Notes under the pieces: generated by a model
What the model saw: the letters and a program-made list of their open reading frames with translations, nothing else
Database searches by the model: none
Told to the model about the DNA's origin: nothing
Shown here: positions 1 through 64,000 of the stretch, piece by piece
Numbering within the stretch: the first letter of the stretch is position 1
How the letters are laid out: each line of letters opens with the position of its first letter
Assembly: GCF_032854445.1 (NCBI RefSeq)
Contig: NC_088303.1
Coordinates: forward strand, 15,321,501 to 15,385,500
From: Liolophura sinensis
Taxonomy: Eukaryota > Mollusca > Polyplacophora > Chitonida > Chitonidae
Direction of reading: 5' to 3'
DNA: 64,000 bases
Translations under genes and position numbers: made by a program

Positions 1-415
1 AGACTGGCATGTTATACCAGACACATCATGGTCATAGATCTCACTATATCACTATACTCCTGATCTCGCCCCTGAACCAGACTGGCATGTTATACCAGAC
101 ACACCATAGTCATAGATCTCACTATATCACTATACTCCTGATCTCGCCCCTGAACCAGACTGGCATGTTATACCAGACACACCATGGTCATAGATCTCAC
201 TATATCACTATACTCCTGATCTCGCCCCTGAACCAGACTGGCATGTTATACCAGACACACCATAGTCATAGATCTCACTATATCACTATACTCCTGATCT
301 CGCCCCTGAACCAGACTGGCATGTTATACCAGACACATCATGGTCATAGATCTCACTATATCACTATACTCCTGATCTCGCCCCTGAACCAGACTGGCAT
401 GTTATACCAGACACA
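1..415. repeat. 78-bp tandem array, runs off the left edge
   Basis: About 5.3 nearly identical copies of a 78-bp unit starting AGACTGGCATGTTATACC. Because 78 is divisible by three, one frame stays open through the array and reads a 26-residue peptide repeat (contains YQTHHGHRSHYITILLISPL). The last copy degenerates at about 415. Copies differ only at a few sites (CATCATGG versus CACCATAG), so the array is young. There is no sign of splice sites or codon bias, so I do not call it a gene. Confidence 0.93.
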
Positions 416-489
416 CTTTGGCAGTGACCACTTCGCCATCCTAAACTGAACTTTGTAGGTCACCTCAAATGGAAGTAAACTCTAACAAC

Positions 490-1430
490 CCTGAACAAAC
501 CTAACTGGGGAATTTTTAAAAAAATTACCAAAATATATCTGTTGACGACGACTGCTTAGATATAGACTTATTCAAACAAAATTTAACTGATGCTCTACTC
601 AGCAGTGCAGGAAAACACTCTATTTCGTCACATTATAAAAGATCTACATGTATAAATCCGGTTCCAGGACGGAACAGCGAATACGCGAAAACTGTAAGAA
701 AAGCAAAGTGTCAATACGGAAATTTAAAAGAATCAGATTTCTAACTCACCACGCAAAAACACCATTATTAAAAGTTGCAGCTTTTAAGTCAGTCACTCTT
801 GCAAAAGCCAAATACTGGGATGACTATTGTGACATGATATATACAACAACAACAAAGAAAAAAACAAATCAAAGCAAAACCAAACATTTGTAAGGCAAAG
901 CAATCAACCAAATCCCAGTTCTGTATCGCGAACACAAAACCAATCGGGCGGGGGATGGAGAGCTGAATGCTTCGCCACATCCTTCGCTGATAAAAGCAGG
1001 TACCGAAATTTTAATCCCTCTTTAAACCAAATCAAGGATAACACAGTTTTACAAAAGGACTCCGACGCCCACGCGGAGCCTTATCTTAACAAAGACATGA
1101 ATATCAGAGAGCCCTTCACTGCAAAAAGGAAACCTCGCCAAGTGAAGACAAAGTAGGCCACAAAATTCTTAAACCTTTACCATTAAAACCACGAAACATA
1201 ATACCGGTACTGAAACTGATAAATACAAGTCGGATAGAAAGACAGCTCCCACAAACTTGGAAATCGTTCGTTGTCACACCCATTTCCAAAACCCGGAAAA
1301 AATTCATCAGACAACTCCTACCGCCCAGTGTAACTCACCTCATGTTTCTGTAAACTACTGGAAACCATGGTTGAAAACAGGCTAGAATTTCCCATAAACA
1401 AGAATATTTTGAGCGTACAAAGTAGATTGA
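490..1430 (+). mobile_element. Decayed non-LTR retrotransposon (LINE) fragment
   Basis: Translation in shifting + frames gives pieces typical of the linker and first part of a LINE reverse transcriptase: a lysine-rich stretch around 680-840, then near 1090-1400 NIREPFT, PIPKPGKNSSD-like, SYRPV-LTSC and LLETMVENRLEF. These match the invariant 'TPIPKPGKD..SYRPISLTSC..KLLE' block of non-LTR reverse transcriptases. Several stops and frameshifts make it non-functional. The catalytic FADD region is not present. The clade is not resolved. Confidence 0.8.
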
Positions 1431-4194
1431 GAAAAGATTTTCGCGTATAACACTACTATCACTATAATGACGTCCCACTATTTCGGACATTGAAAATTAA
1501 GCCCATCAATTTAACCATTAGGCCCTATATGGCTATACTTTTTAACTGTCTTGTTAACACGCCCATGATTTCCTAAAATGGGCTGAAGCTGAAGCCATTC
1601 GTGCAGACTGCGTGGAAGCCGTGGCAGATGTGTAGTACATCATGTGTATTCACCAGAACGGAATACTCGGATTTTAATTAGCTTCCATATACGCTTATAT
1701 ACATATAGTTTCTGCTGTTTCCTCAACATATCAAATTGCTGTCACTACAAGTGGGACACAGAAAGGTGGAGTTATGTGTTATACACACGTGAGTTTGTTG
1801 CCCATAGGCTACTGTACATAGACCGATAGGACAACACACCATTTTGAGTAATTCTAAAGCGGGTGAGTGCTGGGTGTTTATCGTCGTACTTAACAATTTT
1901 TCACTCATGTGACGACGAAGGAGTCCTTAGAATGCACGTAATATGTCGCCTTGTTGCAGAACTTATTTCCACTGCTTTTTTATCTAGTGCTGATTCACTG
2001 AGACGACTTACCGAAGGCAAGTAGGACGTCCTGTTCAATCTATTTTACTGATGTGACCCAACCCAGGATTGACCTTGGATCTACCGCCTCTCGAAGCAGA
2101 CGCTCTGCTCCAACAGTGCTATCTAGACCAGCGCCGTCTATTAAATTGCAATTAGTATCACTGTATTTTTTTAAACTAATTCTGCGCAAGGAGGCGTGCA
2201 AATTGCTACTAGTGGTAAACTGACTAGAGGCTGCATGTCACAGGTTACGTGTGAAAATTTGCCAGCTATCACACTTTGTCTGCTCTGGTTTTGCTCTCTG
2301 TGCTACACGCCTTTAATTATATCACATATTTTTGGACTAGAGAATAAAACTCTTGCGGTATTTCAATAAAATTATTATACACAGAGGTGATAACATACGT
2401 CGGTGTTTCATGCATCGATTTTATTCTTAAAGGAAAAGAAAGCTTAAAAAAAAATTATGAAAAATTCAAATGAAAGGCTGTGATTTTTTGACATGCCTGG
2501 TCTCCATTATCACTTTTTCCCGATTCTTCTTAGGGAACAGAATTATTGATATTACATTCTGTTTAGTGGGTATGTTGCTGGATATCTCTCAGTTGGTATG
2601 ATTGAAGTCCGACACATTTAAAGAGGCCATATATACTGGGGATTGTTTAACAAAAAATACATATTTTCTAATCAAATCAAGTTTTCTGTATATAAGAATA
2701 ACTCAACTTATTGCCTTTCAGTAAATATCAGACTTGTAGCCTACACTTGTACTATTTATTAGAGTTAGAAATGCTTTCGAAGTTTGAGAAAGTTATAATG
2801 CGACAGCTTTATATGTACATTTATGTTGTAGGAACTGTATATTACCGATTTTGAACGGTAAATCGGCGAGCCTGTTTTTATTTTTATTTTTTTATTTTTA
2901 TAAATAAATTCGATTAGACATATAGTCTATCATGTAGGTATACAATTACAAGTACATATAGGCCAATAGACAGATCATTTAGGCGAGGGCGTAGCCGGTA
3001 CATGTAGTGTACTGCGGCATTAGCCTTGTCAGGCGTCAGTGTGGTAGACTATACATGTAAGACACCGAGGCCTACACGAGCCCAAAGTTGTTGCACGTGT
3101 GATTACAGGGCTAGGCCCTAGTTTGCCATGTTAATATGTTTGTAAACCGGCTTGCAGGACTTCAACAGATTAGTTAGGCTATAATCATATCCCAGTTAAC
3201 TAAGATAGGTTTGTTATCACTGTTGCCTGAGAGATTTAAATAAAAGCCAAAGGTGCAGCCTTTATATCCTGTTTATACCAGCTCAAGTTGCATCAGGCCC
3301 AGAGATTCTCACGCTTTCATTGTGATGCAAACATACATAGGCCTATATGACGGCGATGCCAGCCCGCAAGCTTCATGAACTTGACATACTAGTGATAACA
3401 TCCCATTTGTCCACTCGGTGTCCAATTCCCGTCACCGAGCACGTGCTGAGCCAAGCGGCGTGGATCACCCTACTATGTTAATGACAAATGTTGCCTGCTG
3501 TAACTGGGTAGGTGCAACATCTTATCCTTGGGAAATTAACATTTTTATCCTTGATGTACTAAAGTATGATAGGGGCATTATCGCATTTGTCAACCAAGGG
3601 CATTTGAATAATGGGTAGGCTTATACTTTGCAGGTTGTTGTTGTACGCCATGTGTGGATGTGTCTATCATATCGAAGTTTTGGGATGTTTCATGATGCAA
3701 TATGATGTTTTTTTTACTGTTATTGCTAAATAGGGCTTAGTCAGTGAAGGAGTAAATAGCTGTGTAGACATTTTGTACATCTTCTCAGTAACTAAGACTC
3801 CCTACACCCCGCATCCCCCGGCCGTGTGATGGTTTGCATGAATATATGCCACTGGACGCTAAGCTCAGTGCGTGTGTATAGAGCATACGTACATCCCCTG
3901 ACGTCACCATTCAGTACACTTGCTAAATCAAGCAAATTAGACACATTAGTTCTCATAATTTCATATATAACATAGTGTATTTTAAAATTTTGATACCTTT
4001 CCTTGCATAGGCCTACTGTAGGCCTAATACAGTTGTGAAATTTAAAAAAAAAAAAAAAAGTTCTCTTCGGTAGTCTAGCCATTTATAATACACAGCCCAG
4101 TTAGTACTATTTGATTAAAGTCAAATATCATATATTTTCTCTCACTTCTCATTATATACATGTATACTACATCATCACCATTCTGAGAAAACTC
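1431..4194. other. Gene-free AT-rich stretch
   Basis: I find no open frame that looks coding and no splice-bounded exon here. It holds a T-rich run with tttttattt motifs at about 2875-2905, an A15 tract at about 4045 and several TACATGTA palindromes. Short open frames (for example 3418-3618 + and 3792-4082 -) have no recognisable domain and are probably chance. Confidence 0.5.
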
Positions 4195-4680
4195 TATTGA
4201 TGTAATTGGTTGAAATGTCACACATAGGAGACAGAATGGGACATGATTACAATAGATATGATTTTGTAACCGGGCTATGACTTTAAATGTTTTCCAAAAC
4301 AGATAACCAGATAACCATTTTCCTTATATATACTATATAAATAGATATGATTACGTGTCCTGGCTGCAACTCCAAGAGTTTTCCAGGCAGAGTTTTAATT
4401 TTTGGTGGATACATAGGTACAGATGATGATATGTCATGACTCGCATTTAACTATTTTCACGGTTGTCATGGTAACCAGATAGCCATTTTCCTTATAAATA
4501 CTTTATAAATAACAATAATTTGTGTCCAGGCCACTACTCCAACTGTTTTCTGCATAAAGTTTTCATTTGTTATGGACACATTTTTCCACATGCCCGGTTG
4601 TCATGGTAACCACATACCTATCATCAACACCTGTGAAGATTACCCTCAGGGGTTATACCCACCTCATTTTTGCTGGTATT
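4195..4680 (+). repeat. Dispersed repeat with internal GGTTGTCATGGTAACC modules
   Basis: Contains two or three degenerate submodules, each with 'tgtcatggtaaccag', 'ccattttccttata' and 'gttttcatttgttatggacaca'-like blocks about 120-150 bp apart, and ends in 'accctcaggggttatacccac'. The same blocks in reverse order and complement occur at 40900-41575, so this is an interspersed family with an internally repeated body. No coding capacity is visible. Confidence 0.75.
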
Positions 4681-7039
4681 GTTTAATACATTTCAAGCAA
4701 ATGCATTTGTTTGGGTGTATTTTCTGTTCATCGTAACTCTTATTTTAAATTCAGCTTGTAACTTCATTTTTTCTTTATTCGATGACCTGTCTGCAAATAT
4801 CTGTCTTTGGGCACAATCTCACACTCCTTTTAAGTACTGATAACTCCACCAATCTTTTTTTAACTATTAGCCCTTTAGTATTAGTTTTAGTTACTGATTT
4901 AAAAATCTGGTAGAAAATGCAAGTAGGTTGACTGCCCATATACTATGTGAGTGAGTTTTGACAGATGTTGCACATGTCCCCTCTGCACCAATACCCCCCG
5001 ACCATGACTGTGTTGGAGTATGTAGAAACATGATGGCTGTTTTCCCACATGATCATGCTTGTCCATTATAGGTCATTTTCTTGTGATAGGGCACTATAGC
5101 CACTCATCCCCAGAGGCTTCACAAATAAATAGTGACACTGTTTACATGTACAAGAAACTTGAAGCAAAATTTTAAATGTTAAAGTGATGTATTGTACATA
5201 TATTTGTGGTACAGTACAGCCAGATCCTAGTTGAACATCCTACCCCCATTGTGGCCGGGTTGTTCTCGTAGGGTCTGGCCATCATATGAGGACCCTGATC
5301 CGCTCCAGACTGCCATCCTGATGCTGTCGTCTGCCCATGGTAGGCCCATAATCACCATCGTGGGTGTACGTGTATCATGCTGTGATTGGGAACATAGACA
5401 AATGATGCTCTCCTGTCATTATTAGCTGCTTTAGATAGCCTGCAAACATCAAAATGGTTACATTGTTGTAGAGTTTTCACCCTCACATTGTACTAATACA
5501 GGATAAATTAGCAGAGACCAAAACTGAATGCCTTTTTTTAGTGACATTCTACAGGCATACACATTGAGTACTGCTTCACGTTTGATTACCACTGAAAAAT
5601 GCTGATTTGGTTGTAGAATTTTACAGTAAATGTACAAATTTGTTTACATGATAAGTACATTTATATGTACTTGATTTATTGTGGTAAACTCATATGATGA
5701 TCACATGCCCACGATGGTACTTGCACCACGATACGCGCATCCTGACTGAATCCAGTGTGGATGATATACGGATAATTGAATGCCATCTGACCATGGTCGG
5801 CCCACCATACGCAGACCGTGCTTCCAAGATGAGCGGGAAATATTCGGGTAGATTATGGCTGTACTATTATTTGTGTACAGATTGAAGTTATGTGGCATAG
5901 ATACTAGTGTGCCACTGTCCTGCACGTGGCTGTCATGTTGTTATAATACACATAAACAGTATATGTTCCTGCTGTCTTTATGACACTCTGCCATTGTATT
6001 CTGATACTCATACAGTACCAGAGTATCAGAACTTACTGTAATCTTACTCCTCAGCTTTGATGTAAATCGTGATCATGAATACATTATGACAGTGTTGAGG
6101 AACATTCCTATGGTTTACCTGTCTATAGGCACAATGTTGAGTAGTGTATGTTGACCCAGAGGCTCTTGACCCAGAGGCAACTGTCAAAAAATTTCCTATA
6201 GGTAGTCATAGATACCTGAAGAAATTTAATCTGCCTGGAGGTTCATTGTGGTTAAATCCAAGCCTTGTATACCTAGACTTTGCGAACATCTCTTCAAGCA
6301 GAAGGAAATTAAAGAAAACAGGTATGTGAACAATTATGTAAATGACAATAGTGACATTTCAGTTTCAAAATGATGTCAGTTTGCTTGATATTGCAAATTT
6401 GAAGGCTGCATGTCTTGTTCAGCTTGTTCAGCTTGTTCATGTTAACAGAGGTCAATGATATCCACAATATATATTCATGAGATGGTCCTTTAAAGACAAA
6501 GAACACACTCGCATGAAGTGCGTCAGATAAAAAACGATTAAACATTGTCAGGTAAAGTAGTTCATTTATATGCATGTGTTTTTTAATTTTTATCTGATAA
6601 ACACTTTATTTCAGTGTGGGGTTTTTTTTGCCTTTAATTTAGTTTTTAAATACAAAAAGAAATGTGGTAGTTTCAAGGTATTGATACTAGCTTGAAAAGG
6701 TTATATTGCTCCATTCCTGAGGGCCTTCTGAATCAATTCAACTTGCAGAGATAGGCTAGTGATTTCTCTAAATCAATCTATAAACAATGAATTTTTTGCA
6801 TGTGCAATACAAACTAAAAAACCAACATCACCAAGATTTGATCGTCTGAGTGCCAACATAAAACAAGGTGCACGTATACAGTGACAGCTGGAAGTGTAAG
6901 GCAGTGTTGTAGTGCCTCCCATCTATACATTTTTCTTTTTCTTAAATATACACATACGCTGAATATATTATTATATTTAGTAGTCCGATTCCGCTAACTC
7001 TCTGTTGTGTAAGTTACGAATTTGCAACAATTGTCGACG
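4681..7039. other. Gene-free stretch with a few unexplained open frames
   Basis: Open frames at 5231-5425, 5694-5885 and 6144-6329 (+) have higher GC than their surroundings. The last ends at AAAACAG|GTATGTG, a good 5' splice site, with a possible acceptor (TGTCTATAG) just upstream near 6128. I recognise no domain in any of them. They could be orphan exons, 5' untranslated exons of the downstream symporter gene, or chance. Confidence 0.35.
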
Positions 7040-7124
7040 CACTCGCCGGACATTGATTTTGGGAGGAACAACGTGGTTTTGCCATCTCTGTTTCTTTACT
7101 GGAAATATTGCTGTTGCAGGTATG
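7040..7124 (+). repeat. Copy 1 of an 85-bp exon-like direct duplication
   Basis: About 85 bp starting CACTCGCCGGACATTGAT and ending in GCTGTTGCAG|GTATGTTT is repeated at 7529-7613 with about four substitutions, 489 bp downstream. This copy ends in a strong 5' splice-donor match (CAG|GTATGT). It could be a non-coding first exon of the symporter gene; I cannot show this. Confidence 0.6.
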
Positions 7125-7528
7125 TTTATCATTGTACTATGTGCCAAATATGAGATTTAATGGTTCCCGAATGAACTGTAACGTGATTTTCGTTGTTTCA
7201 TTGAGTAAACTGTAGTATTTTGACATAACAGAAGTTTCCGGCGATTAGCGATCGTTACCATGGTAGTGCCATTGTAAAAACTTTATGTTGTCTAGATTTG
7301 ATAAACTTTCGCTTTTTGTTTGCTTATTATATTGAGAGTTGCTTTAAATAATGTTTCTTGATACTGGTAATTAACCACTGTGACATTGAGAGAACTAAAT
7401 GGATAAGATTTATGTAGCTTTGGACTGTACACAAAATACCAATTCACAGAGTATGAAAGCCCGTTATGTTCTTATTGTGTCACTACTTTAATTAAAATGT
7501 AAGTTTGAACTGTAATAAATATTTTCGG

Positions 7529-7613
7529 CACTCGCCGGACGTTGATTTCGGAAGGAACAACGTGGCTTTGCCATCTCTGTTTCTTTACTGGAAATATTGC
7601 TGTTGCAGGTATT
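7529..7613 (+). repeat. Copy 2 of the 85-bp exon-like duplication
   Basis: Second copy of the block at 7040-7124; here the donor-like end reads CAG|GTATTTCC, a weaker match. An open frame runs through it to 7978 (157 codons from 7505), but I recognise no family in that translation. Its tail (about 7890-7978) is low-complexity, rich in ATGTATATGATG. Confidence 0.55.
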
Positions 7614-8219
7614 TCCAGAGGGAGTCCTTATATGATGTCCTGTACATCCAGTGGCTTGTGTATGAGCTGCCTCATTCCCTCATGTATATAGCCAGTGTTA
7701 CAGAAGAATATGCACGTGTAAAAGTTTATTTAACACTGCATTTGGTGTGGCAGAATTCTTCTACAAGAGATTCTGTTCGTGTGAAAACAAAGTTGCCTCT
7801 CGCAGAGTATTGTCAAAGAGTGTCTGGAGGGTTCACAAAGGGTCCACAGAGAACATTAAGGTCAGTGGCACGTAAAAGTGGGAGGCCTGGTGGAGGCCTT
7901 ATATGTATGCATGTATATGATGTATATGCACTAATAGATGTGTGCATATTCAAAACACTAATCACTGTGATTACATGAGCAATTACATGTGGAATTACTT
8001 CACATAGCTCTGACATGTACCTATACAATGAAGACCATGCTAATAAATAATTTTCTGCTCTTTCTGTTCTATTTTTCTGTAACTTTTAAACAACAAGTTA
8101 AACAAAACTAACTGGGGTGCAATCATAAGTCAGACCTGATGTCAGTATAGCTATTGATACTTTCTGCGATAAGTTTATAATGGATGCTTCCCAGTCAGTA
8201 GTTACCTTCACTTATACCA

Positions 8220-8700
8220 AAACCTGCATTATTAAAGTAAAGAAAAAGCTAAAATATTAAGTTAGATTCATCCTACAGACAACTGAAAACTATGAGTGAA
8301 AATACTTAATTTATTTTTTTAGACTTTTTTAAGAATGTTGCAAGGCATTCAGATATTTCAATACTATGCTGGGCTTTATGAGCCATACTGATGGTATCTA
8401 GGAACTCTGACATCACATCATCTTTTTTTCTAATGTTCTAATGGGAACATTATTTCAGTAATCTTTCACTCATGGGTGAAAAGAGTTATTCCAACATTCG
8501 GTGTCATGACAGAGTTGAAAAAACTTCCTGTGACGTTAGAGTTCCTATCCTCTGACAGTATGATATGGTCTACCTTAGAATTTAAATGATTGAGCGCCTC
8601 TAACTCTTTTCACAAAAATTTTAAAAAATTATGTAAAGTTGTAAGTGGTCTATTTAGTGATGCCAACTTTGATTTTTGAGGTCTTTTGCTTTAAACCTTG
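8220..8700 (+). repeat. Dispersed ~480-bp repeat, family A copy 1
   Basis: Matches 43570-44075 in the same orientation over about 480 bp. Shared blocks include CAGACAACTGAAAACT, TTTATTTTTTTAGA, TATTTCAGTAAT, TTACTCATGGGT-like and AAAAGAGTTATT, and both end near 'actttgattt..gaggtctttt'. Divergence is roughly 20-25%, so it is an old interspersed element. No protein domain and no obvious terminal repeats are visible. Confidence 0.75.
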
Positions 8701-8749
8701 CGTTACAACCTGTATGCTTATATCTATCCACAAAAAGAACATGCTTTAT

Positions 8750-10930
8750 TGACTACAACTGGTCAGTAAAGACCAAGAAACGAGGAAACAATACATGGCT
8801 TACCATAACAGACTCAACTCGCGTCAGAAAACCTATTTTGAAAACAGACTCAGTTAGTACAATGCAGACATATTGAAAACTTGAAAAGGGCTTAATGAAC
8901 TTATGAACAGGAACAAAAAACAAGGGCTACCTTCTAGCTGTAGTTCCAACGTTGATGATGTAATTACTGATGATAAAAGTGCAATAAATTTAATGATTAT
9001 TTTAGTACTGTTGCATCCCAACTAGAGACAAGATTACCGCATGTTAATTGAACTGTTGCAGACTCTATCAGCACTCTCTATGGAACCAACTTCATATTTC
9101 CTGTTGTTACTAGAAATGTTGTTGAGATGACCAGTTCTAATGGAAGACCCCCTGCGCTGCTGGATTAGATGACATCTGGACCTCTGTACTAAAACTAGTT
9201 TCTCCTATCATATCTTTTCCATTAACACACATAGTTCATCTTTCGTTTACCTTGATCTGAAACCATCCCTGACGGCTTTAAAGCCGCTAAAGGTTCTCCA
9301 ATTTACAAAACTGGCATAACAGACATTTTTTCAAAACTATCAACCAGTATCCCTCTCACCATATTTTAGTGAAAATAATTGAATAAATTGCTACTAACTC
9401 AAATGACGACTACCTGGAAACAAATAATATTATAAATTCAAATCAGTATGGTTTTAGATCTAATCACCCTTCAGTATATGCTGATTGTTCACTTTACCAA
9501 AAAGTAGTGACTGCAAAGGAAAATAAAATGTACAGTGTGGTAACGTTTGCTGACTTGTCAAATGTGGACACCCTAAACCACCATATATTGCTACAAAAAC
9601 TGAGCCTGTTATGGCATTCGTTGTTTGTCTGACAATTGGCTATCTCACTTTTAACCGAACACAGTGAACCTTTAATACCTGTAATGCTCATTCTAATTCC
9701 ACTTAAATCTGTTAACTGTGGAGTGCCTTCGGGCTCCATTTATAGGAACCAATACTTTTTTTGCGCTATATTAATGATCTTATCGAAGTTTCTGATTTGT
9801 TACACTACATTCTTTTTTGCTGATGACACCAGCACCACCTCTTCATCCAATAACATGCGTGGCCCATTTAACACTCTAACTTCAGAGAACCAGTGAATGG
9901 TTTTGTTCCAATCACCTTTCTCTAAACACTGATAAAACTAAGTATATGTTTATGCTACCCAGCTCTAAACGCACACCTTCTACGCTACCTGTGCTCAGCA
10001 TATGAGGGAAAGTGATCGAAAAGGTGTCCCAGTTTAATTTTTTAAGATTTACGTTTAACAAGAAGTTAAAGTGGTCACATTACTCATATTTGCAAGAAAA
10101 TTTCAAGCAGTTTTTGGTGTTCTAAGTAATATTAAAGATGCAATCAAGAAAAAACCTTTGTTTATCCTAAACCATTCTCTGATATATATGCTTACTTGTG
10201 ATATGGGAATGCACTTTGGGCAAAGACTTCATATCAGTCACACCTGAGGCCATTTCAGGCCACTGCAAACATGAGCACTTTGTCTTGTGCTGTGGTAGTG
10301 TATGCTGTTACACAACCTTTATTTCGACAATTAGAAATCTTGCCATAATTGGAACTTAATAAATTCTCGATTCTAGTTGTTATAACATAAATATATCCAC
10401 CATTCAGAACTAATTCCAACTATATTTAAAAACTATCTTCTTAGACAAACAAATGTACACTGAACAGTACCAGAGGAAGGTCTCTTACTTTTAATAGACC
10501 ACTCTGTAGAAGTAAATTGTCATACTACTCATTTCAAGTATGCACGCCCCAGGAATGGAATAGATTATCAACACAAATCAGGAGTCTCACTAATACATCT
10601 CTGTTTAAATTAAAAATCAACTAAAATCTAAACTCCTGCAACATATGCCCAGTACGTAGTGTTCGCAAAGTAGCATATGTGGGTCATTTGTGTGTGTGTG
10701 TTGTTTTTTTTTTTTTCATATTTCTGTAAAATACGGAGTGGCATCTGTTTTCTGAATAATACCCTATCAACCATCATCAATATTAATTTATACTTATAAG
10801 CTGGGATAGAATCCTATGTGGAGCCATACTCCTGCCAATGCTGTCTCATATTGATAATCTATTGATAATTGTATATTTGTACAAGGTATATTGGTGAATG
10901 AATAAATGAAAAAATGAAATGAAATAAATG
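8750..10930 (+). mobile_element. Decayed non-LTR retrotransposon with reverse transcriptase remains
   Basis: Consecutive + frames carry a LINE ORF2 with many disruptions: an NRNKKQGLPSS linker near 8900, reverse-transcriptase pieces near 9120-9260, a 'YGFRSNHPSVYA' block near 9450, 'TFADLSNVDTLNHHILLQKL' (AFDTVNH-type) near 9545, 'NCGVPSGSI' near 9715 and the catalytic 'FADDTS' near 9817. A C-terminal 'EWNRLSTQIRSL' block lies near 10555. The 3' end is an AATGA-rich microsatellite tail near 10890-10930. Stops and frameshifts throughout show it is dead. Confidence 0.88.
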
Positions 10931-11039
10931 GAATACAATTCTTCAGAGGTTTTAGTGGCGTTTCTTAATTTCAGCAGTTTTTATAATTCATTTTAACAAG
11001 CAGATCAGAATAAGCTACTTACTAACTATATCTGGAGCA

Positions 11040-13060
11040 AGGTAAATGATTGATTGATTGATTTTATTGGCCATGCAATAATAATACACATTGGATTTTA
11101 AGACATCAACAAAATACAGACACAGTGTGATCACAATAAAGTCTAAAAAGATATAATGTATGGTGGGAATAAAGCTCAGGTTGACCTTGTATCCCATGTA
11201 TAATTGAGGCATTGAGGCTGACATTCTGGTTTGTGTCAAAATAATTTTTTTGTAACTATATATGTATTTATTTTACCTCAACTATGCCTTAATTGTGTAA
11301 TGTTAGACTGAAGATTACAGCATAGAATATAGAAAAGCTTTTAATAAAGATTGAAAGTGCGATTTAGAAGAAACTGATCTTAGTGTTAATGGAGGCTTAT
11401 TCCATTCCCTAGGATCCGAAGTTCTGAATAAATAACATTTGTTTTATACAATGGTTTGTGCAAGGCTACATGTCTATCTCACATGTGATACGGATTTAAA
11501 ATTTCTTTTTTGATTAAACAGGGCTTTAAACTTACAGGAATAGTGTCTGTGGAATAAAAGTAAATATGAGTTTGTACAGAGTAGAAAATGGAGATAGTTC
11601 GGCAAGGGGTGAGATTTTCAGTTGGCAAAAAGGCAGTTGGGTGTGGCAAAGGCGGCCTGTAAAGTAATTGTTCTAATTGCCATTTTTTTGAACTATGTAC
11701 AAGGGCTTGAGATGTGTCTGATATATGTTTCCCCATAATATATTACAGTATAGTAGATATGGATAAATAATTGAGTAATAAAGGATTAGGAGGGTCTTTT
11801 TATTTACAGAGTGTTTAATGTGTGAAATAGGCCTTTATTTCTTGACAGTTTTGGAACATACGTAGCTTATATGAACAGCGCAGATCAGTTTCTCATGAAA
11901 AATATACCTAGAAATTTGAATTTATCATCTTTTTCAATTTTGTTATCAGAGATAAACAAACAGGGAATTGCGTTTGTTTTCCTGTTATTGGGTTTTATTA
12001 ACATATATTTGGTTTTTCAGGATATTCAGAGATAACCGGTTGGCCAGAAGCCGCATATGAATTTTTTCCAACTTGAGATTTATGACAGAAATCATTTGAG
12101 TTGCGTCATTGTTGGAGTAAATGCAACTTGTGTCATATGCAAATAGAGTAAAATCCAGGAGGTTTGAAGTAAGAGATAAATTGATAATGTGTGCTAGAGC
12201 TGTAGATATTACATCTGACACTAACTTCACAAGGAATGTACGTATTCCATCTAACTCAGGCGAGGAATTACCTTTCAGCTTCCTTATCACAGACTGAATA
12301 AAATTTGGAGAGACATACGAAAAGTTGAACTCTGATCCAACTGGTTGTCCAAGAAAATCTGTAAATTGTTCATTTGAGGAGTCCATGTTGCTCATTAGTC
12401 TGTTTGCTATTGTACTGAAGTACTCATTAAAGTTGTTAGCAATCACGGTCTCATCACAAGTGTCACTACCATTTATATTGAAAACTTGCCTCTTACTTGC
12501 TTTTTTATTTCGACATCTTTTTTCATGTCATGATCTTTCTTGTTGAACTGATGTTCAAAATATTGTTTCCTTGTAAGACGGAGAAGATAAATTTCTTACG
12601 ATAAATTCTAAATTGCTAATGAATATTGCTAACTTAAAATGGTCTAGATTATAGTCACCCATAAAATGATACCTTTTTCCCTTTCATCTCCACATATTTT
12701 GAGAACAGACAATAAATGTTCATTAAAATATTGGGGGGGGGGTCTATATATATATTTCCAATAACTAATACCACCTGTGACACACTGAATAAATAGACAT
12801 TCAAAATTACCATTTTCATCGATACTACTCAAGTCTCCCCTGAGATAGCAACCACTCATTCTGTCATTCACATATAAAACAAGGCCTCCACCCTTTCGTT
12901 TAGACTGACATAAAAATGGACATCACCAGATATCTCAAAAAGTGATAAATTCGTATCAGAGACCCAGCTTTCAGAGAACCCAAGGATGCAGACATGAATG
13001 TGGTGACAAGTATCCCTGAACTGGGTAATGGTGCTGTGGATATACGTTCTCAATGAACAT
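11040..13060 (-). mobile_element. Decayed, internally deleted non-LTR retrotransposon
   Basis: Read on the minus strand, an endonuclease part comes first (GFSESWVSDTNLSLFEISG near 12900-12970, then 'FNEHLLSVLKICGDE' near 12690). It is followed by reverse transcriptase (IANNFNEYFSTIANRLMS near 12380-12440, LKGNSSPELDGI, HIINLSL). An internal deletion then jumps to the catalytic block ('LFAYDTS', a degraded FADDTS) near 12130. A C-terminal part with YPYL..CN..WGN-like signals lies near 11730-11800. The 3' end is a (TCAA)n tail at about 11042-11065, as in several LINE groups. Confidence 0.87.
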
Positions 13061-13282
13061 CACTTCATGCAGTTAAGGCAATGAGAGTCTGAACTCATGT
13101 GTAAGGTATATGTAATAGTGCTGTGAACTCAAATATTTTTGTCTTTGGTTCAGAACCACTGTAACATAACGCATATGTATTTACAGTAGACAAATTAAGT
13201 TTTGATATTGTAGTTTTTCTTTTGGAGACCCGCGAATAAGTGTTTCATGAAAACTAAAGGTTCTCGTACTAATATATTGAAC

Positions 13283-13502
13283 TACTGCATTTCTTGAACT
13301 TTTTCGCATGTTTGCAAGGTGTTTATTCGAGCATTTTTGAAGGTATTCTTCTGTATAGACTGATAAAGTTTTGCTTGTGGTAAGCCCAGAAATTGGTCAA
13401 TCTAAGCAATGTAGTTTTGTCTCCAAAATCAGATTAAAAATGTACATAAATTGCTCTGAAAGTTGTTCGTTTATATGTGAAAAGGTTGAAGAATTAGGGT
13501 AC
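13283..13502 (+). mobile_element. MITE-like element, copy 1
   Basis: About 215-bp block matching 51046-51262 (same orientation) and 27143-27340 (opposite orientation). Its ends form terminal inverted repeats of about 25 bp around 'TTCTTGAACTTTTTCGCAT' on the left and the complement of 'ATGTGAAAAGGTTGAAGAA' on the right. It has no coding capacity and fits a non-autonomous DNA transposon. Confidence 0.75.
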
Positions 13503-13619
13503 ATGCCATTGTGCTCTGCCAAGGACTGATCAACGGTGTATGAGAAGTTAAGCAAGTATTTAATACCCATATGAAAGTTAAGTAAAATTTCAGTCCTGAA
13601 TATAGCCAAAACAAAATCT

Positions 13620-14214
13620 ATGTTTCAGGTTCCTGTATATGCTATATGTGCATGTATGGGATTGATGAAAGCTGTGTTGTTTAGCAAAGGGTTTGGCTGC
13701 ATACATGTATAGCCATTAAGGCATCAAACTTAAAGCTTCTTAATTTCTTAATTAAGGAAAACTTGACAGCTTTAACCCTCATTTTCACTTTAACCCTTGA
13801 GTACAGGGAGTTATCACTAAAAATAACATCTCATGTAGGTTTACTGAAATTACTTTGCCCTTCCATTTTCTCCTTGTTATAATGATCATTTGGCAGGTGT
13901 GTATGTGACAAAAAGTTAAAGAACTGTAACAGAGATTTGTGGCTTTTCTGGCATAAAATCAGGGTTGACATCAGTAGTACCATTTTATGGCCTCTGTGTG
14001 CTTGTAAAAGTGTATTTTTACTAACTAAACTTCAGGTGAAATAAAGGGCCTCCATGGTAAGGCGCTTAGCATGCTATTGCTGTACAATATGACACAGGAG
14101 TCTCTCACCAATGCATTGTGAGTCCATAATGCTGCCTGTCAGGGTAGTGAAGTGTTCCTTTGTGTAGAGCAAACCACCAACCAAATAAACAATTTATTTG
14201 AAATTTCAGTAAAC

Positions 14215-14217
<3 letters not shown>
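13620..14217. other. Likely 5' intron of the symporter gene
   Basis: No coding exon is visible. The first coding exon of the SLC5-like gene starts directly at a 3' splice acceptor, so part of this stretch must be intron downstream of an unidentified 5' untranslated exon. I cannot locate that exon or the promoter. Confidence 0.45.

Positions 14218-14254
<37 letters not shown>
14218..14254. repeat. (AT)n microsatellite beside the exon 1 acceptor
   Basis: An uninterrupted TA run of about 37 bp lies some 30 bp upstream of the 3' splice site at 14284-14285. A T-rich polypyrimidine tract separates the two. Confidence 0.95.
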
Positions 14255-14258
<4 letters not shown>

Positions 14259-14285
14259 TTTTTTTTCTTTTCATTTTTATTTCAG

Positions 14286-14644
14286 TGAGAATGGCATCAG
14301 AGAATGGAGGACAGTTCATGTTCCAGACAGCTGATTTTGTCTTGCTTGGCATAATATCTGCCGTGTCAGTATTTATTGGGATATACCATGCCTTCACCGG
14401 AGGTCGGCAGAAGACCACGTCCGAGTACTTGCTGGGCAATGGGCACATGCAGGTCATACCCGTGGCTGTGTCACTATTGGTCAGTTTCCAGTCGGCTGTC
14501 CTGATGATTGGCTTCCCAGCAGAGATGTATGTGTATGGGACCATGCTCTGGCTGTTCGTCCTCACTGCCATATCAGCTAATATCCTCTCAGCCATTCTTC
14601 TGGTACCTCTCTTCCAGCCTCTCAAACTTGTCAGTGTCTATGAG
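14286..14644 (+). CDS. SLC5-like exon 1 (coding from 14291)
   Basis: Acceptor TTTCAG at 14280-14285, five untranslated bases, then ATG at 14291. It encodes residues 1-118 with the first three helices and ends GTC TAT GAG|GTATGA in phase 0. The TAYEY/STYEY-like motif at the junction is typical of SLC5. Confidence 0.93.
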
Positions 14645-17600
14645 GTATGATATGCACTAAACTTTTCATGTATATTAATAGCAGGCAAAAGGTGAACTTG
14701 CTGGTAGAGTTGGGATGTACATGTATACATTCGGTCATGTTAGGCTAAGCCTCAAAAGTTTGGATATTCTGAATAATTATAAATAAAATAATATTCAGAA
14801 TGAACTGAGACTTTTTCAGCGTTAACCTAAAAAGTGTCAGGCTATCGTTATGTATTTGTAATCATATGATCTTCTGTTAATCAAATATTTCCCTCAGATC
14901 TATCATTTAGATATTATTCATTTGATTGCTATATGTATTTATGGCCAATTTACAAATACGTGAAGTTATTTTATGCAAAGTACTTTGTGTTCAAATCCTC
15001 AGATTGATATGGATTAATCTGCAGATACAAAATGGGCAACAGCTGTTCTTGGCTGTTTCAGGTTCTAACTAATGTACATTGTAATTTAGATATGGATTTA
15101 TCTGTTTCAGTATCTGGAGCTGAGGTTCAAGTCTCGCTTTGTTCGCCTTTTTGGATCTGTTTTGGGAATCTGTGTAACAGTAAGTTTAAACTCGTTTGGC
15201 CGATCCAGTCAGGTTATAGGACTAGCTTGGCTAAGATTGTATAACTGGCTCAGCTAGCACAAAGCTGATGTAGTATTCAAGCTCATTTGGCTGAGTCTGG
15301 TTGTAGGACTGGCTTAGCAAAGTATGTAGGACTAGTTTGGCTAAGGTTGTAGAACTGGCTCAGCTAGCACAAAGCTGATGGAGTATTCAAGCTCATTTGG
15401 CTGAGTCTGGTTGTAGGACTGGCTTAGCAGAGTATGTAGGACTGGTTTGGCTAAGGTTGTAGAACTGGCTCAGCTAGCACAAAGCTGATGGAGTATTCAA
15501 GCTCATTTGGCTGAGTCTGGTTGTAGGACTGGCTTAGCAGAGTATGTAGGACTAGTTTGGCTAAGGTTGTAGAACTGGCTCTGCAACTCAGCTACCACAA
15601 AAGTTAGTACTCAAGCCCATTTGGCTGAGTTAGGATTAGCTTAGCTGCAATTGTAGGACTAGTCTGGCTAATGTTGTAGAACTGAGTCAGTTGAGTGGTT
15701 GTTAGGACTAGCTTAGCAGAGACTGTAGGACTACATGTAGCTTGGCTAAGGTAACCAGTGTGGAACAGGGTAATCACAAAACTAATATAGTACTCAAGCT
15801 CATTTGATTGACCGAGTTTGGTTGTAGCACTGGCTTAGCTGAGTAACATGCTGTTAGGACCAGCTTGGATAAAGCTCATTTGGCTGAGTCAGGCTGTTAG
15901 GATTAGCTTGTCTTTCTGTCTGACATTTAAAGTTCACTGAACATCTCTCATCATCTACACTACAAGGGGAGGAACCCAATCAAATGTTTGGCCATGTTTC
16001 TAAATATAGTGACTTAAAGATGGTTAAAGAGAAACCCAGGATAAAACTGAATGTTTGAGTTTAAGTGTAAATTATTATCCAGTTTAGGTGAAATGGAATA
16101 TCCAGACGCAGACAGCTGAAACTTAAAGAATATTCTTCATTTCCATATTCTCTTTACTGACAGTGCAGGCCTCAGGGCAATGAACATGACAAAACACGTC
16201 AGACTTAATCGTAGCTAAAACTTAATCTTAACTTTCTAATGACTTAGTTAAGACTGTTTTATAAAAAGGGACCACAAACATGCTGAACAAAATCTTAACT
16301 TACACTTAATGTACATGTAAAAGTCTTGCTCTGTAATAACGCTCAAGCTTTAGTGTGGTTCAGCAATAATTGTGGGAATAGAAATGAAACTATATTTAAA
16401 ATCTCAAAATTATTATTTTTACATGCAATATATCATTTTTTGTTTTAAACATACTATTAAGGTTTTAAGAATTTCACATGAAGATATGAAAGGTATGAGT
16501 TAAAATGACTACTGGTAGCTTTTTCTCCCACCATTGAAAATATGAATTAAACAAAAGATTCACAAAAAAATCCTACTAAAATTAAGAATCTAGAAGTCTA
16601 AATTCATGTTCATCATACTAGCAAATAAGCTATTATACATATATAATGTTGTAACAATATCACATACAGTGTTATGCAACAAAATATAATGTGTGTTCAA
16701 AACAATCAACATTTCTCCCCAGAAATATCACCTTAGTTAATTGCTACAAATTTCAAGTGGATAAAATTTTTTAAAATGCAACTCAAAATGCTTTCTGATA
16801 CTTTTATGTCTGTGAATGAAAGAAATTTGTATGAAAACTAAACTTCCTATTGGTAAACCATCATGTTTTTGTTCAGCTTACTCATAGTTTTAATATAACT
16901 TGAATATAGTTTGGGTCCCCAGCATGGCTTTTACTCCCCTTTTTATTCCCCTTCCAGAAGTAAAATAGCTCTAGATATGGCTCTGCTACATGACAAAGGG
17001 TAAAATTCCTCTTGCCATAAACCTGACTGCCATCATGTTAAGGGAAAAGTGCCCCTAACCATTAACCTGACTGCCATCATATTAAGGGAAAAATTCCTCT
17101 CACCATAAACTTGACTGCTATCATGTTAAGGGGAAAATGCCTCTAGCCATAAACCTGACTGCCATCATGTTAAGGGAAAAATTCCTCTTGCCATAAACCT
17201 GACTGCCATCATGTTAAGGGTAAAATTCCTCTCGCCATAAACCTGACTGCCATCATGTTAAGGGTAAAATGTCTCTAGCCATAAACCTGACTGCTATCAT
17301 GTTAAAAGTAAAATTCCTCTAGCCATAAACCTGACTGCCATCATGTTAAGGGAAAAATTCCTCTTGCCATAAACCTGACTGCCATCATGTTAAGGGAAAA
17401 ATGTCTCTAGCCATAAACCTGACTGCCATCATGTTAAGGGAAAAATTCCTCTCGCCATAAACCTGACTGCCAGCATGTCAAGGGAAAAATGCCTCTAGCC
17501 ATAAGCCTGACTGTCATCATGTTAAGGGTAAAATATCTCTAGCCATAAACCTGACTGTCATCTTGTTAAGGGAAAAATTCCTCTCGCCATAAACCTGACT

Positions 17601-20600
17601 GCCAGCATGTCAAGGGAAAAATGTCTCTAGCCATAAACCTGACTGCCATCGTGTTAAGGGAAAAATGTCTCTAGCCATAAACCTGACTGCCATCATGTCA
17701 ATGGAAAAGTGCCCCTAGCCATAAACCTGACTGCCATCATCCTCTAGCTATAAACCTGACTGCCATCATGTTAAGGGAAAAATGTCTCTAGCCATAAACC
17801 TGACTGCCATCATATTGAGGGTAAAATTCCTCTTGCCATAAACCTGACTGCCATCATGTCAAGGGAAAAGTGCCCCTAGCCATAAACCTGACTGCCATCA
17901 TGGTAAGGGTAAAATTCCTCTCGCCATAAACCTGACTGCCATCTTGTAAAGGGTAAAATTCCTCTAGCTATAAACCTGACTGCCAGCATGTTAAGGGTAA
18001 AATTCCTCTTACCATAAACCTGACTGCCATCATGTTAAGGGAAAAATATCTCTAGCCATAAACCTGACTGTCATCATGTTAAGGGAAAAATGTATCTAGC
18101 CATAAGCCTGACTGCCATTATGTCAAGGGAAAAGTGCCCCTAGCCATAAACCCGACTGCCATCATGGTAAGGGTAAAATTCCTCTTGCCATAAACCTGAC
18201 TGCCATCTTGTAAAGGGGAAAATTCCTCTAGCCATAAACCTGATTGCCATCATGTTATGGGTAAAATGTCTCTAGCCATAAACCTGACTGCCATCATGTT
18301 AAGGGTAAAATTCCTCTTGCCATAAACCTGACTGCCATCATGTTAGGGGTAAAAGTCTCTAGCCATAAACCTGACTGCCATCATGTTAAGGGAAAAATGT
18401 CTCAAGCCATAAACCTGACTGCCATCATGTTAAGGGTAAAATTCCTCTTGCCATAAACCTGACTGCCATCATCCTCTAGCCATAAACCTGACTGCCATCA
18501 TGTTAAGGGTAAAATTCCTCTTGCCATAAACCTGACTGCCATCATGTTAAGGGTAAAATTCCTCTTGCCATAAACCTGACTGCCATCATGTTAGGGGTAA
18601 AAGTCTCTAGCTATAAACCTGACTGTCATCATGTTAAGGGAAAAATGTCTCAAGCCATAAACCTGACTGCCATCATGTTAAGGGTAAAATTCCTCCAGCC
18701 ATAAACCTGACTGCCATCATCCTCTAGCCATAAACCTGACTGCCATCATGTTAAGGGTAAAATTCCTCTTGCCATAAACCTGACTGCCATCATGTTAAGG
18801 GAAAAATGTCTCTAGCCATAAACCTGACTGCCATCATGTTAAGGGAAAAATGTCTCTAGACATAAACCTGACTGCCATCATATTAAGGGAAAAATTCCTC
18901 TCGCCATAAACCTGACTGCCATTATGTCAAGGGAAAAGTGCCCCTAACCATAAACCTGACTGCCATCATGTTAAGGGTAAAATTCTTGAAATACCTAATC
19001 CATCTTTTTCATTTACATACATATTCATATATGAGTACACATTTATTCTCTGAAGTTTTATATATAATTTCATGAGTATTTGGATGGAGTATAATGTATG
19101 TAACAGAGAACTGTTTCTACAAAATTTAGTAAGTGAAATGAATGAAAGTAGAAATGACTTACAGAAACTTACAGTTGTCTTGTGTTACAGACATGGTACA
19201 GTGGTGTGGTTTTGTATGGTCCAGCCATAACACTGGAGGCAGGTAGGTGACCTTGAAATTATTGTAAAAGAACTACTTTCTACTATCATGTAAAGAAAGA
19301 AAGAAAATGTGTGTCTGCGAGCACTTGTTTGTTGGTTAAATAAATATGAATTACATGTACCATTCCCAAGCTGAAAAGATTTTTTTTCAAGCCAGCCATC
19401 ATATAGCACATTAGTAGCATTTGTGGCCATGTTTCATGTAGCAGTGAGCATCCACTAAGCCCTTTTGGGCTCAAATCCAAAGTATCAGTCTTCTTTACGA
19501 AAGGAAACACTTGAACCTGGATCGAGGCTGAAATGGTAGCAACCAGCCAACACGGCACAGACCCAGCAGGCGCAAGTTTATCCATCTGAAGCATATGTTT
19601 AACATTTTGTTTTGGATTGCAATTTTCAAGCTATGAAGCCCAACATTATAGTTGTTAAAAAGGCCCTGTTCCCTTTGTGGCAAAATGCCCCTTTGTGGCA
19701 AAATGGACTACAGTCAAGGTTGCGACCTTGGCACATGCACATTGGCAAGATACCATAGCTTGTCAGGTACTGTTTGTCTCTTTCAGTGACTGGCACCCCA
19801 ACATGGCTCTCCATTATCATCATGGCAGCTGCTGGCATTCTCTACACCAGTATCGTATGTATGCTGATTTGTTTGTTTATCTGATTGGTGTTTAACATTT
19901 ACTCAAGAAATTTTTCACTCACATAATAGGGGTAACCTTTTGGGATGGAGGAAACCAAAGTAAAGCACCAGCCTTTGCCAGGTACCTGACAAAGCTCCTC
20001 ACTTGTAGTCACAGCCAGAGTAGCAAGAGCTGGATTCCGACATTTGGATTGACCTCACTGATCAAGGGACAAGTGCTAAGAGACCAGGGGTAAAGATTGA
20101 TACTGAATCATTTTCTGTTTGATGTTCTTTCTTGTTTTTAATGTTTGCTTTCTGCTACCAATTATCCCAGGCACCAATCTGGTCCTCATTTGATTAAGAA
20201 AGCTCGACCATGAAAACATATTCATGAATCCTGGTCTCCTAAATTTCATTCCAAACTATATCACTGCTGGATGTTAATAATAGGAAAGATTATATGAAAT
20301 TTCACATGTGAGATGTAAGATTCTTCTGATTATTTGGATTCGTAACAAGTGTCTAAGCAATATGGACACCAAAGCTTGTGTTTCCAGCATCTTCAATTCA
20401 TTAGATTAGTCTTCTGTAGTATAGAAAACACAGGTGACGGTGAAGACAGTAAAGAGCATTGGACCAAATTCTGAAAGAGCTTAATATGATGAGATCGATT
20501 CATTAACAGCTATACAAAGTGTATAAAGGAGAATTAGATGTGTAAATGACTGTATCACCACTAGGAACGAGAAGTTTTGTCACACATGTGGAAAAGTTAG

Positions 20601-23600
20601 TGTATTAATAATACTTGAGAGAAATAACTTTTAATATTTTTCATGATACAATCTGCTTTCATTACAGGGCCTTTCATTTTGTTCTCATGTTTTCAGGGTG
20701 GTTATAAGGCTGTCATCTGGACGGATGTTTTTCAGTTCCTCGTCATGATAAGTGGGATGGTGGCAATCATTGTCAAGGTTAGAGTCCAGATGTTTGTAAC
20801 ATGTGGTATTATTACATGATATAAGACTAATGACATATTTTTACATCAGGGATGGAGAAATGTACATTTTAGGTTTAAAAAATTTTTAGAAATCTCAATA
20901 CGATTTCCAAAATTTAAGAAAATCAAAATCTGTTGTTGCTATGATGCATTCTCAAGCAATGTTTTCCAGCGTCCTAGTAGCTTAATTATTTGACCTAACA
21001 TGCTTAAATTTTTTGCCATTAACTTTTTTTAGTATGGTTCTCATATTAATTAAGCTGTATAAAAAAACAAACGAAAGTGAGTATTAACTAACTGTGTTGT
21101 GTCATGACTTACAGGGTGTGATAGATGTGGGTGGTATCAGCCGAATGTGGAACATCTGTGAGACAGGGGGTCGGATAAACTTCTTCAAGTCAGTATATGC
21201 CTACATGTATTTCTCCACTGTACAGAGCACTTTTGCCGGTGCCAAGTAGTAGGCTGGTTTATATATTACCGAGTACCTGTACAAAGGCGGATGGTTTAGT
21301 CTCATTCCAGTCTCATCAACCTGTGATTCTGACCGTCATATAAGTGAAATACTCTTCAGTCTGATCATGATCACCATTCAGATAAATAAATAAGTATGTG
21401 TAAGTAATAATGCCGGGAAGATTTATAACATTTTTATGGGTGTCTCACAAAATAAGCATGTTCATGTCAATGGTTGTAATAGTGATAAGTTCTGTGTTAA
21501 AAAAAAAATATTTATAGCTATGATCAGTGGCCAGTTTTACACAGTAAGTTTTAAGTAAAATTTTGTGGATAAGGTGGATTTTTAAGTTTACATTCAAGTC
21601 TTCAATACTTTAAATTTAAAACTTCTCATTTGAGCAGTAAAAGGTTTGTTACTTCTGTGAATTTTTTATCTTTCTTGCATATTAAACTGTTTAGTGTTGT
21701 GAAACAGAGAATTTGAAACTGTTGTGTTCTTCTCCAGTTTTGACCCAGATCCTACAGTTCGACACACATTCTGGTGCCTTATTCTGGGAGGAACTGTGCG
21801 TAAATTTGGCTACAACCTAGGACAACAGGCCATCCAGAGAATGTCCTCAATGGACACGATCAGAAAAGGGCAAAAGTAAGTTTCTAACGCGTACAGCTTA
21901 TGGGCCCTGATTTAGGAAATCATGTTGTTCATATAAAATCGATGATTCCCAGAGGTATAAAACTACACCATTTTACTTACAGTATAAAATGTACTACTAC
22001 AGTACTTACCACATCAAAATGGAAAGTTATCAGATTTTCTACGACATATCTAACGGCTGGCTCTTGGGTTTATCTCGTGTTATCAAAGATTTCGTTTTAA
22101 CTTTTGATTCATGTCAAACAAAACCTGATGTTTATTTCATAAAGTTTATACAAGATTTGAAGATTCACTGAAATATGTACTGTATTTGTACAAATTAAAT
22201 GGAAACTGGCATGTTAAAATTTCAAGGACTTTCCAGGGTCATCCATATGGCGATGGACAGACTATTGGTTTTCTTTAGGCGTGTTAAGTATGTTTTGGTC
22301 CTTTTCTTATATTCATTTTAGATTTACATGTACTATACATTGGTGAAAATGAAACTGAAGAATGGCCTATGATAGACATACCCGTAGGTCACATACCTTG
22401 TGAAACGGACTTCTGCATGCCTCATGAGCTGCCGAATTACCCATGGAGCTCTGCAGGCACACTTGGTTAACATGTTTGGAGGTCAGTGAGGCTGCTATAC
22501 TGTAAATAGCAAGGATGCTACAAACTAGGATAATACTGAGGTTGCTAGATGGAGGTCAGTGAGGCTGCTATAGATTGAGATTAGTGAGGTGGTGTGTGCT
22601 AATCCAGATGATGCTGGCTCATGTGTAACTTTTTCTCAGCAGTTTCAGGTAATTGTACAAATACTGCACATTCTCCGTGTTTTCAGGATTGTCCTATTGG
22701 CTATACCAGGATTTGTAACCTTTGGAACTCTTGCTTGTTTGGAGGGGCTTTTGGCATACGCATATTTTGCTGAAATAGGTTGTGATCCATTAGAAGCTAA
22801 GATGATCAAAACCAATCAAGTAAGTTTGGAGTAAGCTTATGAATATTCCCTGCCCTTGTTTTACAACATTTTTGAATTTTGTGTATATTTTGACAATCTG
22901 GAAAATGGAAGACACATTGCAAACAATCACTGAAGACATCCCCTTAGCTCAATCTGTTCAGTGACCTTTTGTGATTTCAGACCAGTGGCATCCCCACTGC
23001 ATGACCAGGCAATGCAAGTGTATTTTGGTCTGCTATGTGATTTGATTTTATTACACCTGATGATGAAGCCTTGAATTTGTTAAAATTTTAACTTGTTTAC
23101 ATAATAAACTTTGTCATTACTGCATACGTACACAGCTTTACTGTGCAGTATTTATTTATTTGATTGGTGTTTTACGCTGTCCTCAAGAATATTTCACTTA
23201 TACGACAGTAGCCCGCATTAAGGTGGGAGGAAACGGGAGGAAATTCACAGGTTGCTGGCAGATCTTCCCACGAATGGCTGCAGAGAAAGCCAGCATATGC
23301 AAGACTTGAAGTCACAGTAACTGCAGTGGCAGGAGACTCCTGGATCATTGTGCTGTGCTGGCATGCTTACCCTGTCGTCCCTGATTTTTCCCCTGCCCCT
23401 GTGCTATAAACGCTGCTACAAAGACTGCCCTTATTCATTTATCCTTGCCTTTTTGTTTGGTAGGTATTTCCTTATTTCGTCATGTCCCTGTTCCATTCCT
23501 ATCCGGGACTACCAGGAGTGTTCCTCTCATCTGTATTTAGTGCATCGCTGAGGTAATTGTATCACATTTATGTTATGAAATGTCATCTTTTACAGCTATA

Positions 23601-26600
23601 AAGGCTCAGCTTTAGATTTAAATTAAAAGAGGATTCATTTTATTTCCAAACTAATGAATGTTATTCATGCAAAAATTTCTGCATGTACTTTCAAAATCTG
23701 TGCAGCCATGGAATTCACAAAAGATAGTGAAGTGTTGGTGTTGGTGTCTCCATAGCCTATAGGCCCTTAACCATTGAAAATGACAACTGCACATATAGTG
23801 GGATATCTAACCACTAAGGTTTTTCAGCCTGACAGAACATATCTCAAATTATTGCAGGATTGAGTCCAGCTGTTGCTGGTTGGCCGCAGCTTCAAATCAG
23901 GAAGTTTCACAGATATCTGGTGAAGGCCTGTCATTAACTAAGGGCACTCTGTTTCCTCCAAGCTTAAACAAGCTGCTCTGATCGACAGGAAAGAAAGACC
24001 TGAAACTGTTTGGCTGAGTAGGTCTCTTTGAGTGGACATATTGGCTGCTACATCGTCACTGACTAAATGTGCTCAGTTCATAGTATTCAAATGTTTTAGG
24101 ATTGGGTGTGGTCTGGAAATTGAAGGCAATGTCAAAGTGGATTGATTTAATAAGGAAGTCATAAAAAAGGGATTAGTGGAAATTTTGTGATAGCAAGTCC
24201 TGGTATATTACTATCTACCGGGTATACACCAAAAGAGGGGGGCGACAGAAGGGCATACTTGATACATGAGCTAATCTTTGGTGTTCCGTCTTGTTTTCAG
24301 TACTTTATCCTCAAACTTGAATTCCATCTCGGCCATGATATCGACAGACTTTATCCAGCCATATTTTCCAAAATTAAATGATCTTAAAACTACAATCATC
24401 GCGAAACTTACAGGTAAGATGATTCACTTTTTGGTTTTGAGAAAAATTATTTTTGATATTTCTTTAAATTATTTAATAGAGTTTCATGCTTCAAAAAATA
24501 TCAAAATATCAAAAATACTTCATTTATGCACATCCCACCACCAAGGGGAAATTGAATGGATGGATGGATGAATGAACGCATGATTATGACTGTACAATAC
24601 CATACCAATTTACCAAAATCAAACATGTTCAAAATAGGAGACAGTGACAGTAAGATAGAATCAATAAATAACATAACTAATTACTTCAAGTAAAACTTGG
24701 CAGATTGTATTGGTTGTGGAACCAAAATGGCCTTCACCAGTAAACATATAGTTTTAGAAAATGACAACTGCACATATAGTGGGATATCTAACCACTAATG
24801 TTTTTCAGCCTGACAGAACATATCTCAAATTATTCTTTATGTATGTACATGCTGTAGAGGTATTAAGTAATGTGCCACAGTCCAGTGTCTGGTCTAATAC
24901 TTGCTACTACTCGCTATATGTAGACCACATTCTTCTACCCACAGTGGTTGTGTTTGGATTGATAGCAGTTGGGGTTTCGTTTCTAGCAGCAATGACAAAA
25001 GGGCCCTTGTATCAGGTGAAATGTTTGTTTCTTTTCTCAGTAATGGAATTCATACTTTGAAAGAAAAGTACATGTAGTATTGCAATCAAAGGTTATCTCT
25101 TCGAAAGCCGCGTTACAAAATTAATTTCCAAGTATTAATTGTGTTTTTTAAATTTGGTTAAAATTTTAATCATAAATTATACCTAATTATTCTTAACATG
25201 ATATTTGGGGAAAAAATAATTAAACAATAGACAAAAATACAGAGTTCTATTCACAGCATGTATGAACTATGATTTCAAACAATCAAAATTTCAATTGCTT
25301 ACAAAATTGACTTTTGACCATTTGATGTTAACTTTTGGAGGTGCCAACACTGAACTTTCTCCATGTCCATTTTTTTTTTTAGGTATCTTCAATTCTCTTG
25401 AGTTCATTTGATGCACCCCTGACTGGGATATTCCTTTTGGGAGCTCTGATGCCTTCTACCACAGCCAAGGTAATTGTGGATATAATTACAGGCTTATTAT
25501 TACTACATGCATATGGTGTGGTAGTCACGCGTATGTGGTATGGTTATTACATGTATATGGTGTGGTAGTCACATGTATGTGGTATGGTTATTACATGTGT
25601 ATGGTGTGATAGTCACATGTATGTGGTATGGTTATTACATGTATATGGTGTAGTAATCAGGTATATGTGGTATGGTTATTACATGTATATGGTGTAGTAA
25701 TCATGGGTATGTGGTATGGTTATTACATATATATGGTGTAGTAATCAGGTATATGTGGTATGGTTATTACATGTATATGGTGTAGTAATCAGGTATATGT
25801 AGTATGGTTATTACATGTATATGGTGTAGTAATCATGGGTATGTGGTATGGTTATTACATGTATATGGTGTAGTAATCAGGTGTATGTGGTATGGTTATT
25901 ACAGTTATATGGTCTGGTTTATATTACATGAGCACACTAGCACAATGAACCGGAAGCGCCTGACCAATGCGGTCACTGTGAGTTAAAGGCCGGCTGTATG
26001 TGGGAAGGTCTTTGCAGCAACCTCCAGATGGTTGCGGGTTCCCCCTGGCTTTGCCCCGTTTCCTCCCACCATAATGCTGGCTGCCGTCGTATAAGTCAAA
26101 TATTCTTGAGTATGGCATAAAACACCAATCAAAAAAAATAAATAAATAATGTGCATGATATGGTTGTTACATGTGTTATGCCTTTTACATGTATATGTTA
26201 TGGCTATTAGGTGTACGTGTATATGTTTTGGCTGTTACATAGGTATGTTATGGCTGTTAAATGTATATGTTATGGCTAATAGATGTACATGTATATGTTA
26301 TGGCTATTACATATATATGTTATGGCTATTAGATGTACATGTATATGTTGTGGCTATTAGATGTATATGTTATGGCTGTTAGATATATATGTTATGGCTA
26401 TTAGATGTATATGTTGTGGCTATTAGATGTACATGTTATGGCTGTTTCATGTATATGTTATGGCTATTAGATGTATATGGTGTGGCTATTACATGTACGT
26501 GTTATGGCTGTTAGATGTATATGTTATCTCTGTTACCTGTATATGTTATGACTGTTAGATGTATATGTTATGTCTGTTACCTGTATATGTTATGGCTATT

Positions 26601-29600
26601 AGATGTATATGTTATATCTGTTACCTGTATGTGTTATGGCTATTAGATGTATATGTTATGTCTGTTACCTGTATGTGTTATGGCTATTAGATGTATATGT
26701 TATGGCTGTTACATGTATATGTTATGGCTGTTAGATGTATACAGAGTTGTTATTACATGTATACGTATATGGTATGCTGGTTTTATTATTTGCACGGTCA
26801 AGTAATCTTTTAGATACGGTTGTCTGTTTCCTTAAGAATAATTAACATATGGATAGAGTTTGCATCATCTTTGATATTGTGATATACAATGATGGGAGGT
26901 GCCGACTGTGGTATGATAGAGACATGATGTACATTTAAATTCTGGTCACAAAATTCATGTAATACTGTATTTATGATAGATTTTTATCTTTAAAAATTTA
27001 AAATCAATTTTTAAACACAGATGCTGGATGTGAGGGAGTTTCCTGATACCAAATCCAGCAGTGCACGCATATCCTTGACTGCATCTGTTATCGTACTTGA
27101 AGCATTTCGCCTCCATCGATAACCAAAACCATATCACATCTACTACCCTAATTCCTCAACTTTTTCACATATTAAAGTGCAGCTTTCAATGCAGTTTATG
27201 CACATTTTTAATTTATTTTGGAGACCAAGTTACATTGTTTGGATTGGCCAGTTTCTAGTCTTCACAAAAAGTATAATTCTATCAGCCTGCATAGAATGAT
27301 GCCTTCAGAATATGTTTCAATAAACAACCTTGCAAAACAGTGCCTTCCTGAGACATTGACTCTCTTGCGTCCATTTGATCATTTCTGCTGCCTTGATGAA
27401 AGTAAGTGGTGGAGAGTGCTCTCTGGTGTGATCTTACATTACGTTTGCCTTCCACCAATATGATAGATGTCACACGTTGCCTTCCACCAATACGATGGAT
27501 GTCACACGTTGTCTTCCACCAATACGACGGATGCCTTCCACCAATACGATGGATGTCATACGTTAGAAAGGTCTAACCATCATTGAACGCTTCTTGCCTT
27601 TCACCAATACGATGGATGTCATACATTGGAAAGGCCTAACCATCATTGAACGCTTCTTGCCTTCCACCAGTATGATGGATGTCACACACTGGAAATGTCT
27701 AACCATCATTGAACGCTTCTTGCCTTCCACCAGTTCGATGGATGTCACCCGTTGGAAAGGTCTAACCATCATTGAACACTTCTTGTCTTCCACCAGTACG
27801 ATGGATGTCACACATTGGAAAGGTCTAACCATCATTGAACGCTTCTTGCCTTCCACCAATACGATGGATGTCACACATTGGAGAGGTCTAACCATCATTA
27901 AACGCTTTTTGCCTTTCACCAGTATGATGGATGTCACACATTGGAAAGGTCTAACCATCATTGAACGCTGCTTGCCTTCCACCAGTACGATGGATGTCAC
28001 CCGTTCGAAAGGTCTAACCATCATTGAACGCTTCTTGCCTTCCACCAATATGATGGATGTCACACATTGGAAAGGTCTAACCATCACTGAGCGCTTCTTG
28101 CCTTCCACCAGTACGATGGATGTCACACATTGGAATGATCTAACCATCATTGAACGCTTCTTGCCTTCCACCAGTACTATAGATGTCACACGTTGGAAAG
28201 GTCTAACCATCATTGAACGCTTCTTGTCTTCCACCAATACGATGGATGTCACACATTGGAAAGGCCTAACCATCATTGAACTCTTCTTGCCTTCCACCAA
28301 TACGATGGATGTTACACATTGGAAAGGCCTAACCATCATTGAACGCTTCTTGCCTTCCACCAGTACGATGGATGTCACACATTGGAAAGGTCTAACCATC
28401 ATTGAACGATTCTTGCCTTCCACCAATACGATGGATGTCACACGTTGGAAAGGTCTAACCATCATTGGACGCTTCTTGTCTTCCACCAATTCGATGGATG
28501 TCACACATTGGAAAGGTCTGACCATCATTGAACGCTGCTTGCCTTCCACCAGTACGATGGATGTCACACACTGGAAAGGTCTAACCATCATTGAACGCTT
28601 CTTGCCTTCCACCAGTACGATAGATGTCACACATTGGAAAGGTCTAACCATCATTGAACGCTGCTTGCCTTCCACCAGTACGATGGATGTCACACATTGG
28701 AAAGGTCTAACCATCATTGAACGCTTCTTGCCTTCCTCCAATACGATGGATGTCACACATTGGAGAGGTCTAACCATCATTGAACGCTTCTTGCCTTTCA
28801 CCAATACGATGGATGTCACACATTGGAAAGGTCTAACCATCATTGAACGCTGCTTGCCGTCCACCAGTACGATGGATGTCACACATTGGAAAGGTCTAAC
28901 CATCATTGTCTGCCACCAATACGATGGATGTCATACGTTGGAAAGCTCTAACCTTCATTGAACACTTCTTGCCTTCCACCAGTATGGTGTGCCTCTGTAT
29001 TTGAGAGAGTTTGATCGGTTGATGGTTTCATTCATAAATCTGACAAGCAAATACTCCGGTTTCTGCCAAATTCTTGGTTATGCCATCAAACAACGATCAG
29101 TCACTCACACTGAATGTCGCCCTGTATTGTTTTCTGTTTGACAGGGTGCTATGGGTGGTGCCATGTGTGGATTTGGGCTGACATTGTGGATATCTATGGG
29201 AGGGGCGTTTTCTGATGGCATTCCGCAGACACCACGCTTGCCCTCCCCAGGAATTGACCACTGCCCTAACACTAACGTGACTAGCCTCATGCTGCAGACT
29301 GTCTCACAAGCCAACATCACCAATTCAACATCAGATATATATTCGTAAGTGTGCAAAGTACAGTGGAAATGTAAGTGTTTGGTTTTATGTGTCATTTAGA
29401 GGTACACAATAGACACATTGAAACAACATAAACCATGCTTGTCAACGCTCATTTTCTGTTTCTCCTTACAAAGTTTACACTCATTTTTTTTTACCCCTAG
29501 CCTGTAATTCATTTTAAACTATAGGTTTTGTAAGTTGTGTAGTATGTGACATTTTAGTATCTTAGGTTTTATGGTCTATTCATAATGATTGTTCGCATAC

Positions 29601-32600
29601 ACTTATAAAACTAATAATTGTCATATACTTTTTGCACCTGTTAAATACGGTGTTTTAGCATATTTTTTTTTTCAAGTGTTTTGTGTTGAAATGGCGTATA
29701 CTGCTTACATGTGCATATGCATTGTTGTGTAATATTAATGTACATCTACCACGTAGCACATAAAATTAAAGATTTACCACATAGAGCAAAACTATAGCAG
29801 TGTATTACACAATGGCAGTGTAATAGATGGCAAATGGTCAATCATAACAAATGAAATACAACTTCCTGTCAATTTACCTCAGGCAGGGTTTATTTAAACC
29901 CTACATGTAAATGCTTAAATACATAAAGTAGTTAACTACACTGTGTCTGGCATCATGCCTTGAGCAAAATTGGGTACAAAAACATTGCAAGGAGTACAGC
30001 TTATTATGAGTACAGCTTATTATGAGTACAGCTTATTATAATTACAGATGATTTTATAAACGCAAACCCTTTGTTTTCAGATCACCCTTGGTCAAGCTTT
30101 ACTCTTTGTCCTATATGTGGCTCTCAACAGTCGGGATTCTTACCACAGTCATTATTGGATACATACTCAGCCATGTTACAGGTGAGATGACATTGCAGGG
30201 TACATACTCAGCCATGTTACAGGTGAGATGACATTGTAGGGTACATACTCAGCCATGTTACAGGTGAGATGACTTTGTAGGGTACATACTCAGCCATGTT
30301 ACAGGTGACGTAACATTTGTAGGGTACATACTCAGCCATTTTACTGGTGAGATGACATTGTAGGGTACATACGTAGCCGTGTTTCAGGTGAGGTGACATT
30401 GTAGGGTACATACTTAGTCATGTTACAGGTAAGGTAACATTGTAGGGTACATACTCAGCCATGTTACTGGTGAGGCAACATTGTAGGGAACATACTCAGC
30501 CATGTTACTGGTGAGATGACATTGTAGGGAACATACTCAGCCATGTTACAGGTAAGGTTACAGTGTGAGGGGTACATATTCAGTCATGTCACAAGTAGTC
30601 ACATTGTGGGGGTACATATTCAGCCATTTTACACATGAATTCACGTTGTTGGGGTTCATATTCAGCCATGTTACAGGGGAGGTTACATTGTAAGGGTACC
30701 GTCAGTCATGTTACAGGTGAAGTCACATTGTTGGGGTTCATACTCAGCCATGTTACAGGGGAGGTTACATTGTAGGGGTACATATTCAGCCATGTTACAG
30801 GGGAGGTTACATTGTAGGGGTACAGTCAGTCATGTTACAGGTTAGGTTACATTGTATGGGTACATATATAGCCATGTTACAGGTGAGGTGACATTGTTGT
30901 AGTACATATATAGCCATGTTACAGGGGAGGTCACATTGTAGGGCTACATATTCAGTCACATTACAGGTGAGGTCACATTGTAGGGGTACATGTTCAATCA
31001 TGTTACAGGTGAGGTCGCATTGTGGGGTACATACTGAGCCATGTTACAGGTAAGGTCACATTAATAGGGTTCATATTCAGCCATGTTACAGGTGAGATGA
31101 CATTGTAGGGTACATACTCAGCCATGTTACAGGTGAGATGACTTTGTAGGGTACATACTCAGCCATGTTACAGGTGACGTAACATTTGTAGGGTACATAC
31201 TCAGCCATTTTACTGGTGAGATGACATTGTAGGGTACATACGTAGCCGTGTTTCAGGTGAGGTGACATTGTAGGGTACATACTTAGTCATGTTACAGGTA
31301 AGGTAACATTGTAGGGTACATACTCAGCCATGTTACTGGTGAGGCAACATTGTAGGGAACATACTCAGCCATGTTACTGGTGAGATGACATTGTAGGGAA
31401 CATACTCAGCCATGTTACAGGTAAGGTTACAGTGTGAGGGGTACATATTCAGTCATGTCACAAGTAGTCACATTGTGGGGGTACATATTCAGCCATTTTA
31501 CACATGAATTCACGTTGTTGGGGTTCATATTCAGCCATGTTACAGGGGAGGTTACATTGTAAGGGTACCGTCAGTCATGTTACAGGTGAAGTCACATTGT
31601 TGGGGTTCATACTCAGCCATGTTACAGGGGAGGTTACATTGTAGGGGTACATATTCAGCCATGTTACAGGGGAGGTTACATTGTAGGGGTACAGTCAGTC
31701 ATGTTACAGGTTAGGTTACATTGTATGGGTACATATATAGCCATGTTACAGGTGAGGTGACATTGTTGTAGTACATATATAGCCATGTTACAGGGGAGGT
31801 CACATTGTAGGGCTACATATTCAGTCACATTACAGGTGAGGTCACATTGTAGGGGTACATGTTCAATCATGTTACAGGTGAGGTCGCATTGTGGGGTACA
31901 TACTGAGCCATGTTACAGGTAAGGTCACATTAATAGGGTTCATATTCAGCCATGTTACAGGGGAGGTTACATTGCAAGGGTACCGTCAGTAATGTTACAG
32001 GTGAAGTCACATTGTAGGGGTTCATATTCAGCCATGTTACAGGGGAGGTTACATTGTAGGGGTACAGTCAGTCATGTTACAGGTTAGGTTACATTGTGGG
32101 GGTACATATATAGCCATGTTACAGGTGAGGTGACATTGTTGTAGTACATATATAGCCATGTTACAGGGGAGGTCACATTGTAGGGGTACATGTTCAATCA
32201 TGTTACAGGTGAGGTCGCATTGTGGGGTACATACGGAGCCATGTTACAGGTAAGGTCACATTAATAGGGTACATATTCAGCCATGTTACAGGTGAGGTTA
32301 GATTGTTGGGGTTCATATTCAAGCATGTTACAGGTGAGGTCACATTGTAGGGGTACATATTCAGCCATGTGTTGAGTAAGGTATTGGTGTAAGGCTCATA
32401 TTTTCTAGAGTAATTCAACAGTTGTTGAGATCGTTCTTCAGACTTTTGCACCCGAAACAAATCAGTTACATGATATTAGTCCCAAGTACCAGTTTAGAGG
32501 AAACAACGTGAATATGTTCACACCTGACCTGTCAATCAGTTTGGACTTTTTGTGAGATCAACCATTGCATTCAATTCAAATTTGGTAGCCTTTGTCTTGG

Positions 32601-34073
32601 CTTCACAGTGGTTAGGTGCGGATCAAGTTGGTGTCATCTAATGTTCATTGAAAACCACTTGTCTTCCACGTGTGAAAGTGTGTCAGGTTGCTAGTTTGAT
32701 TCATGAAATTGACAACCCTTGTATAAGAGAATAATTTTCTTGTACTGCATTAAACATACAATACAGTAAATTGATCTCATGGACTTACAGTTGGCTATTC
32801 TGACGGCTCAAACTGGTAATAAATCAAAAGCAAGACTTCCAGAATTTGTTCTTACCATTTCTGACTCAGTGATCCAAAGTACATGTACCCCACTTAAAAC
32901 ATGACTGACAAGTTTACCGGCTTGAATCAGGTAGTTTTTGCCAAATGTCCCTATCAATCACTCAGGTGTGATACCATAGAGGTGTGAATGTTTTCCAGGT
33001 GCTAACAAGCCAGGTGATGTGGACCCTCGTTTTCTGATACCTGTCTGTGATAAATTGTGTTGTTGCCTGCCCGAGTCAGTCAGAGAGCGCTTCCGGCCAA
33101 GTGACCTAAAAGTTGAACTAAATGTAAGTAAAAATTCCTTCAACTTTCTTCTTTCTTCACCTACGTCGTATTTATTTCCCCCAGGTTCCGTCTAGCTAAA
33201 AAAAAATACTACACATATATAAGACTTATTTTCTCTTAACTGGACACCCTTTCGTGAACATATAGATCACTTTTTCTGTCCATTCATCCGTCTGTTTGTC
33301 TGTTTGTGTGTGTGTCTGTCTGTTTATCTGTTTGTCTGTCTTGCTAAGATTTGTGTGGACCACATTTGGGCATTTATTAGTCATAGTTTTCTCAAGGTCA
33401 CACAAAATTGTGAAACGACCTGGACTTGTGCACTGTCAGGTTATTTTTTCACATTTCGATCTGTTTTAGGAGATTTCTTCCCTTGTGAGTATTTTACTGG
33501 CCATTGATATTGCAGAGGAAATCTGTGCAGGTCATATCCACCTGTTTGGGATAGGATTTTCAAAGTTGCACAAAGTGTGCGAAATAACCTGCGGTTTCAC
33601 ACAGTCATGTTACTTTTTCATCAATTTATGTAGTTGTCTGCCCTTGTGAATATTTTTTTTCATTTGTGTCTTATGCAGATTGTGTATTTGCACACAAGTA
33701 CTCTCATTCTCTTGAAAATATATTAATATTGTTGTATGGTTGATTGTGCTATATTTGTATTTTTCTGGAGGGGAGCTGGGACATGTGCCCTCGCAGTTTC
33801 CGATTGCTTTCTTCTTCATCTTTAAATGTCTTTTTTGCCATACGTACCATTCTTGTATATGTACATATCACTGCATTATTACTTAGTCGTTTTAGTTTTA
33901 ATACATATGTACATGTACTACTAAAATACTAACAGTCAGTCTTCTTTTGTCATTATCAGGGCACAGAAAAATGTCTTACTGAATCCAAACAAAAACCAGA
34001 GATACAAGGGGTTAAATTTGAAACAAACAATGAAGAATGCAATGCTCAGTTGGTGGCCTGCACTAAGCTGTGA
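14291..34073 (+). CDS. SLC5-family sodium-coupled solute transporter (SMCT/SMVT-like), full 16-exon span
   Basis: Joining 16 exons at GT/AG junctions gives one open frame of 622 codons plus TGA, about the length of vertebrate SLC5A8/SLC5A12 (around 610-620). SLC5 proteins are plasma-membrane Na+ symporters with 13 or so helices. Family marks are the N-terminal helix followed by GIYHAFTGG and TTSEYLLGNGHMQVIPVA-type residues (about 31-60), the Na+/solute symporter signature GGYKAVIWTDVFQ at 182-194, PGLPGVFLSSVFSASLSTLSS (about 338-358) and an extracellular loop with three N-glycosylation sequons at N487, N500 and N503. The last helix is around 521-543, and a cytosolic tail ends in T-K-L, a class I PDZ-ligand pattern. 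Start: ATG with A at -3 and G at +4. The substrate (monocarboxylates, iodide, biotin-like vitamins) cannot be fixed from sequence. The introns hold very large tandem arrays. Confidence 0.95.
15111..15179 (+). CDS. SLC5-like exon 2
   Basis: CTGTTTCAG|TATCTGGAG to GTAACA|GTAAGT. Residues 119-141, YLELRFKSRFVRLFGS, the classic SLC5 'YLE.RF' block. Phase 0 on both sides. The 110-bp array starts within about 10 bases of its donor. Confidence 0.94.
15187..15915. repeat. 110-bp tandem array in intron 2
   Basis: Units of 110 bp such as 'agtatgtaggactagtttgg' recur at 15321, 15431 and 15541, flanked by more degenerate shorter units built from 'catttggctgagt' and 'ttgtaggactggcttagc'. The array begins only about 8 bp inside the intron, right after the exon 2 donor. 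Confidence 0.9.
16975..18990. repeat. 44-bp minisatellite, about 45 copies, in intron 2
   Basis: Unit built on 'cataaacctgactgccatca' plus 'tgttaagggtaaaattcctc', 44 bp long. Units alternate between variants with 'aaaattcctcttgc' and 'aaaatgtctctagc', and several lack the middle part ('ccatcatcctctagc'). That gives an interspersed pattern of long and short units. There are no spacers, so it is not a CRISPR-type array. Confidence 0.95.
19191..19242 (+). CDS. SLC5-like exon 3
   Basis: TGTGTTACAG|ACATGGTAC to GAGGCAG|GTAGGT. Residues 142-158, TWYSGVVLYGPAITLEA, matching the SLC5 helix that reads '.LYTG.V.YAPALAL'. Ends in phase 1. Confidence 0.92.
19787..19854 (+). CDS. SLC5-like exon 4
   Basis: CTCTTTCAG|TGACTGGC to AGTATC|GTATGT. 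With the G from exon 3 it reads VTGTPTWLSIIIMAAAGILY (residues 159 on), the following transmembrane helix. Phase 0 at its end. Confidence 0.92.
19868..20095 (-). mobile_element. Degraded SINE copy in intron 4
   Basis: Minus-strand copy of the SINE family seen best at 23150-23345: T-rich start with 'ctgattggtgtttaacatttactcaagaaatttttcactcac', then 'ggatggaggaaacc'. The 5' head is at the right end. Confidence 0.7.
20697..20777 (+). CDS. SLC5-like exon 5, symporter signature
   Basis: GTTTTCAG|GGTGGTTAT to GTCAAG|GTTAGA, phase 0 at both ends. Residues 182-208 begin GGYKAVIWTDVFQFLVMISG, the Na+/solute symporter signature (GG.KAV.WTD..Q). Confidence 0.96.
21115..21188 (+). CDS. SLC5-like exon 6
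   Basis: GACTTACAG|GGTGTGATA to TTCTTCAA|GTCAGT. Reads GVIDVGGISRMWNICETGGR then INFF (residues 209-232), the loop that in SLC5A8 reads '..GG......A..GGR.NF.NF'. Ends in phase 2. Confidence 0.93.
21245..21400 (+). mobile_element. Very degraded SINE copy in intron 6
   Basis: Only the 3' half is recognisable: 'ccgtcatataagtgaaata' followed by 'ctcttcag' and an 'aataaataaata' tail. Same family and orientation as 61680-61905. Confidence 0.55.
21738..21875 (+). CDS. SLC5-like exon 7
   Basis: TTCTCCAG|TTTTGACCC to GGGCAAAA|GTAAGT. Completes an Asn, then FDPDPTVRHTFWCLILGGTV and NLGQQAIQRMSSM. This is the SLC5 'NFNP.P..RHTFW...GG' and 'N....QR..S' blocks (residues 233-278). Phase 2 to phase 2. Confidence 0.94.
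22687..22819 (+). CDS. SLC5-like exon 8
   Basis: GTTTTCAG|GATTGTCC to ACCAATCAA|GTAAGT. Residues 279-323 hold a helix (VLLAIPGFVTFGTLACLEGL) and the loop EIGCDPLEAKMIKTNQ, corresponding to the '..DCDP...K....DQ' loop of the family. Confidence 0.93.
23150..23345 (-). mobile_element. tRNA-related SINE, well preserved, intron 8
   Basis: Minus-strand copy. Read in its own direction it has a head with GCACAATGATCCAGGAGTCT, a box-B-like 'GTGACTTCAAGTCTTGC', a middle 'GGCAGCAACCTG'-type stretch and a tail 'GTCGTATAAGTGAAATATTC' then 'CACCAATCAAATAAATAAAT'. The closest relatives in the window are 25930-26145 and 61680-61905 (+) and 40660-40800, 47215-47345 and 51372-51505 (-). Confidence 0.82.
23464..23552 (+). 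CDS. SLC5-like exon 9
   Basis: TTTGGTAG|GTATTTCCT to TCGCTGAG|GTAATT. Residues 324-352, FPYFVMSLFHSYPGLPGVFL then SSVFSASL, the conserved 'PYFV.......PGLPG.F....FSA.LS' helix. The acceptor polypyrimidine tract is TTTTTGTTTGG. Ends in phase 2. Confidence 0.94.
23777..23854 (+). repeat. 78-bp direct repeat upstream of exon 10 (copy 1)
   Basis: Starts GAAAATGACAACTGCACATA and is repeated with a single visible difference (AAGG/AATG) at 24757-24834, so the two copies flank exon 10 of the transporter 980 bp apart. Both carry an acceptor-like TTTTTCAG. Confidence 0.9.
24301..24413 (+). CDS. SLC5-like exon 10
   Basis: CTTGTTTTCAG|TACTTTATC to CTTACAG|GTAAGA. Completes Ser-353, then TLSSNLNSISAMISTDFIQP and YFPKL, matching the SLC5 'ST.SS..N..A.....D...P' Na+-site helix. 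Phase 2 in, phase 1 out. Confidence 0.95.
24757..24834 (+). repeat. 78-bp direct repeat downstream of exon 10 (copy 2)
   Basis: Second copy of the 23777-23854 block, just upstream of exon 11. The arrangement suggests a local duplication around exon 10 or a small mobile repeat inserted twice. Confidence 0.9.
24945..25015 (+). CDS. SLC5-like exon 11
   Basis: TTCTACCCACAG|TGGTTGTG to TTGTATCAG|GTGAAA. Reads VVVFGLIAVGVSFLAAMTKG PLYQ (residues 391-414), a transmembrane helix. The donor GTGAAA is weaker than its neighbours. Phase 0 out. Confidence 0.9.
25383..25469 (+). CDS. SLC5-like exon 12
   Basis: T-rich tract and AG|GTATCTTCA to GCCAAG|GTAATT. Residues 415-443, VSSILLSSFDAPLTGIFLLG then ALMPSTTAK, equivalent to '....S.FG.VGGPLLGLF.LG...P' in the family. 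Phase 0 both sides. Confidence 0.92.
25500..25915. repeat. ~44-bp tandem array just inside intron 12
   Basis: Unit 'ggttattacatgtatatggt' plus 'gtagtaatcaggtatatgtg', about nine to ten copies, starting about 30 bp after the exon 12 donor. Confidence 0.9.
25930..26145 (+). mobile_element. tRNA-related SINE in intron 12
   Basis: Plus-strand copy: 'gaaggtctttgcagcaacct', 'tcccaccataatgctggctg', 'ccgtcgtataagtcaaatat', 'tcttgagtatggcataaaac', 'accaatc' and an AT-rich tail 'aaataaataaat'. Tandem arrays lie on both sides of it. Confidence 0.85.
26150..26765. repeat. ~22-bp tandem array in intron 12
   Basis: Unit close to 'atgtatatgttatggctgtt' plus 'ag', about 27 copies, with some units carrying an extra 'gtacatgt'. 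It is likely related to the neighbouring 44-bp array through shared 'acatgtatatg' cores. Confidence 0.9.
27143..27340 (-). mobile_element. MITE-like element, copy 2 (reverse orientation)
   Basis: Reverse complement matches 13283-13502 and 51046-51262, including the terminal 'CCTAATTCCTCAACTTTTTC' end and the internal 'TGGCCAATCCAA' and 'TGAAAG' blocks. It sits between the SINE/array cluster and the 63-bp array in intron 12. Confidence 0.72.
27455..28990. repeat. 63-bp tandem array in intron 12, open on both strands
   Basis: About 22 copies of a 63-bp unit (e.g. 'gatggatgtcacacattgga', 'aaggtctaaccatcattgaa', 'cgcttcttgccttccaccag'), with shorter truncated units at each end. Because 63 is divisible by three and the unit lacks stops in one frame per strand, a 455-codon frame (+, 27594-28961) and a 447-codon frame (-, 27563-28906) run through it. 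Each encodes a 21-residue peptide repeat. It lies between two coding exons of the symporter, so I treat both frames as by-products. Confidence 0.93.
29145..29344 (+). CDS. SLC5-like exon 13 with extracellular loop
   Basis: GTTTGACAG|GGTGCTATG to ATATTC|GTAAGT. Residues 444-509: a helix (GAMGGAMCGFGLTLWISMGG), then a hydrophilic loop with NVT (487), NIT (500) and NST (503) sequons. SLC5A8-type proteins have a comparable glycosylated loop here. Phase 2 out. Confidence 0.94.
30081..30181 (+). CDS. SLC5-like exon 14, last helix
   Basis: TTGTTTTCAG|ATCACCCTT to CATGTTACAG|GTGAGA. Reads S PLVKLYSLSYMWLSTVGILT then a helix ending GYILSHVT (residues 510-543). The final 25 bases plus the donor are the seed of the tandem array that follows immediately. 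Phase 1 out. Confidence 0.94.
30182..32395 (+). repeat. Exon-14-derived tandem array (splice-donor amplification)
   Basis: About 50 degenerate units of 38-45 bp. Each is built from the end of exon 14 (GTACATACTCAGCCATGTTACAG, broken here as 'tacatactcagcca' plus 'tgttacag') followed by intron sequence 'gtgagatgacattgtaggg'. Most units therefore retain a CAG|GTGAG-like 5' splice site. Inside the array an 869-bp block (30212-31080) is repeated without visible change at 31081-31949. Confidence 0.95.
32999..33123 (+). CDS. SLC5-like exon 15, cytosolic tail
   Basis: TGTTTTCCAG|GTGCTAAC to CTAAAT|GTAAGT. Residues 544-585: a GANKPGDVDPRFLIPVCDKL stretch, a CCC motif and ESVRERF. The 'D..L..P..D......P......' layout is that of SLC5A8/A5 tails. 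Phase 0 out. Confidence 0.92.
33284..33342. repeat. TCTG/TTTG simple repeat in intron 15
   Basis: Low-complexity run of 'gtctgtttgtctg' and 'gtgtgtgtgtctgtc'. The rest of this 836-bp intron shows nothing I can name. Confidence 0.7.
33960..34073 (+). CDS. SLC5-like exon 16, C terminus and stop
   Basis: TCATTATCAG|GGCACAGAA to TGA at 34071-34073. Adds 37 hydrophilic residues ending ..VACTKL. The last three residues T-K-L fit a class I PDZ ligand, as do the tails of several SLC5 carriers. Confidence 0.9.
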   Translation, partial: GTEKCLTESKQKPEIQGVKFETNNEECNAQLVACTKL

Positions 34074-34202
34074 CGTGACCCTGCTGGAGCATACTGGTTG
34101 AAACTGAACCAGACTGGATAAGACTGGACCAGACCGGTTGAAAGTGGATTGCATATCATGTCATGGTTTTCTGAGAAAGGACTGTTATGGATGTTATCAA
34201 TG

Positions 34203-34208
34203 AATAAA
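34203..34208 (+). promoter_or_regulatory. Probable poly(A) signal of the symporter gene
   Basis: AATAAA, 130 bases after the stop codon; no coding sequence intervenes. Cleavage would fall near 34225. Confidence 0.7.
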
Positions 34209-35164
34209 ACTTAACTGCAGACTATAAATGTAACTGTATAACCTCATGTTGATGATAAAGTTGAGTCATTATTCAGTATAAACTATATACTTTTAGGTTC
34301 TGTTGTTTCTTCAATTTGTGTCCAATGCAGGAGGTGTGGGTTCATTCCCAGTCATGAGCATGAATCCCAGATGTTCTTCCATCCAGGTAGTGTGCATGAT
34401 TACAAATTGTTAGTAACTTGTCAAAGGTATGTGGCTCTTTGTGGGCACTCTGGTTTCTTCTGCAGATGGAAGAAACTGACCATCTTCTTTAATCGAAAGA
34501 TTGTTAAGTTTGACTTTAACAATAATCAAATTACCAGGGTTACCAGGGCCCTATCAAAGCTCAGCAGCCTTGAAGAATGTCCTAGTCATGAATTATCATA
34601 AAGGAAATCACTCAGAAGTTTGAAAAAAAGTCACTAAAAAGTTGAAGAATTTGTTTTGCCCTGAGGGTTAGGATGTTAGGATTATAACATATTCATCACA
34701 TTTCTGGTAATCCTGTGGATTTTTATTTCTCTCTTATTTCAGTCTCATGGTGAAATATATCTTAGTTACACCATCTAATGGTGCAATAAGTGTCTTCAGA
34801 TTTTGTCATTCTGCATCTTGGAAGTTAGGAATTATTGTCAGATTTGTTCTTGGAGAATATCTGTGGCAGTCCTGTTTTAAATAAATGAATGGCATAACTG
34901 ACAATGTAAATAGACTACGAGGCATTTCAGTTCTAGTTATATATGGACATTTTACTTTGTATGTATAAATTACATGTATGCCTGAGGCATTTAGTTTTTT
35001 TTGCAACCATATGTAAGTAAAGTTATCTCTGCTATGCAGTGGCCATATGCAGCTTTTAGCCCTGAATTCATGTGATACCGGTACATTGCTAGATCCCATA
35101 CTGTTAACCAGTTTGATAGCTTCAGTTGGCGGTTACATATTATGTGTTTGAAACTGTAAACTTG

Positions 35165-35540
35165 TGTGTCTGTGCTATACAGTGGCTAAGTGCCATGGTA
35201 TAAACTGTGTTACACAGTGGCTAAGTCCCACCGTGTTACACAATGGCCAAGCCCCTTGGTGTTATGCAGTGGCCAAGCCCCATGAGTGTTACGCAGTGGC
35301 CAAGCCCTATGGTATTACACAGTGGCCAAGCCCCATGGTGTTACACAGTGGCCAATCCCCTTGGTGTTACACTGTGGCCAAGCCCCATGGTGTTACACAG
35401 TGGCCAAGCCCCATAGTGTTACGCGGTGCCCAAGCCCCATGGTGTTATGCAGTGGCCAATCCTCATGGTGTTACGCGGTGCCCAAGCCCCATGGTGTTAT
35501 GCAGTGGCCAATCCTCATGGTGTTACACAGTGTATGCATG
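35165..35540. repeat. 26-bp tandem array
   Basis: About 14 copies of 'gttacacagtggccaagccc' plus 'catggt' (26 bp). Variants 'gttatgcagtggccaatcct' and 'gttacgcggtgcccaagccc' alternate in the second half, giving a 52-bp higher-order pattern. Confidence 0.92.
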
Positions 35541-38353
35541 TAGCCTTATTCATGTCATTTAGTACTTTCCAAATAAGTCTAATAGTATTCAGTTTATTGT
35601 TGTATTAACTTACCATACAAAATCAATAAATCTAACAAACAGAATGTACCTGTTAAAGCATAATTCATTTTAAATCAGGTAAAGTGGAATGTTCATGTAG
35701 ATGGTTGTATATTCAGTCTAACTAGAATCATACATATGATCTGATTTTAATTAATTAGATTGGGTTGCACGTTACACTGTCTGCATTGTACGGCTCAATC
35801 TCATTGACATATTGCACCAAATATATCACAAAAGAACTATCAGCTAAAAAGTAACAACAGGTCTCCAGGTGTCATCAAAGGGAATATGTGATTCATTAAA
35901 AGTGTGCCTTAATTGTGAATGTAACAGTACAAGTATATGCCAAATACACAAGACATTTGCTTTACTGATGTATATGTGCATCCAATATTCTCGCTTATCT
36001 TTGTGGGAGAACAAGTTATTGAAACTAATGTTTAGCTGGTAATGGCAATGAAAATAAACTTATTTTGGCACATCAAATTCTTTCAGGGTTGTATGTTGTA
36101 AACCATTTGAAGTAGGGTTACTAGGACAATATTTGCTTCATTTTTTTGCCAGAGGACCTGACGAGGACCTCTGGAATTTGGACCACCTTGTCATCCGCGA
36201 GGAATCGTGGTTCTAAGAAATCGCTCGGACAGAGGAAGCATAGTTGTGTTTGTCCTACACTTATGAACGTCGTTTGCACACACCATGTACTCTCACCGAC
36301 AGACAGTTAAATTCAAACTTAGAAGTACAGGGGCCACTTTCACAAATCTTCCGCAGGCATATTTCACCTAACTTTTATTTTATTAAAGATGTCTTAGGTT
36401 ATAGCACCAAAAGGCAACATAAATTATGAGAAAAGTTATGGAAATAAATTAAAGAATGTTTGTGAAAGTGTGACCAGACGCAGACAGACAGTCTCTACAA
36501 GCACTACCAGGTAATATTATACATGTATTTCTACAATGCTGTATTGTTAGCTTGGATACTGAACATTTACAACCATGGTGTAACAATTACGAGTCATCAG
36601 TCCTTCATGGCCTTGTCAGACCAAAAGACAAAAAAGGCAACTCGACAGACAGACATGTATTTAGACAGTATTGACATACCAGAGCAGATGAACCTGGGTG
36701 TAACAATCTGGACATTATTAAAATGGCACTTTCATACGAAAGAGAACTAACTTCTCAGATTATACAAAACAGTGGTTTAAACAAAACAGGAGATCAACAT
36801 ACAACAAAAAGTTGAAGATTACAACCTACAGACATGTAAGCGCGCGTTGCATGTCACGTGTCATGTGAATAGTATTTGCCTTAAAATCCGGCTCTGAAAA
36901 AATATATTTTAGAGGCACATGTAGCTAAAAGGTCATAAATAAAATATTACTTTTGTTCCTAAAACTCATATTCTTTCAGTAGGATATCACCCTACATTCC
37001 AACAAGCCTTTAAACTACTATTCAAAGATGATGGAACTCGGAATCCGGCAAAGTGATTAAATTAATTTAGTCATGCATGGTCGGTATTTGATATCGCATA
37101 CATGTACATTTAAAATCTGCACTTAAAAAGCACCAATATTTAGTTTACAGGGCATAGGAAAACAGGACAGTCCTGACTTTCGTGAAACATGACCCAAGAC
37201 AAAACTGAACCTGGAAATATCCCAACGTATTCCGCAGAGAAAAACTGACTTCATACAACATGACCACTAGAAGTCTGATGGAACAGAATCATGGAAGAAC
37301 AAATACAACGAATACTACAGGTGCCGTATTTCCAGGTTTTGAATTTTGCTGTGTACTTACATGTATATACATAGTAACTATTTAAAAACAATATGAAAGG
37401 GGAATATGTTGAATTTCAGCAGTTTCTGAACAATGACAATTGCATGGAAGTCGAGTGTACTATTAGACACGTAGCACAATCATACACACTTCACCATGTA
37501 CGATTTATCACAGTTTTCAAATTAAGTATGTATATGAACTATTGTAATACTACATGTGCATGTATGTATACTTCTTTGCCAATATATCACAAAATATATC
37601 AATTTCCAAACACACTTTTATCACATGAAAATTTAATGGAGTTTCATTAAGAAAACATTGCGTTTTACATACTGAAGGTGCTCCATGGTAATCTAAAATA
37701 GTGGATACTTGGTCACCATGATTGATCACATGGTGATGTCATCAAAAAGGTAGTAAAACTCACGTAAAACCCAGTTATGCTCTTTATATGTAAGATGTGC
37801 TTTCTCATTGGTGAGTCAGCCGAAATATACATAGTAAATATAAATGGACATTTTGAATAGGAAAAGATGAATGAATGATTATATTATGATATGGGTTAAC
37901 ACCACTTCAGCAAATATTGCTATCGTATCACATAAATACTGGTGTGTTAATCATGGGTGAGTCTGTCAGAATCCCATCACCGAAACACGTACATGTCATA
38001 ATCAGAAAAAACCTTAATTCTCATCTCTGGGTGTTTTACACTCAATGTGAATGTGAAGAATGTGAAACATTTTTTGATGTACAGGTATTTGTGTTTTGAG
38101 CGATGGTACTCTGAGACATGTCAATAAAATCTTGAAAGTCAACCATATTGCTGGAGGAAACAGCATTTCCAGAGGAAACCAAGCACTTTGAGGAAACCAA
38201 ACCTTTCCATTAGAATGCACTTTGCCGAGCTCACAACAACTATGCACTCTTTACTACTATCTGTCCATGTGTTTTCATTACTCATAAACCACCCTGTTGC
38301 TTTCCAACAAAATAATCCCAAGTGTAAAGCACCCAGTAACTGAAATAAATGTG

Positions 38354-38354
<1 letters not shown>

Positions 38355-38394
<40 letters not shown>
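38355..38394. repeat. (TA)n microsatellite
   Basis: A 40-bp run of TA with one C interruption. Confidence 0.95.
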
Positions 38395-38397
<3 letters not shown>

Positions 38398-39046
38398 ATA
38401 TGTATCTCAACTTGATTTTTTTTCCTACTTTCCAGGCTTGCTGGACAACCCACGCATACATGAAGTGCTGGAAGTGTGCTCAATATGAATCTGAAAACAT
38501 CAAAGATGGCAAACACCTCATCTAAAACAGAGTGAAACATCCTTAGTCAAGGGGGCTGAATCCAGAGTTATCCACATTAATGTACAATAGTCTTTCTCAC
38601 ATTTCCTTCCAGTCCTCTAGGCAGTAATGAGTATCACAGAAGATGAACAAATACTGTACAGTATGTGATAAAATGCTGGCTTATGTACATGCAATTCTCT
38701 TCATTATAAGGCCAAGTATACACATGCACACGCATTCATATGCATGTAACTATATGTACACAATCATGTGACTGCGCATATCACATCATCGCATCACATT
38801 TTTCATCACGCCATGAATCAATACATTATGCCAGCCAAAGTCATGCCATGAATCCATGCGTAATGCCATGTTGGTCACAAGCAGTCTTGTCCAGAGAACC
38901 ACAAATTTAGGAAAAGCCTGGACTTCTGCTAGATGGTGTGATTTCTCCTCCATTCTCAAAATGTAAAGCATACTCACCTACATGTAGGACAAATATATTC
39001 ATCCCAGGTGATCTTCACGATAAAAATAAATGACTGAAAATTGGCA

Positions 39047-39466
39047 TCACTTTTTCCCCAATAACATTGTGATTCTTCTCCTGTTCTCTGCAATGCTTTT
39101 CCCCTTCAGTTTACCTGATGGCTTGGCTGGGCTTTTCTCAAACTCCATGTTGATGTTAGTGGAGGTTACATCAAGGCCACCCGTTGCCAATTTTCTGAAT
39201 CTATCTGGAGAGCCAATCAGACCAAAATTCTGGCTGCTCCTTCCTGATAGGTTAGCTGTACCGTTTCTATGATTGGATGGCGTCACACTGCCTGCAGATT
39301 GCTTACTGGGCCTCTAGAATGATTGCCAGGTGTGATACTTCCTTCTGATTGGTTAGTCTGTGGTCTGCTTTGGGATGATGGCTGAATCCTGAACCATTAC
39401 TTCCTGTGCTCTCCAATCTGATTGGTTTGTTGGGACTAGAGCTATTACTCATACTGCTGTAGCCCC
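39047..39466 (-). CDS. LEKR1: LEKR1-like terminal exon with two apparent frame breaks
   Basis: Acceptor TCTTTCCAG|GGGGCTAC. The spliced frame reads GGYSSMSNSSSPNKPIRLES and so on but stops at TAA 39305-39303. A second frame picks up SSQSRPQTNQSEGSITPGNH near 39380-39320. A third reads SAGSVTPSNHRNGTANLSGR and continues in good coding style to ..RRRITMLLGKK and TGA at 39049-39047. The parallel GSITPGNH/GSVTPSNH motifs suggest one original frame broken by two single-base losses, either real or assembly errors. Confidence 0.7.
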
Positions 39467-42400
39467 CTGGAAAGAACAAATGAAGTATTACTAAAACCAT
39501 ATGTGAACTCCAAAACCAAGTTGGTGGTGTCCAGTGACACAGAAACTGTTCTGCTCATTACTGCAGATAGAGATTGTGTAATGTCTTTGTTTTCTGCTTG
39601 CATTTTTTTTTTATGTGAAGTTAAGATGTACAAGAAAACAATGTTGATCAGATTAACAGCATCATATCAATGTGGCTTGCCAGCCTCTACAAATGGAAGC
39701 ATGGAGCCTCCTTCCTACTGTACAGAAATAACAATAATTTCAACAGTAATACAAGTGATCAGGAATACTCAGAGCCATGATAGCTGGTATTGTTTTTGTG
39801 GGCAAAGGGCACTGCTGTTCCATGGGTTAAAAATATTTGCTTCTGTTAATGTAGAGCTTATGAGCCTCATTATTCAGATGTATACTGATTGACACACATT
39901 GATATGCAACACATATACATTCATTTGGTGAATTTTTGATATAATCAAGGCAATACAAATATTGAAACAAACATGAGTGATGAAGACATATTCTCTTCAG
40001 ACAATACTCTGTACATTCCTGAACGATGAACTTTTTTTTTTCCTTCCATAGTAAACAACTTTCAGTTCTACTGGTTTGTTTTCATATCAACTGCATTTGA
40101 AGTTTGTTTTGCGTTATCAAAGTGTTTCAGTATGGAATGTATGGCAAAGTTTGTACTGGTAGGTATACATGTACATGTAGAAGTAGAGACTCACCTGGAG
40201 TCTTCTGAGGGCCAGGAGCTGCTCTCTGGCCCTCACTCAGAGCTTCAGTCAACTCAAACCTCTCCTCACACTCTTTCCTCACCGTCTCTTGTAAAAAACA
40301 ACACCTGTAAGATGAAAACAAGCATAGTAAGCTTACTGTCATGACTATTCACAATTCCTGTAACATACACTGTTTACTGAAATGATTCTTGCTGTTTGGT
40401 CTTGGCAAATTTGCCTCCTGGTCTGAGCTAGCGACAGTCCTTGATCTGTAACTTGTCATGTTCAAGACAAACACCAAGTTTTCAATTCAATATGACCAAC
40501 CATTTAAAAAAATATCCAAACAGGGCAAAACCACACCAATTCAACTAAAAATGGAAAGAAATTTGGCCAAAACTTGATAGGACACAAAGGGCAAACCTTT
40601 GTCCATCATGCGTTAAAACAGCACAAGACTTGAACTGGGCCTGTAAAATGTCCTGGTCGTATATTTATTTATTTTATTGGTGTTTTACGCTTTACTCGAG
40701 AATATTTCACTTATACGATGGCAGACAGCATTATAGTGAGAGGAAAGACCATGCACAGGTTGCTGGAAGATCTTCCCACGTATGGCCGGAGAGGAAAATG
40801 TCAAGATGAAACCATGTACCAATTTCAGCTAGAGTTCAGGTGAACATAACATACGCTTCACAACAAATGCAATTGTTGAAATTTATACAAGAATAATTGT
40901 TTGAAATTTATACAAGAATACCAGCAGCACTGTGGTGAGTATAACCCCTGAGGGGAATCTTCATATGTGTTGATGATAGGTATGTGGTTACCATGACAAC
41001 TTCGCAAGTGGACAAATGTGTCCACCACAAATGAAAACTTTATGCAGAACACAGCTGAAGCTGTATCCCAGACATAAGGAAAACAGCTACCCGGTTACCA
41101 TGACAACCACAAAAATGTCATGTATGTATGTATCGACCAAAAATTGAAACTCAATGTGGAAAACTGTTAGAGTTATATCTCGGACATGAAATTGTATCTA
41201 TTGATATAGTATATATAGGGGAAATGGGTGATCTGGTAACCATGACAACCGCGGTAACAAACAAATGTGGGATGCGACACACCGTCATCTGTGTATGTAT
41301 CCACCAAAAATTAAAACTCTATGAAATAAACAGTTGGAGTCATAGCCCAGACCCGAAATCATATCTATTTATATAGTATATATAAGGAAAATTGTTACCA
41401 TGACGACCAAGAAAATTGACAAATGTGAGTTACGACACATCGTCATGTGTGCATCTATGTATCCACCAAAAATTAAAACTCTATGTTGGAGTTATAGCCC
41501 GAACACGAATACAGACGGAGAAAATCACTATAACATAAAATGCTCGGCCTATTGGCGAGGAGTATAATAAAATGAAGAACTAACAGACAAGGGGTAACCC
41601 TCAAGTCCCTTCCAGCTGAGGTGTCATAAATATGGAATTACGGACAAGTATAGCTCCATATATGTAGATGCCATGCAGTTAGGTAGCATTGTCCAATCTA
41701 CAGTTTGGCACAAGTGCTAAATACATATCTAATTAATAAGAAACTGTTATAATTTGAAACGGACTGAAGATCTGAACATAATAATCTCACATTATTTGGT
41801 GGAGTTAGCTTGTTAAAAGACAGGTAAGAAAAAGACAGGCCTAACCTCAGCCTCAATGTGCTCGATGGAAAGTAACTGGGCAGTAAATATATGCTATCTT
41901 TTTATACATTTTAATCCCAAAAAATCTGTACAGCACATGAAAGACCCCAAAGAAAAATGTATGTCAAACTAAAATTCTTGTTTTTTCTTTCTACTGAAAT
42001 TGGTCAAGCAATATAGCTATAACCATGGACCTACTTCTTGTGATTTACTGTCAAGTTGTTGTTGCACAGCTTTGACTTCCTGTTGATAATTCAGTAAGCT
42101 ATCCTTTGTATCCAATAGCTCCTCCTTCAATGACAACACCTTATCTTCACCTCCTGTCCCAGCTTTGGCTAAAACAGACAAGTGTAGATGCTTTCATTAT
42201 ACAATTACAATGTATAATATCAAATGACTGCATTGCAGTACAATTTTTTTTTCTTTTTTTTTTTGATATCCTTTGAAAAATGTTTATTGCTCCAGTTTAA
42301 GCACCCACTTTGTCTTTAACTATTAGTTTTGAGAAATTTAGAAATTTTAACTTAAATGTGCCACAATTTACTTGTACACTGATATGATATGTTCTTCACA

Positions 42401-45400
42401 TGTATTTATCAATACCATAAGTTCAATTTATTTCATTTATCTCTAGAGATGCCATTTCTGTTTAAATCTCTGATAGGAAGACACAGCTGATCAAACGCAT
42501 ATTAAATGGATGTCATTAAACAAGGAAAAGTGCTGGTTATATATACCAAGTCTCTCCTCCAAGTCGCGTATGATGGATTTGAGATTTTCTATTTCCTTCC
42601 TCAGTTTGGTTTCTGTCTCAGCCGCTCTGTTTTTAAGGTCATCCAACAGTTTTTGATGATCTGCTCCTGCCGACCTCAGCTGAGATTCCAGGTCCCCTAT
42701 CTGAACTTTGTACTATCAGGGAAGGAACACAACATAGCACAATCATGACAACAGAATGGGAAAATACCAGACAGAATCACAAACAGATGCTGAGTTGTGT
42801 TAATAAAACATCTACGTCCCCTTTTTGTGTAAAGTACATTTCCATATACATGTACATAACACATACAGAACAGCATGTTTCCTGAATGGAAAACAGTCAA
42901 GTACAAACCCTGTTCCATAAAGAAAACAAGAAGGGAATAAAAGAGAACAATGCATCCACATATGCAAAACTTAATCAGATCTTGTGAGTGAGGAGCATGT
43001 GTGTGCCAAACTGGGAAACCTCTTCTTGAATAGTTTTGGAGAAAACTATTTTCACAAAATAGCACAAAAGTTTAAAAACACCAGACATACCAGAATGAAA
43101 AGCACCAGAAGTCCAAAAAGTATAAAATCCTGTTCCACAAAAGCTCAAAGTATTTTACAGTTTAAGGCAACCAAATGATAGGCAAGGCAGGAATCCATAT
43201 GTTAATGTTAAGACTACTATTATTTCCAAACTGACTAAACAACAAAAAATAGGTATCAAATATAGGATGCAATGGATGTAACATGTATCACCAGATACAC
43301 CGTGCCACTTTACTTTTACCATTCTTATTCAAAAACCAATTCATCATTAAAGACTTACCTTGTTTTCTTTCTCTTTGTACTTTTCTAAATATTCCTGTAG
43401 AAGTTCTCTGTGTTTCTGTTTCTCAATCTGCATTTCCTACAAAAAAAGAAAGACAATGAAAAACTAAACCCTGATGTGCATAGAATAATATATTTAGAGG
43501 AGCTAACTCAAAGAGTAGATCTTGGTGGTAAAAGAAATGAAACCTGCGGCCTCTGTGAGTTAGGCTATCATTTGTACTTAAAGTAAAAGAAAGCTAAAAT
43601 ATAAAGCAAAGTTCATCATACAGACAACTGAAAACTGTGGGTAAAAATACTTTCATTTATTTTTTTAGATTTCTTTGAAAAGTGTTGAAAGGAATTCAAA
43701 TATCTGAATTCTATGATGGGCTTTATTGGCCCTACTGATGGTGTCTTGGAACTCTCACTTCAATCTTTTTTTCCTGATGTTCACCAGAAGGAAGAAATGT
43801 TTGAGATGATTATTTCAGTAATGTTTTACTCATGGGTAAAAAGAGTTATTACAACATTCAGTGTTGTAATTAGAGTTGGAGAAACTTCTGTGATGTCAGA
43901 GTTCCCAAACACGGGTGGTATGGTCCATAAATCCCACCTTAGAATTCAAACATTTAAACGCCTTTAACTTTCTTCCCAAAAGCCTAAAAAAATAAATGAG
44001 AGTATATTTATGCATAGTTTTAAGTGATCTATTAAGTGATGCCTACTTTGATTTGCAGAGGTCTTTTCCTTTTACACCAGCAGCCAAATCAAACAATATT
44101 TGGAGCAGGTATAGAACAAAAACAAAAGGCTTACAGAAAGGCAGACACACTGACAATCTCAAATTATTCCTCACTTTTCGCAAAAGCCACATTTGCTTGT
44201 AGATATGTGAGTTCAAAAGAATCCAAACAGCTGTAGTCAGATGGCACTGTAATTTTGAGCAACTTTTCTCCATCTACATGCTTGTGAATATTTTTGAGGC
44301 AGACATTTTAACATCCTATAACTGTCTCTTTGCACACAAATCAGCAACACAGCTGAAGAATTATACACAGAGAATCAAGCACGGAGAATCAAACTGGGCT
44401 GCGCTTACCAATATTAATTACTTAATGCCTAACGGGACTCTCACCAATCATACCAACCATGGACCATGATCTCTGCAAGGTTCATATTTCAACAACAATT
44501 CCTCCACAATTCCGATAGAAGGCCAGATAGAAGGGAGTCCTACCAGAATAAAGTTTTCCTTTAACTTCTCCTCCAAAGCTGTCATATCTGAATTGTGCCT
44601 CTCCCTTTCTTTCTTCAGAGCAGCTTCCAACTGAAAAAAATATCAAAGCCACCATTCAATCATGTGCATGAATAAAGTAGCTTAAAGTAGGACATTTTGT
44701 TTGATTCATTTTAACACACTAGACTATTGCATTTCTATCTCGAAAGTCGAGTTCACATGTCGTGGAATCCAGGGTCATTCTGCTGGAAAGCACAGAACAA
44801 TTTAAACCATCACTGAACCTTTGTAATACTACATGTTACTAACTGTATGCTGTGTTTTCAATCAATTTTACTTACCTTCTCTGGCCATTTTTCGGCCTCA
44901 AACATTTTATTCTTAAAACTCTCCTTGAGTTCAGATATTCTGTTTTGGTGAGCCTCTATCATTAGTTCCCTGCAGATGTAAAGCAAGAGACATTGTATTT
45001 TTATTGCAGGCAAATCAAACTTAATGATTAACAATAAAGTAAGATAAATTTATCCATAAAAGCAAATAAATTTGACTTTTCTCCAAAACATCATTTCCCC
45101 AAATCAAGAAAAATTCAATTATGTACAGCCGAGCCTGCAAATAAGCATTCTGACCATGTCAGTCATCAAGATCCATATTGTCAGATATAACCAAGTGGTG
45201 CCTGACAAACTTGACATGTACAGATTCACACAGTGAATCTTCGAAGCATTACCTGGATTGACAAGGTTTTGAAATTTGTCAGCCATGTCTTAAAAAGTTT
45301 TTTCCAGGTTTGGGTACAGCTATGTACTCTACCTTTCTGCTTTCAAGGCCTCCAAGTCCATCTGGGCTCTATCATATCGCCCTTTGAGTTCTTGTGTCTG

Positions 45401-48400
45401 ACCTTAAATTCACAAGTATTATGTCACATCACATATGATTCAATATCAACAGATTCCATCAAAAATACTACAGGTATCTGTAGGAATTATACGAGCTAGG
45501 AGATATAAAGAGATTTTGTGCATGTATCATTTAATTCAAGAATGACATACCCATATCCCAAAATATTTCACTTATATGGGGAGAGGAAATGAGTCAGACT
45601 AAAGCAAGCGTCAACCACTTTGAGATTAAATCCATCTTTTTACAAACAAAAGAATTATGTATCGGACATGCATTAATCAGTGTATAATTTAAACATACAC
45701 AGATTTCAGGCTGCCTGTTTACAAGATAATTAGCTTTCTTTGCTTCATTTGGTTTTTTTTTTGTTTTGTTTTTGTTTTTTGCATTGTGTTAAACAAATGT
45801 CAAGAGAGAACATTATTTGATACATTGAATGTCTGCCAAAAAAATAACTGTTACTGACTTATAGATATTGACGCCCTCCGCTGTATTTCCTTCTCAAGGT
45901 TCTGATGTTCCTGCAATTGATTGGACAGATCTTTGAACTGTTTCTGACTGACTTGCAGATCTTTTTGTCTCTGTTCTAATTCCCCATGCAACCTGAAAAC
46001 ACAACAAAAACTTTTAAAAGGCATAACAAATCAAACAGATGTTAAGTTAAAGATGTTTTGGATGTTATGGCATTCCATTTGGCATAAAACACTCAGAGTT
46101 GCCATCTTAAGACATGTACAGGCATATACTCTAACATTTATTGGCAACAAAGAGAATGTCTTGTATGAACTGGGGCCTTCACATCTGGCTCTCTGAATGC
46201 TGCCAATCCAATGCTAACCAATGTTGACCAATGATGGGTTGGCTATTTTTTTTTTGCACCTTCAAGTGAAGAGGTGTGCACCTGGTACCTGGTCAGTGTG
46301 TATGGATAGTGTTTTACTCCAGGCACTGAAGTTTCCTTTACCCCTAAACCGGACTGTCGGCAAAACAATGAAAAATATGTTGAACGCTGCATCAATTAAA
46401 TAAATAAATAAATTATTTTTGGATCACTAGAGATGAAAACCACTATTTACACATGGAGAAACAAACTGAATTCACCAATAATATGGACCCTCACCCCCCT
46501 CAAGGGTTTTATTATACTGATATGCTGAAGTGTCTGGAAAGTACAGTCACAGTCTGCTACATGTATACAAAGTTGCATTAAAATATTAGGATATAGAAGA
46601 GTGGCTGAAACTTGTAGTTGTTGAAACCTGTCTGTGTTGAGCATGGAAGTGTGCTCAAAAACTGTACTTGTTGAAACCTTCACTGTGAGAAGTATGGGAG
46701 TGTGGTTAGAAATTGTACTTGTTGAAACCTGCACTGTGAGGAGTATGGGAGCGTGGTTAGAAATTGTACTTGATGAAACCTGTACCGTGAGAAGTACGGG
46801 AGTGTGGAGAGAAATTGTACTTGTTGAAACCTCACTGTGAGGAGTAAGGGAGTGTGGTTAGAAATTGTACTTGTTGAAACCTGCACTGTGAGGAGTATGG
46901 GAGTGTGGCCAGAAATTGTTGAAACCTCAACTGTGAGGAGTATGGAAGTGTGGCTGGAAATTGCAGTTGTTGAAACCTGCACAATGAGGACAGAAACAAA
47001 AAGAAAGGAAAGACAAAAAAACCAGGGACACAAGGTAGAGCAGAAGTTATCAACAATAAAAACAGCTTTTAAAATACCAGTCACAGTGTTCACCAGACTA
47101 ACCTCTTAACTGCCTGTTCGTGGCTGGAAGTATTCTGTCGCAGCTGTGCATTCAGATTTTCAATGTCCTGATTTTTCACTCTGAAAAGAAATCCCCAAAA
47201 TATGGATAAAATAGAATTTATTTATTTATTTGATTGGTGTTTTATGCTGTACTCAAGACCATTTCACTTATATGACTGCGGCAACCATTATGGTGGAAGG
47301 AAACCGGGCAGAGCCCGGGGGAAACCCACGACCATTCGCAGGTTGCTGACAAGATAAAATACAAGAAATTTGTCACAACATAAAATACTTTATGTATGCA
47401 ATTTTACATTCTGTTATGTCAAGCCATAGAATCTGTTTTAAAAATCTATTTGACAAACAAATATTCAGCTATTTGCTTACAAAGTGTGATGTACGTTGTG
47501 GACATGTTTGTGTAAGACAACTGGTCTTTAGTGAATACAATACTGTGCAAACGGCCTTGTGAGTGTTGCTGATTGCCTAGCGCCTATAAACGCTACAAAC
47601 AATGAGGGTGAGGAATCTAGAAATTCCCATTTGACAGGGTTTCGTCCTGCACCTTGTGTGCCCGCAAATGAGTCATCCACTCCAACAAAGTACAGTACAA
47701 GCAGTCTAAGTACAGTCTGAGTGAGCAGTTGAGTTTCCTTACTTGACATTATCCTTAAACTGTTCCACCTCTAGGGTCAACATGCGCAAACTGGAAACAG
47801 ACTTCTCCATTTCTGCTGTTTTTTCTGTACAAAATACAAATATGTATCATAGACTAAATTTAACTGAGAGCATACATATATCTACTCAATCAAGATTAGA
47901 TGCAGGTACACGTGAGTTACCCTCACCATTTGGCACAGACCACCTTTATATGTACCTGGCATACAATTAGCATTGCATTAAATCTAGGCATCAAAACAGA
48001 CATTTGTTTACCAAATGAACTGGACGCACAAAATGTTCATAAATTTTAGAGTAGTGATAATATAAAAATTGGTAGTCATCAATAATGTGGACTGTGCTAC
48101 CCACTTTTGAGGATTGTGGAAGTTTGCCAGAAAATTGCAGCTACTGAATTTTTCTGCAATGTGAGGAGTATGAAAATGTAGAAGAAAATGGCAACTGTTG
48201 AAAACTTGGCAAATTATTTTATAAAACTGCACTGTGAGGAGTATGGAAGTGTGTCTAAAAATGCACTGTAACGAGCTTGCATGTGCGTCTGAAAACTGCA
48301 CTGTGACGAGCTTGCACATGCTTCTGAAAACGGCACTGTGACAAGCTTGCACGTGCTTCTGAAAACTGCACTGTGACGAGCTTGCACGTGCATCTGAAAA

Positions 48401-51400
48401 CTGCACTGTGACGAGCTTGCATGTGCTTCTGAAAACAGCACTGTGACAAGCTTGCACGTGTTTCTGAAAATGGCACTGTGACGAGCTTGCACGTGCTTCT
48501 GAAAACTGCACTGTGACGAGCTTGCACGTGCGTCTGAAAACTGCACTGTGGCAAGCTTGCACGTGCTTCTGAAAACTGCACTGTGACGAGCTTGCACATG
48601 CGTCTGAAAATTGCACTGGGACGAGCTTGCATGTGCGTCTGAAAACGGCACTGTGACAAGCTTGCACGTGCTTCTGAAAACGGCACTGTGACAAGCTTGC
48701 ACGTGCTTCTGAAAACTGCACTGTGACGAGCTTGCACGTGCGTCTGAAAACTGCACTGTGACGAGCTTGCATGTGCGTCTGAAAACGGCACTGTGACAAG
48801 CTTGCACGTGCTTCTGAAAACGGCACTATGACAAGCATGGAAGTGTGTCTGAAAATATCAAAAACATGATGACAAACACAACCCTACGGTCAAGTGCTTG
48901 CTGCAGCTCTTCACACCGCCTGATCAATTCCTCCGTCTGCTCTCTGGAGGACTCTTCTGAGTGCTTTGTGCGGTTTTCCATGTCTAATTTCTCAGTCTGT
49001 AGCTCTGCCAGTTTTGATTCATAAATCTGTGTGTCTGAAATTAAGACAAAACTGGGAATGTTTTTATGCATGGTTATAAAAGTAATAAAATACATTAATA
49101 TTCTATACTGTCAAATTTACTCCAAAGTAACTTATTGACAGGAGAATTTTTGTGTGCAAAATTGAACACATATCCAAGAGTGTTTTGGAGTCCCCAATTT
49201 GTTTGGAAGTTTGATTATTTTCACAAAAGTTTTAAGTGTTCATATTTAAAGTATCATTTTAAGGCCATTATATGCTTGTCAAAGTGCATTTTTACGTACC
49301 AAACTTGAACTACAGTATCTCAAGAGAAAGCACAGGTCTGAATTTAATGACAAGACAGCAGATTATGTATTAGTGACTCATTCAACAAGCAGCTTACTGA
49401 GTTTCTCCTTCTGTCTGAGCTCTGAAATCAGCTTGTCTGATGCCTTGTCCAGTACAGTCTTATACTCCAGCTGGACCAGGGTTTGTAATTCACTCAGACA
49501 TTTTCTCTGATGCTTTACCTCTGATAAAACAGATGGTAACCTGGACTTACAAATGTCTAACTTCATCCTACAAAACCAAGACAACAAACAAGAGTAAAAT
49601 ATCACATATACCTAATATGTTGTGTCTCAATATTCTTTCCAAAACAAGGAAGATGGTATGCGAAAAAATCTTTTCTGTCATTTCCATTTTGCCTGATTTA
49701 ACATCAGACCAGAACACCAACCTTACGTGGGAAGGTCTGCCAGCAACCTGCGGATGGTTGTGGGTTTCCACACCCGGTTTCACCGGTTTCTCGGTATGAA
49801 CGCCTCGCAAACATGCAATATGGTTGAAATATATCAGAGAAAGTCATAATGATAAGTAAGTAAGTAAGTCTATAACCAAGCTAATATGAGGAAACACAAA
49901 CTATTAGAAGTCAATTTGTTAAAAATGTCCACATTAGTGTGAAACAACACGAGAAAACATCATACGTTGTAATTAATCATTGTAAGTATACACCCACCGA
50001 AGCATTTCCTTTGTTCCAATAGTCTCTGACAGTTTCTGCTCAAGATCTTTGTTTGTGGAGCACATTTTTTTGATCATCTCTTCTCTGGACTTTACATCAG
50101 ATTGTAAAGTTGAAATGCTGAAATAACAATACGCAATGAGTTAAGTCAGGTAACTTTCTTTGATGATTTCTTTCTATGTGTATATGCATGTATATGTACA
50201 CTGATGTACATGTCAAGAAGAAGTCTGCAAACCCATTCTCTGCCTGGTCTGTTCTGATAGTAACATGTAATTTCATTTTTCTCTGCCTGGTCTATTATCA
50301 TAGTAACATGTAATTTCATCTTTCACTTGCACATTAGGGATAAGCACATATTCAGGCACACAAACATACATTAATAAGCATTTTCATTCTGAATCATCAA
50401 TCACAGACATCCATGTAAAAAGGAAAGCTCTGACTATTAAAAGACACTAGACCAAGCGTATACATGCAGCGATAAAGCATTCCATTCCATATGGATTTTT
50501 CTGTAAATAAGCTCATATGCTCCTCTACATTCTTAAACAAATAGGTAAATATTTTATATTCAAAAATTTGTCCATTTTTTTTTTCAGTCTCTTTTTCCAT
50601 GGGTTTTTTGCACCTTGAGTTTCAACAAAGTTACCATAAACAATTCATACATGAAATACATTTGGCAGCATTCGTGACAAAAGATTTAAATTTATAGTAG
50701 TTTCCATCCTGATAATGCTGGAGACAAATTAACAATAAGTAAACAGTCCCTTAAATGTTCAATTTCCAAGCACACACATGTGTATATATGACCATGCCAC
50801 AAAACAAACAATAAGATATAATATACAGCTCATATCATGCATATAGATGTCCATTTGTTAGCTTACACGCCATCTTTAGCAGTTAATGCCTGCCTCAGGT
50901 CTGTCTCTTGCTTCTCTAGGTCCTCCACCCTCTGCTTTAGGCCTCTCTCCCTCTCCACACTACCCCTGTAATGTTCCAGCTCATTTTCCACCTCTTTAAG
51001 CTTCTTTTCTAGAGCTAAAACAACAGAATTAACTTAACTTACTGTAATTCTTCAAACCTTTTCGCATATTTGCACGGTGTTTATTCAAGCATATGCTGAA
51101 GGCATTATCCTGTGTAGACTGATAAAATTACACTTTTGTGAAGCCCTTAAATTGGCCAATCCAACCAATGTAGTTTTGTCTCGAAAAATCAAATTAAAAC
51201 TTTGCATAAACTGCACTGAAAGATGCTGTTTCACATGCAAAAAGGTCGAGGAATTGGGTAGTTGTTTTAACAGTTTGTTTGTACAGCATCTGATATTATA
51301 AACATATAAGTATTTAAAATATTTAATCAATGCTCAGTCATTAATATTGTAACAGCCTTGTGCACATCCATTCTATTTATTTTCTTATTTTATTGGTGTT

Positions 51401-51939
51401 TTACACCATACTCAAGATTATTAGGCTTATATGATGACAGCAAGTATCACACTGAAGAAACTGGGCGGAGCCTGGGGGAAACCCACAACCATCCGCAGAC
51501 TCCTGGCAGATCTTAATTTCCAAAAATGACCAAAGAGGACATTGCATGAACTTGAACAGTGATCAGATTGGTGAAAGGCTCCTGGGTAACTGTTCTGTGT
51601 TATTACACAAACCACAAAGCAATGAAGGCCCACTGAGCCACTGTAGTTTGGATTTCTGCAAAAAGTCCCATCTGAAGCCTTAATCCTTTCTTTAAACAAA
51701 ATCAGCAACCAAACACCCTAGGCATATTGCATTTACGAACTGTACTCAAATATGTAAATATTTGTTTTCACTGTGCCATGTTACTCACCCTTGATCTCAT
51801 TATGAATAAGGTAGCTGACCCCACAATACCGACACACGGTGTCATCTCTCTTCATCTGCCGAATCTCCTCAGGGAGGGGATGGTTTGGAGTGTAATGCTC
51901 AAACTCCATCTCCTCATTGTCACCTACAGCCTCAGCCAT
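39047..51939 (-). CDS. LEKR1: LEKR1-like coiled-coil protein, full 16-exon span
   Basis: Sixteen minus-strand exons join to about 583 codons up to the last exon, plus about 54 codons (first stop) or about 139 (if the frame breaks in the last exon are artefacts). The longer form, roughly 720 residues, is close to vertebrate LEKR1 as I recall it (about 690). The N terminus has PEEIRQMKRDDTVCRYCGVS followed by YLIHNEIK, with a single CxxC pair (C36, C39). The next exon reads LEKKLKEVENELEHYRGSVE. This 'VC.YCGVSYL...E' plus 'Y.GS.ERE' arrangement is how I remember LEKR1. The rest is charged coiled coil rich in Leu, Glu and Lys with heptad spacing, ending in a Ser/Asn/Gly-rich tail. Molecular role unknown. 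The family name is from memory of the motif, so a search should confirm it. Confidence 0.8.
40195..40285 (-). CDS. LEKR1: LEKR1-like exon 15
   Basis: The acceptor TTACAAGAG|ACGGTG is the one that keeps phase 0. Donor ACTCCAG|GTGAGT. Reads TVRKECEERFELTEALSEGQ then RAAPGPQKTP, ending the coiled coil. Phase 1 out. Confidence 0.85.
40660..40800 (-). mobile_element. SINE copy in the LEKR1-like gene (intron 14)
   Basis: Minus orientation on the window: 'tttattttattggtgtttta', 'cgctttactcgagaatattt', 'cacttatacgatggcagaca', then 'tgctggaagatcttcccacg'. Same family as 23150-23345. Confidence 0.8.
40900..41575 (-). repeat. Dispersed repeat with GGTTACCATGACAACC modules
   Basis: Four or so modules each carrying 'ggttaccatgacaacc', 'atgtatccaccaaaaatta' and 'aaactctatg', spaced about 130-160 bp. 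The family is the reverse complement of 4195-4680 and lies in intron 14. It ends in 'ctcggcctattggcgaggag'. Confidence 0.78.
42035..42168 (-). CDS. LEKR1: LEKR1-like exon 14
   Basis: Acceptor CTGTTTTAG|CCAAAG, donor CAAGAA|GTAGGT. Reads KAGTGGEDKVLSLKEELLDT then KDSLLNYQQEVKAVQQQLDS. Phase 0 out. Confidence 0.9.
42547..42712 (-). CDS. LEKR1: LEKR1-like exon 13
   Basis: Acceptor CCCTGATAG|TACAAAG, donor AGACTTG|GTATAT. Reads YKVQIGDLESQLRSAGADHQ then KLLDDLKNRAAETETKLRKE and IENLKSIIRDLEERL. Phase 1 out. Confidence 0.9.
43359..43436 (-). CDS. LEKR1: LEKR1-like exon 12
   Basis: Acceptor TTTTTGTAG|GAAATG, donor AACAAG|GTAAGT. Reads EMQIEKQKHRELLQEYLEKY then KEKENK. Phase 0 at both ends. Confidence 0.92.
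43570..44075 (+). repeat. Dispersed ~500-bp repeat, family A copy 2
   Basis: Pairs with 8220-8700 in the same orientation (see there). It lies between exons 11 and 12 of the LEKR1-like gene. Confidence 0.75.
44544..44630 (-). CDS. LEKR1: LEKR1-like exon 11
   Basis: Acceptor TTTTTTTCAG|TTGGAAG, donor ATTCTG|GTAGGA. Reads LEAALKKERERHNSDMTALE then EKLKENFIL. Phase 0 at both ends. Confidence 0.9.
44876..44969 (-). CDS. LEKR1: LEKR1-like exon 10
   Basis: Acceptor ATCTGCAG|GGAACT, donor GAGAAG|GTAAGT. Reads ELMIEAHQNRISELKESFKN then KMFEAEKWPEK. Phase 0 out. Confidence 0.92.
45333..45402 (-). CDS. LEKR1: LEKR1-like exon 9 (acceptor uncertain)
   Basis: Reads TQELKGRYDRAQMDLEALKA then E, donor GAAAG|GTAGAG, phase 2 out. 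The start may be 45397 instead of 45402 (see exon 8). The 5' splice site is confident. Confidence 0.78.
45859..45992 (-). CDS. LEKR1: LEKR1-like exon 8 (donor uncertain)
   Basis: Acceptor GTTTTCAG|GTTGCATG. Reads LHGELEQRQKDLQVSQKQFK then DLSNQLQEHQNLEKEIQRRA. Only a weak donor (ATAA|GTCAGT) combined with acceptor TTTAAG|GTCAG of exon 9 keeps the frame. The better-looking sites (CA|GTAACA with GTCAG|ACACAA) break it. A missed micro-exon is the alternative. Confidence 0.75.
46605..46995. repeat. 51-bp tandem array in intron 7 of the LEKR1-like gene
   Basis: About seven copies of a 51-bp unit: 'ctgcactgtgaggagtatgg', 'gagtgtggttagaaattgta', 'cttgttgaaac'. It starts about 110 bp from the exon 7 donor (measured on the gene strand). 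Confidence 0.9.
47103..47180 (-). CDS. LEKR1: LEKR1-like exon 7
   Basis: Acceptor TTCTTTTCAG|AGTGAAA, donor AAGAG|GTTAGT. Reads VKNQDIENLNAQLRQNTSSH then EQAVK. Phase 2 to phase 2. Confidence 0.9.
47215..47345 (-). mobile_element. SINE copy in intron 6 of the LEKR1-like gene
   Basis: 'tttatttgattggtgtttta', 'tgctgtactcaagaccattt', 'cacttatatgactgcggcaa', then 'ttcgcaggttgctgac'. Truncated at its 5' head (right end). Confidence 0.82.
47743..47824 (-). CDS. LEKR1: LEKR1-like exon 6
   Basis: Acceptor TTGTACAG|AAAAAAC, donor GTCAA|GTAAGG. Reads KTAEMEKSVSSLRMLTLEVE then QFKDNV. Phase 1 in, phase 2 out. Confidence 0.9.
48090..48855. repeat. 35-bp tandem array in intron 5 of the LEKR1-like gene
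   Basis: About 17 copies of 'ctgcactgtgacgagcttgc' plus 'acgtgcttctgaaaa' (35 bp), preceded at 48090-48260 by a 51-bp-like transitional unit. The first 35 bases align with the 51-bp unit at 46605-46995. All three minus frames are open through it, giving up to 276 codons (48008-48838), because the unit is free of stops. These are not genes. Confidence 0.92.
48888..49034 (-). CDS. LEKR1: LEKR1-like exon 5
   Basis: Acceptor TTTCAG|ACACACAG. Reads TQIYESKLAELQTEKLDMEN then RTKHSEESSREQTEELIRRC and EELQQALD. The donor GACC|GTAGGG is chosen over a nearby GT because only it keeps frame with exon 6. The 35-bp array begins about 33 bp after this donor. Confidence 0.85.
49398..49567 (-). CDS. LEKR1: LEKR1-like exon 4
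   Basis: Acceptor TTTTGTAG|GATGAAG, donor AAACTCA|GTAAGC. Reads MKLDICKSRLPSVLSEVKHQ and ends ISELRQKEKL. Phase 1 out. Confidence 0.9.
49715..49805 (+). mobile_element. SINE fragment in intron 3 of the LEKR1-like gene
   Basis: Only the middle survives: 'cgtgggaaggtctgccagca', 'acctgcggatggttgtgggt'. The tail is missing. Confidence 0.6.
49998..50117 (-). CDS. LEKR1: LEKR1-like exon 3
   Basis: Acceptor TTATTTCAG|CATTTC, donor CTTCG|GTGGGT. Reads ISTLQSDVKSREEMIKKMCS then TNKDLEQKLSETIGTKEML. Phase 2 to phase 2. Confidence 0.9.
50867..51014 (-). CDS. LEKR1: LEKR1-like exon 2
   Basis: Acceptor TTTTAG, residues 51-99, LEKKLKEVENELEHYRGSVE then RERGLKQRVEDLEKQ, donor GGCGT|GTAAGC, phase 2 out. 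Clear heptads begin here. Confidence 0.9.
51046..51262 (+). mobile_element. MITE-like element, copy 3
   Basis: Best-preserved copy of the ~215-bp family: left end 'aattcttcaaaccttttcgc', right end 'gcaaaaaggtcgaggaattg', which are inverted repeats. It lies between exons 1 and 2 of the LEKR1-like gene. Confidence 0.78.
51372..51505 (-). mobile_element. SINE copy in intron 1 of the LEKR1-like gene
   Basis: 'tattttattggtgttttaca', 'ccatactcaagattattagg', 'cttatatgatgacagcaagt', then 'aacccacaaccatccgcag'. Same family and orientation as 47215-47345. Confidence 0.8.
51789..51939 (-). CDS. LEKR1: LEKR1-like exon 1 with start codon
   Basis: ATG at 51939-51937 (G at -3 and +4), residues 1-50 from MAEAVGDNEEMEFEHYTPNH to NEIK, donor AAGG|GTGAGT, phase 1. 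An upstream in-frame ATG at 52008 exists, but the 23 residues between look non-coding, so I chose the inner one. Confidence 0.85.
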
Positions 51940-52478
51940 CCCAAAGAAACAACTCCAGGTCAACTTAAAAAAGCAGACAGTCAGGTACTGATCATGATGA
52001 CTGCTCATATTATTATATTTTATAGTATATTATTTCTGTCTTTATTCATTAGTTGTTTAATCTTATATCAAAAAAAATTTTCCATGAGTTTCTTTATCCG
52101 AATGGTGTTTAATGGGGGGACTCAAAAACTGTTCACTTCTGGGATGGTAGACTGTCAGTTTTATTTGTGAAGGAAGCCCAGGGGAAATTACTGGCTGATG
52201 AACTTTTTCATTCATGTGAAGTACAGATATGCACTCCATATCGGTAGAAGACAAGCACGATTTTAGATGAATGAACAATTATTAAGAGCAGTCCACTGTT
52301 AAATTCCCTGTCTATGGCCTGGATTGAATCCACACCTTGTGTGTCCTAGCAATTTATATTTCACTTATATGATGGCAGCAGGTTTAAGGAGTAGAGGAAT
52401 CCAGATTGGTCAGAGTACAATCTTTTCCTGAGTTACTGGCCAACTTCCCCACATGTGACATAAGTGCGTGTCATTGAT

Positions 52479-52933
52479 GGACACAGACCCCCATTACAAC
52501 TTCCGTTTTTCGGTAGGGACGATTGTAGTTCTGTGAATTTTAGGGTATAAAGTCTTTTTTTGCTCCCAGGCGTCCATTTTTGGTGCACAGGTGCATGCTT
52601 GGTATTAAAATGCTGGAAACTGTCTAAACTTTGAGGAGGTATGAGCTTTATTGATGAAAGTTTGAAACTCTGGGCGAGAGGACACAAGGTGTGAGGTAGT
52701 GATTAGGCTGCGAGTGACGTCCCCTTGGCGTTGCTAGGCACGCCTCCCAGCTGCCGGCATGGAAAGGTCCAGATTTTGACGGTCAACCTATGTCAAGATT
52801 TTTATGGCTTCTTTCTCACAGGCTGGGCCAGGTATGCACCAAAGCTTATTGGCCACGGAATGTTTGGGACTGAGCTACAGTGCTAGACGTTAACATTGTC
52901 GCTTATGGAAAATTAATGGGGGTCCGAGGCCTG
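52479..52933 (+). repeat. 455-bp terminal direct repeat, left copy
   Basis: Matches 56617-57071 at a constant offset of 4138 bp. The only difference I find is GTAGTGATTAGG here against GTAGTGATGAGG in the other copy. Ends carry the inverted core GACCCCCATTA/TAATGGGGGTC. Confidence 0.95.
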
Positions 52934-53189
52934 TACTGACGAAGTCACCAAAATGTGAAAAATGTCACTATGCGCTTAGATTTCGCAGCAGCCTGATAAT
53001 TTTTGGTGGGTATGTCTGTGATGTGTTTTGCATTGATTGAGCCGTTTTATAGCTTCTTGGGGCTATTTATTTTTTGAAAATATCCATTTTGATGAAAAAT
53101 CGGTAAAATGCTGTTCAGTGTAGGGTAACATGTGTATAGGCATCCTGAAATGAACAACATGCAACGTTCTAGTATTCCTACGCTTGAAA

Positions 53190-53578
53190 ATGGAGACGTT
53201 CAGAGCAGAAATTGCTGCAAAAATTGAAAGTTTCAGTGTTTATAACGAAAACGGAGCCTGTCGAGTGTGGACTGGACCATTGACGAGAGATGGTCGATAT
53301 GGCCTTGCCTCCTACAAAGACCCCGTCACACATCGATGGAAGAAGAAATACATCAGTAGACTTGTTTATATGGCCAGACAGGGGCTGTCACATTTAGATC
53401 CCAAGCTTGATTGTGCCACAACACACGCTGTGTAAATGTGGACCACACAAGCTTGGAACCGCATTGTGTTAACAATAACAGGCAGCGCTGCTGCAACGTA
53501 GGGCGCTGTCTCGGCCATGGGCAGTATGCAAGGTGCATGCTGCATTTAAGACTGAGCAGGTTGGTTTCCCCTCATTAA
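53190..53578 (+). pseudogene. His-Me finger (homing-endonuclease zinc-loop) ORF with a frameshift
   Basis: From ATG 53190 the first frame reads CRVWTGPLTRDGRYGLASYK (C.VW.G....GRYG) and SRLVYMARQG, then stops at 53433-53435. From 53411 the next frame continues LCHNTRCVNVDHTSLEPHCV and NNNRQRCC..GRCLGHGQYA to a stop at 53576-53578. Cys/His patterns of the form LCHN..CVN..H..LE....N..R..C are typical of the zinc-binding region of I-PpoI-like His-Me nucleases. Around the junction the expected '..SHLCHN' lacks its first residues, consistent with a deletion of about 10 bases. It lies inside the Mutator-like element. Confidence 0.8.
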
Positions 53579-53687
53579 AAATAATAAATAACAGATGTGT
53601 TTCAGATTTTGCTCAATTTCTGTCATCATTTTTTAATTTCTTTCACAAGCGACAACAGCAGTGACAAATTATATACAAAACTGGCGG

Positions 53688-55742
53688 CTACAAATATCTA
53701 GCGTATGTGTGATCTGTTGGGGTGTTGTCCAGTTGTCCCTTGGCATAGTCAGTTTTCTCTTCTGGATTTGAAAGCCTGTACTCAATGTGCTCTCGGAGTT
53801 TTCTGGCTGTATTGCGGAGTGATCTCCCCTTAACTGTCTGTCGCTTCTTATAAACCTTGTGGTACTGGTTCACCCTTTCAATCTGTTGTACTGTTTTCTC
53901 GCTCCTAGGTGAAATACTGGCGCCGACAGCTTGGAGTTTGGCAGCCGTGGACTTGTCCTGGCCATTGTTAAGTCTGTGGATTGTGGACGCCGCCCTTCCC
54001 TCCATATTTCTGCTGTAGTTTACATTCTTGGGCAAGGAGACGCTGAGTGATCTGTTGACAGCTTCGCACTTTTGAGTACTGGTGTTCATCCGGAGACTGG
54101 TGACGGCTGTCTCGCTCAACCTCATGTGCAGTACTTCGGTCAATAGTTTCCTGTCGTTGTCATCCATGTTGAAAGGGCAGAGTTTACTGGTGGATAAAAA
54201 CAGGGATCTCTCCCACCAGCTGCTGGTTTCCCCTCCGGAGCAAACCACACTGTTCCTGCGGCATTTGGAACAGTCCCCACCGTAACACCTGACCGTTGCA
54301 TCCACAACCCTGGGTAGGTAAGCTTTTATTTTCCTTATGTCACCAATGTGCTCAGACATAAGTTGAGAAAATATCAAGCTACACCTGGCCTTAACATCCT
54401 GACTCAACACCTTCTGTGCTTTCTTCCTGGCTTCCCTCGTTCGGCCCTGTCCTTCAAACATGGCATCGCTGAACTTAGCCTGGTTACATTTCTTGAACTG
54501 GGATCTACCAAGGTGCGTGGGGTCTGCTAACCGTTCGACCTCCCACAGTGGCTCGACCAGTCGGATGCCGTCCTCCACTCCCTTGGCTGACCTGGAGTCG
54601 CCGTCCGTGGTTACGTGCTTGGCTAAAACACCTTGCCTCGCCAATCCCTCGCCAATCTCGTTCCCCATATTATACTCGGACCAGGGGGCATGTGGGTTTG
54701 TGTTCGCTGTGCACTCCTCGTGTCCTCCAGGGCACTTTACTTGGAAGCCTTTTCCTCTCAGCCAGGACCCAGTCCAACACAATTTATTCTTCAGTGCTGC
54801 GGAGACAATGTATTGCTTGTCTGTTGATGTCTCCACTGCCAGGGAAATGGCTTGTGAAGCATTCTGGCCCGGTTTCTTGGGACTGGTTATGGTAATGCTG
54901 TTGTAGCGAGTGTCTGTGGCCAGATCTATTGTGCTGTCATCCTCTCCTCTTTGCCTTTTGTATGCCTTTACCTCTTCCACCTTATTTGCCATATCCTCTC
55001 TGTTCAGCTTTGCGATTGCAGATGCGACATGGTTTGCAGTGCGATGCATGTTCCTACGAGTGGCAGGCGGCACGTCCATTGCTGCAAATAGGAGTCTGGC
55101 TCGGGTGTTCCCCATTGGTGTGTCCTGGAGGCCTACTTGAAGAGCTCGGTTCACCGCTGCAGCTTTTTGGCCAGGTCTGTTGCATTCTACCTCTTTGTAG
55201 AATTTGTGGAAGCCAGATACATAGTCACAGTCACAGCACTTAAAACTGAACGCCCAGGCTAAACCCCACTTTTTCTCTGCAGCTATCTCTAACCTGGGCA
55301 GTGGACAGTGGTCCTTGGTCTCACTGTGCTCAAGCATAACTTTGTTCCATATACACACCATTTTCTGTATGTCTATGAGTCGCATTCCTTCAGCAGCCCA
55401 TTCCCGCTCATGGGTATCTCTGTCTGATCCAGCCGTGGAATCTACCTTGCACCGTCTTGGCCGCTGTATTCTCTTTGTGTCAGGCTGGTGTGTTCTTACA
55501 GCCTCCTGATTGGGCTGGAAATCTGTGTCCATCAAGGAACACCCAGGCAGAGGATTCAGCATGTCTGTAACTGCTGACAGGTTATTTGAGCGATCCTGGG
55601 CCTTTCCAGCTTGAAATCTAGACTGTTTCCTCTTTCTGTCTCCCTTCATGGTGTTTTGGGGTAGATTGTTTGCCTTGTTAACTGTCAGACTGACCAATAT
55701 AGGTGTACTTGGTGGCTGCCTGATTGGAAATGTTAAATTCAT
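53688..55742 (-). CDS. Mutator-like transposase, intact 684-aa ORF
   Basis: A single uninterrupted frame from ATG 55742 to TAG 53688. The N-terminal third is basic (KGDRKRKQSRFQ, a likely nuclear targeting segment) with a CCDCDY knuckle at 169-174. The transposase core has an Asp at D277 in the family context ATDTRYNS and a second at D380 in KHVTTDGDSRSAKGV. A Cys cluster CYGGDCSKC then C501 at 486-501 follows. These features match the large Mutator-like transposase domain found in many aquatic invertebrate genomes; the enzyme would cut and rejoin element ends. Coding GC is higher than in the flanking host DNA. No introns are needed. The third catalytic acid cannot be placed with confidence. 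Confidence 0.85.
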   Translation of the reverse strand: MNLTFPIRQPPSTPILVSLTVNKANNLPQNTMKGDRKRKQSRFQAGKAQDRSNNLSAVTDMLNPLPGCSLMDTDFQPNQEAVRTHQPDTKRIQRPRRCKVDSTAGSDRDTHEREWAAEGMRLIDIQKMVCIWNKVMLEHSETKDHCPLPRLEIAAEKKWGLAWAFSFKCCDCDYVSGFHKFYKEVECNRPGQKAAAVNRALQVGLQDTPMGNTRARLLFAAMDVPPATRRNMHRTANHVASAIAKLNREDMANKVEEVKAYKRQRGEDDSTIDLATDTRYNSITITSPKKPGQNASQAISLAVETSTDKQYIVSAALKNKLCWTGSWLRGKGFQVKCPGGHEECTANTNPHAPWSEYNMGNEIGEGLARQGVLAKHVTTDGDSRSAKGVEDGIRLVEPLWEVERLADPTHLGRSQFKKCNQAKFSDAMFEGQGRTREARKKAQKVLSQDVKARCSLIFSQLMSEHIGDIRKIKAYLPRVVDATVRCYGGDCSKCRRNSVVCSGGETSSWWERSLFLSTSKLCPFNMDDNDRKLLTEVLHMRLSETAVTSLRMNTSTQKCEAVNRSLSVSLPKNVNYSRNMEGRAASTIHRLNNGQDKSTAAKLQAVGASISPRSEKTVQQIERVNQYHKVYKKRQTVKGRSLRNTARKLREHIEYRLSNPEEKTDYAKGQLDNTPTDHTYARYL

Positions 55743-56616
55743 ATTTTTCCTCTCTGTTTATATGTTGTAGATGCCAATGTGACACCCTTTGATGTGACTG
55801 TGTAGAGTAATAACCTGCTGTGAGACAACAGCAATGGTGCAGGGAGGTTTTTGCATGGTGAGGTGGTCAGCCAATCAGCAGTCATGGGGGAGGAGGGCAG
55901 GGGGGGGGGATGCCTGGCTGGGTGGTCTTTTAAAGGGTTTCATCATGCTATTCAGTGGGGAACTGGGATACTAGTCTTTTCTTAAGTCCTGTCCACTAAA
56001 AAAGTGCCTGTGAGTAGGTCTTCATCACCTTGAGGCATTGTTCTTGCTTTGATTTTGGTCACAAATGATTGTTCCGAAATCGTGACAATCCGCTTTGATA
56101 CCCCCTACCACACTGTCAGTCAATTTTTTTCACATAGTTGCTGAAGTAAATGTCTTATATTTGGACATTTAATTGTCAGATAAATTGCCTATATTTTGAT
56201 GTATGCTTTGACACTTTTGGCTTGTAACTTTCATATTTAAAGCTGCTCTGAGTAGAAAAGTCTTCTTAAAAATGTATATTTCTCTAAATGGTTGCTTTTG
56301 AAAAGTCTAAAGTGCTCTGTCAATGTGATTTTTTTAACTTTTCTTGCAGATAAACATCTTGTCTTTCCAAAACAGTTGACCTGATGGAGATATCTTGAAC
56401 GGTATATGCACTGCAAAGCTTCAAAGTTTACCCTTCAGAGTTTTTTCACCCTGAAAAAAAGACACATGTCCAAGATGGGGGTACCCCAACTTGAATTCAT
56501 TCAACTCCAAAGTTTCTGCATGTATCAAGCCCTAATTTTGCCTGTGAGGTTCAGAAGTGTCAGGAATTGTGTGGTGCAAAAATTATTGATTTTGAAAAAA
56601 GGTGGCTGGTGTGATA

Positions 56617-57071
56617 GGACACAGACCCCCATTACAACTTCCGTTTTTCGGTAGGGACGATTGTAGTTCTGTGAATTTTAGGGTATAAAGTCTTTTTTTG
56701 CTCCCAGGCGTCCATTTTTGGTGCACAGGTGCATGCTTGGTATTAAAATGCTGGAAACTGTCTAAACTTTGAGGAGGTATGAGCTTTATTGATGAAAGTT
56801 TGAAACTCTGGGCGAGAGGACACAAGGTGTGAGGTAGTGATGAGGCTGCGAGTGACGTCCCCTTGGCGTTGCTAGGCACGCCTCCCAGCTGCCGGCATGG
56901 AAAGGTCCAGATTTTGACGGTCAACCTATGTCAAGATTTTTATGGCTTCTTTCTCACAGGCTGGGCCAGGTATGCACCAAAGCTTATTGGCCACGGAATG
57001 TTTGGGACTGAGCTACAGTGCTAGACGTTAACATTGTCGCTTATGGAAAATTAATGGGGGTCCGAGGCCTG
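56617..57071 (+). repeat. 455-bp terminal direct repeat, right copy
   Basis: See 52479-52933. On the minus strand it lies about 0.9 kb upstream of the transposase start codon, so it might supply the promoter. Confidence 0.95.
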
Positions 57072-57560
57072 ATACGTGGCTACTGGGCAGACAGTGGCCT
57101 TCAGCAAATTACATAACAGCAAACACCACCCCACTTTAAATGAAGCAGGTCAGAGAAAAGAAGCAAATGCATCCCTTGTGTGATTCTGATTTGTGACGCT
57201 GTATGCCTATATGCAAGAATAGTCCATCTAGATGTGCTATTTTGAAATTCTGACATTTATAGGAACAGTGAGTCCATCCCCACTTGTCAAAAAAACTGCC
57301 TCTGATTTCCAAACTCAGGACTCCATGGAACTGCATGATCTCAGTGAGGTCTACACTGACAGCACCCAAACATACCTGCCCTAAAAATTCAAGTTATGCT
57401 CATCTGTGATATGTCACTCTTTACGCTCGCTTTACATCCCTGCCACGGCTAGACAGAAGTCCTAACGAATGATATCCATAACACGTACAAACCGAAACAA
57501 GTTGACTTCACAAACACGATAATTAATCGTAATTATCTACAGGAACTGAACTTACTCTAC
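57072..57560. other. Gene-free stretch right of the element
   Basis: Short frames on both strands near 57136-57369 lack any recognisable domain. I find no UreF or LEKR1-like exon here. Confidence 0.4.
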
Positions 57561-57563
57561 GAT

Positions 57564-57678
57564 AGTTCAATTAAATTAATCGTTGAGGTCTATTTTCAAC
57601 AATTCCTTACATTTACTCGAGGCAGGTAAATATCAGAATTTGTTAAAAATAGACCTCAACGTTTTATTTAATTGAACT
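57564..57678. repeat. Imperfect inverted repeat (hairpin) upstream of UreF
   Basis: Arms of about 42 bp: 'agttcaattaaattaatcgt', 'tgaggtctattttcaacaat' on the left, mirrored by 'gttaaaaatagacctcaacg', 'ttttatttaattgaact' on the right, with a loop of about 30 bases. Three or four mismatches. It could be a small foldback element or a structural motif 330 bp upstream of the UreF start codon. Confidence 0.8.
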
Positions 57679-58008
57679 AGCGCTACGACATCACGACGAA
57701 CTTCGAGAAAAGAATTATGGCGTCTTTTTCCATTTACCAATGAAAATGAATCCTCCTGGTTTTTTGCTATCCTCCTGGTTTATTTTAAATGTTCAAGCCG
57801 AAGAGAGGTAGATTTTCTTCACAGAAAGGCTTGTTTCCTGAAGAAAATGGAAAAATCCCACCCTGAGCGCACCACACGTTTTGGCCTGTCTATTACCGCC
57901 ATCTTGAAACCAATGTAAACAACATCCGGGCACTGTGATGACACTGACGAGTAAAGGGGCGTAACCGAGTTGTTGACAACCTGACAGTTTCTCGGAGATA
58001 ATGGGAGG

Positions 58009-58054
58009 ATGGAAAGCCTAAAGTTTCTTACAGTTTTGCAAGTCTCAGACAGTG
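58009..58054 (+). CDS. ureF: UreF exon 1
   Basis: ATG at 58009, MESLKFLTVLQVSDS, donor GACAGTG|GTAAGA, phase 1 out. The phase-1 G joins CA of exon 2 to give Ala-16 of DSAFP, which confirms this short exon. Confidence 0.93.
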
Positions 58055-61000
58055 GTAAGAATGGGTGGTTTTGTGGACGTGTATGTCTTAAGGCATAAGC
58101 CAAATTATATACATCAAACTGTACAAAACGAAAATATATGCATTAAAATCAAAATGTAACCACCGGTAGACCGGATTTTCTGCTCTTGCTTGTAGGTTTG
58201 GCCTTAAGTACAATATAACCAAGTCTTGGTCATTGCGACAATTTTATGAGTTGTATGGTATTTTAGTTTTTAAAAGTTTAACACCTTTTTCAAGACTTCT
58301 GTTCAGATTCGTTCACTCAGTATTTATATCTTGTAGCTTGTTAAATGCACTTAACACATGCCATTAAAAGGGCCAAGCTAGGCCTGCGGATCGAACATTT
58401 TAAGTTCAAAGTCCATATTTTGAATTTAGATATAAGTAAGTATACTGTGGAGACCGCCCGATGTGGATTCTAGCAGATAAATATTTTCACATAATCAATT
58501 AACCATTTATCATTAGCGCTCCAGTATAATTGAAGAGTATGCAGATGACGAATTAATGGCTGCCTAGACTTAAGATTGGGCAGTCCGAATACCTGATGCC
58601 AAGGACAGTATAAAATATGAGATTGGGTTGTTCAGAGTGAGTAGGCTGTCTACAGTGTATGATGACTGTTGACCTTTATGTTTGTTCGGGAGAAATGCTA
58701 AATGTTGCAGTAGTAGACCTACCGTGACGGTTGATCCTGAGGACTCGCTCACCCATGCATGTACATGTGCGTATTTTAGACATGCATCACTAGGATGTTT
58801 TGCCATGTGGAACAAAATGATCTACATTGCTATGACTGCATTAGAGTAAGTTGACTGTATATATGCAGACTGTGAATTTTATAAGCCCAAGACTTTGTCA
58901 GGGACAGATTGTAGCTGAATGATTATGACTCGATAGCTTGTCTTTCAGTCTCTACAACATGCGAAATGTCATTGGTTCCATCCTAGCCTTCAGTGTTTGC
59001 GAGACATTGGTGGCATTAAGAAGTTGAAAGCACTCATATAACACTTATGTAGTTAGTCTTATATGAAAGTCTGTGGAGACCACTTGCCTTCCGCTGACAC
59101 ATGTGACATTATACACTGCAGATACATGCATATGTACATGTCCTGCATTCAGATGGCATATACATGTGGAAATGCTCACTTTGTCAGTAAGATGTCAGTG
59201 AAATTAATTAGTAAATAAATAAATAAAAAAATGTATTTGTTCATGTACCAGTGTTGAGAAACTGCAGCTTTTAAAATTTTAATTTATGGATACTTATATA
59301 TTTTAATTATAGATACCTCTGTACACTTTGTTTTAATTCTTTTGACTTTGTTTTCTCCGTGGGTGTTTTTTTTTTTTTGTTGTATTTTTCAGTTAGTTCT
59401 CTAATTCCTGTCTTTCAGCATTCCCCACAGGTGGTTTCTCACACAGTGGAGGTTTGGAAGTTGCCTTGAAGTATAACTATGTTACTACATCAGGTCTGTA
59501 ACAGTGTCGTATGTGTTGCATGAAGCTTACTGAATACCCTAAATGACCATAAATTTTGCCTATGACTATAAACTTGCCCGTAGTTCCTGATTCTAAGATT
59601 CTATTAATTTTAGAACCATGTTTTGAGGTTTGCTTCGAACGTGAAATGATATTCTACTGGAAAATTATAAGTTTCAGCACCAAAAATAATATCTTGTGAC
59701 TTTTATTTGCCTCTAAAAACGCACTTTTGTGGGCAAAATGTTAGATCAATTTGGGTAGTTCAGTGAGTAAGGTGCACGATTTCTAACCATGCACAAGGCG
59801 CATGATTTTCAATTTCAATCCTGACCTTGGACAAGGATTTTTCTAGTCACTGCTACTCTCTTTGTTCATGGAAAAGCAGTAAGTGGTACTCTCTTATGTA
59901 AGTGGTATTCTCTTATGAAAAACCTCATATCTTCTAAACACCAAATGGTCTCAAGCTGAGTAATAAAGAGCAGGATGCATTTGTAATTGAATATCAGCAG
60001 ATGTCAACTGTAGCACTGTAATCAGCATAGTACTGAAAAAAAAAAGCTTGTAGAGTAGTTTTTCGTAAGTCCAGGATGTAAAGCACAAGAGGCTCCAGAC
60101 GAGTGGGTCAGGGTCCAGGATGTAAAGCACAAGAGGCTCCAGACGAGTGGGTCAGGACAAATATTCACACAGTGGTAATAATCATAATGATGCGCAGGTT
60201 TCGCCCATTACTCATGCAGCTTTGTCTGAATTATTCATCTTTTAAATTGGATCAGCCAATGAGGACTGTATCATCAGTTAAAATCTAGCTTTAATTTTTT
60301 TTTACTATGTTGTTCTTTTTTTTTTCAAATGTTAAACAAAACATAATCATGAATATTTATACAATTTTTAATTTCTTCTTTTAGAAAAATTGGAACAATT
60401 CTTGGTGTGCTCACTTGAAAATGCAGGTATGTGTAGAGAATCTAGATTGATGTCATTTAATAAGCATGGTGTATATACATGGAAGGAATATTTATTTTTT
60501 TGCTTGGGTTTTTACACCATACCATTACTTATACTCATTAGATTTTGGATGGAGGAAATTGAGCATGGGCCACCCTTTTCACAAAACGTCGTAAGTCAGT
60601 TTTTCTTGTAAATAATGTTGCCTTAAGGCACAGTAACACACTATTTTTTACGAAAATATTTACGAGAAATATGACTTTTCTGATAGCAGCCCCTGAGCTC
60701 ATTCCCTTGACAACTTGCTGACCTAAAGCTGCAGTCAAACCAGAGAAAATTGGATTTGAACACCTAACATCAGGCTGTGATCAAGCGCTAGGGACACTTT
60801 AGGTCACTTAAACAGCAATGATGTCACTAGGGAAAGGATTTTGTCATGTTCAGCTTTATAAGTTTGAATAAAAGAAGCTTTCATACTGAATGAAATTATA
60901 CCAAAACCTGTTTTATGTACCTTTAAGCATTGCCTAAATTTCATGGCCTAAGTTAAATTAATAAACAAGCAGGCGCCAATCTTAGGTGCTCTTCAGAATT

Positions 61001-63009
61001 CATATATACAGTTACAAGATTTCACGACACCTGTTTTGTTGAATTTCCAGGATCCTTCAGTTTGCCATTTTTGACAGCTGCTTTCAAGAACTGCTTTGAT
61101 GTTGTCAAAGTGAGAAGTCTTGATCACCTGATAGATGTGTCGACAACGAATCATGTGGCAAAACGTGCTTCAGTTAGACAGGTATGCTAAAGAGCTTATG
61201 GTTGAGACCCATAACAGTAAAGATAATATTTTGTTTTTGTTTTGTTTTTTCCATAGTTCAGAAAAATTTAAATTAAGCATTGTAAGTTAGAATATAACTA
61301 TGTTTACAATCAAAACCAAACAAATCACTGACAACACCACTGCTCAATGAGGGGTTGTACTACATTCATGCGTTACTAATTCAGGGGAGATCACTATTGG
61401 AGATGTGTCACAGAACATTGGATAGGAACAATCTGTCCAGCCTGTGGGAAGGACTGAGTCATTGTCACCAGCCTGTTGTATTAGGTTCAGTGTGTGGGGT
61501 GATTGGGCTGCCACTACAGGCTACTCAGACTATGTTCATGTTCGGCATCCTGAGAACAGTGGTGGCCAGTGCAGTGCGCCTTGACATAATTGGACCAGTA
61601 CAGGTAATGGGACTAGTTGTCTCCCCTTTGTGTGGATTTGTTTTGTTTTTTGTTTTGTTTTTAATTCAATTTTGAATTTGCTAGTGGAGCACAGTGTGCC
61701 AGGAGCCTCTTACTATTCCAGTCGCTGTGAGTTCAAGTCCAGCTCATGCTGGCTTTCTGTCCAGTTGTACATGGAGAGATCCGTCAGCAACCTTTAAATG
61801 GTCTTCGGTTTGAACATGGTTGCCTCCCACCATAATGCTGGCTGCAGTCGTATAAGTGAAATACTCTTGGGTATGACGTAGTACTCCAGTGAAATAATTT
61901 AATCAAATATATAAATCGATTTTGAATTTATTAACATGTTAGCCCAGCTTCTACTAAGCAGAGAACCCCTGAAGATATTCAGGCCTAACTTGTGTGCTCT
62001 ATTCTTTATTTCTGTCTTTGTGATTTGTGGTCAACCTGTTAACATGTTTCTGAGAACTTAATTTGCTTAAATCTTAATATGTCTGTATTCTTAATAGTAG
62101 CTTTACATCAGGAGGTTTGTCAGGTACATTTTACCTGAAGGCGATTTCTTCCCCAGCCTCTGCTCAGTTTCCTCCACCCATAAACCAAAATGTTGTATAA
62201 ATTATGAAGTTCATTGGAATACCATACAAATCAAATGCTATATCATTATGACATTAAATTTGGTCCATAACTGCTCATTTTGCCTGATTCTGAGAGGTGT
62301 ATTGATCTTAGAATGGTGTTTTTTTTTAAGGTTTGTTTGATGAGTATGATACCTTACAGGAAAAATTTTCAGTACCAAAAGTAGTATTTTATAATCTTAC
62401 TTTGCCTGTAAAATGTAACTTTTGGGGTGAAGTTTTAAGCCATTTACAGTAAATCAGTGTCAAACCCTTTGTGTTGGCAGGCTCAGCTGATCCAGCATAA
62501 GATCCAGGCTCTGATTCCAGCTATAATAGCCAGGTAACTATCTGCATAACAAGTGTGAAGGCTCATCAGTACTGAAAAATGTGTCTTCTGCTCATTTAGT
62601 GATGGAAATGACATCAAGGGTATTTAAAATTAAAACAGCGTCACAATGCTTTATATTTTTAGTACCACACAGTATGGTAATGCAAATTAAAGTATTGACA
62701 AATTTTATGAAGAGGTCAAAATGTGAACATTTAGGGCTGAAAAATAAGTGCTAAAATTATGTTATTTATGCAAGTCTGAAATGGATTCACCTGACATTAT
62801 TTACAAAGGTTATTGAGATGTTAAATGTTGATTTAAATAAAGTTAATAACTACAAATCAGGCTTACTCTTTGTGAAAATTTCTAAATTTGTGTCTCTGTT
62901 TTTCAGGAATGAAGACAAGGAGCCTGATGCTGCTGCTTTAGCTTTCCCTCATGTTGATGTTGTTCAAAACTGTCAAGACACACTGTACTCAAAACTGTTC
63001 TACTCATGA
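58009..63009 (+). CDS. ureF: Urease accessory protein UreF, full 7-exon span
   Basis: Seven exons join to 222 codons plus TGA, the usual UreF length (about 220-240). UreF forms a cytosolic complex with UreD/UreH and UreG that delivers Ni2+ to the urease active site and gates UreG GTP hydrolysis. The N terminus MESLKFLTVLQVSDSAFPTG leads directly into GGFSHSGGLEVAL, the hallmark 'DS.FP.GGF.HS.GLE' motif at residues 14-29. After that come helices with FLTAAFKNCF, the VRQGRSLLEM block, then HQPVVLGSVCGVIGLP and AVRLDIIGPVQAQ, the conserved C-terminal 'H...FG......G.' and 'A.RL...G...Q' segments. Start: ATG with A at -3 and G at +4. Urease genes survive in molluscs and other invertebrates but are absent from vertebrates. 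All junctions phase cleanly. Confidence 0.95.
58055..59418 (+). other. UreF intron 1
   Basis: A 1364-bp intron with no recognisable repeat or open frame beyond short AT-rich runs (for example 'aaataaataaataaa' at about 59213) and a T-rich tract at about 59370. The last feature before the acceptor is CCTGTCTTTCAG. Confidence 0.75.
59419..59493 (+). CDS. ureF: UreF exon 2
   Basis: CTGTCTTTCAG|CATTCCCC to ACATCAG|GTCTGT. Encodes AFPTGGFSHSGGLEVALKYN then YVTTS, the defining UreF motif. The donor GTCTGT is weak. Phase 1 out. Confidence 0.95.
60068..60155. repeat. 44-bp block duplicated in tandem
   Basis: 'gtccaggatgtaaagcacaa' plus 'gaggctccagacgagtgggt' plus 'cagg' occurs twice head to tail in UreF intron 2, without visible difference. 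Confidence 0.93.
60385..60426 (+). CDS. ureF: UreF exon 3
   Basis: TTCTTTTAG|AAAAATTG to AATGCAG|GTATGT. Encodes EKLEQFLVCSLENA. Only 42 bp. Phase 1 to phase 1. Confidence 0.9.
61051..61181 (+). CDS. ureF: UreF exon 4
   Basis: GAATTTCCAG|GATCCTTC to AGACAG|GTATGC. Encodes SFSLPFLTAAFKNCFDVVKV then RSLDHLIDVSTNHVAKRASV and RQ. Phase 0 out. Confidence 0.93.
61385..61603 (+). CDS. ureF: UreF exon 5
   Basis: ACTAATTCAG|GGGAGATC to GTACAG|GTAATG. Encodes GRSLLEMCHRTLDRNNLSSL then HQPVVLGSVCGVIGLPLQAT and AVRLDIIGPVQ. Phase 0 at both ends. Confidence 0.95.
61680..61905 (+). mobile_element. tRNA-related SINE in UreF intron 5
   Basis: Plus orientation: head 'gtggagcacagtgtgccagg', box-B-like 'gtgagttcaagtccagctc', middle 'gagagatccgtcagcaacct', then 'tcccaccataatgctggctg' and 'cagtcgtataagtgaaatac'. 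It starts about 77 bp after the exon 5 donor. Confidence 0.85.
62481..62533 (+). CDS. ureF: UreF exon 6
   Basis: TGTGTTGGCAG|GCTCAGCTG to ATAGCCAG|GTAACT. Encodes AQLIQHKIQALIPAIIA. Phase 2 out. Confidence 0.92.
62907..63009 (+). CDS. ureF: UreF exon 7, C terminus and stop
   Basis: TGTTTTTCAG|GAATGAAG to TGA at 63007-63009. Encodes NEDKEPDAAALAFPHVDVVQ then NCQDTLYSKLFYS. The '..D........P..D......... LYSRLF' ending is typical of UreF. Confidence 0.94.
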
Positions 63010-64000
63010 TTCAAACCCTTACAGTTGCTCATTTAAACATCTACCATGAGTACTTAGACCACGCATAAGAACTCTTTACTGGATCTCAAGCTACAGAACA
63101 TCACAGGAAGTCTTACATTTTGCTTTCGTAAACAGCTTTAGATTGTCTGATTCAAGGTTTATAACACTGTTTATCTCGAAATATTGTACCGAGGAATGTC
63201 CAAGCCAAAAATTTGGATAAAAAAAGCTTTGAATAGTCTAATCTGCTCATACCTGTAAATAATTGGAGTTTTGGAGGCTTTAATGCGAGTCATATATGGT
63301 TAGAGTATGTTTTGGTTTGGAAGATACCCCGTGGAAAATTCATGTTAAAATAGAATGGAATTGAATGTCAATTGGGTGGAAAAAAGCTGGTTGTAAGATC
63401 TGCAATTCGTTAAACATTTTGCACATAGTTGTAGAAAGAGGTTATATGATGAAGTACTGCGTTTTGATGGAAATGTTATGTTTCCATTCACATAATGTTC
63501 AATTCACTTGTCATAAACAGCCAAAAATACTTAAAATGCTGAGACTGTTTGATATGTCAGATTTCAGTGCTGCCATATACACCTGTCTGTGGAAACAATG
63601 AAGCAGAGAAAATCAAACAAGGTGGTATTTTACATCACACATATGTGCAATACTCTCACTGAATGTGATCAAGTCATTGTGTTATACACATTATTCTGTA
63701 CATATAGGTCTAAGAATCTCAAATCACAGATGTATTATTATCATTTAATACTACATCTGTATACAGTGGTAAATATGTGCAAGTTCAGGCTGGTTAACCA
63801 TGACACTTGTTGCTACAAATGTACTCTAGCAAATTCAGTTTGTTATGATTATTAAAGTCAATACACGAAATACCTTCCGTACTTGATCTATTATGTCATG
63901 CAGATTTGTTTTTGTTTTCTGTGGGAGTAACTTGGCCTTATATTAATTCCAGTTCTACGTGTATTGCCATTTCTTGTACCAGGAAGATTGTAATGCAAGC
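63010..64000 (+). other. UreF 3' untranslated region and downstream DNA
   Basis: No coding sequence seen. A possible poly(A) signal ATTAAA lies at 63851-63856, which would give a 3' UTR of about 850 bases. Short open frames at 63365-63601 and 63589-63855 fall inside it and have no recognisable domain. Confidence 0.55.

Follow-up and report, generated by a model that had tools for sequence, protein, structure and literature searches.

The window, a 64,000-bp stretch of the Liolophura sinensis contig NC_088303.1, almost certainly harbors a KolobokP DNA transposon, in which an internal region (INT) with an intact transposase gene lies between two long terminal direct repeats (LTDRs), in the order LTDR-INT-LTDR. 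The assignment was made since the architecture, the termini, the target-site duplications, the transposase motifs and the I-PpoI-like partner gene all match the published description (PMC9587614). Kojima and Bao described KolobokP in animals in 2022; thus, the element is not an undescribed Mutator system, as the initial annotation had proposed.

In PMC9587614, KolobokP LTDRs are about 450 or 660 bp long, with terminal inverted repeats (TIRs) of their own of up to 18 bp, 5′-RR ... YY-3′ termini and target duplications of 3–5 bp. The transposase described there has DDD/E residues and a C/DxxH motif, with a Cys finger preceding the last E and a CCHC finger following the first D, while a His-Me finger gene lies downstream on the other strand and is apparently absent in some families. 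Solo LTDRs, (LTDR-INT)n-LTDR multimers and non-autonomous families are also reported in that text. The window element resembles these elements in its 453-bp LTDRs, imperfect 18-bp TIR, GG..CC (RR..YY) termini and 4-bp duplications, and its transposase has the DDD/E motifs; solo LTDRs, a four-unit array and a non-autonomous family occur in the genome as well. The nuclease gene in the window copy is at the expected place, though truncated. The following features were identified:

52475–52478, no strand: left target-site duplication, 4 bp, TGAT, identical to 57070–57073
52479–52931, + strand: left LTDR, 453 bp, with boundaries also present in 13 other full and 7 solo copies
52479–52496 and 52914–52931: imperfect 18-bp inverted ends of the left LTDR
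52932–56616, + strand: INT, 3685 bp, with limits as in 13 other full copies (3675–3690 bp)
53190–53435, + strand: truncated small ORF, 81 aa, lacking 10 bp at 53411/53412 that intact relatives have
53408–53575, + strand: out-of-frame rest of the His-Me finger gene (residues 77–127 of the intact relative), with one TGA inside
53688–55742, − strand: intact 684-aa DDD/E transposase with Kolobok-type motifs (Pfam PF20700, "Mutator")
56617–57069, + strand: right LTDR, 453 bp, with 1 difference from the left LTDR
57070–57073, no strand: right target-site duplication, 4 bp, TGAT

The two direct repeats had been annotated as 455 bp long and one base apart. The single difference was confirmed (a mismatch at 1 of 453 bases), but the unit is 453 bp, as set by alignment to 13 other full copies, since an extra TG matches by chance beside the true ends, supplied by the core start on one side and by the start of the TGAT duplication on the other. 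Each repeat ends in GGACACAGACCCCCATTA / TAATGGGGGTCCGAGGCC, as had been described, and its inverted ends are imperfect and 18 bp long. The GG ... CC termini were seen in all full and solo copies printed in the boundary comparison and in most copies of the larger read set, in which L054, L088–L091 and the truncated copies showed no alignment to the right end of the LTDR. We also considered a core bounded by its own inner inverted repeats and rejected it, as the core limits were identical in the 14 full copies compared and the target duplications lay outside the LTDRs.

The search for other copies of the repeat, alone or in pairs, revealed both kinds in the genome: additional full elements were present, solo repeats were numerous, and one or more tandem arrays occurred. 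Exact 4-bp target duplications flanked 18 of the 24 full elements checked and 26 of the 35 full-length solo LTDRs read, or roughly three in four copies overall, while shuffled flanks gave a mean of about 1.5 and a maximum of 7 in each set. Among the remaining 6 full and 9 solo copies, one full element (L041) had an exact 5-bp duplication and one solo (L080) an exact 7-bp flank match in place of 4 bp. The 44 exact duplications had A at the first position in 36 cases and T at the fourth in 32, whereas no strong preference is reported in PMC9587614. Recurrent boundaries, solos and duplications together bear out the earlier proposal of a single mobile unit, with the repeats as short transposon-like elements around a transposase core. 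We scored candidate empty sites of the window copy (40 of 41 for the left flank and 40 of 106 for the right), but none of them reached the junction, and every other flank match stopped about 120 bp or more short of the left junction or about 140 bp or more short of the right one.

The 684-aa ORF, which had been correctly reported as intact, matched PF20700 with an E value of 1.5e-77. It carries DPTH at residues 407–410 (C/DxxH type), a C-x4-C-x2-C-x6-C finger at 486–501 that precedes the candidate last E, and CEAVN at 559–563; a CCHC finger (C-x14-C-x3-H-x2-C), recognized by visual inspection of the translation, follows the candidate first D. The name of the PF20700 family, "Mutator", is the point in favor of a Mutator (MuDR) element whose direct terminal repeats would be unusual, but here the name misleads. 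Target duplications of Mutator elements are 8–11 bp, the length for which a check had been suggested; duplications were indeed present here, but of 4 bp, and an exact 8-bp duplication was found in none of the 24 full and 35 solo copies (59 copies; of the lengths from 7 to 11 bp, the one scored was 8). Moreover, the ends are GG..CC on a short, imperfect TIR rather than long terminal inverted repeats, and the transposase has the zinc-finger pattern of late Kolobok lineages, as given in PMC9587614. Thus, a Mutator-type element is very unlikely. No direct repeats were seen at two further loci with PF20700, L110 (C5:13.50 Mb) and L111 (C4:9.94 Mb), within the 5.8 and 5.5 kb read, respectively, nor any DNA similarity to the window element.

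Elsewhere in the genome, a tandem array of four nuclease-intact units with a 4132-bp period was detected at C9:31.86 Mb, and the whole array is enclosed by one ACCT/ACCT duplication. Two nuclease-intact units, 3746 bp apart, lie beside an assembly gap at C12:29.09 Mb (L048), where a shared LTDR was not seen, and two transposase copies about 3.1 kb apart were found at C3:13.59 Mb. At C2:27.10 Mb (L107), in a non-autonomous family, the right LTDR continues into another core start, so there exists a run of units with no intact nuclease in cis. The LTDRs of one element are also concordant: among the variants in 25 elements, 36 were present in both LTDRs of at least 2 elements and 10 were confined to one element, yet found in both its LTDRs, while 40 were private to one LTDR and 2 were candidate side-specific variants. 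Eleven variants, which could mark solo subfamilies that transpose on their own, were solo-only: each was carried by 4 or more of the 39 solos but by none of 51 LTDRs of full elements; they belong mostly to diverged groups, whose own full elements may lie outside the sample.

Like-for-like terminal repeats within an element, solo repeats and arrays resemble those of LTR retrotransposons. However, a non-autonomous LTR retrotransposon with a captured transposase gene, whose LTRs would come from reverse transcription, is extremely improbable, as the window element has 18-bp inverted ends with GG..CC rather than TG..CA termini, and a DNA transposase that lies on the opposite strand to the small His-Me gene. 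Apart from these two, the ORFs detected measure only 148, 93 and 82 aa, none of them of reverse-transcriptase size (judged by size alone), and two of the three run antisense to the transposase gene; furthermore, silent change exceeds replacement in the transposase between branches (dN 0.006 and dS 0.051 for the window copy against L038). There is likewise next to no chance that two unrelated MITEs flank a transposase gene by accident: the repeat is abundant (1000 matches to the LTDR left end at up to 3 mismatches) and 68 of the 100 places listed were unpaired, but 14 loci of the window's family share these repeat-core-repeat boundaries, with duplications lying beyond the outer ends, and the same architecture appears in the separate non-autonomous family L041–L043.

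IS26-type elements of bacteria form tandem arrays with a shared repeat, as KolobokP elements do. These pseudo-composite transposons, named in PMC9587614, likewise have a core enclosed by mobile units in direct repeat, although the KolobokP element of the window has its transposase in the core and not in the repeat.

The initial annotation had also paired the transposase with a His-Me ORF. A homing-endonuclease-type partner gene does belong to the family, but it is broken in the window copy, where the 10-bp deletion shifted the frame and led to loss of the catalytic His. The 81-aa ORF stops after this shared frameshift, ahead of the catalytic box, and gave nothing above the cut-off against Pfam (best E 0.18). 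The out-of-frame remainder was matched at C9:15374908–15375075 with the 127-aa intact relative (L038) as query. This relative hits PF05551 (E 2.8e-8), weakly matches chains of I-PpoI (best E 0.029) and has S/H/H/E/N residues at I-PpoI spacing. The deletion was observed in all 11 near-identical young full copies read from the window's branch and in L116, and was absent from all 13 aligned copies of other branches; sister copies such as L038 have an intact gene.

Since near-identical copies at different sites share the loss, it most likely preceded their spread, and the window's branch would have multiplied after its own nuclease was lost; therefore, the nuclease would not be needed in cis for transposition. 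This is no proof of dispensability: among the 149 genome matches to the nuclease, 32 span all 127 residues with no stop, and intact copies may help in trans. There is somewhat less than an even chance that this KolobokP lineage came to do without a homing-type nuclease of its own and amplified afterwards. The broken gene, lost before amplification, sets the window's subfamily apart from KolobokP as described in PMC9587614; there, for nuclease-less families, a loss only after transposition could not be excluded, and the shared deletion adds a loss earlier than the spread.

As to how such elements may spread, the transposase would act on the inverted LTDR ends, and pairing of the outermost ends would move the whole element and make the 4-bp target duplication. 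A solo LTDR, having both inverted ends, could in principle be mobilized as a non-autonomous unit. Solo LTDRs and (LTDR-INT)n-LTDR arrays may arise when LTDRs recombine, as may the likeness of the LTDRs in one element; either this recombination or a one-LTDR intermediate could keep the LTDRs alike. In PMC9587614 the nuclease is proposed to induce unequal crossover and so multiply the element, a model described there as awaiting experimental validation. If the nuclease was lost as suggested, the two proposed modes of spread would be separated, the transposase alone moving the element and the nuclease only driving array formation. Given the run of units at L107, an effect of the nuclease, if there is one, would also have to reach units in trans. 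A nuclease-null branch with nuclease-intact sisters in one genome is a natural experiment, and arrays, solo LTDRs and LTDR homogenization compared between both branches would bear on the induced-crossover model. No arrays were found at 11 nuclease-null loci (200 bp read per side; the window itself), but such numbers are too small to bear on the idea that nuclease-null elements form no arrays, and L107 counts against a cis effect.

Inside the nuclease-null branch, the transposase sequences show no clear constraint yet, the changes being too few to judge (5 replacement and 2 silent between the window copy and L026, 2 and 3, respectively, against L028). At C11:28.78 Mb, protein identities of 75% versus 96% had hinted that the nuclease ORF is conserved above the transposase in decayed copies. 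This was rejected, as both are about 98.8% identical to L038 in DNA (L112), and the low protein identity fits frameshifts.

The window lies at C9:15321501-15385500 in the 609-Mb genome and holds a mobile element with the following parts:

52479-57069, the whole element, an internal region (core) between two long terminal direct repeats (LTDRs)
52479 and 56617, starts of the left and right LTDRs
53688-55742, minus strand, transposase ORF of 684 aa
plus strand, small His-Me nuclease ORF, broken

Alignment against 13 further full elements set the LTDR of the window copy at 453 bp, instead of the 455 bp of the initial annotation, and its core at 3685 bp, while the one-base difference between the left and right window LTDRs was confirmed. 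The inverted ends noticed earlier on each repeat were also found, as the LTDR starts with GGACACAGACCCCCATTA and ends with TAATGGGGGTCCGAGGCC, which form an imperfect 18-bp inverted repeat, and TGAT is present on either flank of the element. The transposase ORF is intact as claimed and matched PF20700 (E 1.5e-77).

The element had been taken for a Mutator-like one and a candidate undescribed mobile system. According to the description of KolobokP by Kojima and Bao 2022 (PMC9587614), such elements have an internal region between LTDRs of ~450 or 660 bp, which bear their own TIRs of up to 18 bp; they end in RR..YY, are flanked by 3-5-bp duplications and encode a DDD/E transposase and, downstream on the opposite strand, an I-PpoI-like nuclease; solo LTDRs, arrays and non-autonomous families are known, and the hosts belong to 7 animal phyla, bivalves especially. 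The tested features of the window element agree with this description, with the exception of its broken nuclease, and it is by these features that we assign it to KolobokP.

In three relatives (L038-L040) the small ORF encodes a 127-aa protein. That of L038 matched PF05551 (E 2.8e-8) and, weakly in sequence, I-PpoI structures (best E 0.029), with counterparts of I-PpoI S97, H98, H110, E114 and N119 at identical spacing (numbering after PMC9587614). The kind of gene proposed beside the transposase was therefore right, but the window copy is broken: a 10-bp deletion, which takes out the codon for the catalytic His and causes a frameshift, was found in the window copy and L021-L030 (11/11), referred to here as the nuclease-null branch. 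L116 carries the same deletion, and at C11:25.18 Mb the match to the intact nuclease protein also splits at residue 77. Since no gap was present at this site in 13 other aligned copies, including the distant non-autonomous L041-L043, the deletion is derived. Relative to the window's core, the other ten in the branch carry 0 to 14 differences over ~3685 bases, and eight of the branch's 11 elements are flanked by exact target duplications of their own; together with the shared deletion, this shows that the branch spread after losing its nuclease. The nuclease may be dispensable, and help in trans from intact copies is possible since 32 of 149 genome matches to the intact protein cover all 127 residues with no stop. 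For families lacking the nuclease, decay after transposition could not be excluded by the authors of PMC9587614, and our limited literature search, which included that paper, found no prior account of a nuclease-null branch amplifying after the loss. Between the window and L038, 9 of the transposase changes are replacements and 22 are silent (dN 0.006, dS 0.051), as would be expected under selective maintenance; changes within the branch were too few for judging selection.

Searching the genome with the 27-base left-end pattern (at most 3 mismatches) gave 1000 matches, 556 of them forward and 444 reverse, against 0 for the control. Pairing was analysed for 100 places listed among them, all mismatch-free and on C1-C3, and the repeat was found both paired and alone, the two kinds of copy that the initial annotation had suggested looking for: 32 places formed 16 pairs, each on one strand and spaced by under 8 kb, and 68 stood alone. 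Seven pairs had the full-element spacing of 4.11-4.14 kb, seven were spaced 2.90-2.94 kb, and the remaining two 3.8 and 5.7 kb. The 5.7-kb pair (L050, L051) was rejected as an element, being two right LTDRs with identical flank. A second family, non-autonomous and lacking a transposase ORF, is recognised by the 2.9-kb spacing:

C1:45.11 Mb, L041, non-autonomous, ~2.9-kb repeat spacing
C1:52.37 Mb, L042, non-autonomous, ~2.9-kb repeat spacing
C2:23.46 Mb, L043, non-autonomous, ~2.9-kb repeat spacing

Their LTDRs are 91-93% identical to those of the window, and pairwise alignments of L041 and L042 with L038 gave 92-93% for the LTDRs while the cores showed only ~48-74% by region, which suggests that the LTDRs were exchanged between families or are constrained. 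Two further PF20700 ORFs, L110 (C5:13.50 Mb; 651 codons open) and L111 (C4:9.94 Mb; 624), had no direct repeats in the stretch read around each and probably belong to other transposon lineages of the same genome.

Exact 4-bp duplications flanked 18 of 24 full elements and 26 of 35 solo LTDRs, whereas shuffled flank pairs gave a mean of ~1.5 and a maximum of 7 per set. Target duplications of 8-11 bp had been anticipated; duplications are indeed present (44/59), but of 4 bp, with none of 8 bp in either set (0/24, 0/35). The 44 lean towards A at the first position (36) and T at the last (32). Two pairs were left out of the full-element count, L094/L095 (left LTDR aligning incompletely) and L106/L107 (right LTDR continuing into another core start). 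From the solo count, 12 of 47 loci with a single repeat were left out, either because they had no LTDR of full length or because theirs was a right LTDR adjoining core. The 47 comprised 40 of the 68 unpaired places (all on C1/C2), 2 more of these and 5 from the best genome matches, and are thus a sample of well-kept left ends. The transposase would act on the LTDR ends, and solo LTDRs may move by themselves. L067 and L068, both without the exact duplication, share the same flanks and probably represent a single locus that was duplicated. Solos L033 and L036 have an extra base ahead of the right duplication copy (TACAA and TGTAT), the flanks of L080 match exactly over 7 bp (TGTTTAT) instead of 4, and the full element L023 (C9:17439183-17443765) has no duplication, its right flank starting with TGTACT, which resembles the core start.

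Among 25 elements having both LTDRs, 36 variants were common to both LTDRs in at least 2 elements and 10 were private to one element in both its LTDRs, against only 2 apparently side-specific in more than one element; this sharing indicates that left and right LTDRs are not separately evolving lineages. Another 40 were private to one LTDR, though some private variants could occur in relatives outside the sample. The LTDRs of E098 and E100 are identical within each element and 4 and 3 changes, respectively, from the nearest other LTDR, while those of E108, L041 and E096 differ by 12, 8 and 8. This concordance would be explained equally well by recombination, by conversion or by an intermediate with a single LTDR.

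At C9:31.86 Mb, four transposase copies are spaced exactly 4132 bp. As ACCT flanks both outer repeats, and neighbouring units have one repeat in common at the one inner junction read, this array is a single insertion expanded in place. One run of units is likewise present in the non-autonomous family (L107). Solos and arrays may arise through recombination.

Around the window element, a 57-bp-arm inverted repeat (86%) lies beside it at 57560-57682, and the sequence at 57220-57395, distinct from that repeat, has numerous relatives dispersed through the genome. The window is rich in minisatellites (16996-18985, 27532-28984, 30160-32370 and 48223-48855, with periods of 44, 63, 42 and 35); both strands of the 63-bp-period array are open for ~447 codons, which is probably due to 63 being divisible by three.
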